This document shows positions 1 to 40,974 of a stretch of 40,974 bases of DNA, in pieces. The notes under the pieces are model-generated. The model was not told the origin of the DNA. It saw only the letters and a program-made list of their open reading frames with translations, and ran no database searches. Every line of letters starts with the position of its first letter. Within the stretch, counting starts at the first letter, position 1. This DNA is from Treponema sp. (GTDB taxonomy: Bacteria > Spirochaetota > Spirochaetia > Treponematales > Breznakiellaceae), in assembly GCA_031273265.1 (NCBI GenBank), contig JAISSH010000047.1, forward strand, positions 1-40,974, written 5' to 3'. Both the position numbers and the translations under genes were made by a program.

Positions 1-118
1 TTACCTCGACAAAGACGAGATTTTTCATGTCCCGCTTGGTTCTGACCCATCCGAAAACTTCCGCTTCCTGGGACTGCGGGGTTTCCGCGAGAATGTACTT
101 TATCAGTTTTGGCAGCAT
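1..118 (-). CDS. asnS: Asparaginyl-tRNA synthetase, N-terminal fragment
   Basis: This gene runs off the left edge, so only the first 39 codons are visible; the ORF track does not list it. The translated start includes EVFGWVRTKRDMKN and LVFVEV, the typical opening of the OB-fold anticodon-binding domain of class IIb synthetases. AsnRS usually has GWVRTKR here, which favours it over AspRS or LysRS. The enzyme charges tRNA-Asn in the cytoplasm. In-frame stops (TAATAA) lie just upstream of the ATG, so 118 is the first possible start. The promoter sits unusually close to the ATG (see promoter entry). The AsnRS assignment rests on a short stretch, so a close relative is possible. Confidence 0.8.
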   Translation of the reverse strand, partial: MLPKLIKYILAETPQSQEAEVFGWVRTKRDMKNLVFVEV

Positions 119-123
119 ACCTT

Positions 124-152
124 ATTATATAGAAACGGTAAACAAGGCGCAA
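124..152 (-). promoter_or_regulatory. asnS promoter abutting the start codon
   Basis: On the minus strand TTGCGC (147-152) and a perfect TATAAT (124-129) are separated by 17 nt. The -10 ends 5 nt before the ATG, so transcription should start at or next to the start codon. An AAGG lies in between but would not be transcribed if the start site is at the usual distance. Confidence 0.6.
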
Positions 153-225
153 GGCGCGTGGCGCAAAGCGCAGGAGAAGAGAAGGATTTACCACAGAGTT
201 GTTGATACTGATGTATCGCGCTCCC

Positions 226-254
226 TTGCTATTTTTACATGGTTATCCCATAAT
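226..254 (+). promoter_or_regulatory. Promoter of the MazEF-like pair
   Basis: TTGCTA (226-231) and CATAAT (249-254) are 17 nt apart. The start codon at 271 follows with a GAGGT ribosome-binding site, so this transcript would have a conventional short leader. The stretch between asnS and this promoter contains only short GGCGCAA-type tandem motifs. Confidence 0.5.
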
Positions 255-270
255 TATTTAGAGGTAAACC

Positions 271-486
271 ATGACTGAACGCGCTGAACTTTTAAAAAAA
301 ATTGACAGGCTTTCTCCAAAATATTATGGCGAAGTATATGACTTTGTAGGATATTTACAGCAAAGAGCGCAAAGTGAAGAAAATGACGATATTGCCGCAT
401 ATCAGGCAATGGCCGCCGATACGGAACGCGAACAGGAAGCCCGCGAATGGTGTAACGCTTATTTTGGCCCTGCTTATGCCAAATGA
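271..486 (+). CDS. Antitoxin of a MazEF-like module (DUF2281-like)
   Basis: This 71-residue acidic protein precedes a MazF-type toxin and overlaps it by ATGA, the classic translational coupling of type II toxin-antitoxin pairs. Its N-terminal half (LLKKIDRLSPKYYGEVYDFVGYLQQ) resembles DUF2281-type small antitoxins rather than an AbrB-fold MazE. The C-terminal half is acidic and probably unstructured until it binds the toxin. The start has a good GAGGT ribosome-binding site. By analogy it would neutralise the toxin and may repress its own promoter. The antitoxin role comes mainly from context; the family match is from memory. Confidence 0.7.
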   Translation: MTERAELLKKIDRLSPKYYGEVYDFVGYLQQRAQSEENDDIAAYQAMAADTEREQEAREWCNAYFGPAYAK

Positions 487-806
487 TTCGGGGTAGTGTT
501 TGGTGGGTTGAATTCGACCCTTCTGTAGGATCAGAGATACATAAAACAAGACCGGCGGTAATCGTAAGTAATGATACAGCCAACAAATACCTTGCCCGGG
601 TTGTTGTGGTTCCGTTTACCGGTAATATTTCGCGCGTATACCCAGGTGAAGCGATAGTGACGGTGAACGGCAATAAAAACAAAGCCATGACCGACCAAAT
701 TATGAGTGCCGATAAAAGCCGTCTAAAGAACAAAATAGCGGAATTGTCAGATAACGACATGGCTTCTATTGAGACAGCAATGAAACGATTTTTTAATCTC
801 CAATAA
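483..806 (+). CDS. mazF: MazF/PemK-family endoribonuclease toxin
   Basis: The 107-residue protein has the full MazF/PemK layout. GSVWWVEFDPSVGSEIHKTRPAVIVSND is the conserved N-terminal block with the catalytic-loop Arg, VVVVPFTGN is the second strand pair, and the family's central block appears as AMTDQIMSADKSRLKNKI. Members are sequence-specific mRNA interferases acting in the cytoplasm, normally held inactive by the upstream antitoxin. Length is normal and no frameshift is visible, so the toxin is probably functional. It converges with the tautomerase gene, leaving 23 bp between their stop codons. Confidence 0.92.
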   Translation: MIRGSVWWVEFDPSVGSEIHKTRPAVIVSNDTANKYLARVVVVPFTGNISRVYPGEAIVTVNGNKNKAMTDQIMSADKSRLKNKIAELSDNDMASIETAMKRFFNLQ

Positions 807-829
807 TCATATTTCCGATAAAAACCGTA

Positions 830-1066
830 TCACTCAAACGTTTTCGGGTCGGTATATCCCGGTTTGACGAGTACGTTGGTTTTATCTTTAACATATTCGT
901 TGTACACGCCTTCCCATTCGGCAAAGGAATATTCTTCCGCGGACACGGAGATATACTTTTCCGGTTTTCCCATTGTTTTGTTTACTATCTTGCTGATCTG
1001 TTCGGCGGCTTCTTTCAACTGCTGTTTGGAAGGCCCGCTGATTGTTTTGATAACGATGTGCGGCAT
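830..1066 (-). CDS. 4-oxalocrotonate tautomerase family protein
   Basis: The 78-residue protein starts MPHIVIKTISGPSKQQL. Pro2 would become the N-terminal catalytic proline after Met removal, and the beta-strand then helix start is typical of the 4-OT/DmpI superfamily. Such enzymes interconvert enol and keto acids as oligomers. The protein is slightly longer than classic 62-residue 4-OT enzymes and resembles the roughly 75-80-residue subgroup. It has a strong ribosome-binding site (AAGGAG) and its own promoter. The physiological substrate cannot be inferred, because no aromatic degradation genes are nearby. Confidence 0.82.
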   Translation of the reverse strand: MPHIVIKTISGPSKQQLKEAAEQISKIVNKTMGKPEKYISVSAEEYSFAEWEGVYNEYVKDKTNVLVKPGYTDPKTFE

Positions 1067-1090
1067 ATCAATCTCTCCTTCTTAATTATG

Positions 1091-1119
1091 GTTTTACCAT
1101 GACGCGGGAGTGTTGTCAA
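1091..1119 (-). promoter_or_regulatory. Tautomerase promoter
   Basis: On the minus strand a perfect TTGACA (1114-1119) lies 17 nt from TAAAAC (1091-1096). A leader of about 20 nt with AAGGAG follows before the ATG at 1066. This is a conventional promoter that contrasts with the leaderless type seen at lepA. Confidence 0.6.
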
Positions 1120-1212
1120 GAAAATCAATTGCCATTTTTCTTTTCCAAATACACTTCTCTAAATGTGCCTATAACGGGAGGTTCTTTCCTACTGGATCGA
1201 GGCAATTTCATG

Positions 1213-1241
1213 TTGCGGTTTTCTTTTAAAAACGCTATAGT
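1213..1241 (+). promoter_or_regulatory. lepA promoter, predicted leaderless
   Basis: TTGCGG (1213-1218) and TATAGT (1236-1241) are 17 nt apart. The ATG of lepA begins 8 nt after the end of the -10 box, and the intervening GTGAACA holds no Shine-Dalgarno sequence. The predicted transcription start coincides with the start codon. Confidence 0.6.
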
Positions 1242-1248
1242 GTGAACA

Positions 1249-3054
1249 ATGGCACAAACGCAATTTATAAGAAACTTTTGCATTATCGCGCACATCGATC
1301 ACGGCAAGTCAACGCTGGCTGACCGGCTCATTCAGAAAGCCAAACTCGTTGACGACCGCGACTTTCAGGATCAGATTCTCGACAACATGGATATTGAGAG
1401 GGAGCGCGGCATCACGATAAAGAGCCAGGCGGTGACGATCCCATACACCGGGGCGGACGGGAATGAATACACGCTCAATCTGGTTGACACCCCCGGCCAC
1501 GTTGACTTTAGTTACGAGGTGAGCAGAGCGATTAACTCCTGCGAAGGCGCGCTCCTTTTGGTGGACGCGACGCAAGGGGTGCAGGCGCAGACGCTTTCCA
1601 ACATGTACCTCGCCCTTGAACACAACCTTGAGATAGTGCCGGTAATCAACAAAATTGACATGCAGGCCGCCGATGTGCCGAGAGTGAAAAAACAGATCGA
1701 TAAAGATTTAGGGTTAGACTCTGAAACCGCGCTTTTGGTTTCCGCGCGTCAGGGCACGGGAATTGACGAACTTTTCGAGGCTATTGTAAAGTACATCCCT
1801 GCGCCGACAGGCGATCCAGCTTCCGCGTTACGCGCACTTATTTTTGACTGCCATTACGACCCTTACCGCGGAGTAGTGGTTCATCTGCGCCTTTTTGACG
1901 GAAAGATAAAAAAAGGGATGAAAATTTCCTTTATGCACAACAACTCGGTTTACGAAGTGGAAACCGCAGGCGTCTTTAAGCTCGCGTTAGTTGAAACTGG
2001 CGAACTGTCCGCTGGGGATGTAGGCTACATAATAGCAGGTATCAAAACCGTAAGCGATGTGCGCGTCGGCGACACTGTAACAGGTGCGGACAACCCCTGC
2101 CCTTCCCCATTGCCAGGTTTCCGTGAGGTGAAACCTGTTGTCTTTTCTTCAATATATCCCGTAGATTCCAACGACTACGAAGAATTACGAACCAGCATGG
2201 AAAAGCTCAAACTGAACGACGCTTCCCTGATTTACGAAAAAGATTCTTCCGCCGCCCTTGGCTTCGGTTTCCGTTGCGGTTTTTTGGGTCTTTTGCACCT
2301 TGAGGTTATTCAGGAACGGCTTGAGCGCGAATTCGATCAATCGGTAATTTTCACCGCCCCGTCAGTCAAATACAAGGTGCACATTCGTTCAGGCGATGAA
2401 GTCATGATTGACAACCCAATGGACTACCCCGACGAGGGCAGAATAGAAAGCGCCGAAGAACCGTACATTCGTGCTTCTGTAATTACGCCGACAGACTACT
2501 TGGGAAACATTATGACCCTCTGCCTTGAAAAAAGAGGCGTGCAAACCAACATGACATACCTCGACGAAAAGCGCGTCGAGCTGGTTTACGATATGCCCCT
2601 TTCAGAAGTGTTATTCGATTTTTACGACCGCCTGAAAAGCATCTCAAGAGGTTATGCGTCATTTGACTACGACATTTCCGGCTACAAACCGACAGAACTT
2701 GCCAAACTTGACATACTCCTTAACGGAAAGCCCGTTGACGCGCTTTCCCAGCTTGTGTTCAAAGGCAACGCCTACGAGCGCGCGCGAAAAGTCTGCGAAC
2801 GTCTGAGCGATGAAATTCCGCGCCAGCAGTTCAAAATCCCCATTCAAGGAGCAATAGGCAGTACGATAATCGCGCGCGAAACAGTGAACGCGCTCCGCAA
2901 GGACGTACTCGCCAAATGTTACGGCGGCGACATCACGCGCAAACGAAAACTCCTCGAAAAGCAGAAAGAAGGCAAGAAGCGCATGAAAATGGTCGGCGAC
3001 GTGGAGCTTCCGCAGAGCGCATTTTTGGCGGTGCTAAAATCGCGTGATGAGTGA
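1249..3054 (+). CDS. lepA: Elongation factor 4 (LepA)
   Basis: This is a full-length 601-residue translational GTPase of the LepA/EF4 family. All G motifs are present: AHIDHGKST (P-loop, near residue 14), [10 protein letters not shown] (switch I), DTPGHVDF (G3), NKID (G4) and VSAR (G5). Domains II and III, the EF-G V-like domain ([20 protein letters not shown]) and the LepA-specific C-terminal domain (ending near GEVELPQ-type [10 protein letters not shown]) follow. EF4 binds ribosomes and affects translocation and subunit biogenesis under stress. The gene appears monocistronic, starting almost at its promoter and ending just before the repeat region at 3061. Confidence 0.98.
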
Positions 3055-3069
3055 TTACAGGAGAAGAAT

Positions 3070-3110
3070 TTTTACCACGAACTTTCACGAACCAACACGA
3101 ACAAAAGAAA
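3070..3110 (+). repeat. Dispersed CACGAAC-type repeat, copy E
   Basis: The block TTTTACCACGAACTTTCACG continues with two more CACGAAC units and an AAAAG tail. It recurs almost identically at 4532-4572. Together with the dyad that follows each copy it forms a roughly 105-bp direct repeat (3070-3175 and 4532-4635) flanking the ATPase gene. Confidence 0.8.
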
Positions 3111-3137
3111 AGGGAAAACACGGAGGGAAACTTCCTT

Positions 3138-3175
3138 CTCGTATGATCATACAGTATACTGCATGTTTGTACGAG
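3138..3175 (+). repeat. 38-bp dyad element, copy A
   Basis: This is the first of four equally long elements with the plan CTCGTA, 8 nt, CARTAYAYTG, 8 nt, TACGAG. Here the core is CAGTATACTG, a perfect palindrome. A purine-rich GGGG follows the right arm. It lies exactly 60 bp upstream of copy B. Confidence 0.85.
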
Positions 3176-3180
3176 GGGTA

Positions 3181-3209
3181 TTGACAAAAGACCGACACTC
3201 GTATAAAAT
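3181..3209 (+). promoter_or_regulatory. Promoter of the DUF4143-type ATPase
   Basis: TTGACA (3181-3186) and TAAAAT (3204-3209) are 17 nt apart. The -10 lies inside the left half of dyad copy B, and the expected transcription start falls at the dyad core. A protein bound to the dyad would therefore block this promoter. None of the other three dyad copies has a comparable -35 box. Confidence 0.55.
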
Positions 3210-3235
3210 GACAGTATATTGTATTATTGTACGAG
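3198..3235 (+). repeat. 38-bp dyad element, copy B (operator-like)
   Basis: This copy has the core CAGTATATTG between CTCGTA and TACGAG arms. It overlaps the predicted -10 and transcription start of the ATPase gene, and its right arm runs into the GAGGGGG ribosome-binding site 8 nt before the ATG. It could act as a DNA operator. The right half of an RNA version could also influence ribosome access. Confidence 0.8.
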
Positions 3236-3243
3236 GGGGCTTT

Positions 3244-4461
3244 ATGGACATTGACAGAACAATCGCGACGGCAATAAAAAGGATTTCCAGGGGATTTCCC
3301 ATAATTTTACTGACCGGAATGAGGCAGATAGGAAAAACTTACCTCCTTGAAAAAATAAGGGAGCCGGGGCGCAAGTATGTTTCCCTTGATTTTTCCGATG
3401 ATCGCGAGCTTGCGAAAGAACACCCCGATCTCTTCCTGCAAAGGTATAAACCCCCAATTCTGATCGACGAAGTCCAATACGCGCCTGAATTATTCAACTA
3501 TATAAAAATTTATGTGGATACCCACAAACAGGACGGACTTTTCTGGCTGACAGGCTCGCAAAAATTCAGCCTAATGAAGGGTATTAGGGAATCTTTGGCT
3601 GGAAGGGTGGCTATTCTGGATATGCTGGGTTTTTCATACAGGGAAATAATTGGACAGCCAAAAAGCAAACCGTTTCTCCCTTCCAAAACAGTAAAATCAA
3701 CTCCCTCCAAAATAAAAAGATTGAAACTTCTTGATCTGTACAAAATTATCTGGCGCGGCTCCTATCCGCGTCTTGTGGTACACAATGGAAAAAACAGGGA
3801 AATATTTTACCGATCGTATCTTCAAACTTATATTGAGCGTGATATAAGGGATCATCAGGGTATAGATGACAGCGTAAAGTTTTATAAATTTATCCGCGCC
3901 GCGGCGGTTCGGACAGGAAATCTTCTTAATTACGCCGACCTCGCAAGAGATTCCGATATAGATGTTAGAACAGCGAAAACATGGCTCGCCGCGCTGGAGC
4001 GGTCGGGTTTGATCAAGCTTCTTTATCCCTACTATGTAAATGTCACCAAACGCCTGATTAAAACTCCCAAACTTTATTTCATGGATACCGGTCTCTGCGC
4101 TTTCTTATGCGGCATGGACACTCCCAAAAGCCTTGAAGCAGGTTACTTAAGCGGCTCGATTCTTGAAACATGGGCATTTATTGAAATTGTTAAAAGTTAT
4201 TGGCATAACGGGGAAGACCCTTCGATTTATTTTTACCGCGATGCCGACCAGCGTGAAATTGACTTTGTGATTGAGCGGAACATGACTCTTTTCCCCATAG
4301 AGGTAAAAAAAACGTCCGCTCCCACTGCGGAGAGCGCAAGACATTTCGCCCTGCTTGAAAGACTTAAAAAACCTGTAGGAGCCGGCGCTGTTCTTTGCCT
4401 GCGCTCCTCTCCCCTGCCCTTGAGTAAAAACGTGGTCGCTCTACCTGTTTGGAATGTTTGA
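3244..4461 (+). CDS. AAA+ ATPase with DUF4143 domain
   Basis: The chosen start at 3244 follows GAGGGGG and gives 405 residues. The longer ORF-track version would start inside dyad copy A. Walker A is GMRQIGKT (residues 25-32), Walker B is ILIDEVQ, and WLTGSQ is the sensor-type motif. An Arg-rich segment (LAGRVAIL) follows, then the C-terminal DUF4143 region containing LYFMDTGLCAFL and EIDFVIER, which resembles a nuclease-like strand motif. These proteins are abundant and repeatedly duplicated in bacteria and archaea; their cellular role is unclear. The gene is intact, has its own promoter, and is bracketed by dyad and direct repeats, which suggests a mobile or duplicated cassette. Confidence 0.88.
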   Translation: MDIDRTIATAIKRISRGFPIILLTGMRQIGKTYLLEKIREPGRKYVSLDFSDDRELAKEHPDLFLQRYKPPILIDEVQYAPELFNYIKIYVDTHKQDGLFWLTGSQKFSLMKGIRESLAGRVAILDMLGFSYREIIGQPKSKPFLPSKTVKSTPSKIKRLKLLDLYKIIWRGSYPRLVVHNGKNREIFYRSYLQTYIERDIRDHQGIDDSVKFYKFIRAAAVRTGNLLNYADLARDSDIDVRTAKTWLAALERSGLIKLLYPYYVNVTKRLIKTPKLYFMDTGLCAFLCGMDTPKSLEAGYLSGSILETWAFIEIVKSYWHNGEDPSIYFYRDADQREIDFVIERNMTLFPIEVKKTSAPTAESARHFALLERLKKPVGAGAVLCLRSSPLPLSKNVVALPVWNV

Positions 4462-4478
4462 AAAGGTGAAAATTTCCC

Positions 4479-4516
4479 CTCGTACAAAATGACAATACAT
4501 TGCATGATTGTACGAG
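4479..4516 (+). repeat. 38-bp dyad element, copy C
   Basis: This copy starts 18 nt after the ATPase stop codon. Its outer arms extend to a perfect 9-bp inverted repeat (CTCGTACAA and TTGTACGAG) around the core CAATACATTG. It is closer in sequence to copy D than to A or B. It has no T-run, so it does not look like a terminator. Confidence 0.85.
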
Positions 4517-4531
4517 AGGGAAAGAAGAATG

Positions 4532-4572
4532 TTTTACCACGAACTTTCACGAACCAACACGAACAAAAGAAA
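4532..4572 (+). repeat. Dispersed CACGAAC-type repeat, copy F
   Basis: This is an almost exact repetition of copy E at 3070-3110, including the flanking AGAAGAAT upstream. It sits between dyad copies C and D. Similar GTTCGTG/CACGAAC repeats are scattered through many environmental bacterial genomes. Confidence 0.8.
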
Positions 4573-4597
4573 GGGAAAAACAGAGGGGAAATTCCCC

Positions 4598-4635
4598 CTC
4601 GTACAAAATGACAATACATTGTATGATCGTACGAG
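4598..4635 (+). repeat. 38-bp dyad element, copy D
   Basis: The core is CAATACATTG with arms CTCGTA and TACGAG. GAAGGAAT and an ATG follow directly, the same layout that copy B has with the ATPase start. The reading frame after this ATG has no recognisable product, so copy D may once have led another gene. Confidence 0.85.
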
Positions 4636-4709
4636 AAGGAATATGAACCGCCCTTTGGTGGCGAAGCGTTTACAGTCCTGTGGCAAAGGGTGTACTTTAC
4701 AAATATTTT

Positions 4710-5390
4710 TCAATTTATCCAATAATTATCAGGTCCTAATAATCTATAATAAAAAGTTATTCCTATATATTGATTGCGAATAGTAAAATTATTATACGAA
4801 AAATAATTTTCATATTTTATTTCAATTTCAATATATCGCGAAAATATATATTTTAATCCTGTATTTATTCCAATACCAAAATGACTTTGTTTATAATTAT
4901 CATTCTTATTTGTAAAAATATTAATAGGTGCTATTTCAAATAATAAATATATTCCCATTCCATTTGAAGAAATAGGAAATCCTCCCCATAGCGATAATGG
5001 TAAAAATCTTAACAAAATATGTTTATTAATTGAAAAATCTAATCTAAATGGATCTAATTCATATGAAATATCTATTTTAAATGTAAAATCTAATAATAAA
5101 CAATTAATGCCAAAATATGAATTTGCATATGTTACATTTATTGGTGTTATAAATAAGACGGGAAAAGCTGTTGGTGTAGATAAACGTAATAATATATTAT
5201 TGCTATTATCAAAACAATAGAAAAATCCAACATGAGGAATATCAAATGATCTTAGATCAAACACATTTTCTTTCCATGTTAAATTTTCCGAAAATAAAAA
5301 TATTTCATTTTCAATATTCTGTGCATAAATGACCTTTATACAAACACTAATGAGAAAAATAAAAAATATAAATTTATATTTTTTAGCCAT
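4710..5390 (-). CDS. AT-rich exported protein of unknown function
   Basis: I do not recognise this protein. The ATG at 5390 is preferred over the TTG used by the ORF track, giving 226 residues beginning MAKKYKFIFFIFLISVCIKVIYAQ. That is a typical signal peptide with a likely cut after YAQ or nearby. The mature part has alternating hydrophobic and polar strands and ends in aromatic-rich segments (YIGITFYYRLLG), suggesting a small beta-barrel or outer-membrane-associated protein. Base composition is far more AT-rich than any neighbour, with many ATA, AAT and TTT codons, which suggests recent acquisition. The upstream ribosome-binding site is weak. Confidence 0.65.
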   Translation of the reverse strand: MAKKYKFIFFIFLISVCIKVIYAQNIENEIFLFSENLTWKENVFDLRSFDIPHVGFFYCFDNSNNILLRLSTPTAFPVLFITPINVTYANSYFGINCLLLDFTFKIDISYELDPFRLDFSINKHILLRFLPLSLWGGFPISSNGMGIYLLFEIAPINIFTNKNDNYKQSHFGIGINTGLKYIFSRYIEIEIKYENYFSYNNFTIRNQYIGITFYYRLLGPDNYWIN

Positions 5391-5424
5391 TTCGCCTAAC
5401 AAACAATATGCGCTTTTTCATGAA

Positions 5425-5595
5425 TTAACCTCTCTTTACCATGCCATTCGTTTTCTCCTCTTTCGCCTTTTCCCTAACCCTGCCCTTCTGCGCCGTTTTC
5501 AAACCTTCGGCAAGCCCCAGCACATATTGCTGATTCGCTTCCGTAAGTTTTGGGAAGGTACATTGCAGTTTTTCCAGTTTATTATCATTGCTCAT
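5425..5595 (-). CDS. Small conserved-looking protein divergent from XRE regulator
   Basis: The ATG at 5595 gives 56 residues; the track's longer version uses TTG and begins inside the promoter. The central segment FPKLTEANQQYVLGLAEGLK resembles a short C-terminal motif that I associate with XRE-type regulators and small proteins of treponemes and Firmicutes, but no function is known to me. The C-terminus is very basic (RVREKAKEEK). It is transcribed divergently from an XRE repressor, so it may be that regulator's partner or target. The proximity of the promoter suggests almost no leader. Confidence 0.55.
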   Translation of the reverse strand: MSNDNKLEKLQCTFPKLTEANQQYVLGLAEGLKTAQKGRVREKAKEEKTNGMVKRG

Positions 5596-5605
5596 ATATG
5601 GGCTA

Positions 5606-5634
5606 TTTATATCATAATATGAACAAATGGTCAA
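5606..5634 (-). promoter_or_regulatory. Promoter of the 56-residue protein gene
   Basis: On the minus strand TTGACC (5629-5634) and TATAAA (5606-5611) are 17 nt apart. The -10 ends 10 nt before the ATG at 5595, leaving a leader of only a few nucleotides and no Shine-Dalgarno sequence. Confidence 0.5.
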
Positions 5635-5655
5635 GATAAAAATACCAAAATCATA

Positions 5656-5708
5656 CTCATTTTTGAGCTATTTTTGCTTGATAGGTGAGCGGTACTATTA
5701 TATGCTCA
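5656..5708 (+). promoter_or_regulatory. XRE gene promoter and operator candidates
   Basis: TTGCTT (5674-5679) and TATTAT (5696-5701) are 16 nt apart in front of the XRE gene. Two dyads surround this promoter: CTCA-TTTT-TGAG at 5656-5667, and TGAGC (5686-5690) with GCTCA (5704-5708) flanking the -10 box. The shared TGAGC half-site suggests that the XRE protein binds here and controls both divergent genes. Confidence 0.45.
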
Positions 5709-5721
5709 TAAATGAAAGTTT

Positions 5722-6063
5722 ATGACGATTAATGAACGTATCAAGGAAATACGGCATATTTTAAATATATCCCAGCGGGAATTTGCCCAAGCGGTTTATG
5801 TTTCCTATGGTTATTTATCAGAAATTGAAACAGGGCATAAGGAAGTAAAAGACCGTCTCATTCACTTAATTTCCAGCGCGTTTTCTGTAAACAAGCACTG
5901 GCTTCTGACCGGAAAGGGGCGGATGTTCAACAGCACGCCTAAGGAAAAAATGGAGAAGATGACAAGCCTTTTTAACGAGTTGTATCCTGAGTATCAGGAT
6001 TTTGTGTTAAGGCAGATTGACGAGCTTATTGAACTGCAGAATGTCAAGCATGGGAAAAAATGA
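5722..6063 (+). CDS. XRE-family transcriptional regulator
   Basis: The 113-residue protein has an N-terminal Cro/C1-type helix-turn-helix: ERIKEIRHILNISQREFAQAVYVS with the recognition helix region GYLSEIETGHKEV. The segment HWLLTGKGRMF is the common end of short phage-like or toxin-linked XRE repressors. The C-terminal helix (LFNELYPEYQDFVLRQIDELIEL) is probably a dimerisation element. It likely represses its own promoter and that of the divergent 56-residue gene. The start codon has only a weak GAAAG ahead of it. No phage genes surround it, so the true regulon is unknown. Confidence 0.85.
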   Translation: MTINERIKEIRHILNISQREFAQAVYVSYGYLSEIETGHKEVKDRLIHLISSAFSVNKHWLLTGKGRMFNSTPKEKMEKMTSLFNELYPEYQDFVLRQIDELIELQNVKHGKK

Positions 6064-6085
6064 GCCTGTCCGGTCAGGTTTCACA

Positions 6086-6508
6086 TTAAAGAAAAATCGC
6101 CTGCGGAAAGAGGAAATGTAAAAGCGCGACGCCCAGAAGTCCCAGCCCGATGGTTTTTCTGAAGCGCAGCAGGCTTCCGCCAAGGCGGTCAAGGGTTGCC
6201 GGGCTTTCTGTCGATGTCGAATCGGCGGAAATCTCACGGCGGTAAATGCCGAAGATCAAGAGGAGACCGGCTATGACGCCGGCGGCTGCCGGTATCAGAT
6301 CGCCTAAGATGGGGATTCCCATAGAAGGAGAAAGGAGTTTTAATACCCCGGTAGCGGCGCTGAGAATTCCCAGAACCAGGTGAAAAGTAGGGTTGTTTAT
6401 GGAAAACCGCACGCCCTTTTCAATTTCCGCTCCCACTTCGGCGAACAGAATATACCCGCTCAAACCATTGCACAGAATGGATAAAAAATACAATTGTGGT
6501 GTTATCAT
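6086..6508 (-). CDS. Four-helix integral membrane protein, unknown
   Basis: The 140-residue protein has four predicted membrane segments, around residues 5-22, 42-60, 65-87 and 117-136. A polar loop with TSTESPATLDRLGG lies before the last one. I do not recognise a family; the small size and hydrophobicity suggest a conserved inner-membrane protein. It stands alone, convergent with the XRE gene. Its promoter places the transcription start at the ATG and there is no Shine-Dalgarno sequence. Confidence 0.65.
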   Translation of the reverse strand: MITPQLYFLSILCNGLSGYILFAEVGAEIEKGVRFSINNPTFHLVLGILSAATGVLKLLSPSMGIPILGDLIPAAAGVIAGLLLIFGIYRREISADSTSTESPATLDRLGGSLLRFRKTIGLGLLGVALLHFLFPQAIFL

Positions 6509-6514
6509 ATTAGT

Positions 6515-6543
6515 AAATTAACAGAAAAAACATATTTAGTCAA
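6515..6543 (-). promoter_or_regulatory. Promoter of the four-helix membrane protein, predicted leaderless
   Basis: On the minus strand TTGACT (6538-6543) and TAATTT (6515-6520) are 17 nt apart, and the -10 ends 6 nt before the ATG at 6508. The AT-rich gap contains no ribosome-binding site. Confidence 0.5.
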
Positions 6544-6565
6544 GGAAACTCTTTTCTTGATTTTT

Positions 6566-7159
6566 TCATTTCGATTTAATTCTCGCTTTGAGGGTAGATT
6601 TTTCAGTTTGAAGCACCATTAAAAGATCGGGGTCGTTAAAGGGGACGACAAATCTGTACTCTTCCGACTGTTCCAAGGTGAAGAAAACGCGGTGAAAAAA
6701 GACGGGCATTTCCTCATTATCGCCGATTACCGCCGGGGAGACGGCAATGCCTACCGCGCCAGAATATGCGTCCGTAACGTCCTTTTTTCTGGCTTTCTTC
6801 ATTATAATTAGAGTTACGCCTTCATGCTTGGCTGCCGTAATATCAATTTTATTTCCTTCCAATGAATATGAACTGTCAAAATATCCCATTTTTGAAAAAA
6901 GAAATATAAACGCGCACATTATCAAAATTGTAAAAAAAAGTATGGCTCTTCGCTTATCCGCGATTAAAGGACGGATCAAACTAAAACGGTATGGTTTCGC
7001 ATTTGCATAAAGATCTCTTACGCTCTGCGGCGCTTTTTTCAGCCTGTTTTCGCGGTTATAATAAAAAATAAGCTCGCCTTCCGCGCGCGCGTCTTTTCCG
7101 TCCGGTTTACTCAGGTTGTAATTTGCGTTTGGTCTGCTGACTTCTTCATTATCTGTCAT
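6566..7159 (-). CDS. Single-pass membrane protein, unknown function
   Basis: The start at 7159 (MTDNEEVSRPN) follows AGGAG and overlaps the upstream stop as ATGA, so it is preferred to the track start at 7192. The result is 197 residues. An N-terminal cytoplasmic part of about 75 residues, rich in basic and polar residues, precedes one membrane helix (AILFFTILIMCAFIFLFS). A periplasmic domain of about 100 residues with beta-rich character follows. It is co-transcribed with the upstream lipoprotein gene, so the two may form an envelope complex. I do not recognise the family. Confidence 0.7.
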   Translation of the reverse strand: MTDNEEVSRPNANYNLSKPDGKDARAEGELIFYYNRENRLKKAPQSVRDLYANAKPYRFSLIRPLIADKRRAILFFTILIMCAFIFLFSKMGYFDSSYSLEGNKIDITAAKHEGVTLIIMKKARKKDVTDAYSGAVGIAVSPAVIGDNEEMPVFFHRVFFTLEQSEEYRFVVPFNDPDLLMVLQTEKSTLKARIKSK

Positions 7160-8364
7160 GGCGCTTCTCCTATAAATTTGTCGGTGCGCCACCAGACAAG
7201 CTTGATGTTAAAGCTGTCAGCCAGCATCGCGCTGAGAATTCCTTCCGTAGAAAGATAAAAGTCATTGTACCTCAGTTCATCGTTTGTAAAATTGATATAG
7301 CCCCTTCGCTGTTCGCGCGAATGTGTGTCGATAAAGAGAACAGAAAAGCCGGTATCAATTGGGAAGTAAAGAAGCGCTTTTCCGCCGCGCATAACTCCCA
7401 GCACGGAATAAAATACTTTGATGCCGGCTGCCCGTCCGTTTTCGGACAATTCAAAAAGCGGAACTTCTACCGAACCTGAATAAGAGCCGTCTTCCACATC
7501 AAGCGTCCAGATAATCGAGCCGATTGGCTCAGTGCCTGTGCGGGTATTTGTCGACTCGTCAAAAGTATCGCGGCTATAGTCAATTTTTATGATAAGATTC
7601 CTCGCGTCGGGAGAAGCGGCAATAACGTCTACAATCGACAACGCTTCAGGCCAGTCAGGAAGAGACGGGATTGCGCTTGAGTTTATTTTTACCAGATAAA
7701 GAAGCGTCCCCGAAGCGTTGTACCAGTAAATGTTCCAGCCGTTCGGTATCCGGCAGATCACGGCAAGTTCGTCTCTTATCGACGTTGTAAGCCCGATGAT
7801 CCTTGGGAAAGGACTGCCGCCTATTCCTTCACGTCCCAAATAATCAATAAAACGCCCGTCCTGATCGAAGTGAAGAATTATTCCGTCCAGAAGCGCGTTG
7901 CTTTCGGAGTCGGTGCGGTGCGCCTGCTGGGGAAGCCTGTCCTCCGCAAAAATGTGCTTGCGGGAATCCACCGCTATCCAACCCGGCGCTTCCAGCGGAT
8001 AGGTATACGCCCAGCGGGTCGCCTGCTCTCCCCCCGAAATATTTGTTTTAAGACTGAGCGGAGCCGGGTTGGTTTCCTCGTTATAAATCATAAAGAGCAA
8101 GTCGCCGTATGAATTGTAGCGGACTATTTTTCCGTTGTTTCCGTCCGCGATGTAGAACAGCCCGTCCCTCATTGTAAAACCTGTCCTTCGTATTCCTCCG
8201 CCGCCTTCAAGATTGTACAGGGCAATTTGATCTTCCATAGGTCCAATCTCAAGCGAAAAAAGGTCTTCTCTGTCTACAGAAGTGATTCTGTTGTTTTTAC
8301 ACGCGCCTGAAAAAATCAGCGCGGCGCACAGAAAAGCCAACGTCAAATGAACAACATTCTTCAT
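7156..8364 (-). CDS. Lipoprotein with beta-propeller-like repeats
   Basis: The 402-residue protein begins with a signal peptide and the lipobox FSGAC, putting the lipidated Cys at residue 22. The body contains propeller-like strand patterns such as LFYIADGNNGKIVRYNSYGDLL, then HIFAEDRLP and ILHFDQDGRFIDYLG. This recalls NHL or six-bladed-propeller proteins and the spirochaete-specific lipoproteins tracked as the LIC_12708 family; that match is from memory. It is translationally coupled to the downstream membrane protein. The start has GAAGG just ahead of it and is divergent from the phosphoribosyltransferase gene. Function is unknown. Confidence 0.72.
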   Translation of the reverse strand: MKNVVHLTLAFLCAALIFSGACKNNRITSVDREDLFSLEIGPMEDQIALYNLEGGGGIRRTGFTMRDGLFYIADGNNGKIVRYNSYGDLLFMIYNEETNPAPLSLKTNISGGEQATRWAYTYPLEAPGWIAVDSRKHIFAEDRLPQQAHRTDSESNALLDGIILHFDQDGRFIDYLGREGIGGSPFPRIIGLTTSIRDELAVICRIPNGWNIYWYNASGTLLYLVKINSSAIPSLPDWPEALSIVDVIAASPDARNLIIKIDYSRDTFDESTNTRTGTEPIGSIIWTLDVEDGSYSGSVEVPLFELSENGRAAGIKVFYSVLGVMRGGKALLYFPIDTGFSVLFIDTHSREQRRGYINFTNDELRYNDFYLSTEGILSAMLADSFNIKLVWWRTDKFIGEAP

Positions 8365-8372
8365 GTACCTTC

Positions 8373-8401
8373 AAAATCTACCTTTTTACGCTTTTTGTCA
8401 A
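8373..8401 (-). promoter_or_regulatory. Promoter of the propeller-like lipoprotein
   Basis: On the minus strand a perfect TTGACA (8396-8401) lies 17 nt from a weak -10, GATTTT (8373-8378), which ends 8 nt before the ATG. The GAAGG in that gap would be mostly untranscribed if the start lies at the normal distance. Confidence 0.4.
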
Positions 8402-8422
8402 TTATCCCCTAAGCCGGGCATG

Positions 8423-8451
8423 TTGTTACTTTTTTTTAATCATAATATACT
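8423..8451 (+). promoter_or_regulatory. Promoter of the UPRT-like gene, predicted leaderless
   Basis: TTGTTA (8423-8428) and TATACT (8446-8451) are 17 nt apart. The -10 ends 8 nt before the ATG at 8460, and the gap GAAAAACG lacks a Shine-Dalgarno sequence. Confidence 0.55.
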
Positions 8452-8459
8452 GAAAAACG

Positions 8460-9515
8460 ATGAACAAAGTGATTTTGAAGGCTGACGAGCTTGACGGGTA
8501 TTTAACTGCCGGTGACAAAAAAAATCTTCTCGCTATCGAAACGCTTTATGGAAAAGCGCTTGAGATTTTTCCGCGTTTGCCCGGCAGTCAAAACGACATG
8601 GACAGTCTGATTAAAGTGTACAACGAAATGGGAAATCTTCTGCAGGAAATTTGCTCCCATACTCCCCAACTGCATGTTTATTCTTTTCTCTCGTCCGCCG
8701 AAAACCGCCCGGAGGCGTCCCGCGTTATCGCCAAAATCAGAGATATAAAAACAGAAAATCAGGAATTTATTTATTTTATCCAGCGTTCCTTCGAGATGCT
8801 TTTCAAGCTCGCGTGGGGCGGAAGCGGCGGTTCAGAAAAAAACTATATTGTTGTAAAAACTCCGGTAACAAATCCTGTGCAGAATTACGCGGTTCACAAG
8901 ATCACCAATATTGACGAAAAAATCGAAAATACCGTAATGTGCGTAATGCTGAGGGGAGCGCTTCTGCCGTCCATGATCATGAGCAAAGAAATTGAGGAAT
9001 ACTCCTCCAACGGCTATATAACGCCGTTTGCTCTGTTCAGGATAATGCGAAATGATCAAAAAAAAGAAAGCGACATGGAATATATTCTGGATATTGACAG
9101 ATCTTTTTTTAACCTTGAACAGCTCAATGGCAAGGATCTGATTTTCGCCGACCCGATGAACGCTACCGGCGGCAGTCTTGTAACCGTTGTAAAATATATT
9201 TTGAAATCGGGAATAAAGCCGCGTTCCATTAAAATTTTCAACGTGATTTCCGCCCTCAAGGGCGCTTTAAGGACTGTGCGCGCTTTGGAAACATGCGATA
9301 TTTACACACTGTGGATGGACCCCGTTCTGAACGAAGACGCCTACATCATGCCGGGTCTTGGAGACGCGGGGGATCGCATCAACGGAAAAGACGACAATGT
9401 TAACGCGCGCAATATAATGCAGTTAATAGCGGATTACGGTTCGCGTCTGGCAAATCTGTACCGTTCACAGTTACGCGAAATTGAGAATGTCGTGCTTGGG
9501 AGAGGGAAAAAATGA
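8460..9515 (+). CDS. Uracil phosphoribosyltransferase-like protein with N-terminal extension
   Basis: Residues 130-330 carry UPRT hallmarks: [11 protein letters not shown], the PRPP loop DPMNATGGS (231-239; usually DPMLATGGS) and the uracil-binding segment with PGLGDAGDR (298-306). A true UPRT is about 210 residues. This protein has 351, with an extra alpha-helical N-terminal domain of roughly 125 residues that I do not recognise. After GDR the usual FGT is replaced by INGK, which may alter substrate preference. It is cytoplasmic and would make UMP or a related nucleotide from PRPP. It overlaps the next gene (a TPR lipoprotein) by ATGA, so they are coupled. Confidence 0.78.
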
Positions 9516-10510
9516 AATATATTTATTTATATTTTATTATTTTTTTACTCTCTTTGAATCTTTCAGGCTGTGTTGGAACCGCCGCGTCCGCGCAGGAATA
9601 TTTTTCTATAGGCATGGCGTATTACGATCTTGGAAAATTTGATGAAGCGGAAAAATGGCTTAACCGCGCGAGAATGGCTGACAGAACTATGGTCGCGTCG
9701 CAGTACAATCTGGGAAGGATCGCGTTTGAAACGCAAAAATACGACGAAGCGGCAAAACATTTTGAAAGTATATTAAGAAGGGACGAAGATAATATACTTG
9801 CGCTAAAGGCGGCGGCTTTTACAAGAATAAAAACCGGAGATTTCAGCATCGCGGAAAAACACTACAGAAAGTTACTTCTGCTTGTTCCTGAAAGCACGGA
9901 CGACGGATACAACCACGCTCTTGTATTATACGCGATGGAACGTTACGGCGACGCCGAAAAAGTGCTGGAAAAGTACCAGTTTGCCCTTCTGGATAACAAT
10001 GAAGTTATGCTTCTTTACGCGCGTGCCCAAAAAGCCCAGGACAAGGTGGAAGCAATTGACAGTTATTCGAAATGGCTGAACGCCAATTCCGACGCGAAAA
10101 TCCGCTATGAATACGCGCAACTGCTTGAACATCATGAATTTTACGCAAGGGCGATGGAAGAATACCGCGCCGTTCTGTCCGACGCTTCCCGCAAGGAAGA
10201 AGAGGTAAAACGAAGCGACGTTCGCTTTTCGCTCGCGCGGCTTTTATTGATTGCCGACGGTGAAAGCGGCGAAGGCGTCACGGAACTGGAGGGAGCCGTC
10301 AGCGACGGTTACGACAACATCGAAGCTGTCGAGGAACTGCAAAAAATGAGCGGTATCAGCTCCGCGAATAAGGACTCTTTAAGAAAAATAATCAACGATA
10401 TGCAGCGTACTCTCGAAGAGAAGGAAAAAGCTCAAGCCCAAGCGGAAGAAGAGCAGACTGTACTTGATGAGGAAGAGCTCTTAAAAACTGACACTGAAAG
10501 CGGTTTCTAA
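9512..10510 (+). CDS. TPR-repeat lipoprotein
   Basis: The 332-residue protein has a signal peptide with lipobox LSGC (Cys20). Several tetratricopeptide repeats follow, roughly residues 28-235, for example [20 protein letters not shown] and [20 protein letters not shown]. The C-terminal 40 residues are a Glu/Gln/Ala-rich probable coiled coil ([17 protein letters not shown]). It is likely anchored in the envelope as a protein-protein scaffold. Translation is coupled to the UPRT-like gene by a 4-bp overlap, a pairing without an obvious biochemical logic. Confidence 0.85.
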
Positions 10511-10552
10511 AACATAGATTTATATTCGATAATGAGGTAGATTCGTATTTTA

Positions 10553-10840
10553 ATGGTTGTTTCAATGATACAGTTAATTTTTGAAATTCCCGATATTGAC
10601 AACATCAAGGAAAAACGCCGCATTATCAAGTCTGTCGTAGAAAAGATGCGCCGCCGTTATCATCTGAGCGCGGCGGAAGTGGATCTGCAGGATTCTCTTT
10701 CCTTCGCCCAAATCGGCGGGGCATTGGTTTCCAACTCGAAAACTTTCGGCGAAACGGTTCTTCGCAAGGCATTTGACATGATAGAGAAAGAGACGCCTGT
10801 CCGTATTCAGGATATGAAGATACACTCGGAGGAGTTCTGA
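10553..10840 (+). CDS. ylxP: DUF503/YlxP-family protein
   Basis: The 95-residue protein fits DUF503: MVVSMIQLIFEIPDIDNIKEKRR aligns with the family's opening strand and the KEKRR motif, and AEVDLQDSLSFAQIGGALVSN matches the AEVDxQD...A.vGvAvVSnd signature. YlxP is often encoded near rbfA and infB and is thought to assist ribosome assembly; here it is detached from that cluster. The upstream start at 10553 fits the family N-terminus better than the internal Met. It is followed by a lipoprotein gene with overlapping stop and start (TGATG). Confidence 0.85.
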   Translation: MVVSMIQLIFEIPDIDNIKEKRRIIKSVVEKMRRRYHLSAAEVDLQDSLSFAQIGGALVSNSKTFGETVLRKAFDMIEKETPVRIQDMKIHSEEF

Positions 10841-11493
10841 TGAATAGAAAATTTTGGCATACATTTATCTTATTATCAATATTGATATTGAATTCCTGTC
10901 TGGGGATTTCGGCGGATATTCAAATGCGTAAAGACGGCTCTGGGAAAATTACCCTTGAATACCGTTTTTCCCGCATGGCGGAAGCAATCGGCAGACTTGA
11001 CGGCAACGAAAGGTGGAACATCATTCCCGTAGGACGCGCGGACTGGGAGCGGACAATAACGCGCATACCGGATATTAAGCTTGTTTCGTTTTCTTCCCGC
11101 GAAAAAGCGCAGGACATCATAAACAAAGCAACGCTGGAATTTAAAAATACAGACGCCCTGTTAAAATTTCTCGATCCTACCGGAAAGCGCGCGTTTCTCA
11201 GCCGTGAAAACGGGGTAAACAAACTTCACCTAACATTAAATGAAGGCGCGTCTTCACAGCTAAACCCCGACCTTCTTGAACTGGCGCGGCAGGTTTCAGA
11301 CGGTTACTTGTTCAGTATAAGCGTCTCCGCCGGAAACCCGGCGATCAGCTTCACCGACGGAGAAGGCAGAGAGATAACTCCTCCGCCTGCGGCGAAAATT
11401 TCTTCATCGGGGAAAAAAGCGTCGGTTTCGATTGGCACATGGGAAATTTTATCCGGCGCTACGGGACTGGGACTGGATATTGTCTGGAAATGA
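10840..11493 (+). CDS. Lipoprotein of unknown function
   Basis: The 217-residue protein has a signal peptide and lipobox LNSC (Cys20). The mature region starts with a beta-rich stretch (SADIQMRKDGSGKITLEYRFS), a pattern seen in DUF3153-like and spirochaete lipoproteins. It ends with a Gly/Ser-rich strand region. No catalytic motif is visible. The start codon overlaps the ylxP stop, so the two are co-translated. It converges with the glycosyltransferase gene, leaving only 3 bp between stop codons. Confidence 0.7.
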   Translation: MNRKFWHTFILLSILILNSCLGISADIQMRKDGSGKITLEYRFSRMAEAIGRLDGNERWNIIPVGRADWERTITRIPDIKLVSFSSREKAQDIINKATLEFKNTDALLKFLDPTGKRAFLSRENGVNKLHLTLNEGASSQLNPDLLELARQVSDGYLFSISVSAGNPAISFTDGEGREITPPPAAKISSSGKKASVSIGTWEILSGATGLGLDIVWK

Positions 11494-11496
11494 ACC

Positions 11497-12633
11497 CTAC
11501 TTGCCTGTCGTCTCGTAAATTATACGCAATGTGCGCTCCACACAGCGATCCCATGTAAAAGCCTTAGCCCGCTCAATACCAAGAGCGCGGCATTCGTTGT
11601 AAATATCGCGGTCGGTGCTGATTGTTATCATTCTGTCCGCCATGTCCTCAGCGTTTAACGGATCGAAGTAAAGCGCGGCATGTTCCGTCGTTTCAGGAAG
11701 GGACGCGGCGCGGGCGCAGAGCGCCGGCACTCCCGACGCCATAGCTTCAAGCGCGCTCATGCCAAAACCTTCGTACATTGACGGGACAATCGCGAAATCC
11801 GCGCCGGCGTAAAGCTCAGGCAGGCTCTTTGGCGGGAAATGTCCGGTAAAGAAAATATCGCCGCGCCATGCGGAAGAAGCGGCTGCTTTCTTCACTTTTT
11901 TCGCGCCGTCGCTGTCGCCGCCGGCAAGCACCAGCCTGTGGGGAAATTTTGTCTTTTCTTTGAAAATACCGAAAGCCTCAATAAGGCGGATATGATTTTT
12001 AATCGGATGATCGATTCTTGAAACACACAGCACATACGGACGGCGGAAACTGAACGGCTGGATCAACAACACGCTCTCCTCATTTCTGTTGCGCGGATAA
12101 AAAGCCGTATGATCTATCCCGTTGGGAACAACTTCAATTCGGTTTTCCTTTACGCGCGCCCTTTCAACCAGTTCCCGCTTTACCCATTCGCTCACCGCGA
12201 TAATTCTGTCCAGCCGCCGAAGTGAATCCGGCAGTATCATTCGCAGAAGAGCGCCAAGATGTTCTCTGGTTCGCACAGTGCCCCAATAAGCAGCCATGTC
12301 GTGAACCACGCCGATTGACGGACACGGCGATTTATAGGGAGGACGTCTGTGGGCGGCTGGGAAAAAACACGCGTCAAATTTTCGATTAGACGCGAATTTA
12401 TGATATTTAAAGAGATGCCACAGCGCGTTTGCCGTTCTTCCGTTGACCGTGCATTGGGGAATAAATTCAAAATTCGGCGTTACATCGTTGTACGCGTATC
12501 TGTCAAATTCCCAGCCAAAAAGCTCAAAAAGAGCCTCCTGTGAAGGGGGTATATGTTTCAAAAACTGGGTTAAATACATGCCTACTCCGGACTTGCCGCC
12601 ATCGCAGGCAAAAGTATCCAGCCCTATTTTCAT
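11497..12633 (-). CDS. GT4-family glycosyltransferase
   Basis: The start at 12633 is chosen because of a strong GGAGG 5 nt upstream and the typical opening MKIGLDTFACDGGKSGVGMYL, giving 378 residues; the track's 48-residue extension overlaps the promoter. The N-terminal Rossmann domain carries the GG/SGVG acceptor-side loop. The C-terminal domain has YVLCVSRIDHPIKNH and the donor-binding motif PSMYEGFGMSALEAMASGVP with its E-x7-E pattern. It transfers a sugar from a nucleotide donor with retention of configuration, probably in cell-envelope polysaccharide synthesis. No other glycan synthesis genes flank it, so the acceptor is unknown. Confidence 0.9.
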   Translation of the reverse strand: MKIGLDTFACDGGKSGVGMYLTQFLKHIPPSQEALFELFGWEFDRYAYNDVTPNFEFIPQCTVNGRTANALWHLFKYHKFASNRKFDACFFPAAHRRPPYKSPCPSIGVVHDMAAYWGTVRTREHLGALLRMILPDSLRRLDRIIAVSEWVKRELVERARVKENRIEVVPNGIDHTAFYPRNRNEESVLLIQPFSFRRPYVLCVSRIDHPIKNHIRLIEAFGIFKEKTKFPHRLVLAGGDSDGAKKVKKAAASSAWRGDIFFTGHFPPKSLPELYAGADFAIVPSMYEGFGMSALEAMASGVPALCARAASLPETTEHAALYFDPLNAEDMADRMITISTDRDIYNECRALGIERAKAFTWDRCVERTLRIIYETTGK

Positions 12634-12654
12634 CAATTCCTCCGAACAGGGAAA

Positions 12655-12660
12655 ATCATA
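12655..12660 (-). promoter_or_regulatory. Extended -10 promoter of the glycosyltransferase gene
   Basis: The minus strand reads TGC then TATGAT, an extended -10 box, 21 nt before the ATG at 12633. This leaves a short leader containing GGAGG and supports the internal start. No good -35 is seen. Confidence 0.4.
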
Positions 12661-12729
12661 GCACAAACGATATTTCAAGGGAATAGAATAAATATCCATT
12701 TTCCCCGCCTGTTCGCGCAGGTTCGCGGT

Positions 12730-12764
12730 GTTCGTGTCGATTCGAGGTTGTTCGCGGTCAAAAA
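12730..12764 (-). repeat. Degenerate copy of the CACGAAC-type repeat
   Basis: The plus strand reads GTTCGTGTCGATTCGAGGTT followed by GTTCGCGGTCAAAA. This is a diverged reverse-complement relative of repeats E and F at 3070 and 4532. It has no adjoining 38-bp dyad. Confidence 0.5.
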
Positions 12765-12771
12765 ACAATCT

Positions 12772-12787
12772 ACACAAAATATAGTAT
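12772..12787 (+). promoter_or_regulatory. NrdR box 0
   Basis: ACACAAAATATAGTAT matches the left half and centre of the 16-bp NrdR box pattern (ACACTATATATAGTGT type). It starts 31 bp, about three helical turns, before box 1, the spacing known for NrdR box pairs. Confidence 0.5.
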
Positions 12788-12793
12788 GATCTA

Positions 12794-12823
12794 TTGACAA
12801 CTACGCTATATATGCGGTACTAT
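12794..12823 (+). promoter_or_regulatory. nrdR promoter
   Basis: A perfect TTGACA (12794-12799) is 18 nt from TACTAT (12818-12823). NrdR box 1 occupies the spacer between them, so binding there would directly exclude RNA polymerase. Confidence 0.6.
12803..12818 (+). promoter_or_regulatory. NrdR box 1
   Basis: ACGCTATATATGCGGT is a near-palindromic match to the NrdR box. It lies between the -35 and -10 elements of the nrdR promoter. Confidence 0.7.
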
Positions 12824-12838
12824 GGTTTCATAAAAACC

Positions 12839-12868
12839 ACACTATATGTAGCGTACTATATATAGCGG
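12839..12868 (+). promoter_or_regulatory. NrdR boxes 2 and 3 (overlapping)
   Basis: ACACTATATGTAGCGT (12839-12854) and GTACTATATATAGCGG (12853-12868) are two strong NrdR-box matches that share 2 bp, downstream of the predicted transcription start. Box 2 is the best consensus match of the set. Confidence 0.7.
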
Positions 12869-12882
12869 ACGGACGGAAGGTA

Positions 12883-12898
12883 ACACTATATGCGATGC
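12883..12898 (+). promoter_or_regulatory. NrdR box 4 overlapping the nrdR start codon
   Basis: ACACTATATGCGATGC covers the ATG and the first codons of nrdR. Its left half matches the consensus well and its right half is weaker. It starts 30 bp after box 3. The GGAAGG ribosome-binding site lies just upstream, at 12875-12880. Confidence 0.45.
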
Positions 12899-13360
12899 CC
12901 CCATTGCGGCACGATTGAGGACAAAGTAATCGAATCCCGGTCTCTGGCGAACGGGGACGCGGTGCGCCGCCGCAGGGAATGTATAAGTTGCGGTTATCGG
13001 TTCACCAGTTACGAAAAGATCGATGAAAGGCAGTTCATGGTGGTGAAAAGGGACGGCAGGCGCGAACCTTTCGACCGCGTAAAACTTGAACGCGGGGTAA
13101 TCCGGGCGCTGGAAAAGAGACCGTTTTCGCAGATGCAGATTGAAAACCTGATCAACGAAATTGAAGATGAAGCGGCTATTTTGAGCAAAGGCAGCCGGGA
13201 AATCTCCAGTTCGATAATCGGGGATCAGGTGTTAAAGAGGCTTGGCGCTTTAGACAAAGTCGCATACATCCGCTTTGCCTCGGTGTACAGGCATTTTGAG
13301 GATTTAGATGAATTTATTCAGGAGATAAAAAACGTAGGACAGGATCAGGACAAGACTTGA
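12890..13360 (+). CDS. nrdR: Transcriptional repressor NrdR
   Basis: The 156-residue protein is canonical NrdR. The N-terminal zinc ribbon is MRCPHCG...CISCGYRFTSYE, followed by the ATP-cone domain beginning VVKRDGRREPFDRVKLERGV and ending with VAYIRFASVYRHFED. NrdR senses the ATP/dATP balance and represses ribonucleotide reductase genes through NrdR boxes. Five box-like sequences precede its own gene, so autorepression is likely. No nrd structural gene occurs in the window. The start is fixed by GGAAGG 9 nt upstream and by the family's MxCPxC opening. Confidence 0.97.
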   Translation: MRCPHCGTIEDKVIESRSLANGDAVRRRRECISCGYRFTSYEKIDERQFMVVKRDGRREPFDRVKLERGVIRALEKRPFSQMQIENLINEIEDEAAILSKGSREISSSIIGDQVLKRLGALDKVAYIRFASVYRHFEDLDEFIQEIKNVGQDQDKT

Positions 13361-13459
13361 GGTTTTTTGCCGGTTTTGGGTGGGGGCCCGGCGTTTGCGT
13401 TTGCAATGCCTTAAAGGGAAGACCGGCAAAGTTCCCTTCAATCATGAAGGGTTTTTTTT
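13361..13459 (+). ncRNA. Candidate structured RNA or 3' UTR with pseudoknot potential
   Basis: TTTGCCGGT (13366-13374) can pair perfectly with ACCGGCAAA (13422-13430). The latter lies in the loop of a perfect 7-bp hairpin, AAGGGAA (13414-13420) with TTCCCTT (13432-13438), so an H-type pseudoknot is possible. TTCCCTT also overlaps the 5' arm of the terminator that follows, so the two folds compete, as in attenuators. No known family was recognised and no clear separate promoter was found. It may be the nrdR 3' UTR or an independent small RNA. Confidence 0.35.
13434..13459 (+). terminator. Intrinsic terminator after nrdR
   Basis: CCCTTC and GAAGGG form a 6-bp stem with loop AATCAT, followed by eight Ts. 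It ends the nrdR transcript or the candidate RNA. Confidence 0.8.
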
Positions 13460-13462
13460 GAA

Positions 13463-13509
13463 GCCGCGCAGAGGGATAGGGGATTTTCCTTCTGCGCGGC
13501 TGTTTTTTT
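13463..13509 (+). terminator. Second, strong intrinsic terminator
   Basis: GCCGCGCAGA (13463-13472) and TCTGCGCGGC (13491-13500) form a perfect 10-bp GC-rich stem followed by TG and seven Ts. It is only 3 nt after the first terminator and acts in the same direction, so it is either a backup or catches readthrough. On the other strand there is no T-run. Confidence 0.85.
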
Positions 13510-13521
13510 AGATGCGGGATT

Positions 13522-15486
13522 TTATTTTTCTCTCATGTCAAATACGCCGTCCCAATTAGGCGCAGGCGGATTTTCCAAATAATTTTTGCAGTTTTTCAAA
13601 TAAAGTTTAGAGGGAGCGTCATCGGGAAATTGATTTAATACTTCATTAAACGCGCCTTCCGCGTCTTTCCATTGCCGCGATTCAAAAATGTTAACCGCGT
13701 TATGAAAAAGCTCGACAAGTTTATGCAAAGACGGTTCGGCGTCACGCGCTAATTCCAGCACTTCATAAATACGCACCGGTTTGTTGATTCCAACCACTCT
13801 TATCCAGCCAAGCCGTCTTGATAGAAGTTTTTCTCCTGTTTCATTTATCGTATTTTCCGACGCGATGATCCTTGTTCCGTATTGTTTATTCACTCCCTCC
13901 AGTCTTGCCGCAAGATTAACCTCATTGCCAATAACGGTGTAGTTCATCTTCTTCTGTGTCCCCATATTTCCAACCAGCATTTCACCGGTGTTGATTCCGA
14001 TACGGGTAAAAACAGGCAGGGGGCACAGTTCTTTTTCCGCGAGGAGTTTATTCACTTCCGTTTCCAGCCGCTTCATGAGTATTGCCGCAGTACAGGTACG
14101 CAGAGCGTGATCCGGCAGATGGTGCGGGGCTCCAAAGAAAGCGAGAATCGCGTCGCCTTCGTATTTATCGATTGTTCCTTTTTGATCCAAAATTACATTG
14201 CTCATGGCGGAAAGATAATGATTGAGCATTTCTACCAGTTTTTCAGGAGACAACGCTTCCGCTATTTTGGAGAAGTCCTTAATATCCGTAAACATTGCCG
14301 TCATGTGGCGTTTTATGCCGCCAAGCTGCAGCCGCGTAGGATCGTCAATAATTTCTTTTACCACATCTTCCGATAAATATGTAGAAAACGCTTTGTTAAG
14401 CTGGTCGTTGAAGAATTTAAGCGACGTTGTCATTTTTACCGTTTCAGTAATATCTTGAATTAAAATTACCCAGCCCAGCGTCGTCCCCGTTTTGGAAACG
14501 ACACGGTTTATCCAGCCCGAATAATTTTTCCCCGGTCTGTGGGGCAGGGTAAATTCAATTTCACGCAGAAGATCCTCGCCATGTTCGTAAGACTTTTTTT
14601 CTTCGATAATTCTAAGTTCCCGCGGCCAAGTTTCCATCTGTAAAATGGATTTTCCCTTATAATGCTCAGTTAATGAAGGAAAAAGTTCCGTAGCTTTATT
14701 GTTAGACCCTGTATAAGACAAATTATGATCCAGAACGATGAAAATATCCCTTATCAAATCCAGAGTAACGGCATGCGCCTTTGGAGCAAGATCGAACATA
14801 TCGTTACGCACAATATTGTAGAAAAACAAAAAATTACTCAGCACCATAAAGAAGGCGGTAAAGTTCACCTGTCCAAGAACGCTTTTGCTGAAAAATGACA
14901 GGGCGACATAGCTGAAATTTCCTATGAGCGGGGCAAGAGCGCTGAATATAAGCAGGATCAAACCAAGACGCTGTTTTTGTTTCTGCATTATTTTGTGAAT
15001 CAGAACCGTACATGCAAGGGCAATGCACAAGAGAGGATAAAAAGTGCCGACAAGATACAGAGGACCCGGCTTAATTACATTGCCGGGTATGATTTTTTCG
15101 GGATTATAATAAAAATCGGAATACAACAATTTATGGTGATCAAAGGTAAGAACTACCAGATAAAATAACACCGGGATAATCAGCATGGGAATCTGATAAT
15201 ATTTTTTTGGCAGGCGAATTTCACAATAATCCGCCGAAAAGAAAAAGAACAGTGGAGCCATAAAGCTGGCGCCGGCATACATTATTTTTACGCCGATGAC
15301 AGCGCCGCCGGGAGTTCCGCATGTTATTTCGATAAAGTAGCCAAGAGTATAAAGAAATATTGTAACGCAGCAGTAAAGAAATCCGTACCGTTTTTCACTT
15401 CGGCACCGCTCCAGCGTAACAGACATTATGTAGAGAGAGAGAAGAAGCGAGGCGGCAAGCATAAGGCGAATAATCAAAAGTACCAT
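13522..15486 (-). CDS. Membrane-bound class III adenylate cyclase
   Basis: The 654-residue protein has three parts plus a tail. About seven membrane helices (residues 1-225) resemble the 7TM sensor of some histidine kinases. A PAS-like domain follows (about 235-350). The class III cyclase domain (about 380-575) shows metal-binding Asp residues in MFTDIKDFS and KYEGDAI, the adenine-selecting Lys in the same KYEGD, the Thr of YTVIGNEVN, and the transition-state Asn and Arg in VNLAARLE. A TPR-like pair of helices ends the protein. All key residues are present, so it should make cAMP from ATP at the inner membrane in response to an unknown signal. No ribosome-binding site is visible. Confidence 0.93.
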   Translation of the reverse strand: MVLLIIRLMLAASLLLSLYIMSVTLERCRSEKRYGFLYCCVTIFLYTLGYFIEITCGTPGGAVIGVKIMYAGASFMAPLFFFFSADYCEIRLPKKYYQIPMLIIPVLFYLVVLTFDHHKLLYSDFYYNPEKIIPGNVIKPGPLYLVGTFYPLLCIALACTVLIHKIMQKQKQRLGLILLIFSALAPLIGNFSYVALSFFSKSVLGQVNFTAFFMVLSNFLFFYNIVRNDMFDLAPKAHAVTLDLIRDIFIVLDHNLSYTGSNNKATELFPSLTEHYKGKSILQMETWPRELRIIEEKKSYEHGEDLLREIEFTLPHRPGKNYSGWINRVVSKTGTTLGWVILIQDITETVKMTTSLKFFNDQLNKAFSTYLSEDVVKEIIDDPTRLQLGGIKRHMTAMFTDIKDFSKIAEALSPEKLVEMLNHYLSAMSNVILDQKGTIDKYEGDAILAFFGAPHHLPDHALRTCTAAILMKRLETEVNKLLAEKELCPLPVFTRIGINTGEMLVGNMGTQKKMNYTVIGNEVNLAARLEGVNKQYGTRIIASENTINETGEKLLSRRLGWIRVVGINKPVRIYEVLELARDAEPSLHKLVELFHNAVNIFESRQWKDAEGAFNEVLNQFPDDAPSKLYLKNCKNYLENPPAPNWDGVFDMREK

Positions 15487-15570
15487 CTAGTTTATTATGA
15501 GGATATACGATTCGCGGATATATGTAAATACCCCTTTACTTACCGCCAATCTTACGGTTGAATTACAGTT

Positions 15571-16305
15571 ATGACTGCCGATGAAAAACAAAGGACAGCC
15601 GTTTTTCTCGACCTTGCCGGAGATTTTATTTCCTCCGGCTATAGGGGCGCGGAACAGGGATACCTCTTCACAGATGATGTTCCGTCTGCCGGAGAGGGAG
15701 CGAAAAACGGCGAAAATTCAACGCAGGGGGATTCTCTTGAAAAAATAGCGGCGGAAATCAGAGCATGCGCCGGCTGTCCGCTTGGAAAAACAAGGACAAA
15801 CGCCGCGCCCGGAGAGGGGGTAACGCAGCCTCTTGTTATGGTAATTGGCGAGGGACCCGGCGCTGAGGAAGACGCGCAGGGTCGTCCCTTTGTAGGCAGG
15901 GCGGGACAGCTTCTGGACAAGATGCTTTCTTCAATCAATCTTTCGCGTAACAGCAACTGTTTTATCGCCAATGTTGTAAAATGCAGACCTCCCAATAACC
16001 GCGACCCGCGTCCTGAGGAAACCGCGTCCTGCGCCCATTTTCTTAAAAGGCAGATTGTCTTTTTAAAACCCAAGTTCATACTTGTCGCCGGACGCATTGC
16101 GGCGCAGACCCTGCTTGAAACAACCGAGCCGATTGGCAAACTGCGCGGAAAGTTTACGGAACTGACCGTAAAAGATATGACAATTCCTCTGCTTGTTACA
16201 TATCATCCTGCCGCGCTTTTGCGTAATGAGGAATACAAGCGCCCGGCGTGGGAAGATTTAAAACTTCTGCGTTCAAGAATCGATGAATTAAACGGAGAAA
16301 ATTGA
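15571..16305 (+). CDS. Family 4 (Fe-S) uracil-DNA glycosylase
   Basis: The 244-residue protein carries the family 4 UDG core: GEGPGAEEDAQGRPFVGRAGQLLD (uracil-binding loop) and VTYHPAALLR (the HPAAxLR motif). The four cluster cysteines are in CAGC, VKCRPP and SCAHFL. It removes uracil from DNA by base excision repair. The first 55 residues are an extension of low similarity. A weak promoter, TTTACT-17 nt-TTGAAT, ends 7 nt before the ATG, again implying a leaderless transcript. priA begins immediately after the stop codon, so the two DNA-maintenance genes form an operon. Confidence 0.92.
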   Translation: MTADEKQRTAVFLDLAGDFISSGYRGAEQGYLFTDDVPSAGEGAKNGENSTQGDSLEKIAAEIRACAGCPLGKTRTNAAPGEGVTQPLVMVIGEGPGAEEDAQGRPFVGRAGQLLDKMLSSINLSRNSNCFIANVVKCRPPNNRDPRPEETASCAHFLKRQIVFLKPKFILVAGRIAAQTLLETTEPIGKLRGKFTELTVKDMTIPLLVTYHPAALLRNEEYKRPAWEDLKLLRSRIDELNGEN

Positions 16306-18300
16306 TTGTCAGTCCTTTTTGATCTTGTTTTTGATATTCCGGCAGATCACAGTTTCACCTACCGCGTTGACGACAAAGGCGAGGCAATGCCGGGAAAGCG
16401 GGCGATGGTTCCATTCGGCAGAAGGGACTGCCTCGGCTATATTATCGCGGAACGGGAAAATTTGCCCGACGGCGTAAAAGAGGAAGCTGTTAAAAAAATA
16501 CGCCGCGTGGTGGACGCCGAACCAATTTTCGACGACAACGATATTGAAATCGCCCGCTGGATGGCGGGTTTCTACCTGTGCGGCACTGGGCAGGCGTTAG
16601 CCGCAATGATCCCGTCGGGCAGAAAGATGACGTACCCTACCCTTCCCGACAATGATGAAGAAGGCGAACCTTCTCTTTCAATTTCAGACGAGCAGGCGGC
16701 AGCGTTATCCGCAATTACAGCCGCCGCTCCATGCAAGGATGACCTTCCGCACAGCGGACTCCCGCCGATGTTCTACCTTTACGGCATTACAGGCTCCGGC
16801 AAAACCGAAGTGTTCCTGCGCGCGGCACAATATACGCTGAACGCGGGTAAATCGGTAATTTATCTAGTGCCGGAAATTTCCCTAACTCATCAAACGGCGG
16901 AAGTGATAGGCAGACGTTTCGGCTCACAGGCGGCGACACTACATTCGGGAATGAGTCCATCTTCCCGCCTCGCCGAATGGATGAGAATCCGCCGAGGGGA
17001 AGCGCCGATTGTTGTCGGACCGCGCAGCGCGGTATTCGCGCCTGTTCCTAATCTTGGACTTATCATCATTGACGAAGAACACGACAGCTCATATAAATCG
17101 GGCAACACACCGCGCTACCATGCGCGCCAAATCGCGCTCCGCCGCTGTTCGCAGGAAGGCGCGCGTCTTGTGATGGGCTCCGCCACTCCTTCGGCGGAAG
17201 CGTGGAAACTTATGACCGAAGGCGGCATAAAAAGACTCGATCTGTCGCGCCGGATTTCAGGCGGCGGAATGCCTCAGATAAAACCGGTGAGTCTAGCGAA
17301 AACCGAAGGCTGTCTTACAAAAGAACTGAAAGATGAAATCCGCATTACCGCAGAAATGGGAAGACAGAGCATTCTCTTTATGAACCGGCGCGGATTCGCT
17401 CATTTTTACCAGTGCCCTTCCTGCGGATGGGAACAAACCTGCCGCCGCTGTTCCGTGTCGCTGACATGGCACAAAAGCCGAGGACGCTGTGTCTGCCACT
17501 ACTGCGGCTACAGCGAACCGCCGCCTTCCGCCTGCCCAAAATGCGGCTGTGTTGAAGCTGGCTACCGAGGTTTCGGCACGGAAATGATCGAGGAAGAAGT
17601 TAGGCGCTCATTTCCCGACCTGCGTCTTCGCAGAGCGGACGCGGACACAGCGGGAAAAAAAGGCGGACTTGAAGAGACCCTTCAACTTTTTAAAACAGGA
17701 ATGATCGATATTCTTTTGGGAACACAGATGGTCGCCAAAGGATTGAACTTCCCCGGCGTGCGTCTTGTCGGGGTAGTCTTTGCCGACACAGGGCTTCATC
17801 TGCCGGATTTTCGCGCGGCGGAGCGGACATTTTCCCTGATTGTGCAAGTCGCCGGGCGCGCCGGACGCTACTTCCCCGACGGCAAAGTAATAGTTCAAAC
17901 CCTGCGAATGGAAGACCCGACCATCACCCGATCCTGCGCCCTTGATGTCGCCGGATTTTTTAACGCCGAATTAAACCAGCGCAAAGCGTTGAATTTCCCG
18001 CCGTTCTCAAGGCTCATTCGTCTTACAATCCGCGCAAAAGATGAAAAACGCGCGGACGCGGCAATCAGGCGACTCGCGTCTCTAGCGAAACCTCTGCTTC
18101 CCGCGGACTCCGACATGCTCGGTCCCGCTGAATGTCCAATCGGCATCATCAACGACAATTTCAGGAAGCAGATTATCCTTCGCAGTCCCTCAATGGGTTC
18201 TGTTCACACGGCGGCGCGGGAGATTCTCGCCCTCTATGAAAAGGGAAAAGATTCAAAAGCGTATTTGGAAGTAGATGTTGACCCGGTAAGTATGTTATAA
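16306..18300 (+). CDS. priA: Primosomal replication restart helicase PriA
   Basis: The 664-residue protein starts with TTG directly after the UDG stop, with GGAG upstream, and the N-terminus (FDLVFDIPADHSFTYRV) is typical of the PriA DNA-binding domain. Walker A is GITGSGKTE, Walker B is DEEHDSSYK, and GSATPS is motif III. Eight cysteines of the zinc-binding insert appear in the segments CPSCGWEQTC, RRC, CVCHYCG and CPKCGC. The C-terminal helicase motifs include GTQMVAKGLNFP and QVAGRAGR. PriA reloads the replisome at stalled forks. The stop codon overlaps the -10 box of the next gene. Confidence 0.97.
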   Translation: MSVLFDLVFDIPADHSFTYRVDDKGEAMPGKRAMVPFGRRDCLGYIIAERENLPDGVKEEAVKKIRRVVDAEPIFDDNDIEIARWMAGFYLCGTGQALAAMIPSGRKMTYPTLPDNDEEGEPSLSISDEQAAALSAITAAAPCKDDLPHSGLPPMFYLYGITGSGKTEVFLRAAQYTLNAGKSVIYLVPEISLTHQTAEVIGRRFGSQAATLHSGMSPSSRLAEWMRIRRGEAPIVVGPRSAVFAPVPNLGLIIIDEEHDSSYKSGNTPRYHARQIALRRCSQEGARLVMGSATPSAEAWKLMTEGGIKRLDLSRRISGGGMPQIKPVSLAKTEGCLTKELKDEIRITAEMGRQSILFMNRRGFAHFYQCPSCGWEQTCRRCSVSLTWHKSRGRCVCHYCGYSEPPPSACPKCGCVEAGYRGFGTEMIEEEVRRSFPDLRLRRADADTAGKKGGLEETLQLFKTGMIDILLGTQMVAKGLNFPGVRLVGVVFADTGLHLPDFRAAERTFSLIVQVAGRAGRYFPDGKVIVQTLRMEDPTITRSCALDVAGFFNAELNQRKALNFPPFSRLIRLTIRAKDEKRADAAIRRLASLAKPLLPADSDMLGPAECPIGIINDNFRKQIILRSPSMGSVHTAAREILALYEKGKDSKAYLEVDVDPVSML

Positions 18301-18301
18301 T
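18293..18301 (+). promoter_or_regulatory. Extended -10 promoter overlapping the priA stop, predicted leaderless
   Basis: TGT followed by a perfect TATAAT (18296-18301) makes an extended -10 box. TATAAT includes the TAA stop of priA. Six Ts separate it from the ATG at 18308, so the transcription start should be the start codon. The -35 region is weak. Confidence 0.55.
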
Positions 18302-18307
18302 TTTTTT

Positions 18308-18580
18308 ATGAGTAGTATGTACGAGTTTGAGACAAACGGAACTTGCGCCACAAGAATCTGTTTTGATATTGAGGACGGAAAATTACATTCCGTTAAATTT
18401 GAAAACGGCTGCAACGGAAACCTGAAAGCAATTGGCGTTCTGGTTGAGGGACAGAACGCTGCGGAAATATTAAACAAACTGAAAGGCGTGCGTTGCGATA
18501 ACAAAGGAACTTCCTGCGCCGACCAGCTTGCCAAAGCGATTGAACGGTACTGTCCGTCTTCGCTTTTGAAACCGGCGTAA
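18308..18580 (+). CDS. TSCPD domain protein (TIGR03905-like)
   Basis: The 90-residue protein contains RICFDIEDGKLHSVKFENGCNGNLKAIGVLV and GTSCADQLAKAI, the hallmark arrangement of the stand-alone TSCPD domain. That domain also occurs at the end of some ribonucleotide reductases. Conserved Cys residues (GCNGN, GVRC, TSCAD, YCPS) suggest metal or nucleotide binding, but the function of the isolated domain is unknown. It lies 25 bp before queH and probably forms an operon with queH and the TtcA-like gene. The ATG at 18308 is used because the promoter is spaced for it; an internal ATG at 18317 is possible. Confidence 0.82.
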   Translation: MSSMYEFETNGTCATRICFDIEDGKLHSVKFENGCNGNLKAIGVLVEGQNAAEILNKLKGVRCDNKGTSCADQLAKAIERYCPSSLLKPA

Positions 18581-18605
18581 CGGTACATCAACGCCGCCCG
18601 CTTTT

Positions 18606-19163
18606 ATGAAACTGTTGTTTCACTGCTGCTGCGCTCCCTGTTCCGTTCAGTGCGTAAAAACCCTGCGCAAAGAAGGCATTGAGCCTGAACTTTTTTGGTA
18701 CAACCCGAACATTCACCCTTACTCAGAATATTCCCTGCGCCGTGACTGCCTTGCTGAATTTGCGGCTAACGAAAAACTGAAACTGGAAATGTTAGACGAA
18801 TACGGTCTTCGTTTGTTTTTGAACGCCGTCTTTCCAAACATTGAAGCGGGCGGCGGACAGGAACGCTGTAAAATCTGCTACAAAATGCGTCTTGAAAAAA
18901 CCGCCTCTTTCGCGGCTGAGAACGGATATTCGGCGTTTAGCACAAGTTTGCTGATAAGTCCGTACCAAAATCATGAGGCGATAAAAAACATCGGCGAAGA
19001 AACTGCGGCAAAATACGGAATTGATTTTCTTTACCGCGATTTCCGTCCGCTTTTCCGCGAAGGTCAGTCCGCCGCCCGCAACGGAGGACTTTATATGCAA
19101 AAATACTGCGGCTGTATTTTCAGCGAAGAAGAGCGTTATCTGAAGAAAACAACGGAGTTGTAA
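18606..19163 (+). CDS. queH: Epoxyqueuosine reductase QueH
   Basis: The 185-residue protein matches the QueH (DUF208) family: FHCCCAPCSVQC at the N-terminus, ERCKICYKMRLEKTA in the middle and YCGCIFSEEERY at the end. These supply the Cys ligands for the Fe-S cluster and redox pair. It reduces epoxyqueuosine to queuosine in tRNA, the last step of queuosine synthesis. queA, the preceding step in the pathway, is encoded elsewhere in this window (33654-32587). No clear ribosome-binding site precedes the ATG. The TAATG stop-start overlap with the next gene points to translational coupling. Confidence 0.95.
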   Translation: MKLLFHCCCAPCSVQCVKTLRKEGIEPELFWYNPNIHPYSEYSLRRDCLAEFAANEKLKLEMLDEYGLRLFLNAVFPNIEAGGGQERCKICYKMRLEKTASFAAENGYSAFSTSLLISPYQNHEAIKNIGEETAAKYGIDFLYRDFRPLFREGQSAARNGGLYMQKYCGCIFSEEERYLKKTTEL

Positions 19164-19921
19164 TGGGAAGCAGATTTTTCAAAAAGACAGGCTCAAGCGA
19201 ACTTGTTCAAAAACTCGTTGTGAAAGCGGTGATGGAACGCTCGCTCATAAGCGAAGGCGACCGTATCCTGATCGCCGTATCTGGCGGCAAAGATTCAAGC
19301 GTTCTTGCGTGGGCGCTTTCGGCAATCAGACCCGCGCTGAAGCTCAACTATGAACTTGCCGGGCTTCACATAAGCACGGACTTTTGCGCCTGCTGTAAAA
19401 AAGCGGCTCTTTGCGCAAGACTGGAAGAATGGGGCATCCCCTTCACCGATATGTTTGTGCCTGTAATCGGCAGACTCAAGGAAGGGGAAAAGATGAACTG
19501 CTACTGGTGCTCTACCCAGCGGCGCACAGAACTTTTAAAATACGCGGTTGAAAACGGCTTTAACAAAATCGCGCTTGGTCATCATCTGGACGACATCATC
19601 GAAACTTTTTTCATGAACCTCTGTTCAAAGGGAGAACTTCTCGCCATGCCAATTCTTTTGAAATACCGCAAATATCCCGTAAGCCTGATACGCCCGCTTG
19701 CCCTTCTTGAAGAAAAGAGAATAATCGCCTGCGCCGCGGAACAAAACATTCTGAAAAACGCCTGCACCTGCCCCTACGGACAAAATTCCAAAAGACGCGA
19801 TATGCGCAAAAGGATAGCGGATTTTACCGCCGCCGCCGGCGAAAGCGATCCGGGAGAGATAAAGCGCCGAATACTGAAAGCGTTAGGTGAAGGAAAGATT
19901 GACTATCTTGCCGATATTTAA
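19163..19921 (+). CDS. TtcA-like tRNA thiolation PP-loop ATPase
   Basis: The 252-residue protein has the PP-loop SGGKDS near residue 40, two CxxC-type motifs (CACCKKAALC, and CYWCSTQRR in the middle), the GHHLDDIIETFFMN motif and CTCPYGQNSKR. This is the pattern of TtcA, the Fe-S-dependent enzyme that makes 2-thiocytidine at tRNA position 32. It could instead be a related TilS/TtcA-family sulphur-transfer ATPase. It is coupled to queH, making a tRNA-modification operon. It converges with the GH5 lipoprotein gene, with 17 bp between the stops. Confidence 0.85.
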   Translation: MGSRFFKKTGSSELVQKLVVKAVMERSLISEGDRILIAVSGGKDSSVLAWALSAIRPALKLNYELAGLHISTDFCACCKKAALCARLEEWGIPFTDMFVPVIGRLKEGEKMNCYWCSTQRRTELLKYAVENGFNKIALGHHLDDIIETFFMNLCSKGELLAMPILLKYRKYPVSLIRPLALLEEKRIIACAAEQNILKNACTCPYGQNSKRRDMRKRIADFTAAAGESDPGEIKRRILKALGEGKIDYLADI

Positions 19922-19938
19922 TGCGGATTTATCAATAA

Positions 19939-21654
19939 CTATTTCGTTATCCTGATTTCGTCAAACCAGACACTCAACCCTTTCATATCGCCGTATTCCG
20001 CTACAAATTCAAGGCGGCTTATGTCCTTCCATGAAAACGCTCCTTTGGGGGACACCCATTCATTTTTCGCGCTAATCCACGCTCCATGCTCTGTCATTTT
20101 GTCAAATGGGACGCGCACCGTGTGCCACTTTTCGTCGGGCGGGAGAATTTTTTCATCTATCGTATAACGCACCCGCCACGGAATAACAGAGGCGCTCTCT
20201 GAATTTAAAAAACGCACGTCGAACATAGCGGGTTTTTCCGCTCTCGCCTTGAATTCAAGGAAATATCCCTCATGCGCAAGGCTGCTAAAATCTTTTTTTC
20301 CGTCAAAAGAAAACCAGAACGCGTTGTACTGCTCCGCTCCCGCCCATTGAATTGCGTACTCGCCTTGCGCCGTTGTTGTGTCATACATACTGAACCATGT
20401 CTTTTCGCCCCAATACCCTGCCGACACGTAATCGCGGTTTGGATAGTCGTCGTAAATTACAAAACTTTCATCTAACGGTTGCGCCGTACGCGGAATTTGC
20501 GCAGGGGGAGTAAATCCCATTGCGCGGACTACTTCGATATTCAAGTCTGAGTTAAAGTTTCCCCTGCCTGTTTTAAAAACGCCGAACCCTCCGTAATAAT
20601 CCCAGCTTGCGCGCGAAATATTGCGCCTGTCCAGCGCGTCGGCGACAAAGTCATACCACCTTACGCGATCCTCCTGAATACTGTTCGGAATGAACACTCC
20701 GAATTCTCCGCAAAAAACGGGAACGTCGCGCTCTCTGGAAAAAGAAACCGCAATGTCCAATGTTTTATAAAGTTTTGCCGGAGACGAATCATTCGCGTAA
20801 CTGTAAGTAAGCGAGTTTTCTATCCATGTTCCTTTCAGGTCTGCGGATATTTTCGGCATACGTTTTTTGTCTGCCGGAAAGGGAACTCCCGCAAGCGTCG
20901 TCAACACCGGCGGACTTCCCCAATTCGCTCCCTGATGCGTAAAAAGATACGGATCATAAAAGTGAAATGTATAAATTAGATTTGCGTCCGAATATCGCGG
21001 TATCTTCGATAATTTTCCGATTGAATTATAATCCGTTCCCCCGACAATAATCGCATGTTTTTGATCATGTTTTCTTATTTCCTGAATCGCCATCCCCTGT
21101 ACTTCGCCCCAACGCTCATCGCTGATACCGTGCGGCTCATTGAGAATTTCATAGACAACATACTTGCCGCGATCTTTGTAACGCCGCGCGATTTGCGCCC
21201 ACACCGGAAGAAGAATTTTGTCAATATCGTTACTTGTAGCGGCTACAGGATCAAAGGAATGATTGTCGATAATGATATAAATTTCGTACTTTTCCGCCAT
21301 GTTTACGGCAAAGTCCAGAAATTTTAAAAAGAGAGGCTCAAAAGTATAATCCGGCGCACCGCGCGTCATACTGTGCATTCTGATTGGAAGGCGGATTACG
21401 TCCACTCCAAGACTTTTTACATCAATGAAATCCTGCTCGGTATAATTTGTAAACGGGATTGAATTCGCGCTGAACGATTCAAACCACATTGAAAAATTCA
21501 CTCCGCGCGAAAAAGGAGCGGAACGGACAGCCGCCTGCACAGGACCGTTTTCCTTCTGTATGACAACAGGAGCATCCGCCGATTTATCTTTCTCCGTAGT
21601 GTTACATGAAATTAAAACAAAAACTGTTAAAAGAAAATATACTACATATTTCAT
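19939..21654 (-). CDS. GH5-family beta-glycanase lipoprotein with C-terminal binding domain
   Basis: The 571-residue protein has a signal peptide and lipobox LISC (Cys17), so it is probably anchored on the envelope. The GH5 catalytic domain (about 45-390) shows the acid/base Glu in ILNEPHG and the nucleophile Glu in VFCGEFGVF. Other active-site motifs are the DVIRLPI strand, DNHS and YTFHFYDP. A beta-sandwich of about 175 residues follows and resembles a carbohydrate-binding module. GH5 enzymes hydrolyse cellulose, mannan or related beta-glycans. It lies 9 bp after a paralogous GH5 gene that lacks the signal peptide and the binding domain. Confidence 0.92.
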   Translation of the reverse strand: MKYVVYFLLTVFVLISCNTTEKDKSADAPVVIQKENGPVQAAVRSAPFSRGVNFSMWFESFSANSIPFTNYTEQDFIDVKSLGVDVIRLPIRMHSMTRGAPDYTFEPLFLKFLDFAVNMAEKYEIYIIIDNHSFDPVAATSNDIDKILLPVWAQIARRYKDRGKYVVYEILNEPHGISDERWGEVQGMAIQEIRKHDQKHAIIVGGTDYNSIGKLSKIPRYSDANLIYTFHFYDPYLFTHQGANWGSPPVLTTLAGVPFPADKKRMPKISADLKGTWIENSLTYSYANDSSPAKLYKTLDIAVSFSRERDVPVFCGEFGVFIPNSIQEDRVRWYDFVADALDRRNISRASWDYYGGFGVFKTGRGNFNSDLNIEVVRAMGFTPPAQIPRTAQPLDESFVIYDDYPNRDYVSAGYWGEKTWFSMYDTTTAQGEYAIQWAGAEQYNAFWFSFDGKKDFSSLAHEGYFLEFKARAEKPAMFDVRFLNSESASVIPWRVRYTIDEKILPPDEKWHTVRVPFDKMTEHGAWISAKNEWVSPKGAFSWKDISRLEFVAEYGDMKGLSVWFDEIRITK

Positions 21655-21663
21655 TTGCCTTCC

Positions 21664-22695
21664 TCACTTCTCAGGCGGCGTGAAGCCCATTGCGCGTACA
21701 ACATCAACATTAAGTCCGGTTTTAAAATCGCCCTTCTCTATCGTCTTGAAAATACCGAAGCCTCCAAAATAATCCCAGCTTAACCACGGAATACCGCGCT
21801 TTTCAAGTTCGCGGCAGACAAACTGATACCATTTTACGCGGTCGGCGGGAGGACTCTGAATCATAAACACGCCCAGCTCTCCGCAGAAAACGGGAACGCC
21901 TCTCTCTTTTGCGAAAGAAGCCGCCCTGTCAAAAGATACGCATAACGCCTCAGGTTTTGAATCATTCTCGTAATTATCAAGGCGCTCCTCTACCCATGTT
22001 CCCTTGAAAGTTTCATGCACCTGCGGCTTTTTATTTTTATCAGCCGGAAACGGAAGACCCGCAAGCGGCGCGAGGGACGGCTTGTTCCACGTCGCTCCTT
22101 GATGAGTGAAAAGATGCGGATCGTAAAAGTGAAATGTATAAATGATATTTTCACCTGTATATTCGGGAATTGTCTCCAGTTTCGGAATCGAATTGAAATT
22201 TGTCCCGCCCACGACTATCGCGTGCTTGCGGTCGATTTTGCGAATTGCTTCAATCACATCCCCCTGAATTTTTCCCCAGCGTCCGTCCTCAATTCCATGC
22301 GGTTCGTTCAAAACTTCGTAAATCACATAATCGCTTCTGTCTTTATAACGGCGCGCTATCTGTTCCCAAACCGGAATGAGAATCCTGTCGATGTTAACGT
22401 CGGTGGGGTCAATCGGGTGAAAAGAATGGTTGTCGATAATTAAAAAAATCTTATGTTTTTCAGCCCATTCCACCGCAGTATCAAGGTACTTCAAAAAAAC
22501 GGAATCGAGAGTATGATCCTGCCCGCTCGCGGTAAAATTATGAAAAGCGGCGGGAAGGCGGATAACGTCCGCTCCAAGACTTTTTACATTCACAAAATCA
22601 TCTTCAATATATTTGGTAAAAACGATGTCCTTGACGGCGCGGGATTCAAACCACTTGCCAAAATTGAACCCACGCGAAAACGGAACTTTTTTCAT
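21664..22695 (-). CDS. GH5-family beta-glycanase without signal peptide
   Basis: The 343-residue protein is a paralogue of the downstream GH5 lipoprotein, with matching motifs VLNEPHG (acid/base) and VFCGELGVF (nucleophile), plus DNHSFHP and YTFHFYDPH. It starts MKKVPFSRGFNFGKWFES, directly at the catalytic domain, so it should be cytoplasmic and act on imported oligosaccharides. The ribosome-binding site GGGAGGG is strong. It is the first gene of a two-gene operon, and its promoter region is shared divergently with the GH43 gene. The tandem arrangement implies local duplication followed by a change of cellular location. Confidence 0.92.
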   Translation of the reverse strand: MKKVPFSRGFNFGKWFESRAVKDIVFTKYIEDDFVNVKSLGADVIRLPAAFHNFTASGQDHTLDSVFLKYLDTAVEWAEKHKIFLIIDNHSFHPIDPTDVNIDRILIPVWEQIARRYKDRSDYVIYEVLNEPHGIEDGRWGKIQGDVIEAIRKIDRKHAIVVGGTNFNSIPKLETIPEYTGENIIYTFHFYDPHLFTHQGATWNKPSLAPLAGLPFPADKNKKPQVHETFKGTWVEERLDNYENDSKPEALCVSFDRAASFAKERGVPVFCGELGVFMIQSPPADRVKWYQFVCRELEKRGIPWLSWDYFGGFGIFKTIEKGDFKTGLNVDVVRAMGFTPPEK

Positions 22696-22743
22696 AAAAA
22701 CCCTCCCATCGCTATTTACTTACTTCTATCATATAGCAAAAAA

Positions 22744-22752
22744 TGATAAAAT
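22744..22752 (+). promoter_or_regulatory. GH43 gene promoter, predicted leaderless
   Basis: TGA followed by TAAAAT (22747-22752) forms an extended -10 box that ends 6 nt before the ATG at 22759; the gap GAAACC has no ribosome-binding site. The -35 position holds only TTCTAT. The same 63-bp gap must also hold the promoter of the divergent GH5 operon. Confidence 0.45.
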
Positions 22753-22758
22753 GAAACC

Positions 22759-24354
22759 ATGACGCGAAAATTCCGCAATCCGATTTTAAGCGGTTTTTAC
22801 CCCGACCCGTCAATTTGCCGCGCGGGAAAAGATTTCTATATCGTAAACTCAACATTCGCGTATTTTCCGGGAATCCCCATTTTTCATTCAAGAGACCTTC
22901 TCCACTGGAAACAAATCGGCAACGCCATCGACCGCCCGGGTCAGTTGTGTTACGACGGACATCAAATTTCGCGGGGGCTTTTCGCACCTACAATCCGCCA
23001 CAATAAGGGGACTTTTTATATTCTTTGCACTTTGATTGGCGCGGGTGAAAATTTCGTTATCACGGCGCAAGACCCCGCAGGTCCGTGGTCTGACCCCGTT
23101 TGGCTTGAGGGAGCAGACGGCATTGACCCTTCGATTTTTTTTGACGACGACGGAAAAGTTTGGTACTGCGGAACTCATCCCGCGCCGGAGGGAGAAGCGT
23201 ATCCGGGCAATTATGAAGTTTTCGTTCATGAGATGAATCTCGACGCGCTTGCCGCCGGAAAAAATCCGCTAACAGGAAAAAGCGCCGGTATCTGGCGCGG
23301 CGCTTTGCGTAACGCCGCATGGCCTGAAGGACCGCACATTTATAAAATCGGCGGTTGGTATTACCTTCTGCATGCGGAGGGAGGAACAAGTCTTGATCAC
23401 GCGATCTGTGTCGCGCGTTCAAAAAATATTTTGGGTACGTGGGAAGGAAAAAAAAGCAATCCCGTTTTAACGCATCGTCATCTTGGAAAAAACACGGAAA
23501 TTATCAATGTGGGTCACGCCGATATTGTCGATGACGCTGATGGAAACTGGTGGATGGTTCTGCTTGCGTCCCGCCCCTTTGACGGAGTGTGCCCTCTTGG
23601 TCGGGAAACTTTCATGGTTCCGGTTTTTTGGGAGGACGAGTGGCTGTACGTCGCGACAAAATCGGGGTTAGTTGAAAATGAAATAACTCTGCCGGATTTA
23701 ACTGATGAAAGCGCGGGTTCTGAATGGATAGAAGAAAACGCCTGCGATCATTTTTCCGGCAAATTGCCGCTTAACTGGTTAACCCTGCGTATGCCTGTCA
23801 ATGAAAAAGACATCGCTTTCAGTCTTACGGAAAACACAAACGCCCTGCGGCTTTTTACAAGAGCGTCTGGTATGCGCGAAAAGGGACACTGCGCTTTTGC
23901 CGGAAGAAGAATCAGGCACAAAGACTGGACATTCTGCGCGGCAATGGAATTTTCACCGAAAAGCGAATGTGAAACAGCAGGGATAATATTAATACAGAGC
24001 GAGGACTGGCAGTACCGGTTTGAATTGCACCTAACGATGACTGGAAAAATTTCTCTCAAGCTGATAAAAGCGGCAGGTAAAGAAGATGAAATTATAGCGG
24101 ATAGAGAATGTCCCATAACGGGAAAATCGCTTATTCTCGCGGCTAAATGCGAAGATATGAAACTTTCCTTTTTTTACGGAGAGGATCAATATTCATTAAA
24201 ATTATTCGCGGCAGGAGAGGACGCGCGTATTTTAAGCACGGAATTCGCGGGCGGCTTTGTGGGCGCGGTTGCGGGCGTTTTCGCCTCAGGAAACGGAAAA
24301 AATACAGATAATTACGCCGATGTTTTTTGGGCGGAATACAGGGGTTTGCAATGA
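22759..24354 (+). CDS. GH43-family beta-xylosidase/arabinofuranosidase
   Basis: The 531-residue protein begins with the GH43 five-bladed propeller: NPILSGFYPDPSICR carries the catalytic base Asp, DGIDPSIFFDDDG the second Asp, and AWPEGPHIYK the general-acid Glu. The C-terminal 190 residues form a beta-sandwich of the kind attached to GH43 beta-xylosidases. There is no signal peptide, so it probably trims xylo-oligosaccharides inside the cell. It is coupled (ATGA) to the esterase gene, consistent with removal of side chains and acetyl groups from hemicellulose fragments. Confidence 0.95.
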   Translation: MTRKFRNPILSGFYPDPSICRAGKDFYIVNSTFAYFPGIPIFHSRDLLHWKQIGNAIDRPGQLCYDGHQISRGLFAPTIRHNKGTFYILCTLIGAGENFVITAQDPAGPWSDPVWLEGADGIDPSIFFDDDGKVWYCGTHPAPEGEAYPGNYEVFVHEMNLDALAAGKNPLTGKSAGIWRGALRNAAWPEGPHIYKIGGWYYLLHAEGGTSLDHAICVARSKNILGTWEGKKSNPVLTHRHLGKNTEIINVGHADIVDDADGNWWMVLLASRPFDGVCPLGRETFMVPVFWEDEWLYVATKSGLVENEITLPDLTDESAGSEWIEENACDHFSGKLPLNWLTLRMPVNEKDIAFSLTENTNALRLFTRASGMREKGHCAFAGRRIRHKDWTFCAAMEFSPKSECETAGIILIQSEDWQYRFELHLTMTGKISLKLIKAAGKEDEIIADRECPITGKSLILAAKCEDMKLSFFYGEDQYSLKLFAAGEDARILSTEFAGGFVGAVAGVFASGNGKNTDNYADVFWAEYRGLQ

Positions 24355-26201
24355 CGGATTTGGGTCTATCGCCGTTTTTAAGCGACGGAATGATAATTCA
24401 GCGGGACGCGGCTTTTCCAGTTTGGAGCATAAAAAAAACGACGGTTTCCTTTCTGGGGAAAAAATACGAAGCGCGCGAAACCGGCGGAAAATGGCTCGTA
24501 ACACTCGATTCTGTAAAGGCGGGAGGCCCCTTCGTCATGGAAATTGAATACAGCGGCGGTTCGGTAAAAATAAGCGACATTTATTCAGGCGACGTTTGGC
24601 TCTGCGCCGGACAGAGCAACATGGAAATGCAGATGTCCCGCCTTAGCGATGATTACAGCGAGGAGTGGCAGATAAAAGAATATCCCGTTATACGACAATT
24701 CAAAACGCCGCAGGAATGGGACTTCTCCGCTCCCCGCGAGGATTTAACGGGCGGAAGCTGGCTTTCCGCATCATCGCAAACCCTGCACGAATTTTCGGGG
24801 ACGGCGTGGTTTTTCGCAAAAAAACTCTACGAAAAGTACGAAAGGCGCGTCCCTATCGGTCTTGTCAACGCGGCATGGGGCGGCACTCCGATTGAAACGT
24901 GGATGAGCGAAGACGCCCTTGCCGATTACCCTGAAAAAATCGCGCTGGGCAGACAATACGCCGACCCCGCCAAACGCGAAGAAATCACGCGAAATACCGG
25001 CGGAGCTATTCAAGAGTGGGAAACAAATCTCGCGCATGAGGATTTGGGGTTTCCAAAAAACTGGCAAAGCCCCGAAACGGATATTTCCGGCTGGGATGAC
25101 ATTACCCTGCCCGGTGATTTTGCTCAAGCGGGACTTACCTGTTTTTGCGGCGCAATCTGGCTCGCGAAAGATTTTGAACTTTCCGCGTCTTTCGCGGAAA
25201 ACGACGCGAAAATATGGCTCGGCACTATCGTGGACGCGGACACCGTTTTTGTTAACGGAACCGCGGTTGGAAACACTGGCTACCGCTATCCGCCGCGAAA
25301 ATACGTTCCTGAGGGACTCCTCAAAAAAGGGAAAAACCGTATCGTAATAAGAGTTACGTGCAACAACGGCGAAGGGGGCGTTACCTGCGACAAGCCATTC
25401 CGCATATTTACAGATAACGAATCCGTTGAATTTTCCGGGTCATGGAAATACAAAATCGGAGCTACGGCACAGCGGAGACCGGAAGAATTTTTCTTTCAGC
25501 GCCTTCCGATGGGAAACTACAACGCGATGATTGCTCCGCTTTTTAAATATCCGTTTAAGGGCGTTATTTGGTATCAGGGCGAGTCAAATGATCCCGACCC
25601 GCTTGAATATGAAAAACTTTTCCGGTTAATGATACAGGACTGGCGGAAAAAAAGCGGAAACATGGAGCTTCCCTTCCTCTTTGTCCAACTGCCTATTTTC
25701 GGCGAACCTTCAGATAACGATGAATCTTCCTCATGGGCAATTATCCGTGAAGCGCAGACAAATGCCCTGTCTCTCCCCGCGACCGGCATGGCAGCCGCCC
25801 TTGAACTTGGCGAATGGAACGACCTTCATCCGCTTAACAAAAAAGGCGTTGGAGAGCGTCTGTACCTCGTTGCGGAAAAAATGTTATTCGCCATTGACAA
25901 CTCGTCTCCGGGACCGATACTGCGTTCTATTGAACGGCGGCAGGAGCTACTGTTTTTGTACTTCGACAACTGCGGTGCGGGATTAACCGCAAGTGAGAAG
26001 CCGTATGTCAGCGTAATTGACGGCGGTAAAACGATCCGTCTTCCGGCGGAAATTGAAGGGAAAGACTCTGTTTCAATAGATTTATCATCGGTAAAAGAGC
26101 CTAAAAGAATTTTATACGCGTGGGCGGGTAACCCGCGCGACAGGCAGTTGTTTAACAGCGACGGACTGCCCGCAATTCCATTCAGAAAAGAAATTATTTA
26201 A
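24351..26201 (+). CDS. SGNH-type sialate/acetylxylan O-acetylesterase
   Basis: The start at 24351 overlaps the GH43 stop (ATGA) with AGGGG upstream, giving 616 residues beginning MTDLGLSPFLSDGMIIQ. The SGNH hydrolase motifs are WLCAGQSNMEMQM (nucleophile Ser), GVIWYQGESN and the catalytic DLHPLNKKG. An inserted beta-sandwich (about residues 215-360) resembles the sugar-binding domain seen in sialate O-acetylesterase-like enzymes. There is no signal peptide, so it should act in the cytoplasm. Next to GH43 and GH5 genes it more likely deacetylates hemicellulose oligosaccharides than sialic acid. Confidence 0.9.
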   Translation: MTDLGLSPFLSDGMIIQRDAAFPVWSIKKTTVSFLGKKYEARETGGKWLVTLDSVKAGGPFVMEIEYSGGSVKISDIYSGDVWLCAGQSNMEMQMSRLSDDYSEEWQIKEYPVIRQFKTPQEWDFSAPREDLTGGSWLSASSQTLHEFSGTAWFFAKKLYEKYERRVPIGLVNAAWGGTPIETWMSEDALADYPEKIALGRQYADPAKREEITRNTGGAIQEWETNLAHEDLGFPKNWQSPETDISGWDDITLPGDFAQAGLTCFCGAIWLAKDFELSASFAENDAKIWLGTIVDADTVFVNGTAVGNTGYRYPPRKYVPEGLLKKGKNRIVIRVTCNNGEGGVTCDKPFRIFTDNESVEFSGSWKYKIGATAQRRPEEFFFQRLPMGNYNAMIAPLFKYPFKGVIWYQGESNDPDPLEYEKLFRLMIQDWRKKSGNMELPFLFVQLPIFGEPSDNDESSSWAIIREAQTNALSLPATGMAAALELGEWNDLHPLNKKGVGERLYLVAEKMLFAIDNSSPGPILRSIERRQELLFLYFDNCGAGLTASEKPYVSVIDGGKTIRLPAEIEGKDSVSIDLSSVKEPKRILYAWAGNPRDRQLFNSDGLPAIPFRKEII

Positions 26202-26211
26202 GGAGGAAAAT

Positions 26212-26940
26212 ATGTTTGACGTGAAGAAAACAAAGGACGAAATAATCAAATGGGTGCGCGATTATTTTGAAAAAAACGGAAAGGACTGCAACGCCGTAAT
26301 CGGCTTGAGCGGCGGCAAGGACAGTTCCGTAACAGCCGCTATTTGCGCGCAGGCGCTCGGAGCGCAGAGAGTTTTCGGGGTATTGATGCCGCAGGGAGAA
26401 CAGCACGACATCAGCTACTCGCGCGAAATTGCCGCACATTTGGGGATAAAATCGTTTGAGATAAACATCAAAAACAGCGTGGACGCCCTGCTGGAATCCG
26501 TAAAAACAAGCGGACTTTCAGCTAACAGGCAGGCTGTTATCAACATCCCGGCAAGAATCAGAATGACGACGCTTTACGCCGTATCCGCGATTTTAAACGG
26601 ACGTGTGGCGAATACCTGCAATCTCAGCGAGGACTGGATTGGTTACGCGACAAAATACGGCGACGGAGCTGGCGATTTCAGTCCGTTGGCGCAGTTAACA
26701 GTAGCGGAAGTAAGGGCGCTCGGCAGGGAACTTGGACTGCCTTCAAAGTTCACCGATAAAGTTCCAGAGGACGGGCTTTCAGGATTAACCGACGAGGAAA
26801 ACATCGGCTTTTCCTACGACATTCTGGACAAATATATCAGAGAGGGAGTCTGCGAGGATTTAAGCATAAAAGAAAAAATTGACAAACTGCATGAAATAAA
26901 TATTCATAAACTTAAACTGATGCCGCATTTTTATCCTTGA
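26212..26940 (+). CDS. nadE: NAD synthetase, ammonia-dependent
   Basis: The 242-residue protein shows the NadE signature: the PP-loop GLSGGKDSSVTAA, the QAVINIPARIRMTTLYA helix, the CNLSEDWIGYATKYGDGAGDFSPL active-site stretch and KVPEDGLSGLTDEE. It lacks the nitrilase-like glutaminase domain, so it must use ammonia to amidate deamido-NAD. The start has an excellent AGGAGG. It lies 10 bp after the esterase gene, so this housekeeping gene appears to ride at the end of the carbohydrate operon. It is followed 27 bp later by the TonB-dependent receptor gene. Confidence 0.95.
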   Translation: MFDVKKTKDEIIKWVRDYFEKNGKDCNAVIGLSGGKDSSVTAAICAQALGAQRVFGVLMPQGEQHDISYSREIAAHLGIKSFEINIKNSVDALLESVKTSGLSANRQAVINIPARIRMTTLYAVSAILNGRVANTCNLSEDWIGYATKYGDGAGDFSPLAQLTVAEVRALGRELGLPSKFTDKVPEDGLSGLTDEENIGFSYDILDKYIREGVCEDLSIKEKIDKLHEINIHKLKLMPHFYP

Positions 26941-26967
26941 GGTCTCCGGTAAATTCATGGAGACACA

Positions 26968-29598
26968 GTGATAAAGCCAAAGCCCGCGTTATGCGCTATC
27001 ATTTTAATTCTTCTATCCGCCTTTCCCCTGTTCGCGCATGATGTTGAAATAACCGTCATTGATCATGATTTGGCTCTTCCGCTTGAAGGAGCGGTTGTCC
27101 GCCTCTGGGACGGAAGCGAGCGCGTCTGCAACGAAGAGGGAAAAACTGTTATACAGGCGCCCGACAACAGGCAGGTTGTAATACAGGCGGCTTATCCCGG
27201 TTATGAAACGCTCAGGGTTGTTATTGCCGTTACGGGCAATTCTTATACGGCGGCTCTGCGCCTTTCCGGCATTATGGAAAGCAGAGAACTGGTACTAGAA
27301 GCCGAAAGACCCGGCGCAAACGAAACAAGAACAGGGCGCAGCGTCGCTGTTTCAGGACGCGACATCGCTCAGACTGGCGAAATAGGAATCATCGAAGACG
27401 TGATGACTTCCGTCAAACTTCTGCCCGGCGTCGGTTACGCCGGGTTTTTCAACGCCCAACCCAGCATACGCGGCGGCGACCCCGGCGATATGAGGGCGTC
27501 TCTGGACGGTTTTTATGTGTTTAACCCCTACCATTGGGGAGGCGGCTATTCGATCTTCGACCCGCGAATGGTAGAAAGCGCACAGCTCTCGCACGGCGTA
27601 TATTCCGCGCGTTACGGACACAGTATTTCAGGTTTGCTGGAAATTACGACAAAAAAACCGTCCCCAACCGATACGCAATTCGAGCTGGGGGTAAATACAA
27701 GCGCAGCCAGCTTCAATTTGTCTCTCCCTCTTGCGAACAAGGGAGGATTGTTGTTCATGGGGCGCGTTACTTACTACGATCCTGTCGTCGGAATTATAAA
27801 AGAATTATCTGAAGATATCCCGGAACTTGCCATTATTAATTCAGTACGGGTCGCTCCCTATATCAGAAGCGGAGCCGTTACGGGAAATTACCATTTACTT
27901 GATAATCTTGAACTTACAGCCACAGGTTTTTTCGGGATGGACGGCGTCGGCGCGTCTTATGAGAATACCGGAGAATCAGGCACCAGTTCAATGAATTTGG
28001 ATTGGACAAATTATCAGGGATTTATCAATTCTTCACTTTTATGGAATCCGCGCAATGATATGTTGTTAAAATTCAGCTTGGGAGCCGGCTACGAAGAAGC
28101 TTTATTGGATGGCGATAGTCATGTTGAACTGATAGACAGGGGGTTCACAAGCGGGGCAGGCTGGTATTATAAAAAATTAAATGAAATGAGCAGCAAATTT
28201 ACAAGTTCGTATAATTTAAATATTAAAGATTACTATAAACAATCAGACAAAGCGTTCAATATCCAAAGCAGAATTGATTATGACTGGGATATGGGAAATA
28301 GTTTTTTACTCGCTGCCGGTATACAGGAAATGTTTAATCATCACAGATCAGCCGGCAATCAAAGCGTAAATACAAGAAAAGTTTTTAATGACAAAAATTT
28401 TAACGAAGAGGATCGAAAAAAACTCTATGACGATATGGACATTGATGAATCTGATATTGAGGAATTTAATAATTTATTCAAAAACAGACTGGTTGTTAAT
28501 GTTCCTCTTAATTATAACCCCGATGTAAAAAATACTCTGTTTATCACGTCAGGTTATTTAGTCGGAGAACATCATGCCGGTAAATTAGAAACTGAATTGG
28601 GCTTGCGTATCGATCATTTTTATCTTATGGGAGATAATTTTTCCATCCAGTCAATACCCGCGTTAAACCCGCGGCTCAATTTTGATTTCAATGTTTTTAA
28701 AAAATCAGGATTCATCCAATCGCTGGATCTAAGCGCAGGAACCGGTTTATTTTCATCAGTAAATAACAATATTTTTATTGCCGAAGAAAAATATAAAATA
28801 AATGAAATGAAACCAAACAGAAGCCTGTCCTCCGTTTTGGGGACAAAACTGGAATTTCAGGGCGGCTTGATCTTCAATATCGAAGGGTACTACAAATACA
28901 TATTTGATCGCATGTATGTTCCAATAAGCGCCGATCTTGACGACACAAAAATAACCCCCTATTTTGACGGCGAAGGCAGAGCGTGGGGCATAGACCTGCT
29001 GCTGCAAAAATTACAATCCCGCTATTGGGACGGCTGGATCACTTATTCATACAGTTGGGTTAAATACCGCGATCCAAGCGCGGCAAGCGCCGACATGGGC
29101 ATTTCGGGCGGATTACAGGGAGATGAATGGTATTTTCCTTCATATCACCGGTTTCATAATTTTAATTTGATACTCAATATAAAACCCGTGCAAAAAATAA
29201 ATATATATGTGCGCTTCGGCATCGCCAGCGGAGTTCAGATTTCCAAACGTATAACCGAAGAACCTTACAGCTACCCTGTATATATATACAATAAAGACGA
29301 CCCCTCAAACAACAAATTTATCGAAATGTACTTCTGGCCTTCCAGACGCGACGAGAACAACCGCACTACCCCGTCGCTTCCCATGGATGTAAAAATTTCA
29401 ATTTTTGGAAGCAATAAAACCGGAAAAGCAAGATATGAACTGTATGTGGCTGTAGAAAATATACTAGCTTTGTTGTATAATGCCGAAGGGAATACCAGTT
29501 ATAACGGATATACGGGTCAGGTTGACACGGGCAGCACTTCAGCAACCTATGAAATACCTGTTCCGGTACCGTCTTTTGGGTTTAAGATTAGCTATTGA
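26968..29598 (+). CDS. TonB-dependent outer-membrane receptor
   Basis: The 876-residue protein starts at GTG with GGAG upstream. A signal peptide ends near FPLFA, followed by a carboxypeptidase-regulatory-like beta domain (about 24-100) and the plug domain (LKLLPGVGYAGF-like region, with PSIRGGDPGDMRASLDGF). A large beta-barrel ends in VPSFGFKISY, with a terminal aromatic residue typical of barrel insertion. It imports a ligand across the outer membrane using energy from the downstream ExbB-ExbD-TonB. The ligand could be a siderophore, a vitamin or a glycan. The neighbouring hemicellulase genes suggest a glycan, but no SusD partner is present. Confidence 0.9.
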   Translation: MIKPKPALCAIILILLSAFPLFAHDVEITVIDHDLALPLEGAVVRLWDGSERVCNEEGKTVIQAPDNRQVVIQAAYPGYETLRVVIAVTGNSYTAALRLSGIMESRELVLEAERPGANETRTGRSVAVSGRDIAQTGEIGIIEDVMTSVKLLPGVGYAGFFNAQPSIRGGDPGDMRASLDGFYVFNPYHWGGGYSIFDPRMVESAQLSHGVYSARYGHSISGLLEITTKKPSPTDTQFELGVNTSAASFNLSLPLANKGGLLFMGRVTYYDPVVGIIKELSEDIPELAIINSVRVAPYIRSGAVTGNYHLLDNLELTATGFFGMDGVGASYENTGESGTSSMNLDWTNYQGFINSSLLWNPRNDMLLKFSLGAGYEEALLDGDSHVELIDRGFTSGAGWYYKKLNEMSSKFTSSYNLNIKDYYKQSDKAFNIQSRIDYDWDMGNSFLLAAGIQEMFNHHRSAGNQSVNTRKVFNDKNFNEEDRKKLYDDMDIDESDIEEFNNLFKNRLVVNVPLNYNPDVKNTLFITSGYLVGEHHAGKLETELGLRIDHFYLMGDNFSIQSIPALNPRLNFDFNVFKKSGFIQSLDLSAGTGLFSSVNNNIFIAEEKYKINEMKPNRSLSSVLGTKLEFQGGLIFNIEGYYKYIFDRMYVPISADLDDTKITPYFDGEGRAWGIDLLLQKLQSRYWDGWITYSYSWVKYRDPSAASADMGISGGLQGDEWYFPSYHRFHNFNLILNIKPVQKINIYVRFGIASGVQISKRITEEPYSYPVYIYNKDDPSNNKFIEMYFWPSRRDENNRTTPSLPMDVKISIFGSNKTGKARYELYVAVENILALLYNAEGNTSYNGYTGQVDTGSTSATYEIPVPVPSFGFKISY

Positions 29599-29616
29599 CG
29601 AATTGAAGGAAAACCG

Positions 29617-30450
29617 ATGGGAAATCGTTATCAAAAATACATTGCGGTCTGTATTGCCGCATCTTTACTATGCGCCTGCGTTTCCGTAGTGGAAAAGACG
29701 GGACGAGTATTGGACGGTTCAGCTTTCGCGGAAAAGAGAATCGCCCGTTACCGCGCTTCGGATATGGAAATTACTTTAGTACAAAACAAAAAAAACGAAC
29801 GCTCGGTAATAATAGCCTTAAATGATTATCCAATGATGAAAATACGCGGCAGTGAACCTGATGAAAACGGGGAGTTTTACCTTATGTCGCTGGAATACCT
29901 TGCCGGAAGCGTCAACGGCTGGAATGAATACACTTTGGATATATTGGGAGAAGGCTACCTTTTTCTGGACGAAGACCCCGCGCTTAAAATAAAAAAAGAC
30001 ATTGAGCAGATTCAAATATCGGCGGGACGCATTCACCGTTTTGATACGCGCATAACAGGCGGCGAAGCCCTTACGGGTCTGCGAAACCGGCGCGAACGCA
30101 TAGCCGCTACCGTGGAATGGATGTATTCCACAGACAACGCTCCAAAGGGACAGAAAATCGACGATTTTGAAAAATACTGGAAACCCGTTCTTTTTCCTGA
30201 AATGGTCTTAAAAAAGAAAAGACCTGCCGGCTGGCTGCAGGAAGGCGACGTTTTTATCAGGTCGGAGGATATACGATGGAACACAGGCTACACGGAGCGC
30301 GTCTTCAGCGAAGAGTTAAGACCGGTACGCAACTCAGGTACATTGCTCAGGGATTGGGAAGAAGCGCTTTCATGGATATACTTGGAATATGAATGGGAAA
30401 GTATAAAGGAAAGACTTTCCCGTCTAAATATATTACAATTCATAAAATGA
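29617..30450 (+). CDS. Lipoprotein linked to the TonB system
   Basis: The 277-residue protein has a signal peptide ending in the lipobox LLCAC (Cys21). The mature region mixes beta strands (YRASDMEITLVQ, SVIIALNDYPMMKI) with a Trp-rich helical C-terminus (WEEALSWIYLEYEWESIKERL). I do not recognise a family. Its place between the receptor and exbB suggests an accessory role in ligand binding or in anchoring the receptor complex. The start has GAAGGA upstream and the gaps to both neighbours are under 20 bp, so it is part of the same operon. Confidence 0.75.
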   Translation: MGNRYQKYIAVCIAASLLCACVSVVEKTGRVLDGSAFAEKRIARYRASDMEITLVQNKKNERSVIIALNDYPMMKIRGSEPDENGEFYLMSLEYLAGSVNGWNEYTLDILGEGYLFLDEDPALKIKKDIEQIQISAGRIHRFDTRITGGEALTGLRNRRERIAATVEWMYSTDNAPKGQKIDDFEKYWKPVLFPEMVLKKKRPAGWLQEGDVFIRSEDIRWNTGYTERVFSEELRPVRNSGTLLRDWEEALSWIYLEYEWESIKERLSRLNILQFIK

Positions 30451-30461
30451 GGTAACAAATT

Positions 30462-31130
30462 ATGGAAAATGCGTCTTTTTCGGTGTTTGAGCTTTTTAAG
30501 CTCGGCGGCGTGTTTATGTGGCCGCTTCTGCTGTTCTCTATCGCGACTGTCGCCATATCTATTGAGCGCGCCGTCTATCTTATCTATCACAATTTAAATG
30601 TTGACGATCTCGCGCTTACGGTTTCCGGTTATGTGAAAGAAAATAATTATTCTGCTGCCGCCGATTATCTTTCGGAACTGACAAAACGGCGGATGGGAGC
30701 GCGCGTACTTTTGGGTCTGATAAGCCGTTCAAACCCGGGAAAAAACTTTTCCGAACACCGCGCCGAACGCGTTGTTGAAACCGAGGCGATGAACTGCATC
30801 AACTCTCTGGAGAACGGATTTAACTTCCTCACCGCGCTTGGCTCTCTTTCGCCGCTGACGGGCTTTTTGGGAACAGTATCGGGAATGATCGGCGCTTTCA
30901 GATCAATCGCCGAAGCTACCGAAGTAAACGCGCAGATTGTCGCAAACGGCATCTACGAAGCCCTTATCACCACCGTGTTCGGGCTTGTTATCGCCATTAT
31001 CGCGATGATAGCCCATTCGATATTCAGCCACATCGTCGATAAATTCGCCTCAAAGACGGAAGGCGTCTGCTCCGACTTAATCATCCAAATCGCAAATCAG
31101 AGCGCGGGCGCCGGCGGAAAAAAAGATTGA
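30462..31130 (+). CDS. exbB: ExbB/TolQ-family proton-channel protein
   Basis: The 222-residue protein has three membrane segments: FMWPLLLFSIATVAISIERAVYL (about 17-40), a central helix with LGSLSPLTGFLGTVSGMIGAF and a third, ALITTVFGLVIAIIAMIAHSIF. The second and third match the MotA/TolQ/ExbB signature around the conserved LGTVxGMI. It forms the inner-membrane channel that, with ExbD, converts proton flow into TonB movement. A GAGGT ribosome-binding site precedes the ATG. The adjacent receptor, two ExbD proteins and TonB assign it to the Ton rather than the Tol or flagellar system. Confidence 0.93.
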   Translation: MENASFSVFELFKLGGVFMWPLLLFSIATVAISIERAVYLIYHNLNVDDLALTVSGYVKENNYSAAADYLSELTKRRMGARVLLGLISRSNPGKNFSEHRAERVVETEAMNCINSLENGFNFLTALGSLSPLTGFLGTVSGMIGAFRSIAEATEVNAQIVANGIYEALITTVFGLVIAIIAMIAHSIFSHIVDKFASKTEGVCSDLIIQIANQSAGAGGKKD

Positions 31131-31136
31131 GAGAAC

Positions 31137-31541
31137 ATGAAAATAAAACGCCTTAAAAGGAACGCATTTCAGGATTCCAGCGCGTCAAGCGACGTCGCCT
31201 TTCTGCTCATAATTTATTTTATCGTGATCGCGGGCTTTAACATCAACAAAGGTTTTTTGTTGAACCTTCCCGCCAAGGATTCAACAAGGCTTATTTTAAG
31301 GGACGATCTTCTACGCTTTGAAATGGACTCGGACGGAGGCATTGTATACGAAGGAGAAGTTCTCGACATCCCGCGCGTTAAAACATTAGTACAAACAACG
31401 CAAAGGGACAATCCCAATATGGCGATTATTATTACAATCGACGGACAGGCGCAATGGCAAAAAGTAGTTCACTTTGTAGAGCTTGCGCAGGATTTAAAAA
31501 TCGATTCTTTTTCATTTACGATGAAGAGGGAGGAACTGTGA
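31137..31541 (+). CDS. exbD: ExbD-family protein, first copy
   Basis: The 134-residue protein has a short basic cytoplasmic N-terminus (KIKRLKRNAF), one membrane helix carrying the conserved Asp (SSDVAFLLIIYFIVIAGF) and a periplasmic domain. It is the proton-carrying partner of ExbB. It is followed by a second ExbD overlapping by GTGA. Two ExbD paralogues in tandem are known from several Ton operons, where they probably form mixed dimers inside the ExbB pentamer. Confidence 0.92.
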   Translation: MKIKRLKRNAFQDSSASSDVAFLLIIYFIVIAGFNINKGFLLNLPAKDSTRLILRDDLLRFEMDSDGGIVYEGEVLDIPRVKTLVQTTQRDNPNMAIIITIDGQAQWQKVVHFVELAQDLKIDSFSFTMKREEL

Positions 31542-31939
31542 GGATCAGGCGGAAGAAAAAAAGGTTTTTCATTCCTCTTAACTCCATGTCCGATGTGGCG
31601 TTCCTGCTGTTAATTTTTATCATGCTGGTAGCGTTGATCAATTACCGCAAGGAAGTAAAAATCGAATACCCGGAAGCAAAAACGGCTCTGCGGACAACAG
31701 CGGAAAAAAATCTTGAAATATGGGTAGACAGAGAAGGCGAAATATATCTGGACGGAGATCCGGGCAATCATATCGCGCTGGAAAGTAAAATATCGGAACT
31801 ATACCGCACCGCGCCGGATACAAGGGTGCATATTATCGCCGACAAGAATACTCCTTACGAAAAAATAAATTCCATACTGGAAATTTTTCAGCTCCTTCAA
31901 TATCGCGTTGTAAGTTTTGTGGTGAAAAATGATGAATGA
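31538..31939 (+). CDS. exbD: ExbD-family protein, second copy
   Basis: The real start is the GTG at 31538, overlapping the previous stop (GTGA) with GGAGG just upstream; the track's longer ORF is not needed. This gives 133 residues: a very basic start (RIRRKKKRF), a helix with the conserved Asp (SMSDVAFLLLIFIMLVALI), and a periplasmic domain ending LLQYRVVSFVVKND. It differs strongly from the first ExbD outside the helix, so the two are not recent duplicates. It overlaps the TonB start by 11 bp. Confidence 0.92.
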   Translation: MRIRRKKKRFFIPLNSMSDVAFLLLIFIMLVALINYRKEVKIEYPEAKTALRTTAEKNLEIWVDREGEIYLDGDPGNHIALESKISELYRTAPDTRVHIIADKNTPYEKINSILEIFQLLQYRVVSFVVKNDE

Positions 31940-32594
31940 AAAAATATATCCATTATTTATTATTCTCGCCGCTTTTTATAAAAAAAAATTACTGCCGTTA
32001 ATTATTATTATAGCCGCTTTTTCCAAAAGAAATATTCGCCCAATAATTTTTATTTTTGCAGCCGGTTTGCATTTGCTTGTTCTTTTTTTCCTTGCCTTTA
32101 ACACGGATAAAATTGTTCAGGAAGCGGGCGAAAACGCGAGGGTAATGAAGCTTACCGATTTTGACATAGCCCCCCCCCCGCCCGATCCTGAAATACCGCA
32201 GGTTGAGGAAATAGCTGAAACAATGATAGAAACCGATATTCCTCCCGTACAGAATGTCGTGGCGGCGGGAAGCCTTATCGTTCAGGACAATTATCTTCCC
32301 ATGCACCAGCTTTCAAACGCGCCGGAGTTCGACGCCAACGCGATTGCCAACGATCTACTCTACCCGCCGATTGCGCTGCGTTCAGGCATTGAGGGCAGGG
32401 TTATTCTTGAACTTTTCGTTGACCGTACCGGCGTTGTGCAGAGAATTGAAATCAGATATGAAGAGCCAAAGGACAGAGGTTTCGGCGAATCGGCGGTAAG
32501 GGCTTTTACGGGCAGAAAGGGAAAACCGGCTATCGCGAACGGAGAGCCGGTCTCCGCGCGTTACCGCTACCCTGTTACTTTTAAAATTAAATAA
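31929..32594 (+). CDS. tonB: TonB energy-transducing protein
   Basis: The 221-residue protein ends with a TonB C-terminal domain (YPPIALRSGIEGRVILELFV, then ESAVRAFTGRKGKPA and YRYPVTFKI). A Pro-rich linker (APPPPDPEIPQVEE) precedes it. The membrane anchor is RPIIFIFAAGLHLLVLFFLAF. Ahead of the anchor, the 15-residue pattern P-hydrophobic-AAF-basic occurs twice more, so the N-terminus contains three tandem units. The linker is encoded partly by a run of ten Cs. The protein links the ExbB-ExbD motor to the receptor. Its end overlaps the convergent queA gene by 8 bp. Confidence 0.9.
   Translation: MMNEKIYPLFIILAAFYKKKLLPLIIIIAAFSKRNIRPIIFIFAAGLHLLVLFFLAFNTDKIVQEAGENARVMKLTDFDIAPPPPDPEIPQVEEIAETMIETDIPPVQNVVAAGSLIVQDNYLPMHQLSNAPEFDANAIANDLLYPPIALRSGIEGRVILELFVDRTGVVQRIEIRYEEPKDRGFGESAVRAFTGRKGKPAIANGEPVSARYRYPVTFKIK
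31950..32084 (+). repeat. Three tandem 45-bp units in tonB
   Basis: Units 31950-31994, 31995-32039 and 32040-32084 encode PLFIILAAFYKKKLL, PLIIIIAAFSKRNIR and PIIFIFAAGLHLLVL. The first two are the most alike, with shared runs such as GCCGCTTTTT. The third merges into the TonB membrane anchor. Confidence 0.7.
32170..32179 (+). repeat. C10 homopolymer tract in tonB
   Basis: Ten consecutive Cs encode part of APPPP at the start of the linker. A slip of one base would shift the frame ahead of the whole periplasmic part, making this a potential phase-variation site. Confidence 0.7.
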
Positions 32595-33654
32595 TCAACA
32601 TCGCGTCGCCGTAACTAAAAAAACGATAACCTTCGCGGACGGCTTCGGCGTAACTTTCAAGAATCAGTTCCCTGCCCGCAAACGACGACACAAGCATCAG
32701 CAGAGTGGAAAGCGGGGTGTGAAAATTTGTAAAAAGAGCGTCCGCCGCCTTGAATCTGTATCCGGGGTAAATAAATATCGAGGTGCTTTGCCAGCCCCGC
32801 TTTATCCCGTCCTCACAGAACGCGCTTTCAAGGGCGCGCAGGCTTGTTGTTCCCACAGTAATTATTTTGCGTTTTTCCCTCTTTGCTTTTTCAATCAGCG
32901 CGGCGGTTTCTTCAGTAATTAAAAATTCTTCTTTGTGCATGACGTGATCTTCTATTCGCGCGCTTCGCACCGGAAGGAAAGTTCCCAACCCCACGTGCAG
33001 TGTTAAAAACGCGCTCTCGATGCCGCAGGCGGCAAGAGAGTCAAACATCTCCCGCGTAAAATGAAGTCCCGCTGTCGGCGCCGCCGATGAGCCGGTATGT
33101 TTCGCGTAAATCGTCTGATAACGCCGCGCGTCGTCGGGAGTATCCTTGCGCTTTATGTACGGCGGCAGCGGAATATGCCCGTATTTTTCAAGCCACGCGT
33201 CGTCTACCGCCCTGTCAAATTCAAGAATGAGGAATCCCTCTTCGGCGCCGGAAATGATCGCGCTTGCGCGGCGGCATCCTTCGCTGTCAAAAAAAACGTA
33301 TACGCTGCCGGTTTTTTTCCGTCCGGCGCGTTTGGCAAGCGCCTTCCAGATTTTACCTTCGTCGTTTTTCTTTTCCACGAGAAGGAATTCCGTTTCCGCG
33401 CCGGTCTTTTCATTTTTTCCCGCAAGGCGCGCCCTGCGTACTTTTGTATCGTTAAAAACCAGCAGAGGCTTTTTTCCTTCCGGGCTTAAAAAGCGCGCGG
33501 AACTGAGTATTTCCGGCAGCGCGGCAACCGTTGTGTGGGAACGCTCACCTGTTACGCGATCAAGCGTCATAAGGCGGCTCTGTCCGCGCTCATGAACAGG
33601 GTACTGCGCGACAAGGTGTTCGGGAAGATCAAAATTAAAATCGTTTGTTTCCAT
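32587..33654 (-). CDS. queA: S-adenosylmethionine:tRNA ribosyltransferase-isomerase
   Basis: The 355-residue protein is a full-length QueA: it opens DFNFDLPEHLVAQYPVHERGQSRLM, continues with LLVFNDTKVRRARL, and has the GSSAAPTAGLHFT and VGTTSLRALES segments and the TNFHTPLSTLLMLV motif near the end. It transfers the ribosyl part of SAM to preQ1 in tRNA, giving epoxyqueuosine, which QueH (18606) then reduces. It is the last gene after ruvA and ruvB on this strand, 3 bp after the ruvB stop. Confidence 0.97.
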   Translation of the reverse strand: METNDFNFDLPEHLVAQYPVHERGQSRLMTLDRVTGERSHTTVAALPEILSSARFLSPEGKKPLLVFNDTKVRRARLAGKNEKTGAETEFLLVEKKNDEGKIWKALAKRAGRKKTGSVYVFFDSEGCRRASAIISGAEEGFLILEFDRAVDDAWLEKYGHIPLPPYIKRKDTPDDARRYQTIYAKHTGSSAAPTAGLHFTREMFDSLAACGIESAFLTLHVGLGTFLPVRSARIEDHVMHKEEFLITEETAALIEKAKREKRKIITVGTTSLRALESAFCEDGIKRGWQSTSIFIYPGYRFKAADALFTNFHTPLSTLLMLVSSFAGRELILESYAEAVREGYRFFSYGDAMLII

Positions 33655-33657
33655 TTA

Positions 33658-34689
33658 TTAAAAAAGAGAACCTTCGCTGTCGTTAGCCGCAACAGGCGCA
33701 AGTCCCAAATGCCCGTAGGCAAGGCTTGTCACCGTTCTTCCCCTGGGAGTGCGCTGTAAAAGACCGGCTTGAATCAAATACGGCTCATAGTAATCTTCCA
33801 GAGTATCTACAGATTCGCCTATCGTAATGGCAAGGGTTTCCGCTCCCACAGGACCGCCCTTGTACCTTTCAATAATGATTCGCAATATGTCGCGATCCTG
33901 CTTTTCAAGACCGAGTTCGTCAATCTCAAGTTTTTGCAACCCTGTTCGGACAACCGGCAGAGTAACAGAAGTTTCACCCGCATACTGGGCAAAATCGCGT
34001 ATACGTTTCAAAAGCCGGTTCACCACGCGCGGAGTCCCCCTCGATGATTTTGCCAAAAGAGACGCCGCGTCATTTTCAATTTTGATACCCAGAAGCCCCG
34101 CGGAACGGCGCACAATCGCTTCCATATCGCCCTGTTCATAAAATGAAAAACGGCAGGTAATACCGAACCGGCTTACAAGCGGGCTTGATACTCCTCCCGC
34201 TTTTGTTGTCGCCCCAATCAGCGTAAAAGGTTTAATCGCAATCCTTATTGTTCTCGCCATAGGACCCTGACCAACAACCCAGTCAATTCCATAATCCTCC
34301 ATGGCGATATACAACAGTTCTTCGATAGCCGGTTTAAGGCTGTGAATTTCATCAATAAAAAAAACATCGCCTTTTTTCAAGTTGGTTAAAAAGCCGACCA
34401 GATCTTTCGGCTTGTCCAGAGCGGGAGCCGTAGTTTGCACAAAGCCGGCTTCCAGTTCATTCGCCACCACCTGCGCCAGAGTCGTTTTGCCTAACCCGGC
34501 AGGACCGATTAAAAAAAGATGATCGAGGCTTTCGGCGCGCTGTTTGGCGGCGGAAATAAAAACCGAAAGATTTTCCTTCATTGCCTTTTGACCCAAAAAT
34601 TCGCCAAGACTGCGCGGACGCAGAGCCGTGTCGCGCTCGTCGTCGCCTTCAATTTGCTGCGGACGCAGGAGACTTTCTTTTTTTGCCAT
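33658..34689 (-). CDS. ruvB: Holliday junction branch migration ATPase RuvB
   Basis: The 343-residue protein has Walker A GPAGLGKTTLAQ, Walker B FFIDEIHSL, the sensor/arginine region LIGATTKAGGVSSPLVSRFGI (many RuvBs have ATTRAGxLxxPLRDRFG) and the C-terminal winged-helix motif TPRGRTVT. It forms the hexameric motor that drives branch migration with RuvA. Its start codon touches the ruvA stop codon. The T/K and L/V substitutions in the sensor region are conservative and not obviously disabling. Confidence 0.97.
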   Translation of the reverse strand: MAKKESLLRPQQIEGDDERDTALRPRSLGEFLGQKAMKENLSVFISAAKQRAESLDHLFLIGPAGLGKTTLAQVVANELEAGFVQTTAPALDKPKDLVGFLTNLKKGDVFFIDEIHSLKPAIEELLYIAMEDYGIDWVVGQGPMARTIRIAIKPFTLIGATTKAGGVSSPLVSRFGITCRFSFYEQGDMEAIVRRSAGLLGIKIENDAASLLAKSSRGTPRVVNRLLKRIRDFAQYAGETSVTLPVVRTGLQKLEIDELGLEKQDRDILRIIIERYKGGPVGAETLAITIGESVDTLEDYYEPYLIQAGLLQRTPRGRTVTSLAYGHLGLAPVAANDSEGSLF

Positions 34690-35289
34690 TTACGCCCCGC
34701 TTAAAAACACGATAGCTTCTTTGAAAAGGAGTTTCTCTTTTTCAGCGTCCGCGAGATTTGCGCCGCTGTCCCCGACTGAGGCTTGCGCTCTTACAACAGC
34801 GTCCGCGGCGGCGCGCCTGTCGTAACCCATTGCCGCCAGAGCCTCCACAAGGTCATTGTAGGGAGTAGAAACCGTAGGAACTTCCCCATGCTGGACAAGT
34901 TTTCCCTTTAATGAAAGAAGCATTTTTTGCGCGGTTTTTTTACCAAGTCCCGGAACCGCTTCAAGACGGGCAAGGTCTCCGGCTTCCAGCGCGTTTTCAA
35001 GATCATCCTGGCTGATGCCGCCAAGAATTTTCAACGCTCCCTTTGGACCGATACCTTCAACTTTTAACAATTCAAGAAAGGCGGAACGCCGTCTTTCATC
35101 AATAAAACCGAAAAGCTTCATCTGATCTTCCCGGTGGTACAGCCATGTTAAGACCCTGCACTCCCTGTTCAGGAAAAGAGCCTGTATGTCGTTCGCGGGC
35201 ATGGCGATTTCCCATTCAATATCCCCGGAAAGGATAAAAACCGCCTCGACGCCCTTCGCGCTGACAACACCCCGGATACTGTTAAACAT
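34690..35289 (-). CDS. ruvA: Holliday junction-binding protein RuvA
   Basis: The 199-residue form starting at 35289 (MFNSIRGVVSAKGVEAVF) matches the usual RuvA opening; an ATG at 35301 would add four residues. The OB-fold domain is followed by two helix-hairpin-helix motifs (LLKVEGIGPKGALKIL and LEAVPGLGKKTAQKML) and a C-terminal UBA-like domain (DLVEALAAMGYDRRAA) that contacts RuvB. RuvA binds the four-way junction. Because a plus-strand TA module lies upstream, ruvA must have its own promoter; TATAAA 8 nt before the 35301 ATG and a TATAAT inside the TA operator are candidates. Confidence 0.96.
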   Translation of the reverse strand: MFNSIRGVVSAKGVEAVFILSGDIEWEIAMPANDIQALFLNRECRVLTWLYHREDQMKLFGFIDERRRSAFLELLKVEGIGPKGALKILGGISQDDLENALEAGDLARLEAVPGLGKKTAQKMLLSLKGKLVQHGEVPTVSTPYNDLVEALAAMGYDRRAAADAVVRAQASVGDSGANLADAEKEKLLFKEAIVFLSGA

Positions 35290-35343
35290 GGGCTTGAGCA
35301 TACCATTTTTTATAAAAAAAAACGATAAATTTTCCGAATTCCC

Positions 35344-35372
35344 TTGACATCTCTTAAAAATGATATTATAGT
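35344..35372 (+). promoter_or_regulatory. Promoter of the Phd-VapC module
   Basis: A perfect TTGACA (35344-35349) and TATAGT (35367-35372) are 17 nt apart. The -10 lies within the left arm of the large palindrome that follows. A leader of about 30 nt ends in AGGAGG. Confidence 0.7.
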
Positions 35373-35392
35373 TAGACTAGTCAGACTATAAT
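35365..35392 (+). promoter_or_regulatory. 28-bp palindromic operator of the TA module
   Basis: ATTATAGT (35365-35372) and ACTATAAT (35385-35392) flank the centre GACTAGTC (35375-35382). All three blocks fit one dyad, with only the two 2-bp spacers mismatched. The antitoxin probably binds here and represses the module. Confidence 0.75.
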
Positions 35393-35408
35393 TTTTAGGA
35401 GGTAATAT

Positions 35409-35690
35409 ATGACTGTAAACGTCCAAAACAAGACCAAAAGAAAAACAAACTGGCAGTTACAGGAGGCAAAGGCTATGTTCAGTGAAGTCATTAAATCGGC
35501 GGCGTCAGCCCCGCAGATCATCACGGTTCACGGGAAAGAAACGGCGGTTATTCTTTCCATCGCGGAATATAAAAAGCTCGCAAGCCCGCGGTTTACGCTA
35601 TTCGAGTTCATTCAAAATTCCCCTCTGCGCAATCTTGAACTGGAATTACCATCAAGACAGCCGGAAAGCATGAGGGAGGTCGCCCTGTGA
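35409..35690 (+). CDS. Phd/YefM-type antitoxin
   Basis: The 93-residue protein has the Phd/YefM-like N-terminal DNA-binding fold: WQLQEAKAMFSEVIKSAASAPQIITVHGKETAVILSIAEYKKL is the complete family pattern. The C-terminal 35 residues, probably disordered alone, would wrap the toxin. The start is set by AGGAGG. It overlaps the PIN toxin gene by ATGA. It is expected to block the toxin and to repress transcription through the palindrome just upstream. Confidence 0.9.
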   Translation: MTVNVQNKTKRKTNWQLQEAKAMFSEVIKSAASAPQIITVHGKETAVILSIAEYKKLASPRFTLFEFIQNSPLRNLELELPSRQPESMREVAL

Positions 35691-36103
35691 AATACCTTCT
35701 GGATACCAATGTAATATCCGAGATGCAAAAAACAAACTGTAACCAGAATGTAAAGTCATTTACAGAGGAAATAAGCTGGGAAGATATGTTTATTTCCTCT
35801 GTTTCCATGGGGGAGTTGTGTTACGGTATGGAAAGGCTTCCGGCGGGAAAAAAGAAACACGATCTTGCGATCTGGCTCTACACAAAAGTACCGCAGTGGT
35901 TCGACGGGCGCATTATCCCGCTGGATACGGAGGTTCTGCTTGAATGGGGAAAAATCCGCGCCAGAGCGGAAAGAACGCTCCCTGTTGTGGATTCATTGAT
36001 CGCGGCGGCGGCTATCGCCCACCACCTGCTTCTTGTTACCAGAAACACAAAAGACTTTGATGATATAGACGGCATAAATTTAATGAACCCCTGGGAATTT
36101 TAA
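35687..36103 (+). CDS. vapC: VapC-type PIN-domain ribonuclease toxin
   Basis: The 138-residue protein has the four acidic PIN residues: Asp in MKYLLDTNVISE, Glu in SMGELCYGM, Asp in PVVDSLIAAAA and Asp in TRNTKDFDDID. The FitB-like ending (GINLMNPWEF) is typical of the group paired with Phd-type antitoxins. It cleaves specific tRNAs or other RNAs when free of antitoxin. All catalytic residues are intact. The module lies on the plus strand between ruvC and ruvA, and its stop is 7 bp from the convergent ruvC stop. Confidence 0.93.
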   Translation: MKYLLDTNVISEMQKTNCNQNVKSFTEEISWEDMFISSVSMGELCYGMERLPAGKKKHDLAIWLYTKVPQWFDGRIIPLDTEVLLEWGKIRARAERTLPVVDSLIAAAAIAHHLLLVTRNTKDFDDIDGINLMNPWEF

Positions 36104-36110
36104 CCTGAGA

Positions 36111-36632
36111 CTAGGCTTGCGGACTGCCGTCGTGAGCGGCGCAAATAGCGGCTCCAAGGGCGTCCGCGGCATGGTCGGGTTTGGGAACATCATCAAGTTT
36201 CAGAATAATGCGAACCATTTCCTGCACCTGTTTTTTATTCGCGCCCGCGCTTCCCGTTACGCCCTGCTTTATCGCGTTAGGTGTAAATTCGCGCAGGGGA
36301 AGCCCCTTCTCCGCTATTGCCGCGGAAATTACCCCGCGCGCTTCGGCTACAGGTATTGCGCTGGAAACATTTTTCCCGAAGTACAGGGTTTCTATGGCGG
36401 CTTCGGACGGCTTGTATTTTTCAATAATCGCGCGGATTGAAGTGAGAATAAAAAAAAGGCGTTCCGCGCGGGGTCGGTCTGCCTTTGTTTCAATTATGCC
36501 GTGATCGACATATAGAGCTTTTCCGTCTCTGTTGTCGAGTATTCCCCAGCCCGTACCGGCAAGCCCCGGATCAATGCCAATTATCCTCCGGCTTGCGCGA
36601 GAGCTTGCGGCTCCCGTTTTACTCCGCTTCAA
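36111..36632 (-). CDS. ruvC: Holliday junction resolvase RuvC
   Basis: The catalytic Asp (RRIIGIDPGLAGTGWG), Glu (AAIETLYFGKN) and the Asp pair (PKPDHAADALGAAI) of RuvC are present. The TTG at 36632 gives 173 residues, the usual length. The track's ATG at 36689 would add 19 residues read from the end of yebC. The start is uncertain, because AGAAGG is only 2 nt from the TTG and a CGGAGG also lies inside the RRIIG codons. RuvC cuts Holliday junctions moved by RuvAB. It overlaps yebC by 14 bp and is separated from ruvA by the TA module. Confidence 0.93.
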   Translation of the reverse strand: MKRSKTGAASSRASRRIIGIDPGLAGTGWGILDNRDGKALYVDHGIIETKADRPRAERLFFILTSIRAIIEKYKPSEAAIETLYFGKNVSSAIPVAEARGVISAAIAEKGLPLREFTPNAIKQGVTGSAGANKKQVQEMVRIILKLDDVPKPDHAADALGAAICAAHDGSPQA

Positions 36633-37359
36633 AACCTTCTGGAATTGATATGTTTGAGTAGACATTTTGCACGTCGTCGTTTTCCTCAAGTTTATCTACC
36701 AGTTTTAAGGCTTTCGCGGTTCCTTCATTGTCAAGCGAAACTTCCGCTTCCGCGACCATGCTTATTTCCGCGCTCATAGTTTCAAAGCTTTTGGATTGAA
36801 GGGCGTTTAACACGTTTTCAAAATCCTCAGGCGCGCTGGTTACTTCGATAATGCCGTCCGACAGCGAAATGTCTTCCGCGCCGCCTTCAAGCGCCGCTTC
36901 CATTACCTGATCTTCGGTGTATTTTTCGCCGTCCAGCGTAAATACGCCAAGACGTTTGAAAAGCCTTGAAACCGAACCGGTCGTGGCAAGCTGTCCGCCG
37001 GCGCGGGTCAGTATATTGCGGATATCGGCGGCTGCGCGGTTTTTGTTATCCGTTAAAACTTCGATAAAAATCGCGACGCCTCCGGGAGCGTATGCTTCGT
37101 AAACCAGTTCTTCGTAGCTTACGCCCTCAAGCTCGCCGGTTCCCTTTTTAATTGCCCTGTCGATATTGTCTTTGGGCATGTTGGCGGCTCTTGCCTTTAA
37201 AATGGCTGTCCGCAGCCGTGGATTTCCGTCCAGACTTCCGCCGCCCATACGCGCGGCAATGGAAATCTCCTTTATCAACTTTGTAAACATCTGTCCGCGT
37301 TTCGCGTCCGCGGCGCCTTTTGCGTGCTTAATCGTCGCCCATTTGCTGTGACCCGACAT
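36619..37359 (-). CDS. yebC: YebC/PmpR-family protein
   Basis: The ATG at 37359 (MSGHSKWATIKHAKGAADAKRG) is the canonical YebC start, with AAGGAG 5 nt upstream, giving 246 residues. Family blocks such as FTKLIKEISIAARMGG, NPRLRTAILKARAANMPKDNIDRAIKKG and the later ALEGGAEDI are complete. YebC proteins act as transcription regulators and as translation factors relieving polyproline stalling; they are commonly encoded before ruvC. It is the first gene of the ruv operon here and probably drives at least ruvC. Confidence 0.96.
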   Translation of the reverse strand: MSGHSKWATIKHAKGAADAKRGQMFTKLIKEISIAARMGGGSLDGNPRLRTAILKARAANMPKDNIDRAIKKGTGELEGVSYEELVYEAYAPGGVAIFIEVLTDNKNRAAADIRNILTRAGGQLATTGSVSRLFKRLGVFTLDGEKYTEDQVMEAALEGGAEDISLSDGIIEVTSAPEDFENVLNALQSKSFETMSAEISMVAEAEVSLDNEGTAKALKLVDKLEENDDVQNVYSNISIPEGFEAE

Positions 37360-37464
37360 GATCACTCCTTAAATTAAGATGAAGTAATATCTTTATTCCG
37401 GTAAAACCAGATTATCCCTATTGAAAACAGTATATATAAAACCTTAAAATATGTCGAGACCTAT

Positions 37465-38562
37465 ATGAGTGAAAATGATGAAAATTTGTTCCCCGCCGGA
37501 AACCCGCTGGTAATCGCGGAATTGGGGACATCCCATAATGGGGACATAGCAAAAGCAAGGGAAATGAGTCGCGCCGCCATTGAAGCCGGGGCGGATTGTA
37601 TCAAATTTCAGATGGTCTTCGCCGACGAGATACTTGCTCCAAACACAGGGGAAGTAGCCCTGCCGACAGGGAATATCAGGCTCTACGACAGGTTTAAGGA
37701 GTTGGAAACACCGCCCGAATTCTACGCCGAAATCAAGGAATATGTTGAATCCATGGGGAAGTTGTTCCTCTGTACCCCATTCGGCATGAAAAGCGCCTCT
37801 ATTTTGCGCGAAATGAGACCGAAATTTGTAAAAATTGCCTCTCCAGAGCTGAATTATACAGGTCTGCTTGAAGAAATCGCCTCATGGAAGCTTCCGGTTT
37901 TGCTCTCTTCGGGCGTTTCACGTCTTTGCGACATTGAGGAAGCGGTCTCTATCCTGAAACCGCAAACAAGCGTCTGCCTTTTGCACTGCGTTACCAGCTA
38001 CCCCGCGCCCGCGACCGATTACAATTTGAGGGTACTGCCAAATCTTTCGGCGATTTTTGGAATTCCCGTTGGCGTAAGCGACCACAGCGCCGAACCCGAA
38101 CTGATCCCGGCGCTGGCAGTCTGCATGGGCGCGTCCGTAATTGAAAAGCACTTCTGCCTCTCCAGAACCGATTCCGGTCTTGACGACCCAATAGCCCTGC
38201 CGCCGGAAGAATTTTCACAAATGGTAAAAGCCGTCCGCGCCGCCGTTGAAGAAGGACCGCAGGAAACCCTTGAGTTTTTCCGGCATGAAAAAGGGGACGC
38301 CCTTATTGATCAAATACTCGGCAGCGGCGTAAAAGAACTGGCTCCTTCGGAAAAAGCCAATTACGGCTTAACAAACCGCTCCATTCACGCGCTGAGGGAT
38401 ATTCAAAAAGGCGAAACAATTAAAAGAAGCGATTACGCGGTTTTAAGAACAGAAAAAAAACTGCGCCCCGGACTTGAGCCGCGCTGGGAAACCGCCATCG
38501 AAGGCAAAATTGCGCGTAACTTTATTCCCGCCGGAGAGGGGATAAGGTTCGAGGATGTGTGA
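37465..38562 (+). CDS. NeuB-family sialic/pseudaminic acid synthase
   Basis: The 365-residue protein has the NeuB TIM barrel (VIAELGTSHNGDIAKAREM, ADCIKFQMVF, CTPFGMKSA, VKIASPELNY, HCVTSYPAP, VSDHS and ASVIEKHFCLSR). A C-terminal SAF/antifreeze-like domain follows (about 300-365; RSIHALRDIQKGETI). It condenses a hexosamine-derived sugar with phosphoenolpyruvate to make a nonulosonic acid. In spirochaetes such sugars may decorate flagella or surface glycans; this link is inference. It stands alone, without other nonulosonate genes in view. A -35/-10 pair (TTATCC, 17 nt, TATAAA) lies upstream, but the ribosome-binding site is weak. Confidence 0.92.
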   Translation: MSENDENLFPAGNPLVIAELGTSHNGDIAKAREMSRAAIEAGADCIKFQMVFADEILAPNTGEVALPTGNIRLYDRFKELETPPEFYAEIKEYVESMGKLFLCTPFGMKSASILREMRPKFVKIASPELNYTGLLEEIASWKLPVLLSSGVSRLCDIEEAVSILKPQTSVCLLHCVTSYPAPATDYNLRVLPNLSAIFGIPVGVSDHSAEPELIPALAVCMGASVIEKHFCLSRTDSGLDDPIALPPEEFSQMVKAVRAAVEEGPQETLEFFRHEKGDALIDQILGSGVKELAPSEKANYGLTNRSIHALRDIQKGETIKRSDYAVLRTEKKLRPGLEPRWETAIEGKIARNFIPAGEGIRFEDV

Positions 38563-38586
38563 TTAACAACTCCAGTTGTATACGGA

Positions 38587-38883
38587 CTAGGTGCAGTACC
38601 GTTTAACATCTACCTTCCCCTCTGCGGAAACTTTCACTCCCTCAGCGCGAAGGAGTTTTATCTGCAGAGCCCTGCCCTCGCCTTCAAGCGCGATGCGTCC
38701 GTCAGAGCGGATTATCCTGTGCCAGGGAAGCGCGTATTTTTCAGACATGGAATGGAGTACCCTTACGGTCTGACGCGCGCCGTTGGGAAGTCCGGCTTTC
38801 GCGGCAATATCGCGGTAGCTGGAAACTTTACCGCGCGGGACGGCGAGAATCTGTTCAATTATTTTTTGGGTGGTTTCGGTCAC
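38587..38883 (-). CDS. Alkyltransferase-like (ATL) protein
   Basis: The 98-residue protein is the DNA-binding half of an O6-alkylguanine alkyltransferase: GKVSSYRDIAAKAGLPNGARQTVRVLHSM and PWHRIIRSDGRIAL. The reactive Cys of the PCHR motif is Trp here (PWHR), so it cannot transfer alkyl groups. ATL proteins instead bind O6-alkylguanine and flag it for nucleotide excision repair. It overlaps the ilvH stop (ATGA) and is the last gene of that operon. It converges with the NeuB-like gene. Confidence 0.93.
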   Translation of the reverse strand: MTETTQKIIEQILAVPRGKVSSYRDIAAKAGLPNGARQTVRVLHSMSEKYALPWHRIIRSDGRIALEGEGRALQIKLLRAEGVKVSAEGKVDVKRYCT

Positions 38884-39386
38884 TGTGACTGCGCGACAGA
38901 CAAGACGTTTGTGTTTCTTTCCAGAGCCACAAGACCGGTGCGGGCAAGTTCGAGTATGCCGTAGGGACGAAGCAGAAGCAAAAGTCCGTTGAGTTTTTCA
39001 AGATTGCCGGTGGCTTCTATCGTGATGGTTGAGGGTGAAACATCGACAATACGCGCGCGGAAAATTCCCGCGATTTCCAGAACGGCGGGACGGTTTTTTT
39101 CGTCCGCGCCGATTTTTACCAGTACTATTTCACGGCGCAGACACGAAGAAGGCTCCAGTTCGCGCACGGCAATTACATCGACAAGTTTGATCAGCTGTTT
39201 GATGATCTGTTCCAGTACCCGTTCATTTCCGCTTACCGCAATGGTCATTCTGGAAATGGACGGGTCTTCTGTTTCGCCGACTGTCAGGCTGTCTATGTTA
39301 AAACCGCGGCGGCTGAAAAGACCGGATACCCTGCTCAGAGTTCCGGCTCTGTTTTCAACCAATGCCGCAACTATGTGCTGTTTCAC
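38880..39386 (-). CDS. ilvH: Acetolactate synthase small (regulatory) subunit
   Basis: The 168-residue protein starts at GTG, overlapping the upstream stop (GTGA). The ACT domain is VAALVENRAGTLSRVSGLFSRRGFNIDSLTVGETEDPSISRMTI, and the C-terminal domain includes LVKIGADEKNRPAVLEIAGIF and FGILELARTG-type YGILELARTGLVAL. It activates the catalytic subunit and confers valine feedback in branched-chain amino-acid synthesis. The large subunit gene is not in the window, which is unusual since the two are normally adjacent. Confidence 0.95.
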   Translation of the reverse strand: MKQHIVAALVENRAGTLSRVSGLFSRRGFNIDSLTVGETEDPSISRMTIAVSGNERVLEQIIKQLIKLVDVIAVRELEPSSCLRREIVLVKIGADEKNRPAVLEIAGIFRARIVDVSPSTITIEATGNLEKLNGLLLLLRPYGILELARTGLVALERNTNVLSVAQSQ

Positions 39387-39955
39387 TTCTTTGCTGAAGC
39401 CCCGGTCGCCACGCCTGTGATTTTTTCGTTAATACCGCTGATAATTGAACGGGCGCTTCTGCCGTTATCCATAGCTTCCTGATACCTGCCCATCGCATGA
39501 TCAACTTCCGCCTGCTCCGTAACATCGCTCGCGTTGTTAAGTTCGCGGTTTAACTGATCATAGTTCAGCCTGAGTTGTCGATACCGCGCGCTGTTAATAT
39601 TTCTGGCGGTTTCATCAATTGCCGGTCTTAAGCCCGACAGCAGGGAAGCCGATTCATCCCTGACTCTGTTGGAGCCCGCCTTGCCTTCGGATATCGCTTT
39701 CTCCGCGTTGGATATTGCTTCGGCGGCATAGGTCTTGGCAGCGTCATAACGCTTGGAATCGGCTTCAACCTGCATTCGCCGCAGTGCGTCGCGCGCCCGC
39801 GCAAGGGTGCTTGCCGCGTACCTGACCACATCTTCGTCGCTTTCCGCCTTAAAAACCGCTTCTTTTGCGCTGTCCATTTCCGCTATCGGCGGCTTGGCGC
39901 AGCCCGAAACAAGGGCAAAAACAACACAAATGATAAGAACTAATTTGACTTTCAT
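39383..39955 (-). CDS. DUF4398-like helical lipoprotein
   Basis: The ATG at 39955 follows GGGAGGAG and starts MKVKLVLIICVVFALVSGC, a signal peptide with lipobox VSGC (Cys19), giving 190 residues. The mature protein is alpha-helical, with Ala-rich segments such as MDSAKEAVFKAESDEDVVRYAASTLARARDAL. That is the pattern of DUF4398 lipoproteins, which are common in spirochaetes. It probably forms a coiled coil in the periplasm. An extended -10 (TGT-TAAAAT) lies about 15-20 nt ahead of its start codon. It heads the operon with ilvH and the ATL gene. Confidence 0.83.
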   Translation of the reverse strand: MKVKLVLIICVVFALVSGCAKPPIAEMDSAKEAVFKAESDEDVVRYAASTLARARDALRRMQVEADSKRYDAAKTYAAEAISNAEKAISEGKAGSNRVRDESASLLSGLRPAIDETARNINSARYRQLRLNYDQLNRELNNASDVTEQAEVDHAMGRYQEAMDNGRSARSIISGINEKITGVATGASAKK

Positions 39956-40032
39956 ACGTACTCCTCCCTTCATTTTAACACATTTTCAAAAATATTTCCA
40001 GAATAAGCCGCCCCCGACCGCGTATTTTACCC

Positions 40033-40061
40033 TTGATCAATATCCCCATACGCTCTATTTT
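40033..40061 (+). promoter_or_regulatory. Promoter of the small membrane protein, predicted leaderless
   Basis: TTGATC (40033-40038) and TATTTT (40056-40061) are 17 nt apart; the -10 ends 6 nt before the ATG at 40068. The gap CAGTAT has no ribosome-binding site. Confidence 0.55.
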
Positions 40062-40076
40062 CAGTATATGGGGATA
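40041..40076 (+). promoter_or_regulatory. 10-bp inverted repeat around the -10 box and start codon
   Basis: TATCCCCATA (40041-40050) and TATGGGGATA (40067-40076) are perfect inverted copies separated by 16 nt. The left arm is in the promoter spacer and the right arm covers the start codon. With a start site at the ATG only the right arm would be transcribed, so a DNA operator is more likely than an RNA hairpin. Confidence 0.5.
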
Positions 40077-40478
40077 ATAAAACTTGTAAAATACGGGCTT
40101 TTTATTAATGAATGTATAAGGATATTATTCCTTGCCGCTTACGCGATTCTACAGCCGTCAGAACAGGCGGGAATCCCCAGATTTGTCTATATAACGCCGG
40201 CGGCTCTTTTTCCGATTATGGCGTTGTTTATATTGATAGATACCGCCCGCTACAGGGTCTATCTGCCGTTGTTTACGGCGGGGAAATGTATCGGCGTTTG
40301 TACCCTGCTTGTCTGGATTTTTTTTGCCGGACACCATACAATGATTACAGAATTTTCAGGCGTTGTTGTCGCGGAATTGTTTCTTTTAAGCGGCGATTTA
40401 TTTGCCATTGCCGTCGTTTTATTGATAATTAGAAGCGACAAAAAAACGACTGAAACGCCGGTTTTGGAGGATGATTGA
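40068..40478 (+). CDS. Small multi-pass membrane protein
   Basis: The ATG at 40068 (MGIIKLVKYGLFINECIRILF) gives 136 residues; the track's start at 39753 lies inside the opposite-strand lipoprotein gene. Four hydrophobic segments are visible, around 10-28, 44-60, 68-90 and 100-121, followed by a short charged tail (RSDKKTTETPVLEDD). No family is recognised. Its stop overlaps the start of the MinD-like ATPase (TGATG), so the two are coupled. It may anchor or control that ATPase at the membrane, which is inference. Confidence 0.7.
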   Translation: MGIIKLVKYGLFINECIRILFLAAYAILQPSEQAGIPRFVYITPAALFPIMALFILIDTARYRVYLPLFTAGKCIGVCTLLVWIFFAGHHTMITEFSGVVVAELFLLSGDLFAIAVVLLIIRSDKKTTETPVLEDD

Positions 40479-40974
40479 TGCGTATTATACCAATAGCGAG
40501 CGGAAAAGGCGGCGTTGGGAAATCCCTTGTCGCGGCGAATTTGGGAATCGCTTTGGCGCAGGCGGGACAGCGCGTGGTGCTTGCCGACCTCGACCTTGGG
40601 GCGTCGAATCTGCACCTTGTTTTGGGACACCAAGCGCCGCATATGGGCATTGGTACTTTTCTTAACAACATCAAGTCCGATTTTACCGAAGTAATCGCGG
40701 ATACCGATGTGCGCGGTTTGCGTTTTATTCCAGGCGACAATGAAATTCCCGGAACAGCGAACTTAAGCGCCAACCAGTTAAAATCGCTGGTAAAAAATCT
40801 TCTCGCCTTAAAAGAAGACACCGACATTTTAATACTTGACCTTGGAGCGGGAACTCATCAGTCTATTCTGGATTTTTTCCTGCTTTCAAATCAGGGCATA
40901 ATCGTCTCCGCTCCGGCTGTAACCGCGGTTTTAAACGCCTATGTATTTTTAAAGAACACCGTATTCCGCCTGAT
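40478..40974 (+). CDS. MinD/FlhG-like P-loop ATPase, 5' part
   Basis: The gene runs off the right edge with about 165 codons visible; the track does not list it. It starts MRIIPIASGKGGVGKSLVAANLG, the deviant Walker A of the MinD/ParA group, then VVLADLDLGASNLHLVLG and DILILDLGAGTHQSILDFF (Walker B-like). FlhG/YlxH proteins carry the same DLDLGxANLH-type pattern and control flagellar number and placement. MinD or a ParA relative remains possible without the C-terminus. GGAGG precedes the ATG. Confidence 0.85.
   Translation, partial: MRIIPIASGKGGVGKSLVAANLGIALAQAGQRVVLADLDLGASNLHLVLGHQAPHMGIGTFLNNIKSDFTEVIADTDVRGLRFIPGDNEIPGTANLSANQLKSLVKNLLALKEDTDILILDLGAGTHQSILDFFLLSNQGIIVSAPAVTAVLNAYVFLKNTVFRL

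Follow-up and report, generated by a model that had tools for sequence, protein, structure and literature searches.

Palindromic elements at DUF4143 (PDC-S01) promoters are probable operators of the ATPases they precede

Introduction

A palindromic operator over its own promoter is carried by the CapW/BrxR WYL regulators, by the R-M C proteins and by the type II antitoxins, presumably for negative autoregulation. The DUF4143 ATPase genes described here resemble these systems in having a palindrome at their own promoter; unlike them, one DUF4143 chain appears to join a DNA reader, an ATPase switch and a nuclease-like domain. Orc1/Cdc6 proteins combine AAA+ and winged-helix domains and bind repeated sites beside their own gene, and ORC chains are among the fold matches of our DUF4143 model. 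The DUF4143 sites, however, belong to promoters rather than origins, and the chain continues with a PD-(D/E)XK-like domain. The STAND protein MalT and the archaeal ATPase PABY2304 share with the DUF4143 model an ATPase followed by a winged helix, a likeness at the domain level only; MalT binds DNA via another domain, and we know of no such palindrome design for either protein.

The protein studied here belongs to PDC-S01 (COG1373, DUF4143/AAA_14), a family described as an ATPase fused to PD-(D/E)XK (PMC12988326). With a reported tens of thousands of copies, PDC-S01 is described as the fourth commonest defence across prokaryotes, at candidate status, and has no known mechanism; validation by experiment is still pending for most such candidates, PDC-S01 included (PMC12988326). 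In rumen genomes it is reported to be the single locus found most often (PMC13356809), and a Thermus DUF4143 gene appears in an expression table (PMC4406477). In the open-access literature searched, we found no report of a DNA site, operator or regulation for DUF4143/PDC-S01.

Results

Four palindromes surround a DUF4143 gene in Treponema

The window is a 40,974-nucleotide stretch of Treponema sp. DNA (contig JAISSH010000047.1), in which the following features concern us.

1249..3054, + strand: lepA, upstream neighbour of the DUF4143 gene
3070..3129, + strand: block E, a dispersed repeat (ACCACGAAC..., 18 genome places), duplicated along with a palindrome
3138..3175, + strand: copy A, the other upstream palindrome, 60 bp ahead of B; relatives have tandem copies at 58-72 bp
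3181..3209, + strand: sigma70-like promoter, -35 TTGACA at 3181-3186, 17-nt spacer, -10 TAAAAT at 3204-3209
3198..3235, + strand: copy B, candidate palindromic operator over the -10 region and start site and into the ribosome-binding site; orthologues have a site at the same place
3244..4461, + strand: DUF4143 ATPase gene, 405 aa, with AAA_14/STAND-like ATPase, winged helix and PD-(D/E)XK-like domain; PDC-S01 match
3961..3969, + strand: codons for residues 240-242 (D, V, R), the recognition-helix N-terminus, predicted readers of half-site positions 13-15
4479..4516, + strand: copy C, palindrome 17 bp past the stop codon
4532..4591, + strand: block F, second copy of E
4598..4635, + strand: copy D, palindrome 119 bp from C, inside the second half of the composite repeat

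The four 38-bp palindromes (starting at 3138, 3198, 4479 and 4598) fit CTCGTA-N8-CARTAYAYTG-N8-TACGAG with 0 mismatches, and 100 dinucleotide shuffles of the window yielded 0 palindromes of this pattern; the four equal-length elements described in an earlier, sequence-only reading of this DNA are thus real. That reading had also placed copy B over the -10 and transcription start and in contact with the ribosome-binding site. The sequence agrees: the -10 TAAAAT sits within the left arm of copy B, a register found in many relatives, and the 3' end of the copy overlaps the ribosome-binding site GAGGGGG, just ahead of the ATG at 3244. A and B are spaced by 60 bp and C and D by 119 bp. Arm symmetry is imperfect in the window clade, where 13-15 of 19 pairs match. 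Far from being scattered genome-wide, the pattern is confined to this locus in the 2.0-Mb host genome, with no other occurrence when up to 3 mismatches are allowed.

The locus also holds a direct repeat (3070-3178 and about 4532-4638; about 83% identity across 115 bp), previously read as a unit of about 105 bp made of blocks E-A and F-D. The repeat stands, as a composite. The 33-42 bp at its front (ACCACGAAC...), which read ACCACGAACTTTCACGAACCAACACGAAC, belong to a distinct dispersed repeat found at 18 places in the host genome, most of them palindrome-free; we rejected the direct repeat as a single element when this front part turned out to be dispersed. The block E repeat is probably unrelated to the operator. 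Copies of the dispersed repeat (TTTTACCACGAACTTTCACGAACCAACACGAAC...) lie at window 3070-3102 and 4532-4564, and at loci L016-L031.

The DUF4143 protein

The window protein exceeds the curated Pfam cut-offs for both AAA_14 (7e-28, 97.7 bits, cut-off 27) and DUF4143 (1e-44, 152.4 bits, cut-off 28.1), and the PADLOC PDC-S01 model matches it at E 9e-105. No NCBIfam model matched the protein, no sequence homologue was found in the PDB at E 0.01, and the window showed no DNA similarity to plasmids. The winged helix occupies about residues 207-280. In the AlphaFold2 model (pLDDT 87) helix 241-254, which residue 241 starts, lies in a helix-turn-helix followed by a beta hairpin, and is the predicted recognition helix of the winged helix. 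The PD-(D/E)XK signature D...E-x-K is present, with its residues on beta strands in the model, and E338, D340, E353 and K355 are invariant or at least 90% conserved among 22 homologues; the domain appears to be nuclease-like. The best Foldseek matches of the whole model in the PDB are MalT and PABY2304 (8bob, 2qen), with further matches to STAND proteins, ORC and Apaf-1, and to VC1899 and Can2 for the nuclease-like part. Because global TM-scores are low (0.26-0.42), we take these matches as domain-level resemblance only.

Palindromes recur at DUF4143 promoters in many phyla

Palindromes were scored as the best in -130 to +20 of the gene start (match +1, mismatch -1), with a threshold of at least 8. 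In the full set of 254 DUF4143 genes, which covers Spirochaetota and many further bacterial phyla, a palindrome of 33-45 bp lies over the promoter in about 80%. The threshold was reached by 81% of 88 Spirochaetota genes versus 9% of 1727 local windows, by 81% of 75 genes from many phyla versus 9% of 1786 local windows, and by 79% of 91 further, held-out Spirochaetota genes versus 7% of 817 local windows. At the starts of other genes (n = 370) the figure was 16%, and at a score of at least 12 it was 4%, versus 40-48% of DUF4143 genes. About 20% of DUF4143 genes score below 8. Typically a gene has one such candidate operator, at its promoter; some have 2-3 in tandem, spaced by about 60 bp.

The palindromes of other DUF4143 genes have a similar length and the same place but other letters (for example CGTTTAATCTGGAATCAGATTCCAAATTAAACG, TTATGCTAATCTGCCAGTACACTGGACGATTAGCATAA and TTTCGTGGGATAATCCAAACTGCCACTTTGGATTATCCCACGAAA). 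Identical 38-bp letters occur only within a small clade whose proteins are about 72% identical or more. A single 38-bp motif conserved family-wide was rejected, since the letters vary from clade to clade; the feature that the family has in common is the architecture.

Among ten plasmid examples from cultured bacteria, a palindrome is present in Moraxella bovis, T. succinifaciens, Runella and Allochromatium, the Aliarcobacter gene has a short palindrome only, and no long palindrome was found at the genes of Thermus, S. meliloti, A. tumefaciens, Marinobacter and R. albus. The subfamilies without a long palindrome are distant (about 30-36% identity), so the rule covers a large subfamily, not every DUF4143 protein. 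Upstream of two of these distant genes (L373 and L377, on Marinobacter and Agrobacterium plasmids) there are repeated GACG-type words, such as GGACG/AGACG...GATAG, possibly a direct-repeat operator.

A promoter score of at least 10 was found in 36% of operator regions versus 3.4% of shuffles. Relative to the dyad, -10 positions cluster at -9 to -11 or at +9, and a third group has the -10 at +30, with the -35 inside the right arm. The operator thus keeps its link with the promoter in more than one register, a point against its being a simple artefact of the promoter. As expected of a winged-helix autoregulator, most of the DUF4143 genes examined have a candidate palindromic operator over their own promoter.

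Of 193 genes, 15 have further copies within 500 bp. Most of these copies are upstream, at distances of 58-72 or 119 bp; this 60-bp step and its double suggest that spaced copies may be bound cooperatively. A copy just past the stop codon occurs in 5 of the 193, so framing of the gene on both sides, which had been seen as part of the design, is not general; the window locus, which has two copies before the gene and two after it, is an extreme form of a tendency to extra copies that recurs elsewhere. At L076 a T-run follows the copy past the stop codon, giving it the look of an intrinsic terminator made out of the operator.

Sites outside intact genes

A pattern search of 100-149 genomes with five sequence classes returned 36 sites, of which 31 are at a DUF4143 gene or its remnant, supporting the suggestion that the element is dedicated to these genes; the remaining five have no DUF4143 gene within the stretch examined. 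The search of the host genome and its relatives that the sequence-only reading had proposed as a check thus found the pattern sites mostly at DUF4143 loci, and the outcomes which that reading had named as refuting it did not occur. Among 149 relatives the CTCGTA pattern itself occurs in three genomes besides the host. One of them, the same-genus genome G022, has a run of three copies spaced by 59-60 bp immediately ahead of a DUF4143 gene of 81% identity, which likewise comes directly after lepA; the other two (G017 and G031) have one orphan copy each.

At two loci (L364:1501-1781 and L365:1450-1626) the operator runs directly into what is left of a DUF4143 gene, its C-terminal part. Such fusions indicate that operators outlast decaying genes, internal deletions having spared the operator. 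Four of the orphan sites (L344, L345, L010 and L012) adjoin toxin-antitoxin or AbiE genes: PemK, AbiEii, PIN and PIN, respectively. We do not claim this association because the orphans number only five and gene decay is the simpler account. The fifth (L359:1501-1533) is an operator-like palindrome inside an apparently unbroken pyrK-like reading frame.

Among 30 lepA loci compared, the DUF4143 gene is shared by G022 only, and the others have unrelated sequence; no clean empty site was found among them, and the region after lepA is highly variable across the genus. An XRE-type regulator at window 5722-6063 has a relative directly after lepA in G023, and another XRE-type relative is found in G017, 3 kb from the orphan operator.

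Palindrome letters vary with the predicted recognition helix

Arm symmetry, observed at 77%, dropped to 43% (sd 1%) when right arms were swapped between genes, so the two arms change together. Operator similarity rises with protein identity. Paralogues within one genome have different palindromes, and they are no more alike in operator than other pairs of equal identity (only 16 such same-genome pairs).

In 108 operator-protein pairs of less than 80% identity, every protein column was compared with every half-site position by mutual information, standardised by shuffles and background-corrected. Among about 7200 residue-position pairs in this discovery set, the top pairs joined residue 240 to position 15, 241 to 13 and 242 to 14. 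With these pairs fixed in advance, 100 further loci were fetched (62 proteins), and among 7049 pairs 242-14 ranked 1, 241-13 ranked 3 and 240-15 ranked 4. The top five pooled pairs were 242-14, 242-15, 240-15, 241-13 and 231-12, and R270, a wing residue, couples to positions 5 and 7. The residues have preferred bases: H241 goes with G13 (0.87) and V or L241 with T13, while K242 or H242 goes with G14 (0.84 and 0.92) and P242 or R242 with A14, a code that looks chemically plausible. Among homologue pairs with an identity of 55% or more, a change of residue 242 goes with a different base at position 14 in 79% of comparisons; where residue 242 is the same, the figure is 29%. Shared ancestry inflates the coupling statistics; the contrasts between closer homologues keep the effect and remove ancestry incompletely. 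The expectation that recognition-helix residues set the operator bases is thus borne out as a statistical coupling that replicates in held-out loci, and the held-out ranks of the 240-242 pairs point to the DUF4143 protein as, very probably, the reader of its own operator.

Discussion

The palindromes, their position at the promoter, the co-variation of their arms, their specificity for DUF4143 genes and the recognition-helix coupling with its held-out replication are computed results, and the reading that we draw from them, at a probability of roughly 0.85, is that the palindromes are operators of the DUF4143 protein itself, through which it would recognise and autoregulate its own gene. In the mechanism that we propose, a symmetric dimer or higher oligomer would sit on the 37-38 bp palindrome through its winged helix. 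Residues 240-242, at the N-terminus of the recognition helix, would read positions 13-15 of the half-site, which lie about 5-7 bp away from the dyad; the outer arm, near positions 5-7, would probably be read by the wing in the region of R270. A dimeric or tetrameric reader had been suggested from the window alone; a symmetric protein is probable, and a tetramer finds no support in our data. Binding would most likely repress the gene's own promoter, since the -10 region and start site, or in other clades the -35, lie under the operator. Copy A, and probably also C and D, would be extra sites that strengthen or bridge binding at B. Physical binding, repression as its sign, the oligomeric state and the role of copies A, C and D are what we infer from the sequences.

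A change of nucleotide state would release the repression, which would place it under control of the ATP state, and the system may have a link to phage defence. It is tempting to speculate, though we consider it somewhat doubtful, that PDC-S01 is a single-gene regulator-effector, both repressor of its own promoter and carrier of a nuclease-like domain, in which a change of ATP state on infection would derepress the gene and free the nuclease.

Any dimeric factor could bind palindromes that overlap promoters, and another host regulator might read them and control DUF4143 genes, for example as a defence regulon. We consider this improbable: the palindrome sequence tracks the DUF4143 protein rather than the genome, paralogues in one genome differ, the strongest coupling is to the recognition helix of the DUF4143 protein, and each class is nearly confined to DUF4143 loci. 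The same helix coupling, which has no explanation in RNA, weighs against the idea that the palindromes work at the RNA level, as hairpins (terminator, attenuator or sequestration of the ribosome-binding site). Their symmetry, their nearness to the ribosome-binding site and the terminator-like downstream copy at L076 would suit hairpins, but in many genes the -10 is inside the left arm and the palindrome is therefore only partly transcribed, leaving this a very unlikely account.

The framing of the window gene by copies on both sides, the four orphans beside toxin-antitoxin or AbiE genes, the two sites joined to C-terminal remnants and the variability of the region after lepA might all be expected if the palindromes were ends or targets of a mobile element, or of an exchangeable cassette in which the DUF4143 nuclease cuts and genes are swapped with toxin-antitoxin modules. 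Sites at both ends, however, are not the usual arrangement (downstream copies in only 5 of 193 genes); the site keeps a fixed promoter register instead of marking element ends, the lepA loci compared include no clean empty site, and ordinary decay of DUF4143 genes in variable islands accounts for the remnants and orphans. We hold such an origin to be about as improbable as a host regulator. Least credible is conservation by common descent of the locus alone, without function, which the restriction of identical 38-bp letters to a small clade could suggest; against it, the symmetric architecture recurs with different letters in many phyla, the arms co-vary, and the pattern holds in held-out genes.

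If the DUF4143 protein does read its own operator, each copy would have a private one, and paralogues in one genome would be regulated separately and could be separated into independent regulatory units. The code would predict where each protein binds and permit specificity-swap and reporter tests, and the family may offer hundreds of natural protein-DNA pairs for studies of recognition. A self-operator with a legible residue-to-base code would make the obscure PDC-S01/DUF4143 family testable.
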